The notes below the pieces were generated by a model that was not told where the DNA came from, ran no database searches, and saw only the letters and a list, made by a program, of their open reading frames with translations. From Rhodonellum psychrophilum GCM71 = DSM 17998 (GTDB taxonomy: Bacteria > Bacteroidota > Bacteroidia > Cytophagales > Cyclobacteriaceae): a stretch of DNA of 64,000 nt. A program made the translations under genes and the position numbers. Shown in pieces: positions 1-64,000 of this stretch (positions within the stretch are counted from its first letter, which is position 1; the number at the start of each line of letters is the position of its first letter). Location: positions 138,638 through 202,637 of the forward strand of contig NZ_KB906677.1 of assembly GCF_000381545.1 (NCBI RefSeq), given 5' to 3'.

Positions 1-1
1 T

Positions 2-286
2 TTTGAAAAAATTGATTTCAAAGGTAAAAAAATCTCCGAATACCAATATCTGGTTGTAGGACAAGTTTGTGTAGGCCAACACTACCGGGGCAATGGGATC
101 TTTGACAAGGGTTACCAATACTATCGGGATACCTTCAAACAGGATTATGATTTTGCCATTACCGAAGTCAGTACCCGCAACCACCGTTCACTCAAAGCCC
201 ATCAGCGGGTAGGTTTCACTGAAATCCATCGCTACACCGATCCCCTGAGTGAAGAATGGAGCATTGTCCTTTGGGATTGGAAATGA
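2..286 (+). CDS. GNAT-family N-acetyltransferase, 3' part
   Basis: The frame is open from the window edge and ends at a TGA, giving the last 94 residues; the start lies outside the window. The sequence has the acetyl-CoA-binding motif A of GNAT enzymes (VCVGQHYRGNGIFDKGY) and motif B (TRNHRSLKAHQRVGF), so an acyl-CoA-dependent N-acetyltransferase is the likely fold. The substrate cannot be told. It runs convergently with the his genes that follow on the other strand. Confidence 0.7.
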   Translation, partial: FEKIDFKGKKISEYQYLVVGQVCVGQHYRGNGIFDKGYQYYRDTFKQDYDFAITEVSTRNHRSLKAHQRVGFTEIHRYTDPLSEEWSIVLWDWK

Positions 287-330
287 TTTGGTAAATTCTA
301 TCCAGCTAGCGGAAATCCAATCCCTGATTT

Positions 331-939
331 CTATTTCTTTTTGTGCCGCTCAATCAATACTTCCATCACCTCATCCAGTTCAATATTCTTGGCTTCCAGC
401 AGAATCAGGTAGTGAAACATCAAGTCTGCCGCTTCACCGAGAAACAAATCTTTGTTGTCGTCCTTGGCTTCAATTACTATTTCCACCGCTTCCTCCCCCA
501 CTTTCTGGGCGATTTTGTTGATGCCTTTGGCAAAAAGCGAAGCGGTATAGGATTTGTCTGTGGGATTGTTTTTCCTGTCCTTGATGATGGCTCTCAAATC
601 ATCGATGAAAAAGGTCTTGGAACGGTTGGTCTCCTCAAAACAGGTGTCGTCACCTTTGTGACAAACCGGTCCCAGTGGCTCCGCTTTGATCAAAAGAGTA
701 TCCTGATCACAGTCGATTTTGATGGATTTCACCATCAGGAAATTCCCGGAAGTCTCTCCCTTGGTCCAAATCCGCTGTTTGGTCCTGCTGAAAAAAGTCA
801 CTTTTCCGGTTTCTATCGTTTTGTCGATGGCTTCTTGGTTCATGTACCCAAGCATCAAGACCTTTTGGGAGGACTCATCTTGGATGATACAAGGCACGAG
901 GCCGTCTACTTTTTTGAAATCTATCGTTAAATTATTCAT
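331..939 (-). CDS. hisIE: Bifunctional phosphoribosyl-AMP cyclohydrolase / phosphoribosyl-ATP pyrophosphohydrolase
   Basis: Catalyses steps 2 and 3 of histidine synthesis in one 202-residue chain. The N-terminal HisI half (about 1-110) has WTKGETSGN at 58-66 and the zinc/magnesium region DCDQDTLL (77-84), with zinc-ligand cysteines at about 77, 93 and 100 (CHKGDDTCF). The C-terminal HisE half (about 113-202) has [13 protein letters not shown] and [10 protein letters not shown], the acidic metal-binding helices of the pyrophosphohydrolase. It is the last gene of the hisH-A-F-IE run and is separated from hisF by about 270 bp in which I see no gene. The fusion is the usual arrangement in Bacteroidota. 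Confidence 0.95.
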
Positions 940-1211
940 TCGGATTGTAAGAAGAAATGCGTCTATTGATACTATTTGCTTTTGGCATGAATTATAGGAA
1001 TCGTGCCTTCGGCAAATATTGAATTGTGGTTTTGCTCCGCAAGATAGAAATGAATCAGAATACGAAGGTCAATTCCGGTTGTTTTTCAGGGTATTTTTGC
1101 GATGACTATTTTCAATTTGTTGGTTTGGGTTAAGAAATCCAGAAATTAATTTCCATTTTCAAACCTTCACCAAAGTAAAAAGCCATCCCGAAAACCGGGG
1201 AAAGCGCCAAC

Positions 1212-1970
1212 CTATTGGCTTCTGATGGGAAGACCTTCTTTGTCGAGGTATTTTTTCAACTCCGGTATCGGGATTTCCTTGAAATGGAAAATACTGGCAG
1301 CCAAGGCGGCATCTGCTTTTCCAAAGGTAAATACATCCTTGAAGTGGGCCATATTGCCCGCACCTCCGGAAGCGATGACGGGAATGGACAGCATCGCCGA
1401 AATCTCGGCAGTGATTTCATTGGCAAAACCTGACTTGGTTCCGTCATGATCCATGGATGTCAAAAGGATCTCTCCTGCTCCCCGATCACAAACTTCCTGC
1501 GCCCATTTCTGGGTGACCAGAAGGGTTGGCGTTCTTCCTCCATGGGTATGGACAAAGTCGATCCCATCTACATTTCGAGTATCGATGGCAACCACAATAC
1601 ACTGACTGCCGAACTCCCGCGCCATTTCATTGATGATTCCCGGGTTTTTGACAGCGGCTGAGTTGATCGATATTTTGTCCGCGCCGGCATTGAGCAAAAC
1701 CTTGACATCCTCCACGGTGGAAATTCCTCCGCCAACTGTAAACGGAATATTGATGGCCTTGGCCACTTTCGTCACCAGCTCCACCAATGTTTTCCGCTTG
1801 TCCACTGTAGCGGTGATGTCCAGGAAAACCAACTCATCTGCTCCTTCGTCGGAGTAGATTTTGGCCAACTCGACCGGGTCCCCCGCATCCCTCAATTGGA
1901 TGAAATTGACTCCTTTTACGGTTCTGCCTTCCTTGATGTCCAAGCAGGGGATGATTCTTTTTGTCAACAT
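1212..1970 (-). CDS. hisF: Imidazole glycerol phosphate synthase, cyclase subunit
   Basis: HisF condenses PRFAR with ammonia delivered by HisH to give imidazole glycerol phosphate and AICAR. The 252-residue (beta/alpha)8 barrel has the two catalytic aspartates where the family has them: D11 in [10 protein letters not shown] and D130 in VVAIDTRN. The phosphate-binding loops VGGGIST and ASGGAG are present. I chose the ATG at 1970 ([11 protein letters not shown]) over an in-frame upstream start because it matches the usual N-terminus. It lies between hisA and hisIE in one direction. Confidence 0.95.
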
Positions 1971-2055
1971 ATTTTTGTAAATGCAAAATCTGAACAAAGG
2001 GCACAAAGTCTTAAGTACAAGGCCCTAATAGGGAACTGGACTTATTCTGTGCTTT

Positions 2056-2781
2056 TTAATTGTTTTTCTGAAAGGATGCCAATTCTTCCAAACTTATGCG
2101 GCCTTCATAGTAGGCTTTTCCCACAATGGTTCCGAAAACGCCCATTTTTTCCAATTCCTCCAAATCCGAAACACTGGCAACTCCTCCACTGGCGATGAGT
2201 TTGATCCCGGGAATTTCCTGAAGAATGTCTCTGTAGAGTTCCATAGAGGGCCCTTGAAGCAAGCCATCCTTGGCAACATCTGTGCAGATCACATATTGAA
2301 TCCCCTTGGCATGGTAGGCTTTGATGAAATCGATCAGATCCTCCTGTGTCGTCTCTTCCCAACCGGAAATGGCTATTTTTCGGTCCTTGGCATCTGCCCC
2401 GAGAATGATTTTATCGCCGCCATGAACGCTGATCCATGAATTGAACAATTCGGGATTCTTCACCGCGACACTTCCACCCGTGACTTGTTTGGCACCAAGC
2501 TGAAAAGCCAATGCGATATCCACATCGGACTGCACGCCACCGCCAAAATCAATCTGAAGGCTGGTATTCTCCGCAATTGTTTTGAGAACTTCCCGGTTGA
2601 TGATTTTTTTGGCTTTGGCCCCATCGAGGTCCACGAGGTGTAGTCTTTTGATCCCGACATCCTCAAACCTTCTGGCCATAAGCAGAGGACTATCCGAATA
2701 TTCCTTTTTCTGTAAATAATCTCCTTGCGTAAGGCGGACACATTTGCCGTCGATGATGTCTATTGCGGGTATGATTTCCAT
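2056..2781 (-). CDS. hisA: ProFAR isomerase (phosphoribosylformimino-AICAR-phosphate isomerase)
   Basis: HisA carries out the Amadori rearrangement of ProFAR to PRFAR just before the HisH/HisF step. The 241-residue barrel starts MEIIPAIDIIDGKCVRL with catalytic D8; the second acid, D130, is in ILGADAKD. The phosphate-binding segments DFGGGVQS and ASGGVAS occur at the expected half-barrel spacing. About 95 bp separates it from hisH and 85 bp from hisF. The pathway order hisH-A-F-IE is conserved. Confidence 0.95.
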   Translation of the reverse strand: MEIIPAIDIIDGKCVRLTQGDYLQKKEYSDSPLLMARRFEDVGIKRLHLVDLDGAKAKKIINREVLKTIAENTSLQIDFGGGVQSDVDIALAFQLGAKQVTGGSVAVKNPELFNSWISVHGGDKIILGADAKDRKIAISGWEETTQEDLIDFIKAYHAKGIQYVICTDVAKDGLLQGPSMELYRDILQEIPGIKLIASGGVASVSDLEELEKMGVFGTIVGKAYYEGRISLEELASFQKNN

Positions 2782-2877
2782 TGAGTAGAAAGTATGTTAT
2801 TTCGAAAGACAGACAAGTCAAAACGCCGAGGATTCCCCTAGCCTTTAATTGGGTCCTACTGATTTTCGAATGCTCTG

Positions 2878-3471
2878 TTATAGTTTTAGAAAGTTGCTCA
2901 GAATCTTTTCTCCCACCAAGCCACTTTTCTCGGGGTGTGCCTGCATGGCATAGAAATTATCCCGATGAAGCAATGCCGAGAAATCTTTGATATAGTGGGT
3001 TTGGGCAATGGTAAATTCGCTCAGTTCTGCATAAAAACTATGGACATAATACACAAAGGATTCGTCATCCAAGCCCTTCAATAAGGGTGACTTCAAGTCA
3101 AAAAGATTGTTCCAGCCGACGTGAGGCACTTTGGATTCTGCATAGCTTTCGGGAAGGAATTTTTTGACCTTCACCGGAAATACTCCCAGACATGGGGTTT
3201 TGTTTTCCTCCGAATGCGAACATAGCAATTGAAGTCCCAGACAAACCCCGAAAAAAGGTTGTTTCAAATTAGGGATAAGTTTGTCAAGGTTCCTTTCCTT
3301 GAGATAATTCATCGCGGTGCTGGCTTCTCCCTGACCGGGGAAAATGACCTTGTCTGCCTTGGTGATCTCATCCACCTCATCGGTAAGTACAGCTTCTGCC
3401 CCCAAACGTTCCAAAGCATATAGGACGGATTGCACATTCCCTGAATTGTATTTTATGACTGCTACTTTCAT
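2878..3471 (-). CDS. hisH: Imidazole glycerol phosphate synthase, glutamine amidotransferase subunit
   Basis: HisH hydrolyses glutamine and channels ammonia to HisF. This 197-residue class I amidotransferase has the nucleophile C77 in GVCLGLQLL and the His/Glu pair H179/E181 in MQAHPEKSG, completing the triad; the oxyanion strand FPGQGEA is at about 44-50. It is the first his gene in the window. hisG, hisD, hisC and hisB are not upstream of it; phhA is there instead, so the pathway's first half must lie elsewhere. Confidence 0.95.
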   Translation of the reverse strand: MKVAVIKYNSGNVQSVLYALERLGAEAVLTDEVDEITKADKVIFPGQGEASTAMNYLKERNLDKLIPNLKQPFFGVCLGLQLLCSHSEENKTPCLGVFPVKVKKFLPESYAESKVPHVGWNNLFDLKSPLLKGLDDESFVYYVHSFYAELSEFTIAQTHYIKDFSALLHRDNFYAMQAHPEKSGLVGEKILSNFLKL

Positions 3472-3542
3472 TTAATCGGGCAAGTATTGATAAATATCAA
3501 AGGAGAAAATCTCCTGTCTGTTAAAGTTTAAGTTGTATTGGT

Positions 3543-3584
3543 AAAATAAATAGTTTGGAATTTTCAATCCAAACGATTTATTTT
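3543..3584 (-). terminator. Long hairpin between phhA and hisH, probable terminator
   Basis: A 17-nt arm starting AAAATAAAT and ending GTTTGGA pairs with its complement across an 8-nt loop, with a single internal mismatch. On the minus strand it follows the phhA stop by 24 bp and ends in four T residues. It is symmetrical, so it could act on either strand. Whether transcription from phhA reaches hisH depends on how well it works. Confidence 0.55.
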
Positions 3585-3608
3585 TGAAAAACCCATAGGT
3601 TGCTTGAC

Positions 3609-4406
3609 TCAATTGATTTTCTGTTCCTTGTTTGTCAACTCTTCCAGCATTTCCTCCAACACGGATTCTATTTCGGGCAATGAGGCAAACAATTGCTCAT
3701 AGCTTTCTATGATGAAATATTTGTCTTGGAATTTATTTTTCCAATAAGGTGTGTTCAATATTTTTCGGACATCGTACTGATAATGGGCGGGCTCCTCCGA
3801 AAGACTGAATTTGGTTTCTCCAGCGGAACTCAAAATTCCGGCACCGTAGATTTTCAATTCCCCCTCTTCTCTGATCAAGCCAAACTCAATGGTAAACCAG
3901 TAAATCCTGGAGATCAATTCGATTGCCATTTTATTGTCAATGTGCTTCAATGCTATTCCACTCAATTGCTGGAGAAAATCAACATAATGCTGATTGGTAA
4001 GCATGGGCATGTGGGCAAAAGCATCATGAAACATGTCCGGCTCTTCCAGATAATCCAACTGTTCCATTTTCCTCAACCAAGTGGAAGAAGGGAAACGCTT
4101 GTTGAACATCAAGCCAAAAAACAGGTCATCATCGATCAATCCAGGAACAACCTGTATGGCCCAACCCGTAGTATTGGCCAATTTTTGGTTCACCTCCTCA
4201 AAATCAGCGATACGATCCGAAGAAAAATTGATTTCCTTGATTCCTTCCAAATAGGCTTTTGTTGCTGCGTCGGGAAGATTGACAATCTGTCTTTCAAACA
4301 AAATTTTCCAGACTTTAAAATCCTCTTCCGTGTAGGCCTCGTATTCCTGTTTCATTTCTTTTAGTCTTGGGTCACTGAAGACCCAGTCATTTGGTTTTGC
4401 TATCAT
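3609..4406 (-). CDS. phhA: Phenylalanine 4-monooxygenase
   Basis: A pterin- and Fe(II)-dependent aromatic amino acid hydroxylase converting phenylalanine to tyrosine. The 265-residue chain has the size of the bacterial single-domain enzymes. The iron facial triad is visible: H127 and H132 in EEPDMFHDAFAHMP, and E174 in the WFTIEFGLI segment. The usual Gly before the second His is Ala here. It follows a leader peptide and attenuator rich in Tyr and His codons (separate entries), which suggests it makes tyrosine rather than degrading phenylalanine. It stands alone between the trp operon and hisH. Confidence 0.93.
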   Translation of the reverse strand: MIAKPNDWVFSDPRLKEMKQEYEAYTEEDFKVWKILFERQIVNLPDAATKAYLEGIKEINFSSDRIADFEEVNQKLANTTGWAIQVVPGLIDDDLFFGLMFNKRFPSSTWLRKMEQLDYLEEPDMFHDAFAHMPMLTNQHYVDFLQQLSGIALKHIDNKMAIELISRIYWFTIEFGLIREEGELKIYGAGILSSAGETKFSLSEEPAHYQYDVRKILNTPYWKNKFQDKYFIIESYEQLFASLPEIESVLEEMLEELTNKEQKIN

Positions 4407-4527
4407 TACTATTTGGGTTTAATTCTTTCAATAGTCAAACGAGGTGAAGGAGGTCGGGTTCGTCATTCCCCAGAATCCATCGGAACACCCAAGCAAATCT
4501 CAGGAATTCATTTTCACACTCTAAAAC

Positions 4528-4563
4528 AAAAAAGCCTAATCCAAAAATGGGTTAGGCTTTTTT
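4528..4563 (-). terminator. Attenuator terminator in the phhA leader
   Basis: On the minus strand AAAAAAGCCTAA pairs perfectly with TTAGGCTTTTTT, with an additional CC/GG pair toward the loop, ending in a U-run: a strong intrinsic terminator located between the leader peptide and phhA, about 120 bp before the phhA start. The segment GGGATAGG (plus strand 4588-4595 as CCTATCCC), directly after the leader stop codon, is complementary at 7 of 8 positions to CCTAACCC in the 5' arm, so it could form a competing antiterminator. Confidence 0.75.
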
Positions 4564-4595
4564 GTAAGCATATACATACAACAGCGACCTATCCC

Positions 4596-4649
4596 TTAGG
4601 AAATTAAATGATAATGGAAATAGGAAATGCTGCTTTTGCTTTGATTCAT
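4596..4649 (-). CDS. Leader peptide of the phhA attenuator (17 residues, Tyr/Phe/His-rich)
   Basis: The short frame reads MNQSKSSISYFHYHLIS and stops 32 nt before the terminator hairpin. Codons 10-14 are Tyr-Phe-His-Tyr-His, the kind of regulatory codon cluster found in ribosome-mediated attenuators. The stop codon abuts the candidate antiterminator arm (4588-4595). A ribosome finishing the peptide would cover that arm and let the terminator form; one stalled at the Tyr/Phe/His codons would leave it free. Phe and Tyr are substrate and product of PhhA; the His codons are of interest because hisH-A-F-IE follow. Peptide, hairpins and spacing are seen directly; the regulation is inferred. Confidence 0.65.
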   Translation of the reverse strand: MNQSKSSISYFHYHLIS

Positions 4650-4653
4650 GTTG

Positions 4654-4684
4654 CTAAGATACTATTTACTTGGCGACTTGCCAA
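4654..4684 (-). promoter_or_regulatory. Candidate promoter of the phhA leader
   Basis: On the minus strand, TTG (4684-4682), 20 nt, then TATCTTAG (4661-4654), one mismatch from the Bacteroidota -7 consensus TAnnTTTG. The box ends only 4 nt before the leader ATG, so the transcript would be nearly leaderless. Confidence 0.4.
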
Positions 4685-4769
4685 TTTATTTTTCTTGCGG
4701 AAATCCAGTGTTTCACATTGGAATTGGATATGAATTGCTAGAAAATCATCCAGCAGGTCAATTCGGTTT

Positions 4770-5789
4770 TTACAACAGGGAAAATGTTTTCCTTAAGGCA
4801 AAAGTTTTGCGGATCTGATCTGCCAATAGTGCACTTTGAGCAAAATCCAAGGTTTGTTGACCGTCAGAATATGCCAATTCAGGTACTTGGTGCGTTTCAT
4901 AAATGATGCCGTCAGCACCGGCCATCACCCCAGCAAGTGCCATTTGAGGGACATAAGCCCGTATGCCCATCCCATGTGAAGGATCCACAATCACTGGCAA
5001 ATGTGATTTGGCTTTCAATATTGGTACTGCATTCAAATCCAAGGTATTCCTGCTGGCCCTTTCATACGTTCTGATTCCTCGTTCGCAAAGGATCAGTTTT
5101 TCATTGCCCCCTGAAAACACATATTCGGCAGATTGCAGCAATTCCTCTATGGTGCCAGAAATCCCTCTTTTGATCATAACGGCTTTGTCCACTTTACCCA
5201 ATTCATCCAATAGATTGAAGTTTTGGGTGTTTCGCGCACCTACTTGGTAGATGTCTACATAAGGGTACATTTCCTCGATCTGGGAAACCTGCATCACTTC
5301 GGTTACGATTTTGATACCCGCTTCTCTTGCGAGGTTGTACCACAATATCAAGCCTTCCAAACCAAGTCCCCTAAAGGCGTAAGGACTGCTTCTGGGTTTG
5401 AAAACCCCTCCACGCATCATGGTAATCCCATTGTCCTTCAAGTGTTGGATCACGCTTTTGATCTGTTCTTCTGATTCAATCGAGCAGGGCCCTGCAATAA
5501 TGGCCATGTCTCCATCTTTGATCAAAATCCCATCTCCCAAATCAATGGAAGTAGGCTTTGCTTTCCATTTTTTGGAAACCATTTTGTACTCGTCGGAAAC
5601 AATATGGATATCCTGAATCCCTTCCTTGTGACCAATGCGCCTGATGTCAATTTCCTTGGATCCGATGCCTACCAAATATTCACCCAATTGGGTTTTAACT
5701 TCGGTAATTTTATAACCCATCTGATTGATTTCCAATATGATGGATTCTTTTTGTGGCTCGGTAATGTCTAACTTAAGTTGAATGATCAT
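4770..5789 (-). CDS. aroF: 3-deoxy-7-phosphoheptulonate (DAHP) synthase, type I beta
   Basis: First step of the shikimate pathway: erythrose 4-phosphate plus phosphoenolpyruvate gives DAHP. The 339-residue protein has a ~70-residue N-terminal ferredoxin-like regulatory domain of the kind seen in type I beta enzymes. The catalytic barrel follows, with IAGPCSIES (metal-binding Cys, about residue 100), KPRSSPYAF, GARNTQNFNLL and VDPSHGMG. It follows trpA by 4 bp, so it is the last gene of the trp operon and its supply of chorismate precursor is tied to tryptophan demand through the trp attenuator. Confidence 0.9.
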   Translation of the reverse strand: MIIQLKLDITEPQKESIILEINQMGYKITEVKTQLGEYLVGIGSKEIDIRRIGHKEGIQDIHIVSDEYKMVSKKWKAKPTSIDLGDGILIKDGDMAIIAGPCSIESEEQIKSVIQHLKDNGITMMRGGVFKPRSSPYAFRGLGLEGLILWYNLAREAGIKIVTEVMQVSQIEEMYPYVDIYQVGARNTQNFNLLDELGKVDKAVMIKRGISGTIEELLQSAEYVFSGGNEKLILCERGIRTYERASRNTLDLNAVPILKAKSHLPVIVDPSHGMGIRAYVPQMALAGVMAGADGIIYETHQVPELAYSDGQQTLDFAQSALLADQIRKTFALRKTFSLL

Positions 5790-5793
5790 GTCC

Positions 5794-6567
5794 TTATCGA
5801 ATTACTTCCTGAATGTAGGTCTTGATGTCCTCCTTCAGATTTTTACTGTCCTTGATTTTTTTGATGAATGAACTGCCAATGATGGCTCCATTGCTGTATT
5901 GGGAAACTTTGGAGAAAGACTCGGCATCCGAGATGCCAAAACCGATCAATCTGGGATTTTTCAAATCCATGGCAGCCACCCTTTCAAAGTACGTTACCTG
6001 CTCATCCGAAATCCCTGTTTTGGCGCCTGTGATGCTGTGGGAGGAAACCATGTAGATAAAGCCATTGGAATGTTGATCGATTTCCCGGATTCTTTTTTCG
6101 CTGGTCTGAGGAGAAATCAAAAACGTATTTCTCAACTCATATTTGTCGAAAAGACCCTTGAACTCATCCAGGAATTGCTGCATCGGAAGGTCGGGTAAAA
6201 TCAGTCCATCGACACCAACTTCCTTGCACTTCGCACAAAAATTCTCCATTCCATATTGAATGATAGGGTTCAAATACCCCATAAAAACGACAGGTATGGA
6301 AACCGTCTTTCGCATTTCTTTGAGTTGCTCAAAAAGAACCTTTAGACTCATGCCATTCTCCAGAGCGATCATATTGCTGTCCTGAATCGTGGGACCATCA
6401 GCAATCGGATCTGAATAAGGAATCCCAATCTCAATGATATCCGCTCCCGCTGCTTCGATTGCTTCCATGATAGGCAAGGTGTCCTCTAGCTTGGGAAAGC
6501 CCGCCGTAAAATAAATGGACAGTACCCGTTCTTTTTTTTGTTGAAATAATTGATCTATTCGGTTCAT
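5794..6567 (-). CDS. trpA: Tryptophan synthase alpha chain
   Basis: Cleaves indole-3-glycerol phosphate to indole and glyceraldehyde 3-phosphate and passes indole to TrpB. The 257-residue barrel has the catalytic pair E46 (DIIEIGIPYSDP) and D57 (IADGPT), and the family segment VFMGYLNPI. Gene order and close spacing (about 60 bp after trpB, 4 bp before the DAHP synthase) place it in the trp operon. Confidence 0.95.
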   Translation of the reverse strand: MNRIDQLFQQKKERVLSIYFTAGFPKLEDTLPIMEAIEAAGADIIEIGIPYSDPIADGPTIQDSNMIALENGMSLKVLFEQLKEMRKTVSIPVVFMGYLNPIIQYGMENFCAKCKEVGVDGLILPDLPMQQFLDEFKGLFDKYELRNTFLISPQTSEKRIREIDQHSNGFIYMVSSHSITGAKTGISDEQVTYFERVAAMDLKNPRLIGFGISDAESFSKVSQYSNGAIIGSSFIKKIKDSKNLKEDIKTYIQEVIR

Positions 6568-6627
6568 GAATGCTGGTTGGTTTTTGGTTTGATTGGAATT
6601 TTACTGAACAAACAAGAAATATTGTGA

Positions 6628-7809
6628 TCAATATCCTCCCCACTTGATGTAGGTGTCCAGATCCTTGTCCCCTCTACCGGATAGATTGATCACGATCACA
6701 TCGTCTTTTTTGAATTCAATCATACTCAGCGCGTGCAAGGCGTGGGCCGTCTCTATGGCTGGAATAATCCCTTCCGTTCGACTCAAGGCTATTCCTGCAT
6801 TCATGGCATCTTCATCTTCCACGGCCACGAATTCGGCCCTTCCGATGTCGAACAAATGTGCATGCACGGGACCGATGCCCGGATAATCCAGTCCCGCAGA
6901 AATGGAGTGCGGTTCGATTACCTGACCATCCGCAGTCTGCATCAGCAAGGTTTTGCTGCCGTGCAAAATCCCTGAAGTGCCCAAAACAGTTGTTGCTGCT
7001 GATTTTCCGGAACTGATGCCCAATCCTGCTGCTTCTACCGCCACCAATCTCACTTGGGGAACATTGTAATAATGGTAAAATGCCCCAGCCGCATTGCTAC
7101 CGCCACCGACACAAGCCACGACGATATCAGGATTTTCATTGCCTTCTTTTTCCAGCAACTGCCATTTCATTTCTTCACTGATCACGGATTGGAACCTTGC
7201 CACCATTTCCGGATAAGGATGCGGTCCTACGACCGATCCTATGATATAATGCGTGTCAACAGGATTGTTGATCCACTGCCGCATGGCTTCGTTGGTTGCA
7301 TCTTTGAGCGTTTGGCTTCCTGAAGTAGCAGGAACCACTTTTGCTCCGAGAATCCTCATTCTTTCTACATTGGGGCGCTGACGCTGAATGTCGATGGATC
7401 CCATGTAAATGGTACAATCCATTCCCATCAACGCACAGACCGTGGCTGTGGCGACACCATGTTGGCCTGCTCCGGTTTCGGCAATGATCCGCTTTTTGCC
7501 CAGTTTCTTGGCCAAAATGATCTGACCGATCGTGTTGTTGATCTTATGGGCTCCCGTGTGGCAAAGGTCTTCCCTTTTCAGGTAAATTTTGGCGCCGAAT
7601 TTTTCCGAAAGCCTTGTTGCAAAATAGAGCGGGGTTGGCCTTCCGACATAATCTTTTAGCAACAACTTGAATTCCTTTTGAAATTCTTCCGTTGCCACTA
7701 TGCTTTCGTAATTTTCCCTCAATTCTTCAATATTGGGATGAAGCATCTCGGGGATATAAGCTCCTCCAAATTTTCCGTAAAATCCTTTTTCGTCAACTCT
7801 TATCATCAT
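6628..7809 (-). CDS. trpB: Tryptophan synthase beta chain
   Basis: PLP enzyme joining indole and serine to make tryptophan. With the ATG at 7809 the protein has 393 residues, the normal length; in-frame upstream starts would add a 13-residue tail without family resemblance. The PLP lysine is K89 in HTGAHKINN, the phosphate-binding loop is GGGSNAAG, and the N-terminus [13 protein letters not shown] is typical. It lies between trpF and trpA, after a gap of about 150 bp in which I see no gene. Confidence 0.95.
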
Positions 7810-7956
7810 TTTATGAGACATGAAACCCATCACTCCTGTCATTTCCAAAAGGAAAGGGTCTCGGCTATTGTTCTTGTTTTTGAGGGATAAAATTGAATTG
7901 CCTAAAATTTTATCCTGCCAATCTTTTTTTTGTATTCCTAAGAAGGAATCTTTCTT

Positions 7957-8577
7957 TTAAATATCCCTTCTGAACCTACTGATCAAATCCAAATTTTTCA
8001 TTCCGGGTTCCATTTCAAACTTAGAATTGATATCCACACCTGCCATTTGGGGAATTTTCGAATCCAATGCCTTGATGGCAGCGATGTTTTCCAAACCGAG
8101 GCCCCCACTCAGAAGAAATGGTTTTTCAAAAGGGTAATCCAATAAGATTTCCCAGTTGAACGTCTTCCCAGATCCTCCATAGGCTTCGGTAAAGGTGTCA
8201 AAGAGGAAATAATCAATGTTTTCCAAATAGGGCTCCATGGATTTCCAGTCGATTTCTTCATTGACCGAAAAGACTTTGAAGATGAGAACATTGGTTTTCT
8301 GCCTCAATTCCTCAACAAATGCTACACTTTCCCCACTATGAAGCTGGACGGCTTTCAAACCGAAAAGCACAATTTTATGCAAGATTTCAGTCAAAGAGGC
8401 ATTTACAAAAACACCCACTTTATCCACTGGTAGGGCTTTGATGGCAGCAGCAGAATGGTCATCCACAAACCTTGGTGACTTTGGGTAGAAGATCAAACCC
8501 ATCCAATCGGGATGGATTCCCTCGACCATTTCCCTTGCGTTGTCCGGGTCACGCATCCCACAGACTTTCAGTTTCAT
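7957..8577 (-). CDS. trpF: Phosphoribosylanthranilate isomerase
   Basis: Converts phosphoribosylanthranilate to the carboxyphenylamino-deoxyribulose phosphate in tryptophan synthesis. The 206-residue barrel begins MKLKVCGMRD with the catalytic cysteine C6; the catalytic aspartate is in YFLFDTFTEAYGGSG, and the phosphate site LSGGLGLENI follows. The start overlaps the trpC stop by 4 bp, which indicates translational coupling. Confidence 0.94.
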   Translation of the reverse strand: MKLKVCGMRDPDNAREMVEGIHPDWMGLIFYPKSPRFVDDHSAAAIKALPVDKVGVFVNASLTEILHKIVLFGLKAVQLHSGESVAFVEELRQKTNVLIFKVFSVNEEIDWKSMEPYLENIDYFLFDTFTEAYGGSGKTFNWEILLDYPFEKPFLLSGGLGLENIAAIKALDSKIPQMAGVDINSKFEMEPGMKNLDLISRFRRDI

Positions 8578-9398
8578 TTTTCCAGCACCAAGCCTTTGGA
8601 CTCCCTCAAGAGTTTTCTGTATTCATTCATGAAATTATAGGCTGCCTGATGGGGACGACTGGATTTCATGAAGGTTTCCCCGATCAGAAAACCGTCAAAT
8701 CCTGCGTTTTTCAATTCCACCAAAGTCTCCGGTTTGGAAATGCCGCTTTCTGATATTTTCACAAATTCATTGGGGATGCTATTGACCAAGTCAAAAGAAG
8801 TTTTCAAGTCAACCTCAAAAGTCTTCAAACTTCTGTTGTTGATCCCGACCAGATCCAAGTGTTCATTCAGCGATTCATCCAACTCTTGGGCATCATGGAC
8901 TTCCATCAAAACCTCCATCCCAAGAGATTTGGCAAATGCCGCCAATTCCTTCAAACGTTTGGGATCCAAAGCTGCCGCTATCAGAAGGATACAATCCGCT
9001 CCGATGGATTTTGACTCCAATATTTGGTATTCGTCCACGATAAAATCTTTCCTTAGGATAGGACAGAAATTGAACTTTCTGGCCATTTTAAGGTCTTCGA
9101 TACTTCCTCCAAAAAACTCTTTATCTGTCAAAATAGAAAGTGCTGACGCACCCGCTTGCATGTAACCAATACTTGTTTTTTCAATGGAAGCGGTCACATT
9201 GATGGCGCCTTTGGAAGGTGATTTCCGTTTGAATTCGGCAATGATGCCAGTTTTCTCAGGATCGGCCACGTACTTTTTCATCGAGACCACTTTGCTTTGA
9301 AAATAAATGCTTTGCTCCAATAATTTTACCGGAACCAAGCTACTTTTCTCTGCAACCTCAATATGTTTGAATGCAATTATTTTTTCTAGAATATTCAT
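8574..9398 (-). CDS. trpC: Indole-3-glycerol phosphate synthase
   Basis: Closes the indole ring in tryptophan synthesis. The 274-residue barrel has the substrate-binding motif EFKRKSPSKG, the catalytic acid region ILTDKEFFGG and LRKDFIVDEYQ, VGINNRSL and SESGI, all in the family order. It is a separate gene rather than a TrpC-TrpF fusion, but overlaps trpF by 4 bp and follows trpD by 13 bp. Confidence 0.95.
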   Translation of the reverse strand: MNILEKIIAFKHIEVAEKSSLVPVKLLEQSIYFQSKVVSMKKYVADPEKTGIIAEFKRKSPSKGAINVTASIEKTSIGYMQAGASALSILTDKEFFGGSIEDLKMARKFNFCPILRKDFIVDEYQILESKSIGADCILLIAAALDPKRLKELAAFAKSLGMEVLMEVHDAQELDESLNEHLDLVGINNRSLKTFEVDLKTSFDLVNSIPNEFVKISESGISKPETLVELKNAGFDGFLIGETFMKSSRPHQAAYNFMNEYRKLLRESKGLVLEK

Positions 9399-9411
9399 AT
9401 CAATCTACACT

Positions 9412-10422
9412 TTAAGCGAATGAAACTGTTGTTTTGGGTTTTACCAAGGCATCAAAGACCTGAAGGGCCTTACCACTCATCAAGGCTTCCTCTGCCTCAG
9501 CGATAGCTTCCACAAAGGTCAATGAAGATTTGGCTGTTTGTAAGGCAGCTGCAGCATTTGCGATCACCACTGAGTTTTGGGCAAAAGTCCCTTTTCCCCT
9601 CAAAATATTCTCAAATATCGCTGCAGATTCTTTCACAGTTTCTCCACCCGTAATTTCGGAAGCATTGATCTTCGGCAATCCAAGATCCCCGGGACTGACC
9701 AACTTTTCTCCCTGATTGGAGATCATTTTGAAATCCCCGGTGAGGGAGATCTCATCATAGCCCCCGAGGGAATGGAGAATGGTAAAGTCTATTTTTTGCT
9801 CTTGGTAAAGGTACGCGTATAGCCTTGCCAACTCAAGACTAAAAACACCCACCAATTGTTTCTTTGGAAAGCTGGGATTTACCATGGGACCGAGCATGTT
9901 GAAGAAGGTTTTTACGCCCAAATCCTTTCTGATGGGACCCACATTTTTCATGGCTGGATGAAACAAGGGCGCATGGAGAAAAGAAATACCCGCTTCGTCC
10001 ATACTCCTTCTGATTTTGTCGATGTCATTCGTGAATTCATAACCAAAATACGCCAATAGATTTGAAGAGCCACAAATCGAAGAAACTCCTGTATTGCCAT
10101 GCTTGGCAACTGGCTGGCCTGCCGCGGCCACGATAAAAGAGGCTAGCGTGGAAATATTGAAAGTATCCTTACCGTCTCCACCTGTACCGCAAAGGTCAAT
10201 GGCATCGTATTCAGATATTTCCACGGGGATACAAAGTTCAAGCATGGCCTCCCTAAATCCGCTCAACTCCTCCACCGTAATGCTCCGCATCAGATAGACA
10301 GTAAGAAAGGCAGCGATCTGGCTTTGGTTATATTGACCTGTGGTTATTTTTTTAAGCACTTCCTTTGCCTGATCCTTGTTCAGGGTCCGGTGTTCAAAAA
10401 GTTGATTGAGAATATCTTTCAT
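9412..10422 (-). CDS. trpD: Anthranilate phosphoribosyltransferase
   Basis: Transfers phosphoribose from PRPP to anthranilate. The 336-residue protein shows the glycine-rich PRPP loop CGTGGDGKDTFNIST, KHGNTGVSS and the GPMVNPSFPKKQLVGVF segment of the family. It is a stand-alone gene, not fused to trpG. A gap of about 100 bp without a visible gene separates it from trpG. Confidence 0.95.
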   Translation of the reverse strand: MKDILNQLFEHRTLNKDQAKEVLKKITTGQYNQSQIAAFLTVYLMRSITVEELSGFREAMLELCIPVEISEYDAIDLCGTGGDGKDTFNISTLASFIVAAAGQPVAKHGNTGVSSICGSSNLLAYFGYEFTNDIDKIRRSMDEAGISFLHAPLFHPAMKNVGPIRKDLGVKTFFNMLGPMVNPSFPKKQLVGVFSLELARLYAYLYQEQKIDFTILHSLGGYDEISLTGDFKMISNQGEKLVSPGDLGLPKINASEITGGETVKESAAIFENILRGKGTFAQNSVVIANAAAALQTAKSSLTFVEAIAEAEEALMSGKALQVFDALVKPKTTVSFA

Positions 10423-10523
10423 GGTTGGATGAATAGTTGGTGTGTAAATGGTCTATCAGTGGGGGTTGTGGTTCGATAGTCTAAGATTTTTTTAATGTTA
10501 AGCTTTGGCTTGAAACATTGGTA

Positions 10524-11090
10524 TTAGCTTTCAAGCCAGTTTTTCATCATCTGCTCTCCATGTTCGGTGAGCACACTTTCAGGATGAAATTGTAATCCAC
10601 GGACCTTTTGGTCCTTGTGCCTGACACCCATGATCTGTCCATCCGGCGTCCTTGCAATGACTTCAAGATTAGGAGACAAGGTCTGCTCGTTGATCACCCA
10701 AGAATGATATCGGCCGATTTTAAATTTATCGGGAAGGCCTTGAAAAAGCAAGTCTTCCTCCACTTTCACTTCTGAGGCCAGGCCATGGACCACTTCTTTT
10801 AAGTTGATCAAATCTCCTCCAAAAGCCTCTCCTATGGCTTGGTGTCCCAGGCATATTCCCAAAATATCCTTTGTTTCAGAATATGTTTTCAGCAAATCGG
10901 GCATCACGCCTGCCTCTGCCGGCAAACCAGGCCCTGGGGACAGCAGGATTTTATCATACTCCTTTATTTTTTCCAGGGAGATCATGTCATTCCTGAAAAT
11001 ATCCATTTGTGGACCATAGCCAAGTTTTCGAATGATGTAAACAAGATTATAGGTAAAGGAATCGTAATTGTCGAGTACCAGTATTTTCAT
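10524..11090 (-). CDS. trpG: Anthranilate synthase component II (glutamine amidotransferase)
   Basis: Supplies ammonia from glutamine to TrpE. The 188-residue class I amidotransferase has DNYDSFTYNL at the N-terminus, the nucleophile C80 in GICLGHQAIGEAFGG, and the His/Glu pair in GLQFHPESVLTEHG. The same sequence type can serve p-aminobenzoate synthase, and in many bacteria one subunit serves both. Its place between trpE and trpD supports the trp role. Confidence 0.93.
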   Translation of the reverse strand: MKILVLDNYDSFTYNLVYIIRKLGYGPQMDIFRNDMISLEKIKEYDKILLSPGPGLPAEAGVMPDLLKTYSETKDILGICLGHQAIGEAFGGDLINLKEVVHGLASEVKVEEDLLFQGLPDKFKIGRYHSWVINEQTLSPNLEVIARTPDGQIMGVRHKDQKVRGLQFHPESVLTEHGEQMMKNWLES

Positions 11091-11145
11091 TTTTTTGAAA
11101 GATTCGTGTTTTTGATAGCAAAGGATTCAAGATTCCGTGTCTTGC

Positions 11146-12561
11146 TTAAATATTTTCTGCCGTCTTGAGTGCCACCCGTAGGGCTTCAAGTTTGTTGGTG
11201 ACTTCTTGGAGCTCAGAGGCAATCGAAGATTTGGCAACAACGCCAGCACCAGCTTGAAAACGAAGTTGGTTTCCTTCCGAAACAAAGGATCGGATCAAGA
11301 TGGCATGGTTGAAATCCCCATTGAAACCCAAGTACCCGATTGCTCCTCCGTAGAATCCCCTTGAAGTATTTTCAAGTCCATCGATCAATTCCATTGCCCT
11401 GTATTTGGGCGCTCCAGAAAGCGTCCCTGCTGGAAACGTATCCGCCACCAATTGGAGCGGATTGGTATTTTCCGGCAAGATTCCCGTCACTTTGGATACC
11501 AAATGGATGACGTGGGAATAGTATTGGATTTCTTTGAATACCTCCACCTCCACTTTTTCTGAGGAGCGGCTCAAATCGTTTCGGGCCAAATCCACGAGCA
11601 TTACATGTTCTGAATTTTCTTTGGGATCATCATACAATGCCGTGGCCAGTTTGGCATCTGCCAAATCGTTACCCGTTCTTTTGAAAGTCCCTGCAATCGG
11701 GAAAATTGTCGCTTTTTGGTCCTTGATGACAATTTGGGCTTCGGGTGAACTCCCAAAAACCTTGAAAGAGCCATAATCGAAATAGAACAAATAAGGCGAT
11801 GGGTTCACCGATCTCAGCGCCCTGTACACATTGAATTCATCCCCCTTAAAACGCGTGGTATAATTTCTGGAAAGCACAATTTGGAATACATCTCCCCTAA
11901 AGCAATGTTCCTGGCCCTTTTTCAGGATTTCCAAAAACTCCTCATCACTATAATTGGAAGATTCGTTTCCTTCCTGCCTGAAGGAATAGGCAGGGATATT
12001 TTTATTGTTCAGCAAGGTTTCAAGCTGGGACAATGTTTCCTCTGAATTATCACCTTCCAAAAAGTGCTCGAAAAGGTACATTTCATTCTTGAAATGATCC
12101 ACCACGATCACGTTCTTATAAACGGAATATTGCATGATGGGAACTGCAGACGATTTGGTTTTAGACAAGTGAATATCCTCAAAATACGCCAAGGTATCAT
12201 ATTGCATGTACCCAAAAAGGCCATTGCTGATGAATTTGAATTTACTGTCCTCGTCTTTGAACCTTTTGGAAAAATCGCGAAGTGCATCTATCAGCTTTAG
12301 GTTGTCATCAACCGGGTAGGATTGGATTTCTCCAGATGGCAATTCTTCTTTCACCTCACCATTGTTAAAGGAAAAAGAGGCCAATGGATTAAAACAAATA
12401 TAGGAGTAACTGTTTTCCTGACCATGGTAATCCGAGCTTTCCAACAGTATGGGATTGGCAAATCGATCCCTGATTTGTAAATAAATACTAACAGGAGTAA
12501 TCGTATCGGCCAACAATTTTTTGTATCGGGTGATGATTTTAAATTTGTCTTTGGTGTTCAT
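11146..12561 (-). CDS. trpE: Anthranilate synthase component I
   Basis: Converts chorismate to anthranilate with ammonia from TrpG. The 471-residue protein keeps the N-terminal tryptophan feedback motif as LLESSD (39-44). The C-terminal chorismate-binding domain shows FSSPEAQ-like FGSSPEAQIVIKD, PIAGTFKRT, HVMLVDLARNDL, TFPAGTLSGAPK and FYGGAIGYLGF. It is the first structural gene after the trpL attenuator, so enzyme activity and gene expression should both respond to tryptophan. Confidence 0.95.
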   Translation of the reverse strand: MNTKDKFKIITRYKKLLADTITPVSIYLQIRDRFANPILLESSDYHGQENSYSYICFNPLASFSFNNGEVKEELPSGEIQSYPVDDNLKLIDALRDFSKRFKDEDSKFKFISNGLFGYMQYDTLAYFEDIHLSKTKSSAVPIMQYSVYKNVIVVDHFKNEMYLFEHFLEGDNSEETLSQLETLLNNKNIPAYSFRQEGNESSNYSDEEFLEILKKGQEHCFRGDVFQIVLSRNYTTRFKGDEFNVYRALRSVNPSPYLFYFDYGSFKVFGSSPEAQIVIKDQKATIFPIAGTFKRTGNDLADAKLATALYDDPKENSEHVMLVDLARNDLSRSSEKVEVEVFKEIQYYSHVIHLVSKVTGILPENTNPLQLVADTFPAGTLSGAPKYRAMELIDGLENTSRGFYGGAIGYLGFNGDFNHAILIRSFVSEGNQLRFQAGAGVVAKSSIASELQEVTNKLEALRVALKTAENI

Positions 12562-12584
12562 GGTTTGGATTAGATTTTTTATAT

Positions 12585-12619
12585 AAAAAAAGGCCTACCA
12601 GGGAAAACCGGTAAGCCTT
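12585..12619 (-). terminator. trp attenuator terminator
   Basis: On the minus strand AAGGCTTACC pairs with GGTAGGCCTT (one G-U pair) across a 10-nt loop, followed by a run of T residues, 24 bp before the trpE start. A second pairing is possible between CCGG in the 5' arm and CCGGGAAAAG in trpL codons 17-19 (about 12666-12674), which would compete with the terminator. Hairpin and U-run are seen directly; the switch is inferred. Confidence 0.8.
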
Positions 12620-12645
12620 TATGTATACTTTACACAACCTATAAA

Positions 12646-12723
12646 TTAGGCAACAGCAAACGGTCTTTTCCCGGAAAGAAAATGATTTTGCCACCACCAA
12701 TATTGATTCTGTATTTTTTCCAT
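12646..12723 (-). CDS. trpL: trp operon leader peptide with three consecutive Trp codons
   Basis: A 25-residue frame beginning MEKIQNQYWWWQNHFLSGK and ending FAVA. Codons 9-11 are TGG TGG TGG, an arrangement that is very unlikely by chance directly upstream of an intrinsic terminator and trpE. The stop codon is 26 nt before the terminator hairpin. By analogy with the enterobacterial trp leader, a ribosome stalled at the Trp codons when charged tRNA-Trp is scarce would favour an antiterminator and allow trpEGDCFBA-aroF expression. The start is set by a 9- to 13-nt spacing from the promoter box; no Shine-Dalgarno site is seen, as usual in this phylum. Confidence 0.85.
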   Translation of the reverse strand: MEKIQNQYWWWQNHFLSGKRPFAVA

Positions 12724-12736
12724 ATTTCTATTGGGA

Positions 12737-12765
12737 CAAATATAAAGATGCATTCCTAGTAACAA
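12737..12765 (-). promoter_or_regulatory. Promoter of the trp operon
   Basis: On the minus strand TTG (12765-12763), 18 nt, then TATATTTG (12744-12737), a perfect match to the Bacteroidota -33/-7 pattern. The box ends 13 nt before the trpL ATG. Confidence 0.75.
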
Positions 12766-12789
12766 AAAATTATTGTGAAAAAATTCCAT

Positions 12790-12797
12790 TAATTTTG
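12790..12797 (+). promoter_or_regulatory. -7 box of the gene at 12818
   Basis: TAATTTTG matches TAnnTTTG and lies 20 bp before the ATG. No well-spaced upstream TTG is seen. It is divergent from the trp promoter about 45 bp away. Confidence 0.45.
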
Positions 12798-12817
12798 TGA
12801 CCTAAACATTGACAAAT

Positions 12818-13048
12818 ATGAAATCAGCATTGCCACAATATTTCAAGAAGATTTTTGATGATTATAAAGTCTTGGTAAAAGTAGATCCTACAGATTATAC
12901 AGGAATTGAATTGATCATCCATCCGAATGGAAAGGTCGAGAAAACGGAAATTGTATTTGATGAGGAAATTTTTGAAGACCTTGAAGAAGATGCATTCGAA
13001 AACTGCAGCCCTTTGGAATTCAACCTGCATCTCAATGGAATTGGGTAG
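12818..13048 (+). CDS. Small conserved-type hypothetical protein
   Basis: 76 residues starting MKSALPQYFKKIFDDYKVLV; I prefer this ATG to the TTG 9 bp upstream. The protein is acidic in its second half (EEIFEDLEEDAFENC) and has no signal peptide or membrane segment, so it should be cytoplasmic. I do not recognise the family. It is transcribed divergently from the trp operon and faces a terminator at 13128. Confidence 0.6.
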   Translation: MKSALPQYFKKIFDDYKVLVKVDPTDYTGIELIIHPNGKVEKTEIVFDEEIFEDLEEDAFENCSPLEFNLHLNGIG

Positions 13049-13118
13049 GCCATTGCTTTAGGTTTTCAAGTCTTCGTTCAATTCCGGAAAAACCAAAGCT
13101 GGCTGCTTCACAGTAGGC

Positions 13119-13149
13119 AAAAAAAATCTTGGCACTTTTAGGTGCCAAG
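13119..13149 (-). terminator. Intrinsic terminator of the lipoprotein gene
   Basis: CTTGGCAC and GTGCCAAG form an 8-bp stem (13128-13149) with a 6-nt loop. On the minus strand it is followed by eight T residues, fitting termination of the gene at 13180-13503. T residues on the other side may let it serve the convergent gene as well. Confidence 0.7.
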
Positions 13150-13179
13150 AAGTCAAACTTTTTTATTCAACAACCCGAA

Positions 13180-13503
13180 TTATTTATCTAATGGGCTATT
13201 GTTGTTGTTGTTGTTGTTTTGAATTGGCATCTGAGGCTGGTTAGGCATCCAGGCAGGAGCCAATTCTCTTTCCTCCAATTTCACCAAAACTCCTTTCTCG
13301 AAAGTAGCCAAAACATAAAATTTATTGTCCCTTACCACTCTATAGGTTACGATCCCTCCATCGAGACCACTCAGGACAGCTTCTTTATTTTGTCTTAAAA
13401 ACTTCTTCTCTGTCATTCCTTGTGAATATTCTGGGTTTGGACCAAACAAAGTGCAAGAGCCAAGCAATAAAAGGGTGAATAAAACAATCGAAGATTTTTT
13501 CAT
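13180..13503 (-). CDS. Small lipoprotein with poly-Asn tail, function unknown
   Basis: 107 residues with a lipoprotein signal (MKKSSIVLFTLLLLGSC, lipobox LGSC), so it is predicted to be anchored to a membrane. The mature part has a short domain (VTYRVVRDNKFYVLATFEKGVLVKL) that looks like a small beta sheet. A proline/glutamine stretch and seven consecutive asparagines follow, encoded by a TTG/AAC trinucleotide repeat near 13199-13217. I do not recognise the family. Confidence 0.6.
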   Translation of the reverse strand: MKKSSIVLFTLLLLGSCTLFGPNPEYSQGMTEKKFLRQNKEAVLSGLDGGIVTYRVVRDNKFYVLATFEKGVLVKLEERELAPAWMPNQPQMPIQNNNNNNNSPLDK

Positions 13504-13610
13504 AATAATATTTTTATTTGTGCTTGAAAGTTATGCAAAAATTTTGCCAAAAAATATGCCTCTGATCAACAGGGACTTAAAAAAACACCTTCGAAAAAAC
13601 ATCGATTTTT

Positions 13611-13640
13611 TTGCAATGGATAGATTTTCCAGTACATTTG
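13611..13640 (+). promoter_or_regulatory. Promoter of the SRP RNA gene
   Basis: TTG (13611-13613), 19 nt, then TACATTTG (13633-13640), a perfect Bacteroidota promoter ending 6 bp before the RNA's first stem. Confidence 0.75.
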
Positions 13641-13646
13641 TGACCT

Positions 13647-13730
13647 AGCGGCACGACCAGCTCCTGCTTAATCCCCCAGGTCCGGAAGGAAGCAAGGGTA
13701 GGCAGTCGTAGCGGTGCGATGCCGCTTCTT
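13647..13730 (+). ncRNA. ffs: Signal recognition particle RNA, small (4.5S) type
   Basis: The conserved domain IV core CAGGTCCGGAAGGAAGCA, with its GGAA tetraloop and asymmetric internal loop, is present at about 13677-13694. The terminal stem AGCGGCA (13647-13653) pairs with TGCCGCT (13720-13726), closing a single long hairpin of about 80 nt, followed by a T-run that ends transcription. The RNA pairs with Ffh to target membrane and secreted proteins to the translocon. Ends are set by the stem and the promoter. Confidence 0.9.
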
Positions 13731-13759
13731 TTTTTTTATTTTTGCTAGATTAATTTATC

Positions 13760-13784
13760 AAGGCCATATCAAGGCCTTTTTTTT
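13760..13784 (+). terminator. Hairpin with T-run, backup terminator after the SRP RNA
   Basis: AAGGCC pairs with GGCCTT across a 7-nt loop, followed by eight T residues. Confidence 0.6.
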
Positions 13785-13858
13785 GTTTTATCACCTATGT
13801 TCTTTTTACATTTCGTAATCTTTCGTTTTTTAAAACTTCCAATTTCTGATTAATCGTT

Positions 13859-13866
13859 TAACTTTG
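13859..13866 (+). promoter_or_regulatory. -7 box of the transaldolase-like gene
   Basis: TAACTTTG fits TAnnTTTG and lies 29 bp before the start codon; no clear TTG at the usual distance. Confidence 0.4.
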
Positions 13867-13895
13867 TCCAATCTTTAAACCATAAACCAACTTAG

Positions 13896-14555
13896 ATGAA
13901 ATTCTTTATTGACACTGCAAATCTTGACGAAATCAGGGAAGCGTATGACCTGGGCATATTGGATGGTGTAACCACCAATCCTTCATTGATGGCCAAAGAA
14001 GGCATCACCGGAGAAGAAAATGTAAGGGCCCATTACAAAACAATCTGTGATATTGTAGATGACAAAGTGAGTGCGGAAGTCATTTCCACTGACTACGAAG
14101 GCATGATCAGAGAAGGAAAAGAACTTGCGAAGATCGATGATAAAATCGTCGTTAAAATACCGATGACAAAAGATGGTATCAAAGCCATCAAGTATTTTAG
14201 CAATGCCGGAATCAGAACGAACTGCACCTTGGTGTTTTCCGCGGGACAAGCAATTTTAGCGGCAAAAGCCGGAGCAACCTACCTCTCTCCCTTTGTTGGA
14301 AGATTGGATGACATTTCCTTCGACGGCTTGCAATTGATTGAGCAAATTGTACATATCTATCGCACATATGAATTTGAGACACAAGTGCTGGCCGCTTCGG
14401 TGAGACATTCCATGCACCTGATCAAATGTGCCGAAATCGGTGCGGATGTGGTGACCTGTCCACTAAAAGTCATCACGGGTTTATTGAATCACCCCTTGAC
14501 CGATTCGGGATTGGCTCAGTTTCTTGCCGACCATGCCAAAGCTGCAGGCAAATAA
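13896..14555 (+). CDS. Fructose-6-phosphate aldolase / small transaldolase
   Basis: A 219-residue TalC/FSA-type barrel. [16 protein letters not shown] and [13 protein letters not shown] form the N-terminal phosphate-binding region; the Schiff-base lysine should be in [21 protein letters not shown] is the family signature. Proteins of this size act either as transaldolase in the non-oxidative pentose phosphate pathway or as fructose-6-phosphate aldolase; sequence alone does not decide. It is a single-gene unit with its own promoter box. Confidence 0.88.
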
Positions 14556-14665
14556 ACATTCATGCAACTTTGATCATTTTGGGAAATCCTTTGGGGTTTC
14601 CCAAATTTGTGAGATCAAAAATACTTCTCTGACTTTCCTTGCGTTCATCTCTAAACACCTTTCCA

Positions 14666-14869
14666 ATGTACATCATCAAAGTAAAGGGCAAAGCTAAAAT
14701 ACCAAACTACATCCAGATCAGGGACGAAAACTTTGTATTGGTTGCTTATTTCCGAGCGGATAGGCCGATGAAAAACATGGAGAAATTTGGTCTGGAAGGA
14801 AAAGAAGAGGCTTTGGAAGCATTGATACTTGGCCTTCCATTTGGTAAACTTCAAAAACTAGAACTTTAA
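14666..14869 (+). CDS. Small hypothetical protein upstream of ftsE-like gene
   Basis: 67 residues starting MYIIKVKGKAKIPNYIQIRD; this ATG is preferred to one 27 bp upstream because the protein then starts at a plausible beta strand. It contains alternating hydrophobic strands and an acidic helix (LEGKEEALEALILGL). There is no signal peptide. It ends one base before the ATP-binding gene and so is probably co-transcribed with it. I do not recognise the family. Confidence 0.6.
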   Translation: MYIIKVKGKAKIPNYIQIRDENFVLVAYFRADRPMKNMEKFGLEGKEEALEALILGLPFGKLQKLEL

Positions 14870-14870
14870 A

Positions 14871-15581
14871 ATGGATTTTTCCAGCGAACCCGTAATCCGT
14901 GTTAAAGATGCCTGCATCTTTCAGGGATTCAACGCCATACTTCAAAACGTTAATTTCTCCATAGCCAAAGATGAGTTTGTCTTCCTTATCGGAAGAACCG
15001 GAAGCGGAAAAAGCTCCTTGCTCAAAACCTTGTATGCAGACCTTGACCTTAAAATGGGCGAGGCAGAAATCGTAGGCTTCAACCTACAGAAAATCAAAAA
15101 AAACGAAGTCCCCTACCTGAGGAGAAAACTAGGCATCGTTTTTCAGGACTTTCAACTCTTTCCGGATCGATCCATCGCCGAAAATATCTTCTTTGTCATG
15201 AAAGCTACTGGCTGGAAAGACAAAATGAAAATGAAAAGCCGAATGGCAGAAGTCCTGATGCAAGTCAATCTAGGCGACTCTGCCACCAAAATGCCACACC
15301 AGCTTTCGGGCGGTGAACAACAAAGGGTTGTGATCGCACGGGCTTTGATCAACCAACCTTCAATTCTGCTGGCCGATGAGCCTACGGGAAATCTGGATCC
15401 GGAGGTAGCAGATGGGGTTTTCAAGCTTTTTCAGGAAATCAACAGTCAAGGTACTGCGATCCTCATGGCCACACACAACCATGACCTATTGCGGAAGTAC
15501 CCTTACCGGGTATTGAAATGCGAAAAAGGGCAACTTCTTGACAGCAAGACATCAGATATCACCATCAACACCTCTTTTTGA
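14871..15581 (+). CDS. ftsE: FtsE-like ABC transporter ATP-binding protein
   Basis: A 236-residue ABC ATPase with Walker A GRTGSGKSS (about 41-49), Q-loop FQDFQLF, signature LSGGEQQRV, Walker B ILLADEPTGNLD and switch histidine MATHNHD. The Q-loop and spacing resemble FtsE, which with FtsX controls septal peptidoglycan hydrolases. No ftsX lies next to it, but unlinked ftsX is common in Bacteroidota. A LolD-type lipoprotein exporter ATPase is the main alternative. The stop codon lies inside the terminator hairpin that follows. Confidence 0.8.
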   Translation: MDFSSEPVIRVKDACIFQGFNAILQNVNFSIAKDEFVFLIGRTGSGKSSLLKTLYADLDLKMGEAEIVGFNLQKIKKNEVPYLRRKLGIVFQDFQLFPDRSIAENIFFVMKATGWKDKMKMKSRMAEVLMQVNLGDSATKMPHQLSGGEQQRVVIARALINQPSILLADEPTGNLDPEVADGVFKLFQEINSQGTAILMATHNHDLLRKYPYRVLKCEKGQLLDSKTSDITINTSF

Positions 15582-15593
15582 GGTGTTTTTTTT
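15567..15593 (+). terminator. Intrinsic terminator overlapping the ftsE-like stop codon
   Basis: AACACCTC (15567-15574) pairs with GAGGTGTT (15580-15587), followed by a T-run. The loop and 3' arm contain the TGA stop of the coding region, so the last codons are part of the terminator. Confidence 0.8.
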
Positions 15594-15678
15594 ACGGTTC
15601 TACCCATTCCCTTTTTTTAACCCGAATTCTAAGACAGCGGAAAAGTAACGTAAAGCATCTAACTTGATTGAGTTAGAT

Positions 15679-15846
15679 GGAATATACAGTTGATTTCCCA
15701 ATAGGATTGAAACTTTAAGAAAATCAGGTTGCTTGGAAAATAAGCCATTCTACCTATTCGGTGATGTCAAAACCAATCTTCAAATGACTGATTATTATTC
15801 ATTTATATCCTGAAATTGAATTGATATTGCACAATACGGGTTTGAT
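15679..15846 (+). repeat. MITE-like repeat, copy A
   Basis: Divergent member of the interspersed family described under Findings. It contains the core GATTGAAACTTTAAGAAAAT and ends GCACAATACGGGTTT, close to the family's right end. The left inverted repeat is poorly preserved. Directly upstream is an 8-bp inverted repeat CATCTAAC/GTTAGATG. The rest of the 15594-16148 gap is copy B; no gene is seen. Confidence 0.55.
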
Positions 15847-15875
15847 CTAATTGTGAGGTTTCACCAAATATCCAT

Positions 15876-16046
15876 AAACCTAAAATATGCATCCCGTTTC
15901 CCAAGAGGATCGAAACTTCAGGAAAATCAGACTATTTGAAGGATTTGGCATGGTACCGATATGAAGAAATCAAAAATAGGGCACACCAGATTGATGATTA
16001 GGCAATAATTAAGTGGGAATGGAATTGGTTGCGCATAAAACGGGAT
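15876..16046 (+). repeat. MITE-like repeat, copy B
   Basis: Left end AACCTAAAATATGCAT, core GGATCGAAACTTCAGGAAAA then TCAGACTATTTG, right end GCGCATAAAACGGGAT. Same orientation as copy A, about 30 bp downstream of it. Confidence 0.7.
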
Positions 16047-16148
16047 AAAGATTTAATTAATAAAAATTCATTTATTTTTTTGTAAGATTTCGTTAATATT
16101 AAACCCTGGTTATGAAAAATTGGTTGAATAGAAAAATGGAATAAGAAT

Positions 16149-17561
16149 ATGAAAGTTTACTTTAGAAATTCCCTAAAAGCGCTGGTTTTGCTCAGCATTA
16201 TTTTCAGCTTAAATTCCTGTAAGGACAAGGAAGAAGTGGAGCCGCCGATCGTTGCAGAAGATTCCCCGAATGTGGCCGTCAATAAATGGATAAAAGATGT
16301 AATGGACGAAGTCTATTTCTGGTTGGACGATATGAAAACCCCAATTGCATCGAGCTCCGATCCAGAAGATTATTACGAATCCCTACTCTTTAGACCCACG
16401 GATAGGTTTTCGGCAATCTACCCTGATTATCAGGAGTTGATCAATAGCCTACAAGGAATCAACAAGGAGGCTGGGTATGAGTTTTCCTTGGTAAGGGAAA
16501 GCAATGAAAATGAAAATGTTTTGGCTTTTGTCACCTACATCAAAAAAGGCAGTCCGGCTGCTTCAAAAGATATCAGACGCGGTGATGTGATCAACCAGAT
16601 CAATGGCCAATCCATGAACCTCAACAATTACCGAACGCTACTTGGACAGATTGGAGATTCCCACAGCATCACTTTCCTGAGATACAACGCCGTTACCGGA
16701 CAGTATTCAGCCCAGGCTCCGGTTTCTTTAGAGACGGTTTCTCTTGCTGAAAACCCTAATTTTCTGGATACGGTTTATACCATCAACAATCAAAAAATAG
16801 GCTATGCGGTGTACCATTTCTTTGCACCAGGCATCGATGGACAACCCACTCGATATGATGACCAGGCCGACGAAATTTTCGCGAAATTCAAAGCAGAAGG
16901 AATCAACCATTTAATCTTGGATTTCAGATACAACGGAGGTGGATTTGTATCCAGCGCTGTGAACTTGGCAAGTCTTATTGCGCCAAATGTGAAATCAACA
17001 GATGTTTTTTCCAAGACGAAATACAACAGCTTTCTGATGAGCTTTTCCCAATTTCAAAACAACAACACTCCTTTCAAAAACAAATCCCAAAATTTGGGGC
17101 CAATTTTATCCGGAAACAAAATTTACATCATCACCTCAAGCCGAACTGCTTCAGCCAGTGAATTGATCATCAATGGATTGAAACCTTACATGGATGTGGT
17201 TGTGATCGGTGGAAGGACTGTTGGGAAAAACGTAGGATCAATAGCGCTGGAGGATGAGGAAAACCCAAAAAACAACTACGGGATCTTACCGATTGTCACC
17301 AGAAGTTTCAACAGCCTTGACCAATCTGATTATGGAAACGGATTTCCTGCCGATGTAGAAGGAAACGAATTGAGCCAGCCTGTACTCCTACCTCTTGGCG
17401 ACACCAATGAATACTTATTGAAGTTGGCCATTGGAAAAATCACCGCGCAACCTAGTGGCAGGATGAATTTGGTGGACAGACTGGATATCGGAAGTTCTAT
17501 GGAATCAAAAGTGAGGTTTGGAAGGATGATCGAAGAGAACATCGAGCTTTTCGACAAATAA
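16149..17561 (+). CDS. S41-family (C-terminal-processing type) peptidase lipoprotein
   Basis: 470 residues with a lipoprotein signal (lipobox FSLNSC, Cys about 24), so it is probably anchored in the periplasm or on the outer membrane. A PDZ-like domain (KKGSPAASKDIRRGDVINQI) precedes the S41 domain, which shows LDFRYNGGGFVSSA and TSSRTASASELIING, where the Ser of TASASE is the expected nucleophile, then GGRTVGKNVGS. The N-terminal helical segment (VNKWIKDVMDEVYFWLDDM) is typical of the Bacteroidota branch. Substrate unknown. It is flanked by repeat copies on both sides and closed by its own terminator, so it is a monocistronic unit. Confidence 0.85.
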   Translation: MKVYFRNSLKALVLLSIIFSLNSCKDKEEVEPPIVAEDSPNVAVNKWIKDVMDEVYFWLDDMKTPIASSSDPEDYYESLLFRPTDRFSAIYPDYQELINSLQGINKEAGYEFSLVRESNENENVLAFVTYIKKGSPAASKDIRRGDVINQINGQSMNLNNYRTLLGQIGDSHSITFLRYNAVTGQYSAQAPVSLETVSLAENPNFLDTVYTINNQKIGYAVYHFFAPGIDGQPTRYDDQADEIFAKFKAEGINHLILDFRYNGGGFVSSAVNLASLIAPNVKSTDVFSKTKYNSFLMSFSQFQNNNTPFKNKSQNLGPILSGNKIYIITSSRTASASELIINGLKPYMDVVVIGGRTVGKNVGSIALEDEENPKNNYGILPIVTRSFNSLDQSDYGNGFPADVEGNELSQPVLLPLGDTNEYLLKLAIGKITAQPSGRMNLVDRLDIGSSMESKVRFGRMIEENIELFDK

Positions 17562-17583
17562 TCAGAAGCAAGTTATTATTTTT

Positions 17584-17620
17584 CTCCCGTCGTAAAGAAA
17601 TTTATGGCGGGAGTTTTTTT
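17584..17620 (+). terminator. Terminator of the S41 peptidase gene
   Basis: CTCCCGTCGTAAA pairs with TTTATGGCGGGAG (two G-U pairs) across a short GAAA loop, followed by seven T residues. Confidence 0.85.
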
Positions 17621-17668
17621 ATTGTCACTTCAAACCATTTTTATACAATACCAATTTAATTCCAGCCT

Positions 17669-17842
17669 TAAACCAGAAATATGCATTGGCCTTTTTTAGG
17701 ATATTGAAACCGAAAGAAAATTAGACAATTGGGAGACTAATTCCTGACACCGATATGGTGAAGCCTATAAAAGCCGACAACTAACTAATCAACAGATAAA
17801 TACAGTATTGAATGGCATTCGTAATGCATAAAACGGGTTTTA
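17669..17842 (+). repeat. MITE-like repeat, copy C
   Basis: Best-preserved ends: left AACCAGAAATATGCAT, right ATGCATAAAACGGGTT, which are inverted repeats of each other. The core reads ATTGAAACCGAAAGAAAATT. It is followed tail to tail by copy D. In the gap 17562-18077 I see only the terminator and copies C and D. Confidence 0.75.
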
Positions 17843-17844
17843 GC

Positions 17845-17973
17845 ACGTAATAATCAGTCTTTGTTTGCTACTTTTAACTTTGCCATATCAGCCCTCTACC
17901 CTATTATCCAAATAGTCTTATTTTCTTGCCGTTTCATTTTCATTGGAAAATCTGATGCAGATTTCGGGTTTTA
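17845..17973 (-). repeat. MITE-like repeat, copy D (partial, inverted)
   Basis: Read on the minus strand it starts AAAACCCGAAATCTGCATCA, has the core AAGAAAATAAGACTATTTGG, and runs into the tail of copy C, so C and D together form a large inverted pair. Confidence 0.7.
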
Positions 17974-18077
17974 ATCCTCCAATATCATTTCCTTTTCATT
18001 AATTTTCGACGATAATTCTACGTCTTTGACTCAACTTGATTGCGTGTCTGATTGTAATAAAAATTTTACCTCCGTTT

Positions 18078-20630
18078 ATGAAATTTCACTTTGCTGCATT
18101 CCTCATTTTTTTGTTTGGCATTGGGTTTTCTTCCGCGGCTCAAAATCATGGCGGCATCAGTGGTTCCATAAAAGACAAAAATGGGGACAGTGTTGCTGGA
18201 GCAACAATAGCAATTGCCCAATCTAAGAAAGGAACCATCAGCGATGCCAAAGGACATTTTTCAATCCAAAACATTGCGCCAGGTTCCCACGAAATCTCCA
18301 TTAGGTATATTGGGTTCCAAACTCAAGCCATCTCATTTACAGCCGTTCCAGGGAGATCAATCACTATTGAAGTGATTTTGGAAGAATCCATTTACTCTTT
18401 GGAGGGAACGACTGTCACAGCCCAACGAAGAGAACAATCCATCTTAAATGTCCCTATTGCTGTTTCATCCACTGAGGGTAAATTTTTTGATGATTTAAAC
18501 ATTAGAGACCTTGATGCCTTTGCTGAATTTGTCCCCGGGCTTCAAGTCCAAGTACAAAGTCCAAACAATCCCGGTTTTGTCATCCGGGGAATCACTTCGG
18601 ATAATGGGGATTCAAGAGTCGAGCCGAGGGTCTCCGTTTTTCAGGATGGGGTTTCCATTTCCAAATCCCGAGGATCGGTTGTCGAATTATTTGACATGGA
18701 AAGAGTCGAGGTCCTCAAAGGTCCACAGGGAACCCTCTTTGGGCGAGGGGCACAGATTGGGGCCGTCCATTTCATCCAAAACAAACCAACGAATGATTTT
18801 GGTGGTAAGATTACCGCCGGATATGGCAATTTCAATCAAAATCTGATTTCGGGATACCTCAATTTTCCTGTTTCCGAAAAGGCTTTTTTCCGAGCCTCCG
18901 GCCAATACAACAAAAGGGACGGCTATGTAGAAAATCTTGCCGGCGGAACACTCAACGGCAAAAATACCACCGCCTTGAGGGGAGCATTCCGGTATTTGCC
19001 CTCGGGTAAAACCACTATTGACATCATCACCAATTGGCAAAAGGATGATTATCCAGGAACTGGATTTGTGAGTGGTAGCTTGATTTCTCCAAACGAAAAC
19101 ATAAGCCCATTTGGTCCGGCCCATCTTGAAAAGGGAAGGGATCTTTTCTCCCTTCGGACAGTTTGGGGAAGCACGGTATTGATCGAGCATTCGCTTGGAA
19201 ACGGCTGGTCTTTAAATAGCACAAGTGCATTTAGGGAGTTTTCTAACCAGGAAAGTCTTGATGCAGATGGGTCAGATATACCCGCTCTATCCTTTGGAGA
19301 AAATGCCTATGGCCGACAGTTCAGTCAGGAAATCCGATTCAGTACCGATGCTTCGCAAAAGCTTACTGGTTTTTTGGGCGGTAGTTTTTTCCATGAAAAA
19401 GGCAATCAGATGCTGAATTTTCAGACCAATGAAAATGCCATGATCGCCTTGCTGAGCCCTTTGGTCAGGGTCGCATCGGGAGGTCAATTTCCGACAATCC
19501 CTCTTTATGGACCAGATGGAAAGCCGTTTTTAGGCGCAAATGAAATGCTCTCCACCAATTTAGCCGCTCTCGGACTTCCTCCTTTCAAATCATTTCATGA
19601 GGAAAATTTTCAAAACTATGGACAAGTAAACGCCTTTGAAATCTTCGGTGATGGCACCTATCAAATCACCGATAAATTATCTCTGACAGCTGGTCTTCGG
19701 GGGACTTTTGAAAGCGTGAAAAATGGCTATGCGGGCAGGTATCTGGGAAGTCCTTCCACAGTAGGCTTACTCCTCGATGGGGCATTTGGTTCAGCGCCAA
19801 ACCTGCTCATCGCCCCTACCGATGGAAGAATCGTCGGAGAGGGTGAATTTCTATCCTGGGTGGGAAGATTCATTGCTGGATACAAGATCAATGCATTCTC
19901 AAATGGCTACCTGTCGGTGTCCAGAGGGAGAAGACCCAATGTCATCCAGGTGACTGCAGAGGGCTCGGAAGAACTGGAGCAGGAAATTGTCGTTTCCTAT
20001 GAAATGGGCTATAAATTGATGAGCGATAACCAAAGATTACAGTTTGATATCGCTGGTTTCCGGTATCACTATAGCAATTTCCAAACGCAGGTGATAGAAA
20101 TCCAAGATGGAACGCTGCGTGCACTCGTCCGGGATGGGGGAAATGCCAGCGCGCTGGGACTTGAAACTTCCGTAAAATTCGCTTTAACAGAAAAAATTGG
20201 TCTTTTTTCCAATTATGGGTGGATCGATGCGGCTTTCGACGAAAAAGATTCAGAAGGAAGACCACAAATATTGGCTGGAAATAGGTTCAGATTGACACCC
20301 AAACACAGCTTTTCATTTGGGGGTGCCGTGGAAATCCCAATTTGGAAAAATCACCATTTCTTTTTTAGACCCTCCTATACTTACAAGTCTCAAGTGTTTT
20401 TTGAAGAGGAAAATCAACCCGGAATCGAGCAAAAAGCTTTTGGTTTATTGAATTGCCGGTTGGGGCTGAACTTGGAAAATGGGAAATATGAAATCGCCCT
20501 TTACGGCAACAATCTCTTGGGAGAACAATATCTGATTGATGCCGGAAACACCGGATTGGCTTTTGGTTTTCCGACATTTATTTCTGGTCCCCCTCGATTC
20601 CTTGGAGGACAGTTTACCGTTCGCTTTTGA
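18078..20630 (+). CDS. TonB-dependent outer-membrane receptor
   Basis: 850 residues from the ATG at 18078, which gives a signal peptide MKFHFAAFLIFLFGIGFSSA; an upstream start would spoil it. A carboxypeptidase-regulatory-like domain follows (about 25-110, GGISGSIKDKNGDSVAGATI). Next come the plug (LNVPIAVSSTEGK, VLKGPQGTLFGRGAQIGAV) and a beta barrel ending in the aromatic C-terminus FTVRF. No SusD partner is next to it, so an iron-chelate or small-molecule receptor is likelier than a glycan one. The ligand cannot be read from the sequence. The plug resembles siderophore-type receptors. Confidence 0.85.
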   Translation: MKFHFAAFLIFLFGIGFSSAAQNHGGISGSIKDKNGDSVAGATIAIAQSKKGTISDAKGHFSIQNIAPGSHEISIRYIGFQTQAISFTAVPGRSITIEVILEESIYSLEGTTVTAQRREQSILNVPIAVSSTEGKFFDDLNIRDLDAFAEFVPGLQVQVQSPNNPGFVIRGITSDNGDSRVEPRVSVFQDGVSISKSRGSVVELFDMERVEVLKGPQGTLFGRGAQIGAVHFIQNKPTNDFGGKITAGYGNFNQNLISGYLNFPVSEKAFFRASGQYNKRDGYVENLAGGTLNGKNTTALRGAFRYLPSGKTTIDIITNWQKDDYPGTGFVSGSLISPNENISPFGPAHLEKGRDLFSLRTVWGSTVLIEHSLGNGWSLNSTSAFREFSNQESLDADGSDIPALSFGENAYGRQFSQEIRFSTDASQKLTGFLGGSFFHEKGNQMLNFQTNENAMIALLSPLVRVASGGQFPTIPLYGPDGKPFLGANEMLSTNLAALGLPPFKSFHEENFQNYGQVNAFEIFGDGTYQITDKLSLTAGLRGTFESVKNGYAGRYLGSPSTVGLLLDGAFGSAPNLLIAPTDGRIVGEGEFLSWVGRFIAGYKINAFSNGYLSVSRGRRPNVIQVTAEGSEELEQEIVVSYEMGYKLMSDNQRLQFDIAGFRYHYSNFQTQVIEIQDGTLRALVRDGGNASALGLETSVKFALTEKIGLFSNYGWIDAAFDEKDSEGRPQILAGNRFRLTPKHSFSFGGAVEIPIWKNHHFFFRPSYTYKSQVFFEEENQPGIEQKAFGLLNCRLGLNLENGKYEIALYGNNLLGEQYLIDAGNTGLAFGFPTFISGPPRFLGGQFTVRF

Positions 20631-20785
20631 TTTTTTGACAAAGCATACACCCCTATTTAATTGTCCCGAAGTCAATATTTGACAAAAAAAAGGGCTCGAT
20701 AGGGGTTAGTATTACCATTTCGTTAAGCCTTTATTATGAATCATTTATGCTTTTAATCTAACTTCCTATCTTGGACTATTTGTCA

Positions 20786-20793
20786 TATTTTTG
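20786..20793 (+). promoter_or_regulatory. -7 box upstream of the small membrane protein
   Basis: TATTTTTG fits TAnnTTTG, 24 bp before the ATG at 20818. The TTG at 20771 is too close (12 nt) to be a normal -33 element. Confidence 0.3.
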
Positions 20794-20817
20794 ACTATCC
20801 CTACTTAATCCAATGAA

Positions 20818-21048
20818 ATGGAATCTTTCTTCAGCCTTTTGTTTCTTATTGGCGCTTATTTCCTGACCTCTCTTGCTTTGGTTCAGGGATATATTCCATT
20901 TACAAATAGAATGGAACTGACAAGAGCCAAAAAAAGCTATCCCCTTTCATATCTAAGAAAAATCATGGGAATCAGCATATTGATTGCGTCATTCCTAGCT
21001 TTAATCATGTTTTATTTTTTCATTTATTCATCTGAAGCAATTTCTTAG
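20818..21048 (+). CDS. Small membrane protein, unknown function
   Basis: 76 residues with two hydrophobic segments (about 3-23, SLLFLIGAYFLTSLALVQGY, and about 49-70, GISILIASFLALIMFYFFIY) separated by a basic loop (RMELTRAKKSYP). It is probably a two-pass inner-membrane protein. I do not recognise the family. An overlapping ATG 5 bp upstream is in another frame and gives no sensible protein. Confidence 0.5.
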   Translation: MESFFSLLFLIGAYFLTSLALVQGYIPFTNRMELTRAKKSYPLSYLRKIMGISILIASFLALIMFYFFIYSSEAIS

Positions 21049-21140
21049 AAGTTTTTCACCAACAATTTTTAGAGAAATCATTTTTTTTGGCCTAATTTCA
21101 GGCTGAAACAACTATTGACAAACCTCAAGCCGAAAACACT

Positions 21141-21590
21141 ATGGATTATTTGATCAGACCTTGTGAAGAAAAAGACTTACCCGAATTGGTGCAACTTTGC
21201 GCAGCCCATGCGGCCCATGAAAAAGCCCAGTATTCTCCAGAAGGGAAATTGGAAGGACTGAGAAAAGCCATTTTTGGGGAAAATAAAAAATTGAATTGTT
21301 GGGTAGTGGACATCAAGGGAAAACTGGAAGGTTTCACCACCTATACCATTGATTTTTCCACTTGGGATGCCGCACCCTTTTTGTACATGGATTGTCTTTA
21401 TCTCAATGAAAACTGCAGGGGAAAGGGAATTGGGCAAGAGATCATGAAGCGCATCCAAAAAGTCGCCAGAGAAGAAAAATGCGTGAATATCCAATGGCAG
21501 ACCCCCGAATTCAATGTCCGAGCGATCAAATTCTATGTGGGTTTGGGAAGTACGGGTAAACAGAAGATGCGTTTTTTCCTAAAACCGTAA
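21141..21590 (+). CDS. GNAT-family N-acetyltransferase
   Basis: 149 residues covering a complete GNAT domain: N-terminal IRPCEEKDLPELVQLCAAHA, the strand FLYMDCLYLNENCRGKGIG with the acetyl-CoA-binding R-x-x-G-x-G/A motif (RGKGIG), and motif B QTPEFNVRAIKFYVGLG. The layout is close to diamine or amino-acid acetyltransferases; the substrate is not assignable. It stands alone, followed by a hairpin terminator at 21750. Confidence 0.85.
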   Translation: MDYLIRPCEEKDLPELVQLCAAHAAHEKAQYSPEGKLEGLRKAIFGENKKLNCWVVDIKGKLEGFTTYTIDFSTWDAAPFLYMDCLYLNENCRGKGIGQEIMKRIQKVAREEKCVNIQWQTPEFNVRAIKFYVGLGSTGKQKMRFFLKP

Positions 21591-21749
21591 AACTCCTCCA
21601 ATAAAAAAACAAATAGCATCTTCACTATCATGATGGGTAACCACTGAGTTCCCACTATCAAGTTCTATTTATTGACAAGTTGATTTTTAAATAGAACCCC
21701 CATTATTCAGATTTATTTTTCTATAAAAGGAAGAAAATAGAACCATCAA

Positions 21750-21793
21750 ATGGGTAAAACATCTGGTCTACCCAAATGTTTTATCCATTTTTT
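21750..21793 (+). terminator. Probable terminator of the GNAT gene
   Basis: ATGGGTAAAACAT pairs with ATGTTTTATCCAT (one G-U) across a 13-nt loop, followed by six T residues. It lies 160 bp after the stop codon; between them is a perfect 10-bp inverted repeat (GTTCTATTTA at 21663, TAAATAGAAC at 21689). Confidence 0.6.
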
Positions 21794-21825
21794 CTGTTCA
21801 ATTCTCCCCCTTGTGTCTGCCCTTT

Positions 21826-21998
21826 AAACCCATGTTATGTATTTCTAATTCTATTCCATCCTGGAATTAATTAATAATCAGTTTGTTATCTACAATTTTT
21901 ATCTTCATAACATTATAAAATGCGTTATACTCCAAATAGTCTGGTTTTCTTAAAGTTGCAACACCTATTAAGAAACCTATTGCCTATTTCGGGTTAAA
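21826..21998 (-). repeat. MITE-like repeat, copy H
   Basis: Read on the minus strand it starts TTTAACCCGAAATAGGCAAT, has the core CAACTTTAAGAAAACCAGAC then TATTTGGA, includes AACTGATTATTAATTAATTC, and ends CATAACATGGGTTTAAA. It lies just beyond the end of the membrane-protein gene at 22016. The 21591-22015 gap otherwise holds only the hairpins already listed. Confidence 0.7.
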
Positions 21999-22015
21999 TC
22001 CAAAACGGGCTGTTT

Positions 22016-22804
22016 TTATCTTACTCTTTCTTCCGTTTCCTTTTTGATACATCGATCCAAGAAGATCAGCGTAAGAGGAATACCAAAATGCGCTGCTCTG
22101 GACAACACTTCAGGATACATTCCCCAACCCAACTCTGTGATTCTTGAAGATGCTGTCACCAAACCCCAAAATGCCATCCAAAGCAAAAGCCATTTATTTC
22201 TGACAAAAAAAATGAACACTCCAAGTAAAATATCAAGCGATCCAATTATCTGTAATATTCTTTCTGCATGATGCTGGTCCAATTCGACACCTGCCAGATT
22301 TTGAAATGAAGTGATGAGATAATCCAGAAAATAGGGATGCAAGGAAACAGCTTCCATCCCATGGGTTATAAACGTGATACCTAAGCCCAAAACCAAAATA
22401 AAATAGATGATTTTTCGGGTATGGAAATCTTTTTTAACCAAAAGAAACAATCCCAGTGGAGCAAGTACCCTTGCGGCGTGCGCGAAAACTGTGCAGTCGG
22501 TAAATGGACTTCCGGCTTGTCGCTGGATCAAAACAGCCATGAACAAAAACAGAAATACGATGATCATGATCAAAACCTTCCCAGAACGGAAAAAAGTCAC
22601 CGCTCCAATCAAAAGAAAAACCAAGGCTATGGCATTTTCAATTTTCTTGGCAGCGGCCTGATCAAGGCCATATTCCATAAAAAGAATTCCTTCAAGAGCA
22701 CTTCCACTTCTTAACTGAAAATACACTCCAATGCACTGCAAGAGAATGGTAAATCTTAAAATCAACGTAGCCAAGCGTAGATCTTGCTTAGATATCTTGG
22801 TCAT
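22016..22804 (-). CDS. Multi-pass membrane protein, unknown function
   Basis: 262 residues from the ATG at 22804, chosen because it follows the phosphatase stop by 4 bp; an upstream in-frame start would overlap that gene. It has about seven hydrophobic segments, for example IALVFLLIGAVTFF, IIMIIVFLFLF-type, IIYFILVLGLGITFITHG and WLLLWMAFWGLV. The ITHGMEA segment and overall layout recall DoxX-like membrane proteins, but this is a weak resemblance. Co-transcription with the phosphatase suggests a link to phosphate or organophosphate use. Confidence 0.6.
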   Translation of the reverse strand: MTKISKQDLRLATLILRFTILLQCIGVYFQLRSGSALEGILFMEYGLDQAAAKKIENAIALVFLLIGAVTFFRSGKVLIMIIVFLFLFMAVLIQRQAGSPFTDCTVFAHAARVLAPLGLFLLVKKDFHTRKIIYFILVLGLGITFITHGMEAVSLHPYFLDYLITSFQNLAGVELDQHHAERILQIIGSLDILLGVFIFFVRNKWLLLWMAFWGLVTASSRITELGWGMYPEVLSRAAHFGIPLTLIFLDRCIKKETEERVR

Positions 22805-22808
22805 TTTT

Positions 22809-24119
22809 TCAATTGATTCTTGGTATCCTGCCGTAATAATCCAGCACATTCCCTTCAGGACCAATTGCTCTGACCACAAGGCTATCGGTTCTAAATTGGA
22901 TCAAGTGGACATTATCGGCACTTTTCGCAAATCCAGGAGGTTGGATAAACCATCTTGTCGTGTCTGCTGTCCGCTGGGGGACACCTAATCCACCTTCTCC
23001 AATATATACAATTCCAGTTTCATCGGGTTTTCCGTTTCTAATCGGCAAGGTTCGTTTTAAAATATGCCCATCAGATTCACAAGCCAAGTCAATATTGTAT
23101 TTTTCAAAAAGGGGAACCCATGCTTCACGGACTCTTTTAAAGGTATGTGCTTCATAATCTTTGACAACTGGATATGCAGGTCTATGAAAATGAGTGACCA
23201 GCCATCTTTTGTTTGGTCGATTTTCAGCCAATTGCTTTTCCAACCATACCCTTTGATTTCCAGCAACACTTATTTCGGTGTTGAGCGTTATCAAAGTCAC
23301 CTGTGGAGAGAGTTGAGTGGTATAGTAATACCCAAAATTCTGCTCATCGGTAATGGTACTCAACCAAAAATTCTCCTGAAATCCAATGGCATAATCATGA
23401 TTTCCTCTTGAAATGATCAAAGGAAGTAAACGATTGTCTTTCCCTACCACGATTTCATGATCCTCCAACCACCAAAAAAGGTGTCTCCATTCGGCTGTAC
23501 TCCCATAATCTGCTCCGTGGGTAAACGCCAAAATCTCCTCGTTCTCATCCATCAAGGCTTTGATTCTCTTGTTCATATCTTGACGGCCTAAATGGGGGGT
23601 CCTTCCGGCATAGATCGGTTTTTCTCCACCCAATCTTGAATCTCCTCCCCATAAGATGCTGATTTGTCTATCATCCGCAGGTGCTGTCACAAAATAATAT
23701 TCTTTAGAAAACTGTCCATCTGATTCTACTTTAAAATAGTATTTCATGGAAGGTTTTAGGTTTTTGATTTCGCCATGATGAAAATAACCGGTTGGAACCC
23801 CTTCCTCATAATCCATATCCAACATGGTAATTTCTCCATTTCTCTTGGATTTGACCTCAAAGGAATAGGAAATGTTATCGTCCTTCCTAGAAACCGTATC
23901 AAAGACAATCCTATGCATTTCCCCCTTGGAATGAAGCGTGGTCCAGGAAATAATTGCATGGTTGGAAGGCTGTTCGGTCCAAAGCACCCTGACATGCCTT
24001 GGTGCAGTTTCAGCAACTTCAATTTCTATATTTCGGTCGGATTGTTTATCCTTGCAGGAAACCAAAGTAAAAGCAAAAATGGCAAGCAAAAGTGATTGGA
24101 GGATTTGATTTTTTGGCAT
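22809..24119 (-). CDS. Purple-acid-phosphatase-like metallophosphoesterase lipoprotein
   Basis: 436 residues with a lipoprotein signal (lipobox TLVSC). An N-terminal fibronectin/PAP-type domain (VRVLWTEQPSNHAIISWTT, about 40-145) precedes a metallophosphoesterase domain with GGDSR, THGADYG, ISRGNHDYA and VTHFHRPAY. The last metal motif, normally GHxHxYxRT, reads DGHILKRT, lacking the second histidine, so metal binding may be altered. It probably works outside the inner membrane on phosphate esters. It lies directly downstream of the phytase and receptor genes, separated by a hairpin, and upstream of a membrane-protein gene, in keeping with phytate use. Confidence 0.8.
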   Translation of the reverse strand: MPKNQILQSLLLAIFAFTLVSCKDKQSDRNIEIEVAETAPRHVRVLWTEQPSNHAIISWTTLHSKGEMHRIVFDTVSRKDDNISYSFEVKSKRNGEITMLDMDYEEGVPTGYFHHGEIKNLKPSMKYYFKVESDGQFSKEYYFVTAPADDRQISILWGGDSRLGGEKPIYAGRTPHLGRQDMNKRIKALMDENEEILAFTHGADYGSTAEWRHLFWWLEDHEIVVGKDNRLLPLIISRGNHDYAIGFQENFWLSTITDEQNFGYYYTTQLSPQVTLITLNTEISVAGNQRVWLEKQLAENRPNKRWLVTHFHRPAYPVVKDYEAHTFKRVREAWVPLFEKYNIDLACESDGHILKRTLPIRNGKPDETGIVYIGEGGLGVPQRTADTTRWFIQPPGFAKSADNVHLIQFRTDSLVVRAIGPEGNVLDYYGRIPRIN

Positions 24120-24133
24120 GTTTTAAAATTTTG

Positions 24134-24165
24134 ATAAAAATAGCCTCAATTATTATTGAGGCTAT
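24134..24165 (-). terminator. Terminator after the phytase-receptor pair
   Basis: ATAGCCTCAA (24140-24149) and TTGAGGCTAT (24156-24165) form a perfect 10-bp stem, followed on the minus strand by a T-run. It lies 22 bp after the receptor stop and 21 bp before the phosphatase start, so it may partly uncouple the two halves of the locus. Confidence 0.75.
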
Positions 24166-24186
24166 TTTACTTAAGTGTTTTTTGAA

Positions 24187-26985
24187 TTATTTAAACAAGT
24201 CGAATTTTACTCCAAAGTTGACTCGTGCATTGTAGAATTCTTCTTGGACAGTCCTTTCCCTGATTCCCTGATAATACCGAAGAGGTTGATTGGTCAGATT
24301 ATTTCCTTCAGCAAATATCCTGAGATTTTTGCTGAAGGCATAAGAGGCATTGACATCCAGAAAAGTCTGGCGGTCATAATAGATATCACCAAAAGCGGAG
24401 TCTCCCAATTCATCTATATACCCACTAGCATGATTGACTGAAAGTCTCAAAACCAATTTTTCGGTTTCAAATGAAAGAGATCCATTGAACATGTTCCTAG
24501 CGGTTCCTGGAAGTTTGAGGGAGGTATTTTCTCTACCTTCAATCCCAGTTGTTTTGGAGTCGGTGAAGGTATAATTCACATAAATACCCAAACCTTTCCA
24601 GATACCCGGCAAAAAATCCAATTGCCTCTGAAATGCAGTTTCGATACCAAAGACATCAGCTGTACCGCCATTTTCAGGCTTTGATAAAAGAGCTACCTGG
24701 CCAAATTGAGGATCATTTACATTTACCAAAGTCCTTTGATAAATAAAATTATTGACGTCTTTGTAAAAACCACCCATGGAGAAGAGCCCCACGGATTGGA
24801 AGTAATTCTCAAACATCAAATCAAAATTCATAGAAGTGGTAGGCACAAGATCAGGATTACCACGCTGAAGTGATTCGGTGTCAGGACTGTAAACGGCATA
24901 GGGCACTAGGTCAAAATAATTTGGTCTTGCAATGGTATTGGTCCAGGCAAACCTTAAAATCCTATTGTCGGAGAAGTCGTACTTGAAATGTGCTCCAGGC
25001 ATGAGATTCCCGTAACTGTCCTTTACATTTTCGGTAGGATTGGAGATTTCCTCTTCTTCATCAAAAGCATTTCCCCGATAATTGATCCCTGTGGTTTCAT
25101 ATCTCAAACCGAAAACACCTGACAGTTTATTGTTGAATTGGTAATCCGACATTACATAAGTAGCGGTGATCGTTTCCTGCGCGTTATAATTGCCTGTAAT
25201 ATATTCTCCAAGTGCATCTTCAAACTCAAATAAAGCGGGATTTTTAAGATCAAGATTTCCCAAAAAAGAACTGGTAACAAACCTACCTGGGGCGTATTGT
25301 GAACCATTTAAAAACAACCTTTCGTTCTGAATGCCAAAAGGCAAATCTCCCAATCTGTTTCCATCGGCACCTAGGCTTCCAAGGGGATCATATACATCAT
25401 ATGAATCTCTACGCTGTTTATTTTTGTTTCGAAGCCTGCCTCCAAATTTAAACATCCCTTTGTTCCCAGCAAAAGGAAGACTGAAATCCAATCTTGCATT
25501 TAAGTCTTCCTCAAAAGTATTGTTATTGGATTCAGATATTTCATTCAAGCCCAAACCCAATTCACTTTCTTGATTCACAAAAGTAGTCAGTGCTTTGAAT
25601 GGATTTCTAGTATCTACCTGCATCAATGCATTGCCCCTATGGGTGATGTAGCGTTCGTTTGGTCGATTTTCTGAGGCTTTGGCATAGGTCGTATTCCAGG
25701 TCATTTTAAGACTGTTGAACAAATGATCACCGGACAGGGTCAAATTGGCAACTCTTTGATCTTCCAATCTTGTATTTCTCACCCTGTCATTGTCTATTCC
25801 ACCCTTGGTTTGAATAGACGCTCTGCCTTGCAGTTGATATAAATTACTTGCCAGGGCATTGAAATTACCTGACTCAATGGGTCTTTCCAACCGATCCACG
25901 CGAAGTCTGTACCTATTTTCTCTATCATCTCTCCAATTGTACATCGCATTCAGCGTAATGGAGTGGTTTTTATTAATGTCGTAATCCAATGCCAAGGAGG
26001 AGCTCCTTCTAATCCTTTGCACATCATATTTTCGAAGATCAAAACGATCCATCACCACAGGATAATTGGGATTGTTTGTTTGCACCCATCTTGCTTCATA
26101 GTTGTCTGACCCAAATGTATGGTTGTTGTACGATCCGGAGAAAATGATGCCCAATTTGTCATTGGCAAACCTGTCTCCAATGATTACCCCACCCGTCCAG
26201 ATCGGCTTATCTGAAAGTAAGTTCACTCCTGAAGCGGCGGTACCAGAAACCCTCAATCCATTTGGTGCCTTCCTGGTGACCAGATTTACAGATCCCCCGA
26301 TAGCATCCGCATCCATATTAGGCAAAACTGCTTTATTCACCTCGATTGTCTGAATCATGTCGGCAGGAATAAGGTCCATTTGTACTCTTCTATTGTCTCC
26401 TTCAGCGGAAGGAATCCTTTCCCCATTGAGCGTAACGGAATTCAATTCCGGTGACATCCCACGGATGATGATGTCTCTGGCCTCTCCTTGATCATTTTGC
26501 ATGGTGATCCCAGGAATCCTTTTAATGGCATCTCCGATGTTGGCATCCGGGAATCGTCCTATTTGATCAGCGGCAACGATATTGCTGATATTGGCATTCG
26601 TTTTTTGCTGGTTTAAGGCTCTGGCTTGTCCCTTGAGCCTATCACCAAACACGATGAATTCTGTGCCATCAATTGTTCCCTGGCTCATTTGGAATTTGAT
26701 TTCCAATGTCTGGCCATTTTGCAAGACAATTTCCTGAGATTGTCCGGTGTAGCCCAAATAGGTTGCACCCACCCGATAATTCCCTGGAGACAGGCCTACC
26801 AAGGTGAAATCACCGTCTTGATTAGTAACCGTTCCTTTTGTTGTTCCCTGAATCAAAATACTAGCGCCGGGTAGTGAAAGGTTTTGAGCATCAATTACCT
26901 TACCTCTTAAAACAGCTTGTCCTAAAACCTCTTGAGAAAAGAGAAATAGACACAGCAATGTGAATACTTGGTATTGCTTTTTCAT
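24187..26985 (-). CDS. TonB-dependent receptor of the phytase locus
   Basis: 932 residues: signal peptide (MKKQYQVFTLLCLFLFSQEVLG), carboxypeptidase-regulatory-like domain (AVLRGKVIDAQNLSLPGASI, about 24-105), plug (GDAIKRIPGITMQNDQGEAR, IIIRGMSPELNSVTLNGERI) and a long barrel ending NFGVKFDLFK. Plugs of this type with the DxxIGRFPDAN segment are usual in receptors paired with secreted hydrolases rather than SusCD systems. It lies 27 bp after the phytase gene, so phytate, its lower phosphates or a metal complex of them is the natural guess for the ligand; that part is inference. Confidence 0.88.
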   Translation of the reverse strand: MKKQYQVFTLLCLFLFSQEVLGQAVLRGKVIDAQNLSLPGASILIQGTTKGTVTNQDGDFTLVGLSPGNYRVGATYLGYTGQSQEIVLQNGQTLEIKFQMSQGTIDGTEFIVFGDRLKGQARALNQQKTNANISNIVAADQIGRFPDANIGDAIKRIPGITMQNDQGEARDIIIRGMSPELNSVTLNGERIPSAEGDNRRVQMDLIPADMIQTIEVNKAVLPNMDADAIGGSVNLVTRKAPNGLRVSGTAASGVNLLSDKPIWTGGVIIGDRFANDKLGIIFSGSYNNHTFGSDNYEARWVQTNNPNYPVVMDRFDLRKYDVQRIRRSSSLALDYDINKNHSITLNAMYNWRDDRENRYRLRVDRLERPIESGNFNALASNLYQLQGRASIQTKGGIDNDRVRNTRLEDQRVANLTLSGDHLFNSLKMTWNTTYAKASENRPNERYITHRGNALMQVDTRNPFKALTTFVNQESELGLGLNEISESNNNTFEEDLNARLDFSLPFAGNKGMFKFGGRLRNKNKQRRDSYDVYDPLGSLGADGNRLGDLPFGIQNERLFLNGSQYAPGRFVTSSFLGNLDLKNPALFEFEDALGEYITGNYNAQETITATYVMSDYQFNNKLSGVFGLRYETTGINYRGNAFDEEEEISNPTENVKDSYGNLMPGAHFKYDFSDNRILRFAWTNTIARPNYFDLVPYAVYSPDTESLQRGNPDLVPTTSMNFDLMFENYFQSVGLFSMGGFYKDVNNFIYQRTLVNVNDPQFGQVALLSKPENGGTADVFGIETAFQRQLDFLPGIWKGLGIYVNYTFTDSKTTGIEGRENTSLKLPGTARNMFNGSLSFETEKLVLRLSVNHASGYIDELGDSAFGDIYYDRQTFLDVNASYAFSKNLRIFAEGNNLTNQPLRYYQGIRERTVQEEFYNARVNFGVKFDLFK

Positions 26986-27012
26986 AATTTATGATTTTTA
27001 CAATGTTCAAAA

Positions 27013-28098
27013 CTATTTTCTTATTTTCAGAATATCTCCAGCCAAGTCCTCCCATCGATAGAAATGGAAGGTTTTATCATCTGACATAGCCACAAACAAT
27101 CCTTTTGAGAAAGTGGTATTTAGCGGCAAACTGGTGACTTCCGATCCATCGCTGGATACTGCGGAGGTTTTGACAACCGTAATTAAATCGTGTTGATGTG
27201 GATTATTTTCGGATCCTTCTCTCGGAAAAACATGGAACTGATTCACTTCCTGATCTGAAACCAGGATATATCCAGTATTGTCGTCCAACTGATAGATTGA
27301 AATACCTTCATGGTCTTGGGTAAAGCCTGATGTCCCAAAAAGTGCTAGCTCTTCATTTCCTTTAGATGGATTGGCGTGGTATTTCCTAACCCCAACTCCT
27401 TCATCGGAGTAATAGACAAATCCCAATTGGTGATCCACAGCAATTGCCTCTATCTCTTTTTTTCCACTGTATTTTCCAAATTTCCGAACCAATTCAAGTT
27501 GAATCCCTGTATTTGCACCAATGATTTCGTATTGCCAGAGGTAACTGCCATCTGTGGGCCCATTCTTTCTCCCCGCAATGACATAATGCTTTTTATTGAC
27601 TTGATCATGGTATACCGCTACACCCATTAGATCCCTGAATTCTGGGCCTGTTTCATCCTGATAAATCTCAATGCCACCAGCATTAATTTCTTTCATATCT
27701 GGAAGGCTATAAAACCTAAGCTTGGAGGTAAGCCGCTCACCAGTCACCGCAAAGTCCACAGTTTTATCACCTATGGAAAGACCGTATCCGACATCTACAT
27801 TGTTGGGCCTTTGGAGATTTCGAATGACGAGGGAGTCGATGATTTTTCCTTCCAAATCAAAAACATATAGGGCACCATCCGCATCTTTGTCTGTTCCGAT
27901 AATCAAACTTCTTGAGGGATCATCTGTATTGATCCAGATGGCTGGGTCGTCGGTATCATGATTGACGGAATCGGTGATGATTTGGGGTTTGATTACCGTT
28001 TCTTGGATCAGGTTGGCCTCGAGATCCTGGGGATTTTTGGATTGGCAACTGCTTAAAATAAGAGCAGACATCAAGCTGTAAGATAATTTTTTTAACAT
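27013..28098 (-). CDS. Beta-propeller phytase (3-phytase type), lipoprotein
   Basis: 361 residues from the ATG at 28098, chosen because it gives a clean lipoprotein signal (MLKKLSYSLMSALILSSCQ); an upstream frame adds 20 residues ahead of it. Family features of calcium-dependent beta-propeller phytases are visible: DTDDPAIWIN near the N-terminus, IGTDKDADGALYVFDLEGK, RPNNVDVGYG, GPEFRDLMGVAVY, EIEAIAVDHQLGFVYYSDE and FTQDHEGISIY. It releases phosphate from phytate outside the inner membrane. It is the first gene of the operon with the TonB-dependent receptor. Confidence 0.9.
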   Translation of the reverse strand: MLKKLSYSLMSALILSSCQSKNPQDLEANLIQETVIKPQIITDSVNHDTDDPAIWINTDDPSRSLIIGTDKDADGALYVFDLEGKIIDSLVIRNLQRPNNVDVGYGLSIGDKTVDFAVTGERLTSKLRFYSLPDMKEINAGGIEIYQDETGPEFRDLMGVAVYHDQVNKKHYVIAGRKNGPTDGSYLWQYEIIGANTGIQLELVRKFGKYSGKKEIEAIAVDHQLGFVYYSDEGVGVRKYHANPSKGNEELALFGTSGFTQDHEGISIYQLDDNTGYILVSDQEVNQFHVFPREGSENNPHQHDLITVVKTSAVSSDGSEVTSLPLNTTFSKGLFVAMSDDKTFHFYRWEDLAGDILKIRK

Positions 28099-28102
28099 TT
28101 CT

Positions 28103-28148
28103 ATCGATGGTTTTTGTTGGGTCAAAATTAGTAGACCAAACCATCGAT
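28103..28148 (-). promoter_or_regulatory. Phytase promoter framed by an 11-bp inverted repeat
   Basis: On the minus strand, ATCGATGGTTT and AAACCATCGAT are perfect inverted repeats 24 bp apart, and between them is TAATTTTG (28130-28123), a match to the TAnnTTTG -7 box. The downstream arm lies in the short 5' leader, ending 4 bp before the ATG. The symmetry around the promoter suggests an operator for a dimeric regulator. Confidence 0.55.
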
Positions 28149-28290
28149 CACCAGCCAATTACGTTATGAAAAAGCAACAATGAGAATTTAAAACGTTAAC
28201 AAAACAGTTACACAGACCCCTAAAAATTGATTTAAATAATTGATTTACAGTATTTTATATAATATTAAAAATAGATTAACAAATCATTTC

Positions 28291-29943
28291 CTAAATACCG
28301 AGGATGAATTGTTGTAAACTTTCTCCTTTGGGAAGATTGAGTTTTTTACGCAATCTATAACGAGATATCCTTAAGCTTTCCGGAGATATCCCCAAGATGG
28401 AAGCAATATCCTTCGAACTCATATTCAATCTCATCAGGGAGGCCAGCCTTAGGTCGGAAGGTGTCAGGTGCTGAGAAAACCCATTGAGTTGATGGAAAAA
28501 ATTTTCATGTACTTTTTCGAAGTTCTTTCTAAAACTATCCCAATCTGTGTCTTGGACAAAATTGAAATCAATCATTTTGATCAGGTTGCGGATTTTCTTT
28601 TTTTGTTCTTTGGAATCATCTTCCACTGTTTGTTGAAGTTTCTTTCGGATTTCTTCCAGAATTTTGTTTTTGTCAATTAAATGCAGCGTTTGTGCTAGAA
28701 GGGATTTTGAATTCAGCTCCAATTCATCGGCCATCTTTTGCTCCTTCAGTTGAACGTGGTACACCTCCTTTTCCATTAATTTCTGCTGATGGTAGAGATT
28801 TTTTTTCTGGTGAAAAAGCAATTCCTCCGCGGATTTGGATTTAATTTTTTGCCTGCTGTAAAAAACCAAACTTAATCCCAAAACCAACAAAGTCAGTAAA
28901 ACAAGGAGAAATTTCAACTTTTTATCAAGGACCTGGCTGTATTTCAATTCCGAAATTTGTTGGTCTTTCAATTTCACATGAGAGAGCTGTTCCATAAGCG
29001 CAAGCTGCCGTGCAGATTCCAGGGAAAAAATTTCCTGATACACCATTCTGCTGGTATCCAAATAGGAAAGTGATGTTTTAAAGTCTTCTTTATCTTTGTA
29101 GATTTTGGAAATATCCCTCAAGGCACTGCTTTCTTGATAAATATCATTATAAAGTCTACTTATTTGAAGGGCCATGAGTGAATTGGTTAAAGCTTCTTCC
29201 AAGCGACCTTGCTTTCTGTAAATATCTCCGAGATTATTGATATTGCTTATCAGTTTAAGGCTATCCCCTGTTTGGAGGTTGAGTTGATAAGCTGCGTCAA
29301 AGTAAAAAAGTGCGGAGTCGAAATTTTCACTGTCCTCATAAATACTCCCCAGGTTTTCCATAATTTGTGAAGACAAGTATCCCATTTCCTGCCTCCGAAA
29401 AACACCCAAGGACTTCCATTGATAATAAAGTGCTTTTGGATAATCGCCTGATTTTTCATGCATGCTTCCAATCCACCCCAAGGACTTTGCTTGTCCAATT
29501 AAGTCGCCGCAATCAATTGCCAATTCATAGGCCAATTGATGCATTTCTAGGGAAATTTTCGCGTTTTTTGTCTTGTACAAAATCCTTCCCTGAAAGTTAT
29601 AATTTTCCACCAAATAGTTTGCTGAACCAAAGGCTTTGAAAATATCCGCTGCCGCCAAGAACCTTTCACCAGATTCGGCATAAATCCCCTGTTGAAATAA
29701 AATTTCTCCAAGAAATTGAAGAATTAAACCTTCTGTAAGTTTGTCATCACTTTCCCCACTTACCTTTAGCGCTTCTGTCGCAAAATAATAACTGGAATCA
29801 GGAGCTAAAAACATCTTGGTTTTCGCTTGCATTAACAACCGCTGAACAGAAGCATTTTTTAATTGATCTTCGGCCCCCTCCACCAAAAAACACCAAAGCA
29901 CCAAAACAACACCAAAAAGACCTCTCAATAAGCAAAAATTCAT
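28291..29943 (-). CDS. TPR-containing membrane regulator with C-terminal LuxR/GerE-type HTH
   Basis: 550 residues: signal or N-terminal membrane segment (GLFGVVLVLWCFLVEGA), six or so tetratricopeptide repeats in the periplasmic part (about 55-330), one membrane helix (LKFLLVLLTLLVLGLSLVFY, about 347-366), a long coiled coil (about 370-450) and a C-terminal helix-turn-helix (LTPSDLRLASLMRLNMSSKD, then IASILGISPESLRISRYRLR). Proteins of this layout are probable one-component sensor-regulators in Bacteroidota and often lie beside TonB-receptor loci. Its position and direction suggest it controls the phytase operon that follows. Confidence 0.8.
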   Translation of the reverse strand: MNFCLLRGLFGVVLVLWCFLVEGAEDQLKNASVQRLLMQAKTKMFLAPDSSYYFATEALKVSGESDDKLTEGLILQFLGEILFQQGIYAESGERFLAAADIFKAFGSANYLVENYNFQGRILYKTKNAKISLEMHQLAYELAIDCGDLIGQAKSLGWIGSMHEKSGDYPKALYYQWKSLGVFRRQEMGYLSSQIMENLGSIYEDSENFDSALFYFDAAYQLNLQTGDSLKLISNINNLGDIYRKQGRLEEALTNSLMALQISRLYNDIYQESSALRDISKIYKDKEDFKTSLSYLDTSRMVYQEIFSLESARQLALMEQLSHVKLKDQQISELKYSQVLDKKLKFLLVLLTLLVLGLSLVFYSRQKIKSKSAEELLFHQKKNLYHQQKLMEKEVYHVQLKEQKMADELELNSKSLLAQTLHLIDKNKILEEIRKKLQQTVEDDSKEQKKKIRNLIKMIDFNFVQDTDWDSFRKNFEKVHENFFHQLNGFSQHLTPSDLRLASLMRLNMSSKDIASILGISPESLRISRYRLRKKLNLPKGESLQQFILGI

Positions 29944-30130
29944 TCACAAAAATGCCTATTCCAAACTTCATGTTGATTAAGGAATCATTTACTGGATATT
30001 AATTTTTATTAACATGAACAAAAAAACACCAAAACATCCAAGCAAAAAAACAATTCAAATTAAAACCTGATCGGAATCATCCTTAAAATGATGCAAAATC
30101 CCCAAATTCAAGTGATCAAATAAACAGAAG

Positions 30131-30640
30131 ATGAAGACACTCCTCATTTTTGGCTCCAAAACAGGTGGTACCACCAAGATCGTCAAGACCATTCAAAAAA
30201 GGATCGGAATGGAAAATTGTGATCTGGTGGATTTGAATGACAACCCAAAACCAAGCCTTGAAATATACAATATCATTGTCATCGGAGGTCCAATCTATGC
30301 CGGCAAACTTTTGGCCTCGGTGCAAAAATACATCTCCGAAAACTCAAGGGAGCTGTTGACCAAACCTTTGGCCATATTTACCTGCGGAATGAATGAACCC
30401 AATTATCAATCGCAATTGGAAAATGCTTTTCCCGAGAATCTAAAAAGCCATAGCTTTTACCGCGGGACTCTTGGCGGAGAATATGATTTTGAAAAATTGA
30501 ATTGGTTCGAACGTTTTATGGTCAAGAGCATAAGCGGCATCAAAACATCCATGCAACATTATAAAATGGAGGAAATCGATCGTCTTGTGAATCAAATTTC
30601 TGAAATTGAAAAATCCCACAAAGACATTGAGAACACCTAG
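30131..30640 (+). CDS. Flavodoxin-domain protein (HemG-like)
   Basis: 169 residues with an N-terminal FMN phosphate-binding loop FGSKTGGTTKIVKTI and the flavodoxin strands IIVIGGPIYAGKL and LAIFTCGMN. The C-terminal part (GEYDFEKLNWFERFMVKSIS) resembles the extra segment of HemG-type protoporphyrinogen dehydrogenases and related flavodoxin-5 proteins. It may be a protoporphyrinogen IX dehydrogenase or a stand-alone electron carrier. It is divergent from the TPR regulator and appears monocistronic. Confidence 0.75.
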   Translation: MKTLLIFGSKTGGTTKIVKTIQKRIGMENCDLVDLNDNPKPSLEIYNIIVIGGPIYAGKLLASVQKYISENSRELLTKPLAIFTCGMNEPNYQSQLENAFPENLKSHSFYRGTLGGEYDFEKLNWFERFMVKSISGIKTSMQHYKMEEIDRLVNQISEIEKSHKDIENT

Positions 30641-30719
30641 TTTCATCACAAAACCATCTGATCCGCATGTATTTGTGGGAATTGAAAATCTTTGGACATC
30701 CTTGGAAGTCAGCCCAGAA

Positions 30720-31409
30720 TTATAATCCCTTCAGGTTTAATACTGCCAATTCAAAATCCGGGCTAAGCTCCAATGCCTGTTCAAAAGCCGTCTTGGCCTC
30801 CGCCTTGCTGCCTTGATCCAAATACACCAAACCCTTTAAATTCAAAGCTGCAGCCTTGACAGACACCTCTTGGGTGGAATCATCCTCTTTGGGAAAGCCC
30901 AATTTCTGCTCATTGGATTTTGTGTTTTTGACCAACATGTTGATGGAATTCAAAGCCTCCTCATATCTTTTTAGGGAATACTGCAAATAGGCAGTTTTGT
31001 AAAGGCTGAAAATATCATCATTCAAAAGATACAATCTTTCAAACTGTGGCAGGGCGCGGTCCAATGCCCCCAATTGTTCCAAGGAATAGGCAGCCACTTC
31101 CAATGCCGGAATGCTTTTGTCATTTTTCTCCAAGGCATCCAATGCCGCCACTGCTGCGGAACCATATTGGTTGGTTTCAAAATAAAGAGAAGCCAGCAAT
31201 TCAGGGTAGCGGGCATTCGTTGGATTTCTATCCATCAACTCAAACAACTTCACTCTCGCGACTACAACATCATTGTAACGGAGCGCCATTTGATAGATTT
31301 TCTGGTCTGTTTCATTGCGCTTGCGCGATGACTCCGGCTCATCAGCCGGGACTTGTTGTGCCATTACAGTTGATCCTGTTATGAAAAACAACAGGATCAA
31401 GGTTTTCAT
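30720..31409 (-). CDS. Exported tetratricopeptide-repeat protein
   Basis: 229 residues from the ATG at 31409, which gives a signal peptide (MKTLILLFFITGSTVMAQ); two further upstream in-frame starts add only 3 or 9 residues. Several TPR units follow, for example YPELLASLYFETNQYGSAAV and AAALNLKGLVYLDQGSKAEA. It is probably a periplasmic scaffold. It lies 36 bp after the CCA-adding enzyme gene on the same strand, so co-transcription is possible, but no functional link is evident. Confidence 0.7.
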   Translation of the reverse strand: MKTLILLFFITGSTVMAQQVPADEPESSRKRNETDQKIYQMALRYNDVVVARVKLFELMDRNPTNARYPELLASLYFETNQYGSAAVAALDALEKNDKSIPALEVAAYSLEQLGALDRALPQFERLYLLNDDIFSLYKTAYLQYSLKRYEEALNSINMLVKNTKSNEQKLGFPKEDDSTQEVSVKAAALNLKGLVYLDQGSKAEAKTAFEQALELSPDFELAVLNLKGL

Positions 31410-31445
31410 TGTATTCATCGGGTTTCGGTTTAGCATTTGTTAATC

Positions 31446-32855
31446 TTATTTCAGTTTTTTCAGAACGGCTAATTTATGCAATAAGTCCATTGCTTCCTCT
31501 TTATTATTTTGGATTTGCCCCTCCAAAATGGCTTCTTTTATTTCTTCTTTAAGTTCACCCACGATTTTGGAAGGTTCCAAGCCAAACATCTGCATGATTT
31601 CTTCTCCGGAGACTGGCGGTTGGAAATTCCGGACGTGATCCGAGGACTCCACTTCGATGATCTTCTGCTCTACTTTATCAAAATTCGCCAGGTATTTGAC
31701 GACCTTATTGTTGTTTTTGGAAGTCACATCAGCGCGGCACAGTTTCATCAGGTCATCGATGTCATCTCCCGCATCGAAAAGCAATCTGCGGATGGCGGAA
31801 TCGGTCACCTTATCACTGACCAAAGCGATGGGTCTGAGGTGTAACCTGACCAACTTTTGGACGTACTTCATCCGTTCATCCATTGGCAATTTCATTCTTC
31901 TGAAAATTCCCGGGGTCAATCTGGCGCCTTTGTCTTCGTGTCCATGAAAAGTCCATCCCACTTTTTCGTTGAAACGTTTGGTAGCAGGCTTGGCGATATC
32001 GTGTATGATGGCCGCCCACCTGAGCCAGAGGTTGTCCGTGGTGGTGGAGATATTGTCCAGCACTTGGAGGGTATGGTAGAAATTGTCCTTATGGGATTTA
32101 TCCCCTACTGAATCCACACCTTGGAGCGCCACCATTTCCGGGAAAAACTGGTGCAGCAAATTACTGGCAAAAAGCAATTTAAATCCATAGGACGGCTTGT
32201 CCACCAGGATCATTTTATTCAACTCATCGATGATTCGCTCTGCCGAAATAATGGAAAGCCTCTCCGCATTTTTAATGATGCTGTCGAAGGTATCAGGATC
32301 AATGTCAAAATTCAATTGGGAAGCAAATCTTATCGCCCGCATCATCCGCAAGGGATCATCCGAAAAAGTGACGTTGGGATCCGTAGGGGTTTTAATCACT
32401 TTCCTTTTGATGTCTTTCATCCCCTCAAAAGGATCGATCATTTCCCCGAAATTATGTGCGTTGACCGAAATGGCCATGGCGTTGATCGTGAAATCCCTAC
32501 GTTCCTGATCCTCCTGAAGTGTCCCATCCTCAACCAGAGGCTTTCTTGAATCGGCTCTGTAGGATTCCTTTCGGGCTCCGACAAATTCAACCTCCCAATC
32601 ATCCAATTTGATCATGGCAGTGCCAAAGTTCTTGAAAACCGACAGGGGAACATGTTGCTCAAAACTTTCAGCAACCTTGGTAGCCAGTGCGATTCCGCTG
32701 CCAACACAGACAAAATCGATGTCCTTGCTTTCCCTTTTGAGGATCAAATCCCGAACATACCCGCCCACTACATAAGTCTCCAGACCCAATTCATCCGCAC
32801 ATCTTCCGACGCGATGAAAAATATCAACCTGGTCCAGCTTGTCTTTTAAATTCAT
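31446..32855 (-). CDS. cca: CCA tRNA nucleotidyltransferase / poly(A) polymerase family with HD domain
   Basis: 469 residues. The class II nucleotidyltransferase head has VVGGYVRDLIL (about 29-39) and the metal-binding DIDFV (46-50), followed by the RRDFTINAMA motif, the flexible-loop region DDPLRMMRAIRFASQL (about 165-180) and an HD phosphohydrolase-like domain (HDIAKPATKRF). It adds or repairs the CCA end of tRNAs; a poly(A) polymerase role is the alternative in this family. Its start overlaps the upstream gene by 4 bp. Confidence 0.88.
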   Translation of the reverse strand: MNLKDKLDQVDIFHRVGRCADELGLETYVVGGYVRDLILKRESKDIDFVCVGSGIALATKVAESFEQHVPLSVFKNFGTAMIKLDDWEVEFVGARKESYRADSRKPLVEDGTLQEDQERRDFTINAMAISVNAHNFGEMIDPFEGMKDIKRKVIKTPTDPNVTFSDDPLRMMRAIRFASQLNFDIDPDTFDSIIKNAERLSIISAERIIDELNKMILVDKPSYGFKLLFASNLLHQFFPEMVALQGVDSVGDKSHKDNFYHTLQVLDNISTTTDNLWLRWAAIIHDIAKPATKRFNEKVGWTFHGHEDKGARLTPGIFRRMKLPMDERMKYVQKLVRLHLRPIALVSDKVTDSAIRRLLFDAGDDIDDLMKLCRADVTSKNNNKVVKYLANFDKVEQKIIEVESSDHVRNFQPPVSGEEIMQMFGLEPSKIVGELKEEIKEAILEGQIQNNKEEAMDLLHKLAVLKKLK

Positions 32856-33325
32856 CCTTTCAATATTTTGATATCCCCATCAGGGCTCAAAAAAATCTCC
32901 TTGGTCCCACCGCTCAGGAGCGGAAAATATTCCTCGGTTTCAAAATCAAATTCCTTTGCCTTCGATTTCTGAACGACCATAGGTTGGCCAAAAGCAAATA
33001 GCAATTTGTTCCAGTAGGATTGCTTGATCATTGAAAACTTTACTTTCCCATCCTTTATGGGTCCATTTTTCAAAACCCTATTGACAGGGGTGTGGTAGAT
33101 GGTGGGTTTGCTGGCAAATTCTATCACATCCAAGGAAACCTCCGAAAACTGTTCTACCAAAGTCCTGATCTGGAAAAGATCAAAAATAAGAAAAGTACCA
33201 TCTGTCTGATCCAGGTCTTCCTTCCACTGCGATGGGACAATCAGTTCAATACCTTCTCCGTGACCTTCCTTGATGGTGACACGACCCTTTTCCTTCAATA
33301 CTTTGACAACTGCGCTAATTTCCAC
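32852..33325 (-). CDS. Degenerate TsaC/YrdC-like protein, possible pseudo-enzyme
   Basis: 157 residues, annotated from the pattern of the threonylcarbamoyl-AMP synthase fold. The middle (TLVEQFSEVSLDVIEFASKP, then KDGKVKFSMIKQSYWNKLL and FAFGQPMVV) lines up with the family's helix, substrate strand and the region before STSAN. The end (EIFLSPDGDIKILKG) matches the usual tail SIIKLGxxGEVKIIR. However, the catalytic PTDTxxG loop, the K-x-R motif and STSAN are all absent, and the protein is about 40 residues short. It overlaps cca by 4 bp. I infer a non-catalytic homologue, perhaps RNA-binding; a fast-evolving hypothetical protein is the alternative. Confidence 0.5.
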   Translation of the reverse strand: MEISAVVKVLKEKGRVTIKEGHGEGIELIVPSQWKEDLDQTDGTFLIFDLFQIRTLVEQFSEVSLDVIEFASKPTIYHTPVNRVLKNGPIKDGKVKFSMIKQSYWNKLLFAFGQPMVVQKSKAKEFDFETEEYFPLLSGGTKEIFLSPDGDIKILKG

Positions 33326-33588
33326 TTTTCTGATTTTTTGCCAAAAATACGGGAGATAATCGAGAGGATCGCATTTTTGGGAAGATAGTTATCGATAAGA
33401 TGGTTTTTTTTCATGTTGGAAAGTCTTTTAAAGGGGCTTGTCTTTCACTTTGAAAAAATAAATTGACTAAGCCGCAAAGGAAAAATTGTTGTTGGTGAAA
33501 AATTTAAAATCTTTAACTGATACTGGGCGCAGTATTCCACCACGCCTTCCTATCCTTCGGATATGTAATTCGAATCACAAAAACAATC

Positions 33589-33827
33589 TCTTGAAGTCGT
33601 TATTCGTTTTTGCCTTAACCATTGGAAATGGCTTATCGCAAGAAGCATTCAAGAATGAATTCACCAATATTTGGGTGTAGTAGGAACTATACCCAGCGGC
33701 GGATTAAAAGAAATTGGTTTTGGGAATTGTCCGACAGGCCTAGGTCAACTTTCTTTTTTAGAACAACTTTTATGTTCTGGACCAAAAATTGTAACGCACC
33801 CGATAAGGAATCAAAAATAATAATAAA
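33589..33827 (+). pseudogene. Possible remnant of a secreted-protein gene
   Basis: The plus strand reads SLFVFALTIGNGLSQEAFKN, a signal-peptide-like run with a cleavage-type GLSQ, after an in-frame Leu codon and without an ATG, and stops at a TAG near 33678. After a frame change the reading continues GTIPSGGLKEIGFGNCPTGL, then QLSFLEQLLCSGPKIVTHPI, to a stop at 33820. This could be a frameshifted relic, or chance. The whole 33326-33960 gap holds no intact gene that I can support. Confidence 0.2.
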
Positions 33828-33960
33828 CCATCCCGTAGCAATCATTGGTAAATTGAGTGAAATTAGCAAGATTTCCTCCAAATTGGGAAGTCCCTTTTTC
33901 AAAAACCTACGACACGCAAACCTTTTGCAAGAAACTGAAAACCTTATTTATGAAAATCAT

Positions 33961-35409
33961 ATGAAAACGCATACCCTCAAAATTTCATTTGCCATGCTTT
34001 TGGGCTTGGTCCTCATCTCTGGATGTGCGCGTAATCCTGTCACGGGCAAGCGGCAAATCGTCTTGATGTCCGAAGCACAGGAAATCAGTATGGGGCAGCA
34101 ATCCGATCCTGAAATCGTTGCTTTCTTTGGTGTCTACAATGACCCCGAATTGCAAAAATTCATCACCGAAAAAGGCTTGGAAATGGCGGCAGTTTCACAC
34201 CGTCCCAATCTGGCCTATGAGTTTAAAATCGTGGATTCTCCGGTAATCAATGCCTTTGCGGTCCCAGGAGGATTTGTTTATTTTACCCGGGGCATCATGG
34301 CCCATTTCAACAATGAGGCTGAATTTGCAGGGGTATTGGGACATGAAATTGGTCATATTACCGCACGTCATTCCGTCATTCAACAAAGAAATGCCCTATT
34401 GGGACAAATTGGAATGATTGCAGGAATTATTCTGGTGCCCCAATTGGGTGAATTCATCGAGCCGATGTCACAAGGAATGCAACTCGCCTTACTGAGTTTT
34501 GGAAGAGATGCTGAGCGACAATCGGATAAGCTTGGCGTAGAATATTCCTCGCGTATCGGATATGATGCGACCGAAATGGCTGGCTTTTTTGAGACCCTTG
34601 AGCGGAAACAAGCTGAAGGTGGTGGAAGCGAAATTCCTGAGTTTTTGTCGACACACCCCTCTCCGGTGGAGCGTAACGCAACAGTTGCCAAACTGGCCGA
34701 GGATTGGAAGAAAAAACTGGATTTGGAAGATCCAAAAATCAATCGTGAAAGCTACTTAAGAAGAATTGAAGGCTTGGTCTTTGGAGAAGACCCAAAGCAG
34801 GGTTTTGTGGAAGCAAACGTTTTTTATCATCCTGTCTTGAAATTCCAATTCCCGATCCCAACAGGCTGGAATCACCAAAACACACCCCAACAAGTACAGA
34901 TGGCACCAAAAAGCGGTGATGCCATCATGATGCTAAGCCTCGCGGCAGGAAAATCACTGGATGAAGCAGCAAGACAAATATTGGAACAATACAAACTGGA
35001 AGTGGTGGAATCGAAAAAAGAAACCGTCAATGGACTTTCCGCAATCACAATGATTGCGGATCAAAAACAAGAGGATGGCAACACCATAAGAGTGCTTTCC
35101 TATTTGATCCAGTTTGAAAATTACATCTACAACATCATGGGCGTATCCGAACTTGGGAAATTCTCAAATTACCAGCAGGCCTTTACCGGCACGATGCGTA
35201 ACTTCAAAGAACTGAAGGATTCGGAAAAATTAAACAGAAAACCAGATGTGGTGAGAATCAAAACAGTAGTCAATCCAATGACTTTGGAAGCGGCTTTGCT
35301 CAGCTTCAGAATGCCAAAAGAAAAGTTAAACGAGCTGGCTATTCTGAATGGAATGGATCTGAATGACAGATTGACAAAAGGAACTTTGATCAAGGTAATT
35401 GATAAATAA
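33961..35409 (+). CDS. M48-family metalloprotease lipoprotein (BepA-like)
   Basis: 482 residues from the ATG at 33961; the frame is open 340 bp further upstream, but that part has no export signal or family resemblance. Lipobox LISGC places the protein on the periplasmic side. The zinc site is HEIGH in GVLGHEIGHITARHSVI, with the third ligand Glu in RDAERQSDKLGVEY. A C-terminal part (about 270-482) ending in a LysM-like segment (PKEKLNELAILNGMDLNDRL) may bind peptidoglycan. Relatives such as BepA degrade misassembled outer-membrane proteins. It is followed by a strong terminator. Confidence 0.88.
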   Translation: MKTHTLKISFAMLLGLVLISGCARNPVTGKRQIVLMSEAQEISMGQQSDPEIVAFFGVYNDPELQKFITEKGLEMAAVSHRPNLAYEFKIVDSPVINAFAVPGGFVYFTRGIMAHFNNEAEFAGVLGHEIGHITARHSVIQQRNALLGQIGMIAGIILVPQLGEFIEPMSQGMQLALLSFGRDAERQSDKLGVEYSSRIGYDATEMAGFFETLERKQAEGGGSEIPEFLSTHPSPVERNATVAKLAEDWKKKLDLEDPKINRESYLRRIEGLVFGEDPKQGFVEANVFYHPVLKFQFPIPTGWNHQNTPQQVQMAPKSGDAIMMLSLAAGKSLDEAARQILEQYKLEVVESKKETVNGLSAITMIADQKQEDGNTIRVLSYLIQFENYIYNIMGVSELGKFSNYQQAFTGTMRNFKELKDSEKLNRKPDVVRIKTVVNPMTLEAALLSFRMPKEKLNELAILNGMDLNDRLTKGTLIKVIDK

Positions 35410-35442
35410 GATTGTATAAAGAATCATCAGAAATAAAATCAG

Positions 35443-35480
35443 CCTCCTTCTAATCTTATTAGAAGGAGGTATTTTTTTTT
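35443..35480 (+). terminator. Terminator of the M48 protease gene
   Basis: CCTCCTTCTAA pairs with TTAGAAGGAGG across a 5-nt loop, followed by TA and nine T residues. Confidence 0.88.
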
Positions 35481-35717
35481 AAATGAATCTTTATTTTACG
35501 CCAAATGCGTGGTCTATCAACCAAATCACTCTTCATTTTCACTGACAGGAAATTCGATCGATAAAATTCAAAGGAAAGAAAACCATCAAATTTCAGCCCT
35601 CAATACTTCAATAATAAGAGCTAAACTTCAAGAATCTTTGGAACTTGAAAACTAGACCTTTGCCATGGAAAACAAAATTTTAATCCAAATCACCGATCTC
35701 AAACCAATAATTTTACC

Positions 35718-35725
35718 TAATTTTG
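35718..35725 (+). promoter_or_regulatory. -7 box of pyrG
   Basis: TAATTTTG fits TAnnTTTG, 42 bp before the pyrG start. The 35482-35767 stretch shows nothing else that I can support. Confidence 0.4.
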
Positions 35726-35743
35726 TATCCCATAAGAATTTAA

Positions 35744-37387
<1,644 letters not shown>

Positions 37388-37499
37388 ACCGTTTTTGCCA
37401 ATCCAATTGGAAAGTAACAAAGTGAATTGCCGAATATTAATTTCTTCAGTATTCACGGAATCGCCTTCTGATTGAAATTGTCAGTATTAATTTAATATT

Positions 37500-39299
37500 A
37501 TGGATAGAAACCAAGCGACAGGACTGATTCTCTTCGCAGCAGTACTTCTGGTGTATTCTTTTTTCTTTGCCAGCTCGCCTGAGCCACAACTTCAGGATAC
37601 GACCGATCAAACCACCCAATCCAGTCCAATTGGACAAACCAGTACGGATGTGGTTTTGGAAATTCAAGAACCTGACAGTCTCATGGACATTCGGGCCCAA
37701 AATCAATTCGGTGTTTTCGCAGGATTGACAAGGGGAAATGAGGAAGAGGTAATCCTTGAAAATGACAAGATGATTGTTACTTTTTCATCAAAGGGAGCAG
37801 AGATCAAAAAAGTAATCTTGAAAGATTACTTGACCTGGGACAAAAAGCCTTTGGTTATTTTGGACGAAAACAGCTCCGAAATCAATTATCAGATTCAAAC
37901 TGGAAAGGGTCTTTTGAGCCTGAATGATTTCTATTTTGTCCCCAAAACAAGCAGCCAAGATTCAGCAGGTGTAAAAACAACCAAGCTGGAATTCGTGGCC
38001 CAAGCTGGGTCTGGGAAGATTTCCAGAACCTATTCCATCAAGGATGGTACTTATTTGGTGGACAAAGCCTTGGATTTTTCAGGCCTTTCCGGACAGATAG
38101 TCGATTCCAAAGTGAATATACTTTGGGAAGACCGACTGGTCAAACAAGAAGAGGATATCGAAGAATCGAGAAGAAAAACCAATATAAATTTCTATACCGT
38201 CGCTGGCGATTATGATTATCTCAGTCTGACAAGTGATTCGGCTGAGGACAGGGTAACAGACCCCGTCAAATGGGTCAGCTTTAGCCAGCGGTTTTTCACC
38301 TCAAGTATCATTGCCGATAGTCAATTCAACGAAGCAGACTTGAACCAGGTAACGCCAAAAGACACCTTGTCTGTCAAAAATGTGAAAGCCGCATTGGTTC
38401 TTCCATTGGAAAACGGTCAGGCCAATGTTACTTATTTCTTCGGTCCCAACAATTACAAACTCCTGAAAACGATCACTCCCGGTTTTGAGAAAAACGTGGA
38501 CATGGGTTATTTCTTTGTAAGCTGGGTCAACAAATACATTATCGTGAATCTTTTCCAATTTTTGGAGCAATATTTCACCAATTACGGTATCATCATCATT
38601 TTGATCGTTCTGATCATCAAGATTTTCCTTTTCCCATTGACCTACAAATCCTACGTGGGCATGGCGAAAATGAGGGTGATCAAACCTGAAATCGATGAGT
38701 TGAAGGAGAAATACAAGGATGATCCCACCAAGCAACAACAAGAGCAAATGAAACTCTTTGGTCAATTGGGGGTAAGTCCGATCAGTGGCTGTTTGCCAAT
38801 GGTTCTGCAAATGCCTTTCCTGTTTGCGATGTTCTTTTTCTTCCCCAATTCCATTGAATTGAGACAGGAGTCCTTCCTTTGGGCACATGATCTTTCGACC
38901 TATGACTCCATCATCAGATTGCCTTTCACCATCCCATTCTATGGATCGCATGTGAGTTTATTTACCTTGTTGATGACAGTTTCGCAGATCGCCTACACCC
39001 GATTCAACAATCAGCTGACTGCGGCCACTGGACCGATGAAAAACCTTGGCTACATTATGCCGATCGGCTTTATGTTTGTGCTGAACTCTTTCCCGGCAGC
39101 ACTAAGTTTCTACTATTTTGTCTCCAATATGGTCACTTTCGGTCAGCAGGCATTGATAAAATTGTTCGTGGACGATGCCAAAATCAGGGAGAAAGTAGAA
39201 AAAAGCAAAATCAAAAATGTCAACAAAAAGAAATCCACTTTCCAACAAAAATTGGAGGATGCGATGAAGTCGGCAGAAGCAAGCAAAAAGAAAAAATAA
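37500..39299 (+). CDS. yidC: Membrane protein insertase YidC
   Basis: 599 residues. An N-terminal membrane anchor (TGLILFAAVLLVYSFFFA) is followed by the large periplasmic beta domain of Gram-negative YidC (about 60-345). The conserved 60KD_IMP core with five membrane segments (from about FTNYGIIIILIVLIIKIFLF) and a basic C-terminal tail for ribosome contact (KSKIKNVNKKK) complete it. It inserts inner-membrane proteins alone or with SecYEG. It lies one gene upstream of parA-parB, an arrangement common near replication origins. A strong terminator follows. Confidence 0.96.
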   Translation: MDRNQATGLILFAAVLLVYSFFFASSPEPQLQDTTDQTTQSSPIGQTSTDVVLEIQEPDSLMDIRAQNQFGVFAGLTRGNEEEVILENDKMIVTFSSKGAEIKKVILKDYLTWDKKPLVILDENSSEINYQIQTGKGLLSLNDFYFVPKTSSQDSAGVKTTKLEFVAQAGSGKISRTYSIKDGTYLVDKALDFSGLSGQIVDSKVNILWEDRLVKQEEDIEESRRKTNINFYTVAGDYDYLSLTSDSAEDRVTDPVKWVSFSQRFFTSSIIADSQFNEADLNQVTPKDTLSVKNVKAALVLPLENGQANVTYFFGPNNYKLLKTITPGFEKNVDMGYFFVSWVNKYIIVNLFQFLEQYFTNYGIIIILIVLIIKIFLFPLTYKSYVGMAKMRVIKPEIDELKEKYKDDPTKQQQEQMKLFGQLGVSPISGCLPMVLQMPFLFAMFFFFPNSIELRQESFLWAHDLSTYDSIIRLPFTIPFYGSHVSLFTLLMTVSQIAYTRFNNQLTAATGPMKNLGYIMPIGFMFVLNSFPAALSFYYFVSNMVTFGQQALIKLFVDDAKIREKVEKSKIKNVNKKKSTFQQKLEDAMKSAEASKKKK

Positions 39300-39305
39300 A
39301 CAGCC

Positions 39306-39334
39306 AAAGGGACCTCAAAAGGGTCCCTTTTTTT
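39306..39334 (+). terminator. Terminator of yidC
   Basis: AAAGGGACC pairs with GGTCCCTTT across a 7-nt loop, followed by a T-run. Confidence 0.88.
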
Positions 39335-39384
39335 ATAGGCTATAGGCGGATTTCCGAGGCAAAAACCCTGGTGGAACGGTGAGG

Positions 39385-39417
39385 TTTTCAGTCTATCCAC
39401 AACGGACTGTGGAAAAC
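39385..39417. other. Pair of DnaA-box-like sites in a small palindrome
   Basis: CTATCCACA (39393-39401, one mismatch from TTATCCACA) and, inverted, TGTGGAAAA (39408-39416, i.e. TTTTCCACA, matching TTWTNCACA). They are followed by an AT-rich stretch (about 39417-39455). The same bases can form the stems TCCACA/TGTGGA or CAGTC/GACTG. It lies between yidC and the operon containing parA and parB. Two boxes are too few to call an origin. Confidence 0.3.
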
Positions 39418-39420
39418 ATT

Positions 39421-39453
39421 TTGTTTACGCTAAAATTATAAATGATATATTTG
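39421..39453 (+). promoter_or_regulatory. Promoter of the UPF0173-parA-parB operon
   Basis: TTG (39421-39423), 22 nt, TATATTTG (39446-39453), 32 bp before the first ATG. The spacing is at the long end of the usual range. Confidence 0.5.
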
Positions 39454-39485
39454 CCAATAAGCAAAATCAGGAATACCAAAGGACC

Positions 39486-40169
39486 ATGATCAAAATCACT
39501 TATTATGGACATTCTTCTTTTTTGTTGGAGATCGGGGATAAAAGAATAGTTTTCGACCCTTTTTTCCGTTCTAACCCAAAAGCGTCCCATATTGATATCA
39601 ATGAAATCAGGCCGGATTACGTTCTGGTTTCCCATGGACACAATGACCATGTGGAAGACGTGGAATTTCTTGTCAATTCTACAGATGCAGTATTGGTTTC
39701 CAATTTTGAGATCGTGAATTGGTTTGCCGAAAAAGGCGTCAAAAACCACCACTCCATGAACCATGGAGGAAGTAAGGTTTTTGATTTTGGGAAAGTAAAA
39801 TATGTGAATGCTATTCACAGCAGTACACTTCCCGACGGAACTTCGGGTGGAAATCCGGGAGGATTTGTAATAAAATCCGAAAAGGGCTGTTTTTACTTTG
39901 CAGGAGATACTGCCCTGAGTTATGACATGAAATTGATCAAAGAAGAATTCGATTTGGATTTTGCTTTTTTGCCGATTGGAGACAATTACACGATGGGAAT
40001 GGAAGATGCGATAAAAGCAGCTGATTTTGTAGGCACGGACAAAATAATTGGGATGCATTACAACACCTTTCCTGACATTGAAATCGACCTTGAGAATGCA
40101 AAAAAAGTGGCATTACAGGCCGGAAAAGAGTTGATTTTGCTTAATATTGGAGAAACTATTACCCTTTGA
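39486..40169 (+). CDS. Metal-dependent hydrolase of the UPF0173 / UlaG-like family
   Basis: 227 residues with the metallo-beta-lactamase fold: ITYYGHSSFLLEIGDKRIVF, metal motif SHGHNDHVEDV (HxHxDH as HGHNDH, about 52-57), HSSTLPDGTSGGNPGGFVI, YFAGDTALS and IGMHYNTFP. The family includes UPF0173 hydrolases and is related to L-ascorbate-6-phosphate lactonase; the physiological substrate is unknown. It is the first gene of a tight operon (9 bp to parA). Confidence 0.85.
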   Translation: MIKITYYGHSSFLLEIGDKRIVFDPFFRSNPKASHIDINEIRPDYVLVSHGHNDHVEDVEFLVNSTDAVLVSNFEIVNWFAEKGVKNHHSMNHGGSKVFDFGKVKYVNAIHSSTLPDGTSGGNPGGFVIKSEKGCFYFAGDTALSYDMKLIKEEFDLDFAFLPIGDNYTMGMEDAIKAADFVGTDKIIGMHYNTFPDIEIDLENAKKVALQAGKELILLNIGETITL

Positions 40170-40178
40170 TTGGAAATA

Positions 40179-40958
40179 ATGGGAAAAATAATTGCAATAG
40201 CCAACCAAAAAGGAGGCGTAGGAAAAACGACAACAGCAATGAACCTAGCAGCCAGTTTGGCTGTATTGGAATACAAAACGCTGGTGATCGATGCCGACCC
40301 TCAGGCCAATACCACCTCCGGTCTTGGACACGACCCAAAGGAAATAGAAGTCAGCATATATGAATGCATGGTGGATGGAATTGATATTTCCACCATCATC
40401 CGCAAAACCTCCATGGATCACCTAGACCTTGTTCCTTCCCATATTGATTTGGTGGGTGCAGAAGTCGAGATGATCAATTTGGACAACAGGGAGGAGAAGA
40501 TGAAAGCGGTCATCTCAAAAATAAAAGACCTTTATGATTTCATCATCATTGATTGCTCACCCTCATTGGGATTGATCACGATCAATGCCTTGACGGCTGC
40601 CAACTCGGTGATTATACCAGTTCAATGTGAATATTTTGCCTTGGAAGGATTGGGGAAATTACTCAATACCATCAAAATCATTCAGACGCGTCTCAATCCA
40701 GACTTGGAAATTGAAGGGATTTTATTGACCATGTACGATGTCCGACTGAGACTTTCCAACCAAGTAGTGGAAGAAGTCCGGATGCATTTCAAGAATTTGG
40801 TATTCAACACGATCATTCCCCGGAACGTCAGGTTGAGCGAAGCGCCAAGTTTTGGACTTCCAGCCATCGCCTTTGATGCAGATGGAAAAGGGGCTATTGC
40901 CTATCTCAATCTTGCCGGCGAAATCGCAGCCAAGAACAGTATAGAAAAAGTTAAATAA
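40179..40958 (+). CDS. parA: Chromosome-partitioning ATPase ParA (Soj)
   Basis: 259 residues. The deviant Walker A motif is [20 protein letters not shown] (about 8-27), and [15 protein letters not shown] and [15 protein letters not shown] follow. I start at the ATG giving [13 protein letters not shown] rather than the in-frame TTG 9 bp upstream. Its length and lack of an N-terminal helix-turn-helix mark it as the chromosomal type. It lies 10 bp from parB. Confidence 0.95.
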
Positions 40959-40968
40959 ATCGATTCGT

Positions 40969-41886
40969 ATGGCTGACAAAAAACCGATGCAAAGAAAGAG
41001 CGCGCTTGGAAGAGGCTTGGGAGCTTTGTTGGAGGATTCTCCGTTAAAAAACAAACCGCAGGAGCTTTTGCCCAGCAATCCCATGGCAGGGGTTTTTGAG
41101 ATTGACTTGTCAAATATTCAAGTCAATCCCTATCAGCCTAGGATGTATTTTGACAAAGATTCCCTTCAGGAACTTGCAGACTCCATAAAAATACAAGGCA
41201 TTATCCAACCCATTACCGTCAGAAGACTGAGTGAAGGTGAATATCAGTTGATCTCGGGAGAGCGCCGTTTTCAAGCCTGTAAAATGGCGGGATTGGAAAA
41301 AATTCCAGCTTATGTCAGACTTGCCAACGATCAGCAAATGCTGGAAATGGCCCTTATCGAAAATATTCAACGTGAAAACCTGAATGCACTCGAAATTGCC
41401 CATTCCTACCAGCGCTTGTTGGCTGAATGCAACCTGAAACAGGAAGAATTGGGAGAACGTGTTGGGAAAAACAGGACGACTGTCAACAACTACCTTCGCT
41501 TGCTGAAACTCCCTCCGGATATCCAGGCGGGAATACGGGACCAGAAAATAACAATGGGCCACGCGAGAGCCTTGATCAATATCGAAGATATTGACAAACA
41601 GCTGGAACTATACAAACGGACGATTGAAGAGGAATTGAGTGTGAGAAAAGTGGAAGCACTTGTCAAAAACCTCAATGAAGGACAGAACGAAAAGCCGAAA
41701 GAGAAGGAACCCGCTATAGACCCTGTAAGGAAATATGAAATCGGGAAAATCCAACACCGTTTGGCCAGTCATTTCGGATCTAAGGTCCAATTGAAATCCG
41801 ATGCCAAAAACAAAGGTGAAATCAAAATCCCATTTCGGTCCACCGAAGATCTAAATAGAATTTTGGAAATTCTTGAAATTATCTAA
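40969..41886 (+). CDS. parB: Chromosome-partitioning protein ParB (Spo0J)
   Basis: 305 residues. After the basic N-terminus (RKSALGRGLGALL, the ParA-stimulating peptide) comes the CTP-binding ParB/Srx domain (INVNPYQPR-type NPYQPRMYFD, GERRFQACKMAGL, ENIQRENLNALE). Next are the helix-turn-helix (QEELGERVGKNRTTVNNYLR) and a C-terminal dimer domain. It binds parS sites near the origin and loads condensin. I find no canonical parS in this window. Confidence 0.95.
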   Translation: MADKKPMQRKSALGRGLGALLEDSPLKNKPQELLPSNPMAGVFEIDLSNIQVNPYQPRMYFDKDSLQELADSIKIQGIIQPITVRRLSEGEYQLISGERRFQACKMAGLEKIPAYVRLANDQQMLEMALIENIQRENLNALEIAHSYQRLLAECNLKQEELGERVGKNRTTVNNYLRLLKLPPDIQAGIRDQKITMGHARALINIEDIDKQLELYKRTIEEELSVRKVEALVKNLNEGQNEKPKEKEPAIDPVRKYEIGKIQHRLASHFGSKVQLKSDAKNKGEIKIPFRSTEDLNRILEILEII

Positions 41887-41889
41887 GAA

Positions 41890-42492
41890 GTGAAATCCTT
41901 CAATTCCACCCCATTCCCATTTGACAATCCCAAATCAAAGATGAGCCCTCTCCTCCTTGCTTTCCTGTTGTTTATGGGAATTTTTTTTTGCCACAGTTCC
42001 TTTGCACAGGAAGCCGCTGAAGAAGACCCCATAATATTGCGGGATAGGAGTATCAAAGACCCAAAAACAGCCACTATCCTTTCGGCAGTATTACCGGGAG
42101 CGGGGCAGGTTTATAATGAAAAGGTATGGAAAGTCCCCATCATTTATGGAGGGATCATCACCAATGCTTATTTTGCGGAGTTCAACAACAGGCGATACAA
42201 AGTGTTCAGAAAGGCTTTGTTTGCCTTGGACCGGCAGGAACCAAACCCTGCATTCCCAAATCTAAACAGGGATGCATTGGTGAGAAATGTCAACTATTGG
42301 CGGAAAAACAGGGACCTGGTCTTTGTTTTCTTTGGCATTATTTACGCACTCAATATCATTGATGCCCAAGTAGATGCCCATTTATCCGGATTTGACATCA
42401 GTGATGACCTGACATTGAAACTGGAACCTTCTTTTGAATCCCATTCGGCTGGGGGAAATACATTTGGAATGTCATTAAAATTAAAATTTTAG
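41890..42492 (+). CDS. DUF5683 exported/membrane protein
   Basis: 200 residues if started at the GTG 3 bp after parB; an ATG at 41941 is the alternative but leaves no positive charge before the hydrophobic stretch LLLAFLLFMGIFF. After the SFAQ cleavage-type site comes the DUF5683 core (DPKTATILSAVLPGAGQVYN, KVWKVPIIYGGIITNAYFAE, LVFVFFGIIYALNIIDAQVD) with two probable membrane segments, and a C-terminal beta strand SLKLKF. The function is unknown; the family is a frequent neighbour of parB and dapB in Bacteroidota. Confidence 0.8.
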   Translation: MKSFNSTPFPFDNPKSKMSPLLLAFLLFMGIFFCHSSFAQEAAEEDPIILRDRSIKDPKTATILSAVLPGAGQVYNEKVWKVPIIYGGIITNAYFAEFNNRRYKVFRKALFALDRQEPNPAFPNLNRDALVRNVNYWRKNRDLVFVFFGIIYALNIIDAQVDAHLSGFDISDDLTLKLEPSFESHSAGGNTFGMSLKLKF

Positions 42493-42495
42493 AAT

Positions 42496-43227
42496 ATGAA
42501 AATATTGTTGTTGGGGTATGGGAAAATGGGCAAGATCATAGAAGAAATTGCAGTGTCCCGTGGTCACCAAATTATAGGAAAAATTAACATCGACAACCGG
42601 GCAGAACTGGAACAGATCCAAGCGCAAAACGTAGATGTAATCATTGAATTCAGTCAACCGGAAGCCGCCATTTCCAATATTCGCTGGGGCTTGGAACGGG
42701 GAATCCCTGTTGTTTCGGGCACAACAGGTTGGATGGAAAAGAAACCGGAAATTGAAAAGTTGACAGCTGACAAGGAAGGGACATTTTTTTATGCCTCCAA
42801 CTTCAGTATTGGTGTCAATGTGTTTTTCAAGGTCAATCAATACTTGGCGCAGTTAATGGATGAACAGTCGGACTACAAAGTAAGCATTGAGGAAATCCAC
42901 CATACTGAGAAAAAAGATGCCCCAAGTGGCACTGCGATCACACTTGCAGAGGATATCGTCAAGAACATCGACAGACTGAGCCAATGGGAATTGACTGAGG
43001 AAAAACCAATGCCGAAGGATGCCTTGCCGATCACTTCCAAAAGGATTGATCCAGCTCCTGGAACCCACATCATCCGCTATCAATCTGAAATCGATGATAT
43101 CGAAATCACCCATACCGCCCATAGCCGAAAAGGATTTGCCCTTGGGGCAGTTTTGGTGGCAGAATGGATTAAAGACAAAAAAGGATTACTTACAATGGAT
43201 GATTTCCTATCTTTCCGAAATTTTTGA
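42496..43227 (+). CDS. dapB: 4-hydroxy-tetrahydrodipicolinate reductase
   Basis: Reduces 4-hydroxy-tetrahydrodipicolinate in lysine and diaminopimelate synthesis. 243 residues with the nucleotide-binding GYGKMGKIIEE, the substrate site EIHHTEKKDAPSGTA (catalytic His and Lys) and HTAHSRKGFALGA. It sits 3 bp after the DUF5683 gene and 5 bp before the lepB ATG, inside the parAB operon. Confidence 0.95.
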   Translation: MKILLLGYGKMGKIIEEIAVSRGHQIIGKINIDNRAELEQIQAQNVDVIIEFSQPEAAISNIRWGLERGIPVVSGTTGWMEKKPEIEKLTADKEGTFFYASNFSIGVNVFFKVNQYLAQLMDEQSDYKVSIEEIHHTEKKDAPSGTAITLAEDIVKNIDRLSQWELTEEKPMPKDALPITSKRIDPAPGTHIIRYQSEIDDIEITHTAHSRKGFALGAVLVAEWIKDKKGLLTMDDFLSFRNF

Positions 43228-43232
43228 AGAAA

Positions 43233-44309
43233 ATGACAAAAGAAAAAAAGAAAAAATCGGCTTCCCGTGAATGGGTAGATGCCTTGATTTTTGCAGTAGT
43301 CGCTGCCAGTTTGATCAGATGGCTCTTGCTTGAGCCTTTTACCATTCCCACGGCTTCCATGGAAAAATCCCTTTTGGTAGGGGATTTCCTTTTTGTAAGT
43401 AAAATGCATTATGGGACACGTGTCCCAAGGACCATTCTCCAAGTCCCACTGACCCATCAGAAAATTTGGGGAACAGATTTGAAATCCTATTCTGAATTGA
43501 TCAAATTGCCCTACTACAGACTTCCTGGATTTACCTCGGTAAAAAGAGACGATGTGGTGGTTTTCAACTGGCCTGCGGAATTTGAATTCCCCGTAGACCT
43601 GAAGACCAATTATATCAAGAGAGCGGTGGCCATTCCTGGAGACATCATCGAAATCAGAAAATCACAGTTGTACATCAACGGTGAAATTGGAGCCAATCCA
43701 GAGGAAATGCAGTTTTCTTACGACGTACTTTCCAATAGGACATTGACCATTGATTTTTTTAAGGAGTATGGCATCAATCAGGACAGCTTTTATCCCTTTG
43801 CCAATAATTCGGGTTACATGGTCTTTGCCACTGAGGAAATGGTATCCAGGTTGAAAAGCTCACCCGCCGTATCTTCCATCACAAAAAGGTTGGATTTGGA
43901 AGATTATGGAGACCCGAGGGTTTTTCCTGATGGCGCATATTTTGGATGGAACAAGGACTTCTATGGTCCTTTGGAAATTCCTGCCAAAGGATGGACAATC
44001 GAATTGACGAAAGACAATATTGCCAAATATGCATTTACCATCGAAAAATACGAGGGGCATGAATCCGTCACCATACAGGACAATGAAATCCTCATCGATG
44101 GCCAAAAAGTGGATACTTACACGTTCAGACAGGATTATTATTTCATGATGGGTGACAATAGACATGACTCACTCGATTCAAGGTATTGGGGATTTGTCCC
44201 CGAAGACCATATCGTAGGCAAAGCGTGGTTCCTCTGGTTGTCCTTGGACAAACATGAATCTATGTTCAACAAAATCCGATGGAGCAGGTTTTTTAACGCT
44301 ATAAATTAA
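43233..44309 (+). CDS. lepB: Signal peptidase I
   Basis: 358 residues from the ATG at 43233 (a TTG 9 bp upstream overlaps dapB). One N-terminal membrane segment (ALIFAVVAASLIRWLLL) is followed by the catalytic serine in PTASMEKSLLVGDFLFV and the lysine in NYIKRAVAIPGDIIEIR. The last box is MMGDNRHDSLDSRYWGFVP. The large insertion between boxes D and E (about residues 165-300) is typical of the long Bacteroidota form. It removes signal peptides from exported proteins. It is the last gene of the operon and a terminator follows. Confidence 0.95.
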   Translation: MTKEKKKKSASREWVDALIFAVVAASLIRWLLLEPFTIPTASMEKSLLVGDFLFVSKMHYGTRVPRTILQVPLTHQKIWGTDLKSYSELIKLPYYRLPGFTSVKRDDVVVFNWPAEFEFPVDLKTNYIKRAVAIPGDIIEIRKSQLYINGEIGANPEEMQFSYDVLSNRTLTIDFFKEYGINQDSFYPFANNSGYMVFATEEMVSRLKSSPAVSSITKRLDLEDYGDPRVFPDGAYFGWNKDFYGPLEIPAKGWTIELTKDNIAKYAFTIEKYEGHESVTIQDNEILIDGQKVDTYTFRQDYYFMMGDNRHDSLDSRYWGFVPEDHIVGKAWFLWLSLDKHESMFNKIRWSRFFNAIN

Positions 44310-44330
44310 CGTCTATTGAAATCTTTGTCA

Positions 44331-44369
44331 AAAAAAACACCCTTGGTTACTTCCATAGGTGTTTTTTTT
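44331..44369 (+). terminator. Terminator of the parAB-dapB-lepB operon
   Basis: AAAAACACC pairs with GGTGTTTTT across a 14-nt loop, followed by more T residues. Confidence 0.75.
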
Positions 44370-44468
44370 GTAATTCTTTGTCTCAAAACCCAAAACCTTC
44401 CGGGTTTAAACCAATCAAATTCTAAATATCCCAAATTCAGGCTGGAGTATAGCGAAAAGAACTCCCCC

Positions 44469-45266
44469 TTATTTTTTATTGCCACCAAGAATATTGCCTA
44501 AAATCGACCCAAGCCCACCAGAACCCATACCGGTATAACCGCTTTTTCCGCTGAGACCACCAAGTGTGGAAAGTATGGAGCCAAGCCCCCCACCACTTGT
44601 ACTCATGCCACTTCCTCCTCCCATCAATCCTCGACTCAAAGCCCCAGCCAGTAGACCACCGATCAATCCACCACCCATCCCGCCAGACGAGCCCTTGCGG
44701 TTTCGCCCACCACTGAGCATCCCTGCAATAACCAAAGGAGCAACTACACCTAACATTCCTTTCGCCATCTTAGGTGAAATCCCCACTTTTTGGAACAAAT
44801 CGTCCATTCCGGATTTACTGAAGAAAGACTGTGAAGTTGGATCCTCACCATGCTGCTGCGCAGCGTTGGCTTTATCCACAAACGTATCCAAGATGCTGAA
44901 TTGCTCTCTGTTGATATTCAAAAAGTCAGCAATCCCCTTGATTTTTTCGGTCTCCTCATCCGTATATTTTCCATCTGACTTTGCAAAACTGATGATGTCC
45001 GTCACAAAGGAGAACCGAAGTTCGCTTTTCTTCAAGACTTCCAGACATTTTTGCAAACTGATCATGTCCGGTTTGTTTGCTATTTGGACGATCTCGTTTT
45101 GAGCCTTTTCCGGGAGTTCTGCTGCTTCACCCATTATCCTCAAAAATTCAAGTTCTTCCGGGGAAGCATGTCCATCGACAGAGGCAACTACGGCCAATGC
45201 GCCAAAATAAGCTGCCTTTTCCTCATTTGAATAGTCTTTCAATAAAATTTGATCCTCGCTTTCCAT
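44469..45266 (-). CDS. TerB-domain protein with glycine-rich tail
   Basis: 265 residues. The N-terminal half (about 15-140) looks like a TerB/DjlA-type helical bundle: EEKAAYFGALAVVASVDGHA, then EELEFL, and FAKSDGKYTDEETEKIKGIA, with two paired acidic metal-binding turns. The second half has a hydrophobic stretch (MLGVVAPLVIAGML) and long Gly/Ser/Leu runs ending LGSILGNILGGNKK. TerB-like domains occur in stress and tellurite-resistance proteins; the role here is unknown. It is convergent with lepB. Confidence 0.7.
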   Translation of the reverse strand: MESEDQILLKDYSNEEKAAYFGALAVVASVDGHASPEELEFLRIMGEAAELPEKAQNEIVQIANKPDMISLQKCLEVLKKSELRFSFVTDIISFAKSDGKYTDEETEKIKGIADFLNINREQFSILDTFVDKANAAQQHGEDPTSQSFFSKSGMDDLFQKVGISPKMAKGMLGVVAPLVIAGMLSGGRNRKGSSGGMGGGLIGGLLAGALSRGLMGGGSGMSTSGGGLGSILSTLGGLSGKSGYTGMGSGGLGSILGNILGGNKK

Positions 45267-45349
45267 ATTAAAAACTGAATTGGTTTACAGATTGAAACGT
45301 TGTTTTCTGTCAGATATTGAAATCGACTTTGGCTTTGATTTATTTAATG

Positions 45350-45374
45350 ATGTCCAAATATTTTTTTGGACATC
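45350..45374. repeat. Perfect 9-bp hairpin upstream of repeat copy E
   Basis: GATGTCCAA and TTGGACATC form a perfect stem around a 7-nt loop of A/T residues. It lies in the gap 45267-45586, where I see no gene; the rest of this gap is repeat copy E. Confidence 0.5.
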
Positions 45375-45395
45375 TGCAAGTTTCACTTCTCCATT

Positions 45396-45568
45396 AAAAC
45401 CGAATTATGCATTGGGTTTCATGAAAGGGGTTGGAAATAAAAGAAAATCAGTCTATTTGGAGAATAAGGTCTGGCCCCAAGATGCTGAAGTCAGATACAG
45501 CAAACAAAGACTTGATTTTTTGGCAAATTCAGGCTGGAATTGAATTGGTCTCGCACAAAATGAGTAAA
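45396..45568 (+). repeat. MITE-like repeat, copy E
   Basis: Left end AAAACCGAATTATGCATTGG, core AAGAAAATCAGTCTATTTGG, then AAACAAAGACTTGATT (shared with copy D) and GGCTGGAATTGAATTGGT, right end CACAAAATGAGTAAAA (diverged). Confidence 0.65.
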
Positions 45569-45586
45569 AATGAGCAATGAAAAAAG

Positions 45587-46249
45587 TCACCACTTAATTT
45601 CCTCTAGTCCTTTTTCTCTTAAATAAGCATTGGCTTTGGAGAAATGACCACTCCCCAAAAAGCCCCTATATGCTGATAATGGACTAGGATGTGGTGCCTC
45701 CAGTTTCAGATGTTTTTCGGAGGAAATCAATGCCCCCTTCTTTTGTGCATACGCACCCCAGAGCATGAAAACGGTATGTTGATGATGTGCTGCAATGCGT
45801 CCGATCACCGCATCCGTAAATTTCTCCCAGCCTTTATTCTGATGGGACCCTGCCTGATTGGCCTTTACCGTCAAAGTTGCGTTGAGCAACAGAACACCTT
45901 GATCCGCCCATTTGGTGAGGTTTCCATGTGCGGGAATGGAAGTCCCCAAATCCCGTTTTATTTCCTTAAAAATATTCAACAGACTTGGAGGGAAAGGAAT
46001 ACCCTCTTGTACCGAAAATGACAGCCCATGTGCTTGATCGAGGCCATGGTAAGGATCTTGGCCCAGAATTACGACCTTCACTTTTTCGAAGGGACAGTGC
46101 CAGAAAGCATTGAAAATATCATTCCCTTTCGGATAGATTTCTTGATTTTTGTACTCATTTTTTATGAAATCCACCAACTCAATAAAATAGGGCTTGGAAA
46201 ATTCAGCCTCCATTATATTTTTCCAACTTGGTTCAATTTTAACATCCAT
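45587..46249 (-). CDS. ung: Uracil-DNA glycosylase
   Basis: Removes uracil from DNA in base-excision repair. 220 residues, family 1. The water-activating motif is GQDPYHGLDQAHGLSFSV, the uracil-binding region is LLLNATLTV, and the minor-groove/Leu loop motif is HPSPLSAYRGFLG. It lies divergent from apaG with about 75 bp between. Confidence 0.96.
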   Translation of the reverse strand: MDVKIEPSWKNIMEAEFSKPYFIELVDFIKNEYKNQEIYPKGNDIFNAFWHCPFEKVKVVILGQDPYHGLDQAHGLSFSVQEGIPFPPSLLNIFKEIKRDLGTSIPAHGNLTKWADQGVLLLNATLTVKANQAGSHQNKGWEKFTDAVIGRIAAHHQHTVFMLWGAYAQKKGALISSEKHLKLEAPHPSPLSAYRGFLGSGHFSKANAYLREKGLEEIKW

Positions 46250-46324
46250 ATCATTTGAAATTCGTAAACAATCCTTAAATTTATTAGATTTTGCGTACTT
46301 TTAATTCTTTAAAATAAAGATATT

Positions 46325-46711
46325 ATGATCACTGCCATTACTGAGGGAATCGTCGTCACCGTGGAAGTTACCTACCAAGCCGAATTTTCCAGTCCCCATC
46401 AGCACCATTTTGTCTTTACCTATAAAGTGAGTATTGAGAACAAAAGCCCTTTCACCATCCAGTTGTTGCGGAGAAAATGGGAGATTTCAGATGCTGGAGA
46501 TATCCCCAAGATCGTTGAAGGAGATGGTGTCATCGGTCAGCAACCCATCTTGGAACCTGGAGATTCCCATCATTATGTGTCGGGCTGCAATCTAAAATCA
46601 GGATTAGGCAAAATGAAAGGTTTTTATTACATGGAGAAAGTGTTGGATGGAAAGATCATTGAAGTTGCCATTCCAGAATTCCATTTGATCTCTCCTATTT
46701 TTAACAATTGA
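46325..46711 (+). CDS. apaG: ApaG domain protein
   Basis: 128 residues covering a single ApaG (FN3-like beta) domain: HHFVFTYKVSIENKSPFTIQ, RKWEISDAGDIPKIVEGDGV and GVIGQQPILEPGDSHHYVSG, then MKGFYYM. The protein is linked to Co2+/Mg2+ handling and Ap4A levels in enterobacteria, but its biochemical role is unsettled. The methyltransferase gene follows after 1 bp. Confidence 0.92.
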   Translation: MITAITEGIVVTVEVTYQAEFSSPHQHHFVFTYKVSIENKSPFTIQLLRRKWEISDAGDIPKIVEGDGVIGQQPILEPGDSHHYVSGCNLKSGLGKMKGFYYMEKVLDGKIIEVAIPEFHLISPIFNN

Positions 46712-46712
46712 T

Positions 46713-47492
46713 TTGGGCCTTTCTTTTTACGCCGTCAAAGCATTTCTGAAGCATTGGCTTGTCAATGAAGAAAGGCATTCGATTCAATCCCCATTGGCGT
46801 TTGAGATTTACAACGGTCTTTTGAATTATTCGAAGAATGCGGTAGACAAAGACCTGGATCTTGAAGAGTTCAGACATTTACTTTTGAAAGATGACCAAGT
46901 ATTGGAAATAGAGGATTTTGGTGCAGGATCCAAAAAACTAAAAACCAACACAAGAATTGCCTCCGATATCACCAAGTTCAGTACGAGTACGAGGAAATTC
47001 TCCCAGCTTTACCAATACTTTTGTAGCATCACTCCCGCTGAAAAAGTATTGGAATTGGGGACTTGTGTAGGCATCAATGCCCGTTATCTGTCCAGGGAAG
47101 TAAAAGGGGATTTATATTCTTTTGAAGGAGCTGAAGCTTTGTTTCAAAAAGCACAGGAAAACAATCCTCCAAAAAACATCCACTATGTCTTGGGACAAAT
47201 CCAAGACACCTTGCCTTCAATATTAAGTGAAAACGGGCAAGTTGATTTTGTGCTGATCGATGCTACACATACCTACAAGGGGACGAAGGCCTATTTCGAG
47301 TTGATTTTGCCCTACTTGGGGGCTACAAGTATCGTGGCGATAGCCGATATTCATTGGTCAAGAGAAATGAATAAAGCTTGGGAAGAGATCAAGAGCCATC
47401 CAAATATCAGTATCAGTATGGATTTTTATGAATGCGGTATCTTGATTTTTAAAAAGGGAATTGCAAAAAACCATTATGTTCTTCACTATTGA
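46713..47492 (+). CDS. Class I SAM-dependent methyltransferase (O-methyltransferase-like)
   Basis: 259 residues, probably starting at the TTG directly after apaG, since the family-like N-terminus (FLKHWLVNEERHSIQSPLAF) begins at once and no ATG is near. The SAM-binding motif I is VLELGTCVGINARYLS and the acidic loop VDFVLIDATHTYKG follows, as in tRNA- or catechol-type O-methyltransferases (IVAIADIHWSREM). Substrate unknown. Coupling with apaG suggests a shared operon. Its 3' end overlaps the convergent gene by 7 bp. Confidence 0.75.
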   Translation: MGLSFYAVKAFLKHWLVNEERHSIQSPLAFEIYNGLLNYSKNAVDKDLDLEEFRHLLLKDDQVLEIEDFGAGSKKLKTNTRIASDITKFSTSTRKFSQLYQYFCSITPAEKVLELGTCVGINARYLSREVKGDLYSFEGAEALFQKAQENNPPKNIHYVLGQIQDTLPSILSENGQVDFVLIDATHTYKGTKAYFELILPYLGATSIVAIADIHWSREMNKAWEEIKSHPNISISMDFYECGILIFKKGIAKNHYVLHY

Positions 47493-48085
47493 GGTTTTTG
47501 CAAAACAAAGAAAAGTTCGGACCCCTGACGGGCAGGAATGGAATTCTTGCAGGCTTCCATTTTCAAAACATGAAATAAGTCCTTGAAATACCCGAGGTAT
47601 TCCGATTCTGAGCCACCAAAGGGTGGGCCTTGGGGCTGAAAATCCCGATTGAACAAAACGCCAACCAATTTACCCCCGGGTTTGAGGAGCGCGTGCATTT
47701 TTGCCGCATACTGGGATCTCATTTCGGGAGGAAGCGCACAGAAGAAGGTTTGTTCCAAAATCAAGTCATATTGGCCATCATGAGCAAAGAAATTTTCCTG
47801 GTGGCATTGGCTTTTAGGGAAATCCGGATTGGCTAGCAAAAATTCACCAAGAGGAACCGGAGAAATATCGAGAATATGGAGGTTTTCGAACCCGATTTGA
47901 AAAGCATAGGAAGCTTCATGTCCATTTCCGGCTCCAGGGACCAGAATAGACAATTGAAAATTAAGAATTTGGTCCAAATATTGCTTAAGCGGCGTGGAGA
48001 TGCTGCCGAGGTCCCATCCAGTCTCTTTATTGAGATACCGGGAAGACCAATAAAGTTCCTCTAAGGATATAAGCATAAAATTCAT
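47486..48085 (-). CDS. TPMT-family SAM-dependent methyltransferase
   Basis: 199 residues. The family start GWDLGSISTPLKQYLD (substrate loop WDxG) is followed by SAM motif I ILVPGAGNGHEASYAF, DIILEQTFFCALPPEMR-type YDLILEQTFFCALPPEMR, and the LKPGGKLVGVLF strand. Thiopurine-methyltransferase-like bacterial proteins methylate thiols, sulfide, selenium or tellurium compounds; which applies here is open. A second ATG 9 bp inside is an equal start candidate. It is convergent with the preceding methyltransferase. Confidence 0.78.
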   Translation of the reverse strand: MNFMLISLEELYWSSRYLNKETGWDLGSISTPLKQYLDQILNFQLSILVPGAGNGHEASYAFQIGFENLHILDISPVPLGEFLLANPDFPKSQCHQENFFAHDGQYDLILEQTFFCALPPEMRSQYAAKMHALLKPGGKLVGVLFNRDFQPQGPPFGGSESEYLGYFKDLFHVLKMEACKNSIPARQGSELFFVLQKPQ

Positions 48086-48109
48086 TATTTTTGATAAAAA
48101 TACAATAAT

Positions 48110-49036
48110 ATGGCCATGGACAGCAATTACGAATATGAAAAACCAAAAAGAGGTGATAAGGGGAAAAATATCCTGATCATCGTATTGATCATACTAATCA
48201 TCCTCAGTGGTGTAAAATTATATACTGACAATCTGGACAAGAACCGAAAAACAGAAGAAATACTGATCCTATCAGTGGACAACAATGAGCTGAACAAAAG
48301 ACTGGATTCAGTGACTTTTCAGTTGGATCTCAGGATTCAGGAGATCGAAAAATTGGGTGGGGATATCGCCTCTCTCGAGGAAATAAGGGAACAACTTGTC
48401 ATGGAACGTAATTCCAATGCCAAAAGATCTGCAGGAGAAATAGCGGCCCTGAACAAAAAAATCAACAGCTTCACCCAGGTTTTTAAGGAAAAAGACGAGG
48501 AAATCCTACGGCTAAGGGAGGTAAACGAGCAGTTGTTTTCGGAAAATGAGACACTCAAATCCACCCAAGCGGTGATTGAAGAGCAAGTGGTCAAGCTCAA
48601 CATCAAACAACAGGAGCTTCAAGATAAAGTAAACATCGCGGCAAGGTTGAAGGCTGAAAACATTTTGGTTGCTGCGGTGAATTCCCGTGGAAAAGAGAGG
48701 GAAGATGGATTCAAGAACAGACAGATCGAAAAGCTGAAAGTAAGTTTTAACCTGGCAGACAATAAAGTGGCCGAGTTTGGAACACGTGACATCTACGTCC
48801 AGATCATTGCGCCCAACAACCAACCGATTTTTGATGTGGCCAGAGGTTCCGGAACCTTTGCCATTGATGGAAGGGAAGAATTCTATACCGTTCACAAAGA
48901 CATTCTTTTTGACAACAGCAAGCAAGAATTGACTTATTTCTACGAAAGGGGCTCTAATTATACCCCCGGAAAATATGTCGTGCGGATATATGCAGATGGT
49001 TACGAAATCGGGACCAAGAATTTTGAGGTGAAATAA
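48110..49036 (+). CDS. Membrane-anchored coiled-coil protein, unknown function
   Basis: 308 residues: basic N-terminus, one membrane segment (ILIIVLIILIILSGVKLY, about 20-38), a long coiled coil rich in Glu/Lys heptads (about 45-190) and a C-terminal beta domain (about 200-308, KVSFNLADNKVAEFGTRDIY, then VQIIAPNNQPIFDVARGSGT). It resembles conserved Bacteroidota proteins of unknown role. It lies 100 bp upstream of rpsF but the ribosomal genes have their own promoter. Confidence 0.7.
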   Translation: MAMDSNYEYEKPKRGDKGKNILIIVLIILIILSGVKLYTDNLDKNRKTEEILILSVDNNELNKRLDSVTFQLDLRIQEIEKLGGDIASLEEIREQLVMERNSNAKRSAGEIAALNKKINSFTQVFKEKDEEILRLREVNEQLFSENETLKSTQAVIEEQVVKLNIKQQELQDKVNIAARLKAENILVAAVNSRGKEREDGFKNRQIEKLKVSFNLADNKVAEFGTRDIYVQIIAPNNQPIFDVARGSGTFAIDGREEFYTVHKDILFDNSKQELTYFYERGSNYTPGKYVVRIYADGYEIGTKNFEVK

Positions 49037-49069
49037 GCCAAATGATTCCCATCATTTATGGATGTGGAT

Positions 49070-49100
49070 TTGGACAAAACAAAATATTAGTCTAAATTTG
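49070..49100 (+). promoter_or_regulatory. Promoter of rpsF-rpsR-rplI
   Basis: TTG (49070-49072), 20 nt, TAAATTTG (49093-49100): a full Bacteroidota promoter 38 bp before rpsF. Confidence 0.75.
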
Positions 49101-49138
49101 CGGTCTGTTTAAATAATACATCATTAAACGATTAAAAA

Positions 49139-49510
49139 ATGTTCCAAAAAAATTATGAAACGGTATTCATACTAACTCCCGTTTTGTCTGAGATTCAGAC
49201 AAAGGATACCGTAGACAAGTTTATAAACTTGTTAAAAGTAGAGGGGGCAGATGTCATCAATGTTGAAAGTTGGGGTCTTAAGAAGATGGCTTACCCAATT
49301 CAGAAAAAAAGCACTGGATTTTACGTATTGGTTGAGTTCAAAAGTCAGCCTACGTTAATCAAAAAGTTTGAACTTGAACTCAGAAGAGACGAAAAAGTAC
49401 TTCGCTTCTTGACTACTGTCTTGGACAAACATTCTTTACTCTATGCAGATAGAAGAAGAAAAGGTGAATTTAACAAAAAAACTGAAGCCAAGGAGGAGCA
49501 AGCAAAATGA
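49139..49510 (+). CDS. rpsF: 30S ribosomal protein S6
   Basis: 123 residues. The S6 fold is clear: [57 protein letters not shown], and a basic/acidic C-terminal tail. It pairs with S18 on the small-subunit platform, and its gene overlaps rpsR by 4 bp. Confidence 0.97.
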
Positions 49511-49758
49511 CACTTAAGAACGAACCGATCAACAGAGTAGAAAACAGAAAAAAATACTGTCGTTTCAAAAAACACGGCATTAAGTATATTGACTACAAAG
49601 ATCCTAACTTCTTATTGAAGTTTGTAAATGAGCAAGGTAAAATTCTTCCTAGAAGATTAAGCGGAAACTCTGCAAAGTTCCAGAGAAAAGTGGCAAATGC
49701 CATTAAAAAGGCAAGACACTTGGCATTATTGCCTTACGTGGCTGATGGTTTGAAATAA
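49507..49758 (+). CDS. rpsR: 30S ribosomal protein S18
   Basis: 83 residues, typical S18: [54 protein letters not shown]. The first Cys of zinc-binding S18 types is kept but the rest are not, so it is the zinc-free form. It overlaps rpsF by 4 bp and precedes rplI by 41 bp. Confidence 0.97.
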
Positions 49759-49799
49759 TACCAGCTGTTCTATCCCAAACATTAATAAATTTTACAACA

Positions 49800-50243
49800 A
49801 TGGAAGTTATTTTAAAGACAGACATAAAAGGACTTGGCTATAAGAATGACCTTGTGCCTGTAAAGGCAGGATACGGTAGAAATTACCTGATTCCACAAGG
49901 CTTCGCTGTATTGGCTACAGATTCCAATAGAAGGATTCTTGCTGAAAACATCAAGCAGGCTGCTCACAAAGCAGAAAAAATCAAAACTGAAGCAGAAACT
50001 ATTTCTGCACAACTTGCTGAGATCACTTTGGAAATCAAAGCGAAAATCGGTGAGTCTGGAAAACTTTTCGGAAAAGTGACTACGCTTCAAATTTCAGATG
50101 CATTGGCAGCACAAGGGATCATGATTGACAGAAAGAAAATTTCTATCAACACTCCTGTTCAAGGTGCCGGTGAATTTGAAGCTGAGGTTGATCTTCACAG
50201 AGAAGTGAAACAAAACGTAAAATTCGTTGTAGTAGCTGAGTAA
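49800..50243 (+). CDS. rplI: 50S ribosomal protein L9
   Basis: 147 residues. The N-domain signature (VILKTDIKGLGYKNDLVPVK, then AGYGRNYLIPQGFAV) and the central helix plus C-domain (IGESGKLFGKVTTLQISDAL, IDRKKISINTPVQGAGEFEA) are complete. Last gene of the S6-S18-L9 operon, closed by a terminator. Confidence 0.97.
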   Translation: MEVILKTDIKGLGYKNDLVPVKAGYGRNYLIPQGFAVLATDSNRRILAENIKQAAHKAEKIKTEAETISAQLAEITLEIKAKIGESGKLFGKVTTLQISDALAAQGIMIDRKKISINTPVQGAGEFEAEVDLHREVKQNVKFVVVAE

Positions 50244-50261
50244 TACGGCCTACAATGAAAC

Positions 50262-50299
50262 AAAAAAAAGGCTTTCCTTAATCGGGAAAGCCTTTTTTT
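50262..50299. terminator. Bidirectional terminator between rplI and the 82-residue gene
   Basis: AAAAAGGCTTTCC pairs with GGAAAGCCTTTTT across a 7-nt loop; A-run on one side and T-run on the other, so it can serve both convergent genes. Confidence 0.85.
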
Positions 50300-50313
50300 G
50301 TTTACTACTCCAT

Positions 50314-50562
50314 TTAAAGCGCTGCAATTTTCTCGAGGTCTTCTATCAGTTTTTTCGAAACAGCCTTATTGTTTTCATTTCTTTTAGCCTTCAAAAGTTC
50401 GAGCGCCTCTCCACTTTTCTCGATTACCCCCTTAGGATTGTTGTCATGTTTGTAGCTATTCCAGCACCAAGACAATTCCGCATGAAGTTTTCCATCGATT
50501 TTCAATTTCTCAAGTTTCTCCAAAGTAGAAACCACTGTTTTCTCTAAATTTTTTGCTGACAT
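50314..50562 (-). CDS. Small hypothetical helical protein
   Basis: 82 residues, MSAKNLEKTVVSTLEKLEKL onward, all predicted helix and rich in Lys and Glu. It has a Trp/Cys-containing centre (HAELSWCWNSYKHDNNPKGV), which is unusual enough to suggest a conserved fold. It has no export signal. I do not recognise the family. It shares a terminator with rplI. Confidence 0.6.
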   Translation of the reverse strand: MSAKNLEKTVVSTLEKLEKLKIDGKLHAELSWCWNSYKHDNNPKGVIEKSGEALELLKAKRNENNKAVSKKLIEDLEKIAAL

Positions 50563-50753
50563 GATAAAATAAGTTTTGTTAAAAAAAGGATTTTGAAGTT
50601 GATTATCTCAAGCAAAATTCCATATTTTTTCTGCAAATACAAAACAATCAAATATTTAGGCCCTATATATTGCCAAACAATCGATTTCAAAGCCTCATTT
50701 GGCTATATATTTATTCTTGCTGATTTTGGTATATTTACCCAAACCCCTATAAA

Positions 50754-51392
50754 ATGATCAGAAAGCAAAGCCAACAGGAAGAATTTGCCAACAGCATCAC
50801 CCATGGATTTGGGATCTTGTTCAGCATCATTGCCATTTCACTTCTGGTGACTTTTTCGGTTTTGGATGGATCGGCGATCGACATCATCAGCTGCAGTCTT
50901 TTTGGGGGCTCCATATTGCTTCTCTATACCTTTTCCACACTTTACCATGCCACTCCTGAAGGACCCATCAAAACATGGCTCAGGACCTTTGACCATATCG
51001 GGATATATTTTCTGATTGCAGGCACCTATACCCCATTTCTATTGAGCGGGATTCAGGGGCAAACTGGTTGGTTATTTTTCGGGATTGTCTGGACACTGGC
51101 ACTTTTGGGTGTCATCTTCAAGATTTTCTACACCCACCGCTTCCAAAAAGCCTCTTTGATCTTGTATTTAGGCATGGGCTGGATGGCACTTTTCATTGCC
51201 AAACCTTTACTCGAAAACCTCAGCATCCCCTCTCTTTCATTGATCGCCGCAGGTGGAATTAGCTATACGTTGGGCACCATCTTTTATACCAGAACCACCA
51301 TGCGATTCGCACACACCATTTGGCATCTATTCGTTTTGGCGGGCACCATCCTTCATTTTATTGCCATTCTGTACATGATCCAGGGCCATTAG
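50754..51392 (+). CDS. Hemolysin III / PAQR-family membrane protein
   Basis: 212 residues with seven hydrophobic segments and the family motifs: EEFANSITHGFGILFSI at the N-terminus, LYTFSTLYHATPEGPIK (the SxxYH metal motif), FDHIGIYFLIAGTYTPFLL, and FAHTIWHLFVLAGTILHFIA (the HxxxH pair). Family members are probably zinc-dependent membrane hydrolases; haemolytic activity is not established for most. Confidence 0.88.
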   Translation: MIRKQSQQEEFANSITHGFGILFSIIAISLLVTFSVLDGSAIDIISCSLFGGSILLLYTFSTLYHATPEGPIKTWLRTFDHIGIYFLIAGTYTPFLLSGIQGQTGWLFFGIVWTLALLGVIFKIFYTHRFQKASLILYLGMGWMALFIAKPLLENLSIPSLSLIAAGGISYTLGTIFYTRTTMRFAHTIWHLFVLAGTILHFIAILYMIQGH

Positions 51393-51488
51393 GAGAAAAA
51401 GAAGGAAGCCCTTTAAAATCCATGAAAATTTTATTGCTTGAAATTTAGTCAATTAGCTAACAAACCATAAAATTCTTTTGGGTCGGAC

Positions 51489-51519
51489 TTGCATCAAAAA
51501 AAAAGTCGCCCTACATTTG
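51489..51519 (+). promoter_or_regulatory. Promoter of tRNA-Gln
   Basis: TTG (51489-51491), 20 nt, TACATTTG (51512-51519); same -7 box as the SRP RNA gene. It ends 38 bp before the mature tRNA. Confidence 0.7.
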
Positions 51520-51557
51520 TGTCACCATAAAGAAAAGCAATTTATTTATGTTTGAAT

Positions 51558-51630
51558 TGGCCGATGGTGTAACTGGCAACACGTCTGGTTTTGGTCCAGA
51601 AGAGTCCAGGTTCGAGCCCTGGTCGGCCAA
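51558..51630 (+). tRNA. tRNA-Gln (anticodon UUG)
   Basis: A full cloverleaf can be drawn: acceptor TGGCCGA/TCGGCCA, anticodon stem TCTGG/CCAGA with loop TTTTGGT (anticodon TTG), five-base variable region, and T-arm CCAGG/CCTGG with TTCGAGC. The discriminator is A, and the 3' CCA is not encoded, so the CCA-adding enzyme in this window would be needed. Confidence 0.95.
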
Positions 51631-51634
51631 CAAA

Positions 51635-51661
51635 AGCAGCTCAATGAGCTGCTTTTTTTTT
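51635..51661 (+). terminator. Terminator of tRNA-Gln
   Basis: AGCAGCTCA and TGAGCTGCT form a stem around a very short loop, followed by nine T residues, 5 bp after the tRNA. Confidence 0.8.
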
Positions 51662-51718
51662 GCCCTTTTGGGTAAACAATACTTTTTCAAAATTAATCTC
51701 CTCTCCAATTTCTCTTCT

Positions 51719-51890
51719 TAAACCCGAAATATGCATCAGGTTTCCATATGAGATCGAAACTGCAAGAAAATCAGACTATTATGAGACTGATTCATGACAC
51801 CAATAGGGTGATGTCAAAAAAATCAACAAATAATTGAACATCAGTTAATTTTACTATTGAATTGAGTTCGCTAAGCATAAAACGGATTAA
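51719..51890 (+). repeat. MITE-like repeat, copy F
   Basis: Left end TTAAACCCGAAATATGCATC, core GATCGAAACTGCAAGAAAAT then CAGACTATT, ACACCAATAGGGTGATGTCA, right end AAGCATAAAACGGATTAA. TTAA is present at both outer ends. Confidence 0.75.
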
Positions 51891-51976
51891 ATTGCTTCCG
51901 CATCATCCCCAAAAGGACTACACATTTTCTTCCAACAAAAATTGCTGTTGTTTCCAAAATCGGAGCTGGGCGGATT

Positions 51977-52150
51977 CAACCAGAAATATGCATTGGGCTT
52001 CCTGGCGGGACTGCAACTACAGGAAAATCAGACTATTTGGATAATAATGAATAGCCCAATTTGCTGAAGTAAAAAAAATAGTAAACAACCAACTGATTAT
52101 CAGGCAATTTCAGACTGGAACAACATTGATAATGCATAAAACGGGATTAA
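51977..52150 (+). repeat. MITE-like repeat, copy G
   Basis: Left end CAACCAGAAATATGCATTGG, core CAACTACAGGAAAATCAGAC then TATTTGGA, AACTGATTATCAGGCAATTT, right end ATGCATAAAACGGGATTAA. Tandem with copy F, 86 bp apart. The remaining bases of the 51662-52270 gap hold nothing I can support. Confidence 0.75.
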
Positions 52151-52270
52151 TGATCAGACTATTCGTTTGAAATGGGTTTTTCCCCAAACAAAAAAAGAAA
52201 AGATTTCTTCCTTCAAAAAAACCCAAACCAATAAAGGCTGGACGAAACACAGCGCAATTGCCGAAGAGCC

Positions 52271-53740
52271 TTATGGCCAACGGTTGGGCACTGTGTGGGT
52301 GTTCAGAATCCTGAAGGCATCATTGATCACTTCTTCGGTTTTTTGCGCTTTCCAGATATGCTCCCGGGCATATTTCCCCGCTGATTCCAGATCCACGATG
52401 GGATAGGGATAGTCCTCCCCTAAAATAAACCCCATCATCTGCTGTTCTATGGCTGTAATCTTCCAAGGTTCATGCAGAAAGGCAAGGGGAATTTTACCCA
52501 ATTCCGGAACCCATTTCCTAATAAATACACCATCGGGATCATGGTCTTGGGATTGTTTGACTGGATTGTATATCCGCACCGTATTGATCCCTGTGACGCC
52601 AGCCTGCATCTGCAACTGGGGATAATGGATACCGGGCTCAAAATCCAGAAACATTCTTGCCAAATGGTCTTTCCCCACCCTCCAATCCTGCCATAAGTGA
52701 TGGGTCAGGAAAGAAACCAGCATGGCCCGCATCCTGAAATTCAGATACCCTGTCTCGATCAGGCAACGCATGCAGGCATCCACAAGGGGAAAGCCTGTTC
52801 TCCCCTCCTTCCAAGCTTCGATTCCCAATAATTTCTTTTCTTCCCGAAGTCCATCAAATCCCCTGTTCACGTTTTCAAATTCCATCCGACATTCCATTTC
52901 GAATTTTTGGATGAAATGGCAATGCCAGCGAAGCCTGGATTGGAAATTGGTCAAATTCTTTATCTGAAAACCCTCTTTCTTTCGCTTTTCTGCTGCCTGA
53001 AAGACTTGCCTGATGGACAAATTTCCCCATGCCAGATAGGGTGAAAGACGGCTGCAGCCTTTTCTGCTCAATTCGGGTTTGCTGATGTGCTTGTTGTAAT
53101 TTTTGGCCCTTTCGGACAAAAAGGAATTGAAATACTTCCAAGCAGTGCTTTCTCCACCCTTTTGCACCTGGGGATTGAGGCTCTTCCAGTTTTCGGGAAT
53201 TGGAAGGGTTTTGAGTTCGGCCTCAAATAATTTCGAAAGCGTGTAAAACCTTCCTTTGGTAAGGTCTGGATCAAAGCTTTTTGAAGACATCATTTTCTCC
53301 CAATCCTTGCTCCAGTTCGACCTGTTTTTTCGTCCTCTTTTCACTCCCTGCTGACTGTATTCGTTCCAAAGGATATTCCTATCCCTAAAAAACCTTTTCA
53401 TGCGCTTGTCTCTTTCGAAGGTCACAGCGATACCCGTTTCTTGGTGGGAAAAAACCTGCTTGATTTCAAAATGGCGGGTCAATGCAGAAAAAAAATCTTC
53501 CACTTCCATCTGATAATAATGAACCCTGCCATCAAATGGGGAAAGTTGAGCATTCAGGTCAACCAGACTTTGGGAGACGAACCGCCAATGGCGCTGATCG
53601 CTCTGTTTGGCTGCGACCAGGCTAGGCTCGAACAGGTAGACCAAAATCAAGGGCAGTCCATCTGAAATGGCGCTGTGCAATGCTTCATGGTCCCTGATTC
53701 TCAAATCCCTTTTTAACCAAACGACGTTTACCTTCTCCAT
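52271..53740 (-). CDS. Photolyase / cryptochrome-family flavoprotein
   Basis: 489 residues from the ATG at 53740 ([20 protein letters not shown]). The N-terminal Rossmann domain binds the antenna; the C-terminal FAD domain shows [58 protein letters not shown] and the [19 protein letters not shown] helix. The [11 protein letters not shown] segment differs from class I CPD photolyases, so CPD repair, 6-4 repair and signalling are all possible. It is divergent from a TIGR03643-type gene, a pairing known in other bacteria. Confidence 0.88.
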
Positions 53741-53781
53741 GTGATGCCTAAACAATTGTGACTGTCCATGGTTTTGAAATT

Positions 53782-54069
53782 ATGGGAAATATTTCAGAAC
53801 TGACCGATCAGGATATTGATAGAGTCATCGAAATGGCTTGGGAAGACCGTACGGCTTTTGATGCCATCGAAAGGCAATTTAATCTTGTCGAAAAAGAAGT
53901 GATCACCATCATGAGAAGGGAGATGAAACCAAGTTCCTTCAGGATGTGGCGCGAAAGGGTTCAGGGAAGAAAAACCAAACATGCCGCCAAGGCCACCGAA
54001 GAAGTGAATCATTTCAAATCGAAGATGCAAAAAGGAATTGCCTTGAACAAAATGAGCAAAAGAAACTAA
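53782..54069 (+). CDS. TIGR03643 / DUF2805 family protein
   Basis: 95 residues from the ATG at 53782; an upstream TTG-type start would add 8 residues. The family pattern is plain: ELTDQDIDRVIEMAWEDRTA, FDAIERQFNLVEKEVITIMR, KPSSFRMWRERVQGRKTKHA. The first half reads like a helix-turn-helix. The function is unknown, and the gene lies 41 bp from the divergent photolyase. Confidence 0.82.
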   Translation: MGNISELTDQDIDRVIEMAWEDRTAFDAIERQFNLVEKEVITIMRREMKPSSFRMWRERVQGRKTKHAAKATEEVNHFKSKMQKGIALNKMSKRN

Positions 54070-54171
54070 TCTACCTTCACCGAGCCGGCAATTGCCCAAA
54101 TAGTGCTGTTTATTTTTTTGTTGAGCCCACCTCCTTTTACCGGCAAAAAACAAAACAGTTCCTAAGAGCAC

Positions 54172-54207
54172 AAAAAAAGCATGACCTACCTGGCCATGCT
54201 TTTTCCA
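54172..54207. terminator. Hairpin between the TIGR03643 and rhodanese genes
   Basis: AAAAAGCATG pairs with CATGCTTTTT across an 11- to 12-nt loop; with A-run and T-run flanks it can serve both convergent genes. Confidence 0.65.
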
Positions 54208-54230
54208 ATTTCCCAAACCTACATTTATTC

Positions 54231-54566
54231 TTACACCAATTCGAATGGCCAGTCCATTACTCCACCGGCAAGATTATATACTTTTTCAAATCCATTTTTC
54301 CCCATTACATCAGCCGCTTGGCCACTTCTGTTGCCACTGCGACAGTAAAGGTAATAGGACTTGTCCTTTGGAAGATTCTGGATCTGAGCCAAAAATCCTG
54401 GACCCATGATGTCAATATTCCTGGCTCCTTTTATTTTCCCAGAATTGAATTCTCCCGCCGATCTTACATCGATTAGCACGGCATCTTTTGCAGTTAGACC
54501 TTTGTTGAAATCTTCTGACTTCAAGTCTATATAGTTTTTTGGTTTTGATCTAAAGAAATCAAACAT
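54231..54566 (-). CDS. Single-domain rhodanese (sulfurtransferase)
   Basis: 111 residues forming one rhodanese domain: VLIDVRSAGEFNSGKIKGAR, the active-site loop YCRSGNRSGQAA with the persulfide-carrying Cys, and VYNLAGGVMDWPFELV. There is no signal peptide, so it is cytoplasmic. With the membrane protein and the persulfide dioxygenase that precede it on this strand, it suggests a sulfide or persulfide handling group. Confidence 0.88.
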   Translation of the reverse strand: MFDFFRSKPKNYIDLKSEDFNKGLTAKDAVLIDVRSAGEFNSGKIKGARNIDIMGPGFLAQIQNLPKDKSYYLYCRSGNRSGQAADVMGKNGFEKVYNLAGGVMDWPFELV

Positions 54567-54648
54567 AGTTTTTTATGGTTTTATCAATACAAAATTACGC
54601 CCCGGAACATCTCTAAACCGTAACCTTTATCACAATCATTGTTTTTTT

Positions 54649-54891
54649 TTACGCCACTTCCTTTTTGACAATAAATTTTGTATTCACTTTCAGCACGACC
54701 AACCTGAGCAAAAGTACCCATGGAAGACCATGATAGACGAAGTCGAACCAATCCAACAGCTGCATTCCAACGCCCCCTCCGGCGATCCATTTGATTTTCC
54801 CCCAGATGTGTGGCTCAGGAAAAAAAGGTGCCAGACCGAGTGTCAAACAGAAGATGATCACCAGACGCCAGTTATTTATAGTTGATTTCAT
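54649..54891 (-). CDS. Small membrane protein in the persulfide cluster
   Basis: 80 residues from the ATG at 54891 (MKSTINNWRLVIIFCLTLGL); a longer reading frame upstream adds 37 residues without membrane or export character. It has two hydrophobic segments, the second HGLPWVLLLRLVVLKVN, separated by a glycine-rich loop (IKWIAGGGVGMQLLDWFDFV). I do not recognise a function. The frequent association of such proteins with rhodanese genes in Bacteroidota is from memory. Confidence 0.65.
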   Translation of the reverse strand: MKSTINNWRLVIIFCLTLGLAPFFPEPHIWGKIKWIAGGGVGMQLLDWFDFVYHGLPWVLLLRLVVLKVNTKFIVKKEVA

Positions 54892-55058
54892 TTTTTTCGC
54901 TCCTTTATTTTTGTGCGTCATTGAGATCCAGCTTTTGTCAACAAAGCCCCCCAAATCCGCAATATGGATCATTTTATCTCTATTGGGCTGTTTCAAAAGC
55001 AATTAGGACAACCTCTTGATTCTCCATTTTGCCTATAAAACAGGGGTTTTATCAATTC

Positions 55059-56498
55059 TTATTTCTTGTATTCCAAAATTGCACCACTCATATCGAGTAC
55101 TTTTGTGGTCTTAAGGGCATTCTTCACAATACTGCTACCCGCCGCGGAGCGATATCCGGTACCACAGTGGATCACCACTGGCTTTCCAGTTGGAATTTCC
55201 CCGGCACGTTCCATCAGCTCTGGAAGGGGGATATTGATGGCATTTTCAAACACCTTACCCTCGGCCACCTCTCCTGCATTTCTGATATCAATGATTGTAA
55301 AAGCATCTTTGTTTTGATCAAAGAGGTCTTGATCGAAAGTGTCGGATTGCATACCATCCTTGGCATCAAACACAAATGCACCCTGAATAAAGGTTTCATA
55401 CCCGATTTTGGCGGTTTTGGAGATGAGTGCTTGAAGATGCACTTCATCTTTGCCTATCAAATAGAAGCTGTCTCCTGGCGCCACAATACTTCCCAACCAG
55501 GTTTCGAACTTGGCGCCATCCATGATGTTAACAGCATCCTCCAGATGCGAAGCTTTGTATTCCGCTTCATGTCGACCATCGATAATGATGCTCCCAGGTC
55601 CTGGTTGGTAATTCCTTTCCAGTATAGTGACCTTTTCTACCGAGGCGACAAAGGGTTCCGCTCCGATTTTATTGACATCCACATTGAAAGGGAAATATTT
55701 CGGAATAAAAGGTTGGTCCTCCAAAAGAAGGGAAACAAATTCCGCTTCCGTCATTTCTTGCAATGCATAATTGGTTGCCTTTTCGGCTCCGATGGTGCTG
55801 CTTTTTTCTTGACTCATGGATTTCCCACAAAGTGAGCCCGCCCCATGGGCTGGAAAGACGGCCACTTCATCATCCAGTGTCATGAGTTTCTCGCGCGTAC
55901 TTTTGTACATCATCTTGGCCAATTCTTCTCTTTTTGCCATGATGCTACCTGCGGATTCTCTGAGGTCGGGACGGCCTACGTCACCGATGAAAAGCGTGTC
56001 ACCCGTAAAAACAGCAACATCTTCACCATTCTCTTCCACCACAATGGAAATCCCGTCCGGAGAATGCCCGGGAGTGAAAACAGCCCTCAATTTTACGTTC
56101 GGTGAAAGCACTATTTCGTCCCCTTCATCAAAGGCTTGGTGCGGGTAATTGGCTCCGACCAATTTGCTGACATAAATCGTAGCGCCTGTGGTTTGATAAA
56201 TCTCCAAATGGGAACTGACAAAATCCGCATGGGGATGGGTTTCGATCACCCCGATAATTTTGGCGTTTTTGGACGCTGCGTAATCATAATACGGCTGGGG
56301 ATCACGTCCCGGATCCACCAAAACTATTCCTCCATCCACACCGACTGCATAGCTGAAATGTGCCAATCCATCGTCTTCGAATTGTTTGATTTCCACATTT
56401 TCCAACGATTTTGCTTTGATCAACTGTTCAAATTGAAAGGCGTCTGCATTGGAAAAAAATACAAGAAACAAGAGTAAATAAATGGGGATTTTTTTCAT
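55059..56498 (-). CDS. Exported persulfide dioxygenase-rhodanese fusion (CstB-like)
   Basis: 479 residues: signal peptide (MKKIPIYLLLFLVFFSNADA), a metallo-beta-lactamase domain of the ETHE1/CstB type (about 25-260), an inactive rhodanese-like domain (about 270-370, IIIDGRHEAEYKASHLEDAV, no Cys) and an active rhodanese domain (about 385-479, VIHCGTGYRSAA). The metal motif is THPHADF, where canonical two-metal enzymes have HxHxDH, consistent with the mononuclear iron site of persulfide dioxygenases. FTPGHSPD and FTGDTLFIGDVGRPDL complete the site. The export signal is unusual: most relatives are cytoplasmic. Confidence 0.82.
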   Translation of the reverse strand: MKKIPIYLLLFLVFFSNADAFQFEQLIKAKSLENVEIKQFEDDGLAHFSYAVGVDGGIVLVDPGRDPQPYYDYAASKNAKIIGVIETHPHADFVSSHLEIYQTTGATIYVSKLVGANYPHQAFDEGDEIVLSPNVKLRAVFTPGHSPDGISIVVEENGEDVAVFTGDTLFIGDVGRPDLRESAGSIMAKREELAKMMYKSTREKLMTLDDEVAVFPAHGAGSLCGKSMSQEKSSTIGAEKATNYALQEMTEAEFVSLLLEDQPFIPKYFPFNVDVNKIGAEPFVASVEKVTILERNYQPGPGSIIIDGRHEAEYKASHLEDAVNIMDGAKFETWLGSIVAPGDSFYLIGKDEVHLQALISKTAKIGYETFIQGAFVFDAKDGMQSDTFDQDLFDQNKDAFTIIDIRNAGEVAEGKVFENAINIPLPELMERAGEIPTGKPVVIHCGTGYRSAAGSSIVKNALKTTKVLDMSGAILEYKK

Positions 56499-56666
56499 AT
56501 TACTGATTCAAGTTATTTAACAAAATTAGCATTTTTGACAGGCAACATCTGTGATGTTTGTTACAAGCCCCATAAAACCACAACTTGTGAAAATGATCGT
56601 CTGTATCCAATGTTACGCAATTCGTCCCTCCTCGTCCCGAAATTAGCGGCACAAAAAACAAAATGC

Positions 56667-57263
56667 ATGAAAAATTTCTGGAATGAAAAATTTAAAAACC
56701 AACCAAATTTATATGGTAATGCACCCAACTTGTATTTCAAAGAAAAGCTAGAAGAAACCTTACCTGGTAAAATATTGCTCCCCGGCGAGGGTGAAGGCCG
56801 AAATGCAATCTACGCCGCATCCAAAGGCTGGAAGGTCACTGCATTTGATCAGAGTGTAATTGGGAAAACCCGTGCGGTCCAGCGGGCAGAATCCTTAGGA
56901 CTCCATATAGATTTTCAGATCTGCGATGTCAATGACTTCCGGACCACACCGAACGAGTTTGACATGTTGGCCTTCATTTATTTTCATTTACCACCTCCCC
57001 TGTCTGTCTCCATCTACCAAAAATTGCTGAAGGCGCTCAAACCCGGGGGCACTTTGGTCATTGAGGGATTTGGTAAGGATCAGTTGAATTACCCATCGGG
57101 TGGCCCCAAAGACATAGAAATGCTCTATGCCATGAATGAGTTGAAAGGCGTTTTTCCTGGGGTCAAGTGGATTGAGGAATTTGATGGAATTCTCACGCTT
57201 CGGGAAGGAGAAGGGCATCTGGGAGATGGACATATCATCCGATTGAAAGGGATAAAGAAATAA
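56667..57263 (+). CDS. SAM-dependent methyltransferase, TehB/TPMT-like
   Basis: 198 residues from the ATG at 56667 (MKNFWNEKFKNQPNLYGNAP), preferred to an upstream frame with a 44-residue tail lacking family resemblance. SAM motif I is ILLPGEGEGRNAIYAASKG, followed by VTAFDQS, DMLAFIYFHLPPPL and LKPGGTLVIEGFG. It resembles methyltransferases acting on tellurite, selenium or thiols. It is divergent from the persulfide dioxygenase, so a role in handling reactive sulfur is possible but not shown. Confidence 0.8.
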   Translation: MKNFWNEKFKNQPNLYGNAPNLYFKEKLEETLPGKILLPGEGEGRNAIYAASKGWKVTAFDQSVIGKTRAVQRAESLGLHIDFQICDVNDFRTTPNEFDMLAFIYFHLPPPLSVSIYQKLLKALKPGGTLVIEGFGKDQLNYPSGGPKDIEMLYAMNELKGVFPGVKWIEEFDGILTLREGEGHLGDGHIIRLKGIKK

Positions 57264-57347
57264 ACAATATATTTAAAAGTGATGATTTTAATCACCTTTT
57301 AGTTTAATTTAATATTCGTAAATTAGTAAAACAAAAATCCCGAAACC

Positions 57348-58160
57348 ATGAAAATCCTTGTTCCCACTGATTTTTCCGACAATGCCAATAATGCTTTGGA
57401 ATTTGCCAAAAAAATAGCCCTTATGCATGGCGCTTCCATTACCTTATTGTTTACTTTTTATGCGATTTATGATTTTGCGGCGCAAGCTGCCGAAATCGTC
57501 GACCAAATAGAAAAGGATGCAAAAAAAGCGATGAAAGAAGAAGTGAAGGAAGGAGAAAAAGAAGGACTGAAAGTGGATTATAAGATCCTGCAAGGAGCCG
57601 TTTCCACTGTCATCACGGCCACGGCATTTAGAGAAGGCTATGACCTCATCGTGATGGGTACCCAAGGCGCGAGTGGCATGAAAAAAGCATTGATGGGTTC
57701 CAATACCGGAAATGTCATCAAAGAAAGTAAAGTCCCCGTATTGGCGGTACCTAGCAATGCCACTTGGAAAAAGATAAACAAAATCAGTGTTTCCGTCGAA
57801 TTGGCGAAGGAAGAGGAACTGAATTACAAAAAATTGATGATGCTCACGGCACCATTCAAGGTTCCCTATGAGTTTCTCCATGTGGAAAAAACCCATGCTT
57901 TCGAAAAAGACATCACACTCAAGGGATTGGAGTCCTATTTGAAGGAAAACTATCCGAAGCAATCCATCTCTTTTATAGTCAAAACGGCCGAGGAAGTGAC
58001 CACAGGCATTGACAAATATTTGAAAAAAAACAAAGGCACACTCTTGGTCATGTTCTACAAAAACAAGTCATTCTTTGAATACCTCTTCAACAAGAGCCAA
58101 ACCGTGGAAATGGTCTACCACACCCATGTCCCCCTTTTGGTATTAAAGACCAACCCTTAA
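57348..58160 (+). CDS. Universal stress protein (tandem UspA domains)
   Basis: 270 residues, two UspA folds. The first (1-145) starts MKILVPTDFSDNANNALEFA and has the ATP-binding motif G-x2-G-x9-G-S as MGTQGASGMKKALMGSNTGN. The second (about 150-270, VSVELAKEEELNYKKLMMLT) lacks that motif. It is probably an ATP-binding stress protein. Its stop overlaps the convergent lipase gene by 4 bp. A weak hairpin (GTGAT/ATCAC) lies just upstream. Confidence 0.88.
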   Translation: MKILVPTDFSDNANNALEFAKKIALMHGASITLLFTFYAIYDFAAQAAEIVDQIEKDAKKAMKEEVKEGEKEGLKVDYKILQGAVSTVITATAFREGYDLIVMGTQGASGMKKALMGSNTGNVIKESKVPVLAVPSNATWKKINKISVSVELAKEEELNYKKLMMLTAPFKVPYEFLHVEKTHAFEKDITLKGLESYLKENYPKQSISFIVKTAEEVTTGIDKYLKKNKGTLLVMFYKNKSFFEYLFNKSQTVEMVYHTHVPLLVLKTNP

Positions 58161-58996
58161 TTCAACCTTTTTTCGATCCAAATCAAGATCTCATCCATGA
58201 TCTGCTCCTTTTCAAATTCATTGAGCAGTTCATGGTAGAGACCAGGATATTTGATGAGGTTCTTGTCTTGGGAAGAAATTTTTCCATACAAAAGATCACT
58301 TCCTTTTGGGTTGATCAACTTGTCATCGGTACCATGCAGGATGAGTATTGGCAAGGTAAATGAAGGCATCTTTTCTTCCACCTGCCCCATCATCCTCAAG
58401 ATTTCGTACGCTGTTCTTGCAGCAACAGCCTGATGGTAGACCAGCGGATCTTCATCGTATTTCCTGACTTCCTCTTGGTCTCTTGAAACCATTTTACTGT
58501 CCAATTTCAATACCTTTAATTTGGGGGCAAGCTTGCTGATCCAAGCAGAGGCCGCGATTAAAATCTTGGACACATTTTCGGCAGGCATCAAAGCTGCGGC
58601 ACTCAATACAATACCTCTCGCATCTGGCTGATAGTTGACCACGTAGCTCGTCACCAAGCCCCCGCCCATGCTGTGGCCGAATATAAAAGATGGAATACTT
58701 CCCGCAAAACCCTTGACCTTCCCAAAAAGAGCATCAATATCCTTTAGGTAATCCTCATAGTTTTCAAAATAGGCTGTTGGAGATGGCAAAGAGGATTTCC
58801 CGTGGCCCCTTCCATCAAAAGTGAAAACCGAAATATGATGGGACGCCAATTTTTCGGCAAAATGCATGTACCTACCACTATGCTCCCCCAAGCCATGGAC
58901 AATCAATACCGCTGCCTTGGGAACTTCTGGCAACCACGCTTGAAGATAAAGTTTGATCCCGTCATGAGTGGTATATTCGGTTTCCAGATGTTTCAT
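58157..58996 (-). CDS. Alpha/beta hydrolase, monoacylglycerol lipase / lysophospholipase type
   Basis: 279 residues from the ATG at 58996 (MKHLETEYTTHDGIKLYLQA). The oxyanion region VLIVHGLGEHSGRYMHFAE is followed by the nucleophile elbow FGHSMGGGL, the acid in ILHGTDDKLINP and the catalytic His in YPGLYHELLNE. These are the marks of the serine aminopeptidase S33 / PldB-like family. No signal peptide is visible. Confidence 0.87.
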   Translation of the reverse strand: MKHLETEYTTHDGIKLYLQAWLPEVPKAAVLIVHGLGEHSGRYMHFAEKLASHHISVFTFDGRGHGKSSLPSPTAYFENYEDYLKDIDALFGKVKGFAGSIPSFIFGHSMGGGLVTSYVVNYQPDARGIVLSAAALMPAENVSKILIAASAWISKLAPKLKVLKLDSKMVSRDQEEVRKYDEDPLVYHQAVAARTAYEILRMMGQVEEKMPSFTLPILILHGTDDKLINPKGSDLLYGKISSQDKNLIKYPGLYHELLNEFEKEQIMDEILIWIEKRLN

Positions 58997-59388
58997 GTAT
59001 AATTTTTTAGTTTGCAACCATGCAATTTTTTTCCTTCCAAAGGGTATCGTCAATCCCAACCAAGGAATCGCAACAATATCTCTTAATCCACTGCAAAAGG
59101 GCCAAGCAATCCAAAACCCAATTCAACGGCCTGAATGATTCTTCTTCCGGCAAAGGACAGAATCCCGAGGGCTTCGCCCCCAGCACTGATGAAATCATTA
59201 CACCCAAAATGACGCTATTCAAAAATAATCACAAGTAGAATAATGAAAAACCTGTTTATATAAATATGGTTCTAGGTTTCACCGAATTTACTAAAATCCA
59301 CTTATACAGAACATTGTATCCAAAATAAATATGTCTGCGAAGTTTTATCCTACAAAGAAAAATCCAGTCTTTGGAAATCCATTAAGAC

Positions 59389-59406
59389 AACAAGCTTAAG
59401 CTTGTT
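59389..59406. repeat. Perfect 18-bp palindrome in a 480-bp gap
   Basis: AACAAGCTTAAGCTTGTT is self-complementary over 18 bp. It lies in the gap 58997-59480 between the lipase and menB, where I see no convincing gene; small frames there have no family resemblance. Confidence 0.5.
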
Positions 59407-59480
59407 CCCAAACCTGGAAAAGTTAAGGATTGGGAAAAATTGGGTTTTGAAGAGATTCCTCCAAAACCCAAAAAAAATCA

Positions 59481-60314
59481 TTAAGGAATCCACTTGACAT
59501 CCTTGAAATCAGGTTTTCTTTTCTCCAGAAAAGCATCTCTTCCCTCTTTCGCTTCTTCGGTCATATAGGCCAAGCGCGTGGCTTCTCCTGCAAATATCTG
59601 CTGCCCCACCATTCCGTCATCCGTCAGGTTAAAGGCAAATTTCAGCATCCTGATGGAAGTCGGAGATTTCTCCAGAATTTCTGTGGCCCATTGATAGGCA
59701 GTTTCTTCCAATTCTGCATGGGGAATTACGGCATTGACCATACCCATTTCAAAAGCCTCCTGAGCGGAATAATTCCTGCCTAAAAAGAAGATTTCCCTTG
59801 CTCTTTTTTGCCCGATCATTTTGGCCAGATAAGCAGATCCATATCCTCCGTCAAAACTGGTCACGTCTGCATCCGTCTGCTTGAAAATCGCATGTTCCTT
59901 GCTTGCCAAGGTCAAATCGCAGACAACATGGAGACTGTGTCCCCCACCAACTGCCCATCCGGGAACCACCGCAATGACGACTTTGGGCATGAAGCGGATC
60001 AATCTCTGTACTTCCAGAATATTCAAGCGATGCATTCCATCATCTCCTACATATCCCTGATGTCCACGGGCTTTTTGATCTCCACCTGAACAAAAAGAAT
60101 AGACACCATCTTTCGGAGAAGGTCCTTCTGCCGATAGCAAAACCACCCCAATGGAAGTATCTTCCCTTGCATCCAAAAATGCCTCATAAAGTTCGCTGGT
60201 CGTTCTGGGTCGAAAAGCATTTCTGACTTCAGGACGATTGAAGGCAATCCTTGCCACTCCCCCGCTTTTTTTATATGTGATGTCTTGATATTCTTTTACC
60301 GTTATCCAATTCAT
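59481..60314 (-). CDS. menB: 1,4-dihydroxy-2-naphthoyl-CoA synthase
   Basis: Closes the naphthoate ring of menaquinone from o-succinylbenzoyl-CoA. 277 residues from the ATG at 60314 (MNWITVKEYQDITYKKSGGV). Crotonase-fold marks: FCSGGDQKARG, the oxyanion region VVPGWAVGGGHSLHVVCDL, and the family-specific DADVTSFDGGYGSAYLA. It is divergent from menE with about 170 bp between; the rest of the men pathway is not in this window. Confidence 0.94.
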   Translation of the reverse strand: MNWITVKEYQDITYKKSGGVARIAFNRPEVRNAFRPRTTSELYEAFLDAREDTSIGVVLLSAEGPSPKDGVYSFCSGGDQKARGHQGYVGDDGMHRLNILEVQRLIRFMPKVVIAVVPGWAVGGGHSLHVVCDLTLASKEHAIFKQTDADVTSFDGGYGSAYLAKMIGQKRAREIFFLGRNYSAQEAFEMGMVNAVIPHAELEETAYQWATEILEKSPTSIRMLKFAFNLTDDGMVGQQIFAGEATRLAYMTEEAKEGRDAFLEKRKPDFKDVKWIP

Positions 60315-60482
60315 GGTATTCTTGATTTGATTGAGCAATAAATTTTATGCAAGATAACAGGCTTCACCAAAATTCTACGGTTTTTTAGTTCCCTTCTTTT
60401 GCTGAAATTAAAACTCCTGAATTGGATGAAAATTCGAATTTTGATCCAGTTATCATTATTTTGCGTTCCATTAATTTGAACC

Positions 60483-61559
60483 ATGGGGAAAATCATTTTA
60501 CAAATCGGGAGTTATTCATTTGAGGAAATCAAGAATAGCCTTTGGACTGAGAAAGACCCCTACTTGGAATCTTCCCTGCGGTTTTGTAGGGATTGGCTGA
60601 GGGGAGAAATGCTCTTCGAACTTTCAACTTCCGGATCTACTGGTACTCCCAAAACCATCACCGTCCATCGCCGGCAGATGGAGATCAGCGCCAAGGCCAC
60701 CAAGGATTTCTTTGGCATTCAGCCCAATTCGCTTTTGTTGTGCTGCCTGAGTACAGACATGATCGCAGGGAAAATGATGTTGGTCAGGGCCTTGGAGTGG
60801 GATGCAGATGTTGTATTGGTTGCACCAAAGGAGAATCCGCTCTTGGAACTAAGTATGAATCGGGAATTCGATTTTGCCGCGATGGTACCCATGCAGGTAG
60901 CGGCGTGTCTGGACAGTACAAAAACCGCCGGCGAGCTGAAAAAAATCAAACAACTGATCATTGGAGGTGCTCCAATATCCCCCGCCCTTTTGGAGAAAAT
61001 AGGGATGGAAAAATTGAATGCTTACCAAACCTACGGCATGACCGAGACGGTTTCCCATGTGGCCTTGGCTAAAATCAACGGACAAAAACCCATCTATACC
61101 GCTCTGCCCAACGTTGGCATCGGAACGGATGCGTCGGGGCGCTTGTGGTTGGAAGCGCCGATGGCTCAGGAAAAACACTTACAGACCAATGATTTGGTGG
61201 AATTGATCGGAAACAATCAGTTTGTCTGGCTTGGAAGAGCCGATTTTACGATCAATTCAGGAGGGATCAAAATCCAACCGGAAATCCTTGAACCCCAGCT
61301 GGCAGCGATTGTTTCTGAATTTTTTCCAAAAAGTGATTTTTTCCTTTCCGCCCTTGAAGATTCCAAGTTTGGCCAAAAATTGGTTTTGGTCATTGAAAAT
61401 ACACAGCCAGAACAAAAAAGGGCAAAAGATTTGCTAATGGAGATCCGGAAAAACTTCCATAAACATCTTGTTCCCAAAACAGTTTTATTCGTTTCGGATT
61501 TCATGAGAACCCCTTCCGGAAAGATTAACCGAAGGGCCAACCTTAACATTGCCAAATGA
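60483..61559 (+). CDS. menE: o-Succinylbenzoate-CoA ligase (short AMP-binding form)
   Basis: 358 residues, about 100 shorter than many acyl-CoA ligases because the N-terminal part is reduced, as in other Bacteroidota MenE. The ATP/AMP motif is STSGSTGTPKTI, and TYGMTETVSHVAL, LGRADFTINSGGIKI and the C-terminal lysine region RTPSGKINRRA follow. It makes o-succinylbenzoyl-CoA, the substrate of MenB encoded divergently. Its stop overlaps the next start by 4 bp. Confidence 0.9.
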   Translation: MGKIILQIGSYSFEEIKNSLWTEKDPYLESSLRFCRDWLRGEMLFELSTSGSTGTPKTITVHRRQMEISAKATKDFFGIQPNSLLLCCLSTDMIAGKMMLVRALEWDADVVLVAPKENPLLELSMNREFDFAAMVPMQVAACLDSTKTAGELKKIKQLIIGGAPISPALLEKIGMEKLNAYQTYGMTETVSHVALAKINGQKPIYTALPNVGIGTDASGRLWLEAPMAQEKHLQTNDLVELIGNNQFVWLGRADFTINSGGIKIQPEILEPQLAAIVSEFFPKSDFFLSALEDSKFGQKLVLVIENTQPEQKRAKDLLMEIRKNFHKHLVPKTVLFVSDFMRTPSGKINRRANLNIAK

Positions 61560-61972
61560 AATTATTGATCCTCTTCTTTTCAGTTTTTATCATGATGCAA
61601 GATCAACCCTGTGCCGAAATCAAGTTAGAGGTCACAAATGTAAAAAACAGCCAGGGCGTGGTTAGAGTTTTGCTATTCGATGGGGAGAATGGTTTCCCAA
61701 ATGACCCCAAAAAAGCGTTCAAAAGTGCCTCAGGAGAAATTATCAACAACAAGGTCACTTTCACTTTTAAAGGAATCCCCAAAGGAGCTTATGCGATTTC
61801 GGTTTTCCATGACAGCCAAAACCTGGGATATTTACGCACAAATATTCTGGGAATCCCAAAGGATGATTATGGTTTTTCCAACAATGCCTCAGGGCACTTT
61901 GGTCCACCTTCGTTTGAAAAAGCAAAGTTTAGTGTGGACAAACAGAAAGTAGAAGTCCGTATCCGATTCTAA
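61556..61972 (+). CDS. DUF2141 exported protein
   Basis: 138 residues with an N-terminal signal-like stretch (MKLLILFFSVFIMM) and a DUF2141 beta-sandwich: EIKLEVTNVKNSQGVVRVLL, VTFTFKGIPKGAYAISVFHD, GIPKDDYGFSNNASGHFGPP. The function is unknown; the family is secreted or periplasmic. It overlaps menE by 4 bp, but a functional link to menaquinone is not implied. Confidence 0.85.
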   Translation: MKLLILFFSVFIMMQDQPCAEIKLEVTNVKNSQGVVRVLLFDGENGFPNDPKKAFKSASGEIINNKVTFTFKGIPKGAYAISVFHDSQNLGYLRTNILGIPKDDYGFSNNASGHFGPPSFEKAKFSVDKQKVEVRIRF

Positions 61973-62068
61973 GCCATTAAGTCAAACCGAAACTGGGTGA
62001 GTGAAAATTGATAGCCTTTAAAAATCATTGCAAAGATTCATTGGGAAATCGTTATATTCGCTTACCCT

Positions 62069-62470
62069 ATGAATCAACTATTTACATCAGGAAAAACCAA
62101 TCTTAAAAATGTATCACTGATAATAGTCTTGTTATTGGGTGTTTTTTCTTTTTCAGGATCAACAATCATTTCCACTCCTGATCTTGGCCAAAGTACCCTT
62201 ACCACGTCTCTTTTTACGCCCAACTCCAATTTTTCGATTAAATCAATTTCCTTTGAAAAGACAATTCTAATTCTTCAATTTCCCAAACATTCTAAAAACT
62301 CCCAAATATCTCTAACGGATACTTTATTGAATTTCAAGAGGCTAACAAAGCTAAAATGGAATGTCCTTATAAATAAATCAAATTTTTTCCCAACATCGGG
62401 TCGACTTTTTCCATTAAAAACAATCCCGAAAAACTCAAAAGAGGAAGCATCCCTTTTTAATCTGGGATAA
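62069..62470 (+). CDS. Hypothetical exported or membrane-anchored protein
   Basis: 133 residues with one hydrophobic segment near the N-terminus (NVSLIIVLLLGVFSFSGSTI), then a Ser/Thr- and Lys-rich part without recognisable domains. Codon use is ordinary. TATATTCG, one mismatch from the -7 consensus, lies about 15 bp before the start. The frame may be real or chance; I do not recognise it. Confidence 0.35.
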   Translation: MNQLFTSGKTNLKNVSLIIVLLLGVFSFSGSTIISTPDLGQSTLTTSLFTPNSNFSIKSISFEKTILILQFPKHSKNSQISLTDTLLNFKRLTKLKWNVLINKSNFFPTSGRLFPLKTIPKNSKEEASLFNLG

Positions 62471-62565
62471 AATTCATTCCCATAGCCATCGAAAATGGCG
62501 GAATTTCCTTTGTAAATACCGATACATTTATTGGGTGTCGGCAAATCAATTTAATTTATTAAAAA

Positions 62566-62763
62566 ATGAAATCCTTCAAAAGAAAATTGAGAAGATTTTG
62601 CTATTTTATCCTTTTGATATTGGGTTCAGCTGGTATAGGTTTGAGCGGTGGTGTACCGATCCCATTGTTCAATAAAAAAGAGGATTATGATGGAGGAAAT
62701 ATTGAAATGGTCGAGAACAAAAAGAAAGAGGATGATCAGTTTATGTTGAAAATAAACCTCTGA
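62566..62763 (+). CDS. Small single-pass membrane protein
   Basis: 65 residues: a strongly basic start (MKSFKRKLRRF), one hydrophobic segment (CYFILLILGSAGIGLSGGVP) and a charged tail (NIEMVENKKKEDDQFM). Inner-membrane orientation with the tail outside the cytoplasm is likely. I do not recognise the family. It is convergent with the glycosyltransferase-like gene. Confidence 0.5.
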   Translation: MKSFKRKLRRFCYFILLILGSAGIGLSGGVPIPLFNKKEDYDGGNIEMVENKKKEDDQFMLKINL

Positions 62764-62780
62764 AGATTTCTACGCTTTGA

Positions 62781-63542
62781 TTATTTGTGCCTAAACCAAC
62801 AGTCTTTTCTTTCCGCCTCATACTCCTTAAAAACCGTATTGACGGGAGTTCCATGAATGACCCGATCATTGAATTCTGTTCTGACCAGATAATTAAAAGC
62901 GCCCATATCCCCTGTGTATGCGGTTTTATTGTCGCTGTTGTATTTTTCATGGAGTGAACAGAGTTGGCTGAGAAACAACTGCATCACTTGAACATTCCCG
63001 CCGATGATGCCACAATTGAGCAAAGTTGCCTCTTTGAATTCCTCTTCATAGCCTTGATAGTCGGAAATTTTACTCCTTAAATGTGCCGCATGCAATAGCA
63101 TCCAATCATCCAGCAGCGGCTTTGGTTCGTCTCCACAAAAAATCGCTTGGGGATTTCCTGTGAAAATTGGCTCTTGGAAAGGATCTTTGAGGACCACCAC
63201 GTCCGTAATGTCTGTCACAAAAACATTTAGAAGTTCATCGAAATGTTGTTGGATAAAATCCCTGTAGAGAAAATAACGATACACATTTGGGGTAAATCTT
63301 GTATCGTGATTCACCTTGATGAACTGGATATGTTGTCCCTGGATTTCGGCACAGGTTTGATCCGAAAAATTATTGTGAAACACAATCCCTTTGAGGTTCA
63401 AATCGATGATGGAATCCGCCCAATCCTTGATCAACGCATAAGCATCATCTGGCAAAACGGTATTGCGATTTACGTCATATATTCCCGTCATGTGACATGC
63501 CATGATCACATTTCCCTTCCCGATATTCAAAAAATCATCCAT
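62781..63542 (-). CDS. Nucleotide-sugar glycosyltransferase-like protein
   Basis: 253 residues if started at the ATG 5 bp after the upstream gene's stop (MDDFLNIGKGNVIMACHMTG); an in-frame ATG 48 bp earlier would overlap that gene by 43 bp. The centre has the DxD-like VTDITDVVVLKDPF, and LNCGIIGGNVQVMQLFLSQL and YTGDMGAFNYLV follow, recalling GT8/GT34-type galactosyl- or mannosyltransferases. The acceptor is unknown. It is probably in one operon with the GT2 gene upstream, so cell-surface glycan synthesis is likely. Confidence 0.65.
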   Translation of the reverse strand: MDDFLNIGKGNVIMACHMTGIYDVNRNTVLPDDAYALIKDWADSIIDLNLKGIVFHNNFSDQTCAEIQGQHIQFIKVNHDTRFTPNVYRYFLYRDFIQQHFDELLNVFVTDITDVVVLKDPFQEPIFTGNPQAIFCGDEPKPLLDDWMLLHAAHLRSKISDYQGYEEEFKEATLLNCGIIGGNVQVMQLFLSQLCSLHEKYNSDNKTAYTGDMGAFNYLVRTEFNDRVIHGTPVNTVFKEYEAERKDCWFRHK

Positions 63543-63547
63543 TTCTA

Positions 63548-64000
63548 CTAATTCATTATGGATATATTTTCCACTTTCAGGCGGGAACAAATGCTGTTGG
63601 GTGTATTTCGATAATAAATGTATGTTCTTAAATCGACCTTTTTCACCTTGTATTTCCTTGCTGCCCTTTCATAAAAGTCCGCATCGGCTGCGTAAAAATC
63701 CTTAAAATCGATTTCTTGAAAAACCTCTTTTTTTCCAAATAATGTCGCAAACAAAACACAATCATCCACATGAATCATCTTAGAGGGATCTCTTTTGTCA
63801 GGAACATAATAATCCTCTTCCTTGTCTACGATGGTTTTGGTCGTGGAAGCGATCAAATCGACCGATTGCAATTCTTTTAGACAAGCGCTAAGGTGATGGC
63901 TTTCAAATTCGTCGTCCGCATCCAAAATGGTGATGTATTTTCCGCGGCTGTTCAAAATGCCACGGTTTATGGATTTGGATTGCCCTCGATTTTTATGTCT
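63548..64000 (-). CDS. Family 2 glycosyltransferase, C-terminal part
   Basis: The last 150 residues of a protein whose start is beyond the right edge. RGQSKSINRGILNSRGKYIT followed by ILDADDEFESHHL is the GT2 nucleotide-sugar pocket with the metal-binding DAD. FYAADADFYERAARKYKVKK is the acceptor-side acid region. It probably transfers a sugar to a polysaccharide or lipid carrier on the cytoplasmic face of the membrane. Confidence 0.88.
   Translation of the reverse strand, partial: RHKNRGQSKSINRGILNSRGKYITILDADDEFESHHLSACLKELQSVDLIASTTKTIVDKEEDYYVPDKRDPSKMIHVDDCVLFATLFGKKEVFQEIDFKDFYAADADFYERAARKYKVKKVDLRTYIYYRNTPNSICSRLKVENISIMN

Follow-up and report, generated by a model that had tools for sequence, protein, structure and literature searches.

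A predicted tyrosine- and histidine-sensing leader-peptide attenuator upstream of the phenylalanine hydroxylase gene phhA in Rhodonellum psychrophilum and other Bacteroidia

In Rhodonellum psychrophilum GCM71 = DSM 17998, the phenylalanine hydroxylase gene phhA is very probably preceded by a ribosome-mediated transcription attenuator, with PhhA supplying tyrosine beside TyrA and the His codons of the leader serving the his genes located behind phhA (we put the probability at about 0.86). The window analyzed here is the whole stretch of 64,000 nucleotides from contig NZ_KB906677.1 (positions 138,638 to 202,637). The parts of the putative attenuator, their conservation, their pairing and their spacing can be read from the DNA itself and are described below.

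The host belongs to the Cyclobacteriaceae; in a protein search its PhhA was 80-85% identical to the proteins of Cecembia, Belliella, Mariniradius and other members of the family. On the minus strand, the trpE-G-D-C-F-B-A operon is followed by a DAHP synthase gene, the leader element, phhA, hisH, hisA, hisF and hisIE, the his run extending to position 331. PhhA scored 278.7 bits against the NCBIfam equivalog NF008877, above the cut-off of 247, and 259.4 against TIGR01267, narrowly under the cut-off of 264.75. A weak terminator-like hairpin with a T-rich tail (3574-3553, minus strand) lies in the gap between phhA and hisH and might uncouple the his genes. The genes and predicted elements, in the order in which they would be transcribed, are:

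4770..5789, minus strand: DAHP synthase gene (aroF type), last gene of the upstream trp operon, just before the attenuator (NCBIfam NF006421, TIGR01361)
4681..4684, minus strand: predicted -33-like promoter element TTGG, read from the sequence, 19 nt upstream of the -7 box
4654..4661, minus strand: predicted -7 promoter box TATCTTAG (Bacteroidota consensus TAnnTTTG), ending 4 nt before the leader ATG
4596..4649, minus strand: predicted leader peptide frame MNQSKSSISYFHYHLIS, 17 codons, ATG at 4649 and stop codon TAA at 4598-4596, like the Tyr or Tyr/His leaders at 83 curated loci
4617..4624, minus strand: possible protector segment 1 CCTATTTC, which can pair with the antiterminator segment in ribosome-free folds
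4588..4595, minus strand: predicted antiterminator segment 2 GGGATAGG, immediately following the stop codon and 12 nt past the last sensing codon
4528..4563, minus strand: predicted intrinsic terminator, segments 3 and 4, AAAAAAGCCTAACCCATTTTTGGATTAGGCTTTTTT, a 36-nt hairpin of -16.9 kcal/mol followed by a U-run
3609..4406, minus strand: phhA, phenylalanine 4-monooxygenase, 265 aa (NCBIfam NF008877, Pfam PF00351)
2878..3471, minus strand: hisH, the first his gene after phhA (NCBIfam TIGR01855)

The first-pass annotation had described promoter boxes, a 17-residue frame, a segment adjoining its stop codon with 7 of 8 positions complementary to a terminator arm, a hairpin with U-run and then phhA, and every one of these details is confirmed, the elements ahead of phhA lying at 4528-4684. 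The sensing codons of MNQSKSSISYFHYHLIS would be Tyr10, Phe11, His12, Tyr13 and His14. The complementarity joins GGGATAGG to CCTAACCC (4556-4549); 24 bases separate GGGATAGG from the terminator hairpin, and another 121 nt lie between the hairpin and the phhA start at 4406. The attenuator region folded 3.5 SD better than dinucleotide shuffles. When a ribosome was masked at Tyr10-His14, the antiterminator was the preferred fold (-15.4 to -16.2 kcal/mol) as long as the 3' arm had not yet been synthesized, and when it was masked at the stop codon of the window's leader the antiterminator did not form. In the ribosome-free fold of the window GGGATAGG is sequestered by CCTATTTC, which allows the terminator to form. 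Present in the window, this protector pairing was significant in just 3 of the 83 curated loci, and a protector segment 1 conserved across relatives was dropped on this count. Rfam covariance models, run at gathering score over the whole window, returned SRP RNA and one tRNA only, with no amino-acid leader family or T-box.

The predicted promoter, TTGG-N19-TATCTTAG, matches five of the six fixed positions of TAnnTTTG in a comparison with the consensus alone. In relatives, there are mostly 4-5 nt between the end of a TAnnTTTG-like box and the leader ATG, and the consensus at the -33-like position is TTTG/TTG. Two studies of Bacteroidota give the consensus TAnnTTTG and show where it lies with respect to the start of transcription (PMC7366714, PMC9723704), the sigma-A box of Flavobacterium spanning -12 to -5 (PMC9723704). 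With a box of this span placed 4-5 nt before the ATG, transcription is predicted to start within a few bases of the AUG, and the leader mRNA would be nearly leaderless. Such a start is unusual, because only 4-6% of Bacteroidota mRNAs are leaderless or have very short 5' leaders according to the same studies (PMC7366714, PMC9723704), and it poses a testable question, namely how such leaders get translated.

A sample of 240 distinct phhA loci of Bacteroidia was gathered by protein search, and their upstream regions were scanned with a detector that required a frame of 8-40 codons, at least four Y/H/F/W in some seven residues and a thermodynamically supported terminator within 110 nt. By construction the detector is biased towards aromatic and His residues, and this applies equally to the shuffles. 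Leader and terminator were found upstream of phhA in 91 of the 240 regions, compared with 6 of 480 dinucleotide shuffles. Curation by eye reduced the 91 loci to 83, eight being dropped as wrong frames or chance (L025, L028, L059, L124, L220, L224, L231, L241). Typical leaders are MNPTPRTYVHHSYHFLQ (Algoriphagus), MKNLSVKYYSYYYHFLPEKD (Echinicola) and MNQTYHSYSHYHTSFWG (Litoribacter), and also MNFSAQNYYYYYYYREASCFGAGTGMRSL and MNNYYYYYYYRMMSFGMGVVCS; in Echinicola the leader was present in 10 of 11 genomes. Leader and terminator also occur at loci without an upstream DAHP synthase gene (L029, L048, L066).

The closest relatives (Cecembia, Belliella, Aquiflexum, Mariniradius and others; L002-L018, L084-L102) have the order DAHP synthase-phhA, often followed by his genes, with no leader or terminator before phhA, the exceptions being two Litoribacter genomes (L009/L095, L097) that do carry a leader. 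A displaced leader elsewhere was found in none of the leader-lacking close relatives except Algoriphagus winogradskyi, whose leader is placed some 900 nt upstream of phhA. Since most of the nearest relatives share the gene order and are devoid of the element, it has been lost or gained more than once. In Litoribacter ruber (L009:660-1320), more than 600 nt, including a GC-rich palindromic stretch, separate the DAHP synthase gene from the phhA leader. At another locus (L021), the region upstream of phhA contains a terminator and a well-matching antiterminator (ATCAGGTTAAGG/CCTAACCTGAT), and the leader, MNTVRRRWY, has no Tyr/His run, though hisH follows.

Shuffle tests of the antiterminator pairing at each locus were individually weak (p<=0.05 in 42 of 83) and were replaced by a swap test over 37 representative lineages, in which terminator arms were exchanged among lineages in 5000 permutations. 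The stretch following the sensing codons paired with its own arm at a mean score of 18.6, compared with 14.1 (sd 0.47) for swapped arms, and none of the 5000 permutations reached the observed value. This result is covariation of the antiterminator with the terminator across lineages. The antiterminator/arm pair is CCTAATCC/GGATTAGG in Echinicola and CCTATTCC/GGAATAGG in Algoriphagus; within Algoriphagus, nearly all of 31 distinct sequence pairs retain the eight core pairs, GU pairs and one compensated change (L139) included. An extended covariation between the Algoriphagus terminator loop and the antiterminator gave a weak signal (one loop position at 59 of 2000) and was set aside. The antiterminator starts a median of 12 nt past the last Tyr or His codon, the distance being 7-18 nt in 30 of the 37 lineages. 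About the same distance separates the A site of a ribosome from its leading edge, so that stalling on the last sensing codon would just leave the antiterminator free. Leader, antiterminator and terminator thus recur in relatives with co-varying sequences, as ribosome-mediated attenuation predicts, and this supports the architecture proposed in the first-pass annotation.

Tyr is the near-universal sensed codon of the curated leaders, in runs of up to seven. Tyr runs such as YYYYYYY are seen where no his gene follows, and mixtures of Tyr and His where his genes follow. Among the 82 curated leaders with known downstream context, His was present in the leader core in 56 of 58 with his genes downstream, versus 6 of 24 without (Fisher p 4e-11, relatedness ignored). 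On the tree there are about six changes in his-gene state and eight in His-codon state, and a paired test was not significant, there being too few supported pairs; the link of His codons to downstream his genes is therefore best described as a co-occurrence, a strong trend and not proof. To that extent, the earlier suggestion that the His codons are tied to the his genes behind phhA is supported. Exceptions exist in both directions: L171/L173 have a Tyr-only leader and his genes downstream, and L204 and L243/L244 have a His codon and no his gene downstream. In three of the six leaders that contain His and are not followed by his genes (L044, L066, L158), the His codon is not part of the Tyr run. 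Throughout Algoriphagus the His codons are conserved, and HH, HHH or HHHH are found in some leaders. Phe, also considered a sensed amino acid at the outset, was rejected: its codons are not consistently conserved, and codon 8 of the Algoriphagus leaders varies between Tyr and Phe. Conservation in relatives thus extends to the leader, to the covariation of antiterminator and terminator and to the Tyr/His codons, but not to the Phe codons, nor to the closest relatives, which mostly have no leader.

The first-pass annotation had further read PhhA as a tyrosine-biosynthesis enzyme and raised the absence of tyrA from the host genome. Both tyrA and pheA were found there, and the absence of tyrA was rejected; PhhA would hence be a second, additional source of tyrosine and not the only one. 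Across leader-bearing genomes, TyrA passed the Pfam cut-off (PF02153) in 21 of 41, about half having no clear tyrA, and nearly complete genomes such as G023, whose leader has seven Tyr codons, gave no TyrA match. One locus (L053) has the order DAHP synthase, YYYYYYY leader, phhA, aminotransferase and a tyrA-like gene over the PF02153 cut-off, and in one single-contig Echinicola genome TyrA is located at 125.5 kb and phhA at 2.985 Mb. The tyrosine-degrading enzyme HPPD is over cut-off in 40 of the 41 leader-bearing genomes and is present in the host genome, so PhhA may serve catabolism too. Transposon fitness data place Echinicola vietnamensis PhhA in tyrosine synthesis (PMC7311316). The biosynthetic role of PhhA is favoured by these data, but as a sole route to tyrosine it is contradicted by the presence of tyrA. 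An enzyme usually seen as degradative is probably controlled like a biosynthetic one; the leader gives, at the level of regulation, a specific argument for regarding PhhA as tyrosine-making in a large bacterial group, and it fits genetic data for which no mechanism had been given (PMC7311316).

We infer that the leader is translated, that ribosomes stall within it, that polymerase reads through the terminator, that phhA and the his genes are co-transcribed and that the system responds to starvation. RNA polymerase would begin transcription at the promoter, a few bases ahead of the leader AUG, and produce a nearly leaderless message. When Tyr-tRNA and His-tRNA are charged, the ribosome would reach the stop codon and cover GGGATAGG, and the terminator would form before phhA. 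When Tyr or His is short, the ribosome would stall on codons 10-14 with GGGATAGG free just ahead; the free segment would pair with the 5' arm of the terminator and the polymerase would read into phhA and probably on into hisH-A-F-IE. PhhA would then act as a tyrosine supplier beside TyrA, and the His codons would serve the his genes of the same transcript. On balance, we also favour a broader proposal, in which a widespread class of near-leaderless, Tyr-sensing attenuators of Bacteroidia places PhhA under biosynthetic control, with His codons added where phhA joined his genes. One stalled ribosome would then report two unrelated amino acids and co-induce two pathways, and leader codons would track operon make-up.

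The element could instead be the ordinary terminator of the upstream trp-DAHP synthase operon next to a chance short frame, with phhA driven by its own promoter downstream. The hairpin is a good one between two genes, the 121 nt before phhA could hold another promoter and the element is entirely missing from most of the nearest relatives. Against this stand a recurrence of leader and terminator far above shuffles, the co-varying antiterminator with its fixed ribosome spacing and the loci at which the element occurs with no DAHP synthase upstream (L029, L048, L066), and we regard this explanation as highly improbable. It is also rather improbable that the attenuator is real and PhhA serves phenylalanine breakdown, the leader merely balancing tyrosine supply during catabolism. 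For a degradative gene, a switch opened by lack of tyrosine works in the wrong direction; moreover, the neighbours are biosynthetic (trp, DAHP synthase and his, with the aminotransferase and tyrA at L053), TyrA is over cut-off in only 21 of the 41 leader genomes and the Echinicola vietnamensis fitness data point to synthesis (PMC7311316). What speaks for breakdown is the usual description of bacterial PhhA as catabolic and the nearly constant presence of HPPD in leader-bearing genomes.

A sensor of Tyr only, in which His codons are a by-product of Tyr codons (CAT/CAC being one base from TAT/TAC) and the his genes are uncontrolled, seems unlikely, yet has several observations on its side: Tyr is near-universal, the leaders of L171 and L173 have Tyr only despite the his genes behind them, and the weak terminator-like hairpin lies between phhA and hisH. 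The single-base relationship of the codons is set against the concentration of core His in leaders followed by his genes, the His codons outside the Tyr run in three of the six leaders that lack such genes, and the retention of His codons over Algoriphagus together with the HH, HHH and HHHH leaders.

The predicted phhA attenuator resembles the trp, his, pheA, thr and ilv attenuators of E. coli/Salmonella in having a short leader in which codons for the regulated amino acid cluster, an antiterminator and intrinsic terminator that share one arm, and a promoter immediately upstream; the thr and ilv leaders are known to sense more than one amino acid. It differs from them in its target, a phenylalanine hydroxylase, and in combining Tyr and His, which belong to unrelated pathways and are matched to genes in the transcript. 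It differs also in the position of the antiterminator segment, which in the window's clade sits on the stop codon, in a protector segment that is not conserved, in the nearly leaderless start and in the lack of a matching Rfam family. A survey from 2010 knew of leader-peptide attenuation only in Proteobacteria, Actinobacteria and the Bacilli case that it described itself (PMC2965389). In the same phylum as our host, strong clues for such attenuation before amino-acid operons were reported for Flavobacterium psychrophilum, the available portion of the study containing no phenylalanine hydroxylase case or Tyr/His leader (PMC9723704). The phhA leaders show that such attenuation is likely at work in Bacteroidota, for which the Flavobacterium study gives clues only.

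Tyrosine synthesis by phenylalanine hydroxylase was described for Echinicola vietnamensis, Dyella japonica and Legionella pneumophila (PMC7311316). The enzyme role is the same, and Echinicola, of the same family as our host, carries the leader; the work concerns mutant fitness and, in its available portion, proposes no regulation. Another regulated bacterial phhA, that of the Pseudomonas aeruginosa phhABC operon, is under PhhR/sigma-54 control as cited in PMC1173090, but this is a protein activator of a catabolic operon, opposite in sign and mechanism. A described attenuator of a phenylalanine hydroxylase gene was not found in the open-access literature; as far as searched, the mechanism is classical, and the target, the pairing of Tyr with His and the leaderless start are new.

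The same genome contains related leaders that serve as positive controls, and their codons match the pathway products. Upstream of trpE, the leader MEKIQNQYWWWQNHFLSGKRPFAVA (12723-12646, minus strand), with three Trp codons (WWW), is followed by a terminator (12620-12589, minus strand), and the segment 12723-12589 is evidently a trp attenuator. In the aro-pheA-tyrA cluster, a Phe/Tyr leader MLFAAPSYFTFYYFYFRPAGRIGAGY (YFTFYYFYF) and a terminator precede one of two tandem DAHP synthase genes (L077:2034-2176; G000:C13). Leader codons could help in deciding which pathway neighbouring genes serve. In front of the operon that begins with hisG and encodes the other half of the his pathway lies a separate His-rich frame MNSCLSHTAKFFASAHAGSVHHSHHSS, preceded by a -7-like box (L276:1156-1239; G000:C3). 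After this frame the detector found no terminator with U-run, and the hisG operon may be controlled differently, for example at translation.
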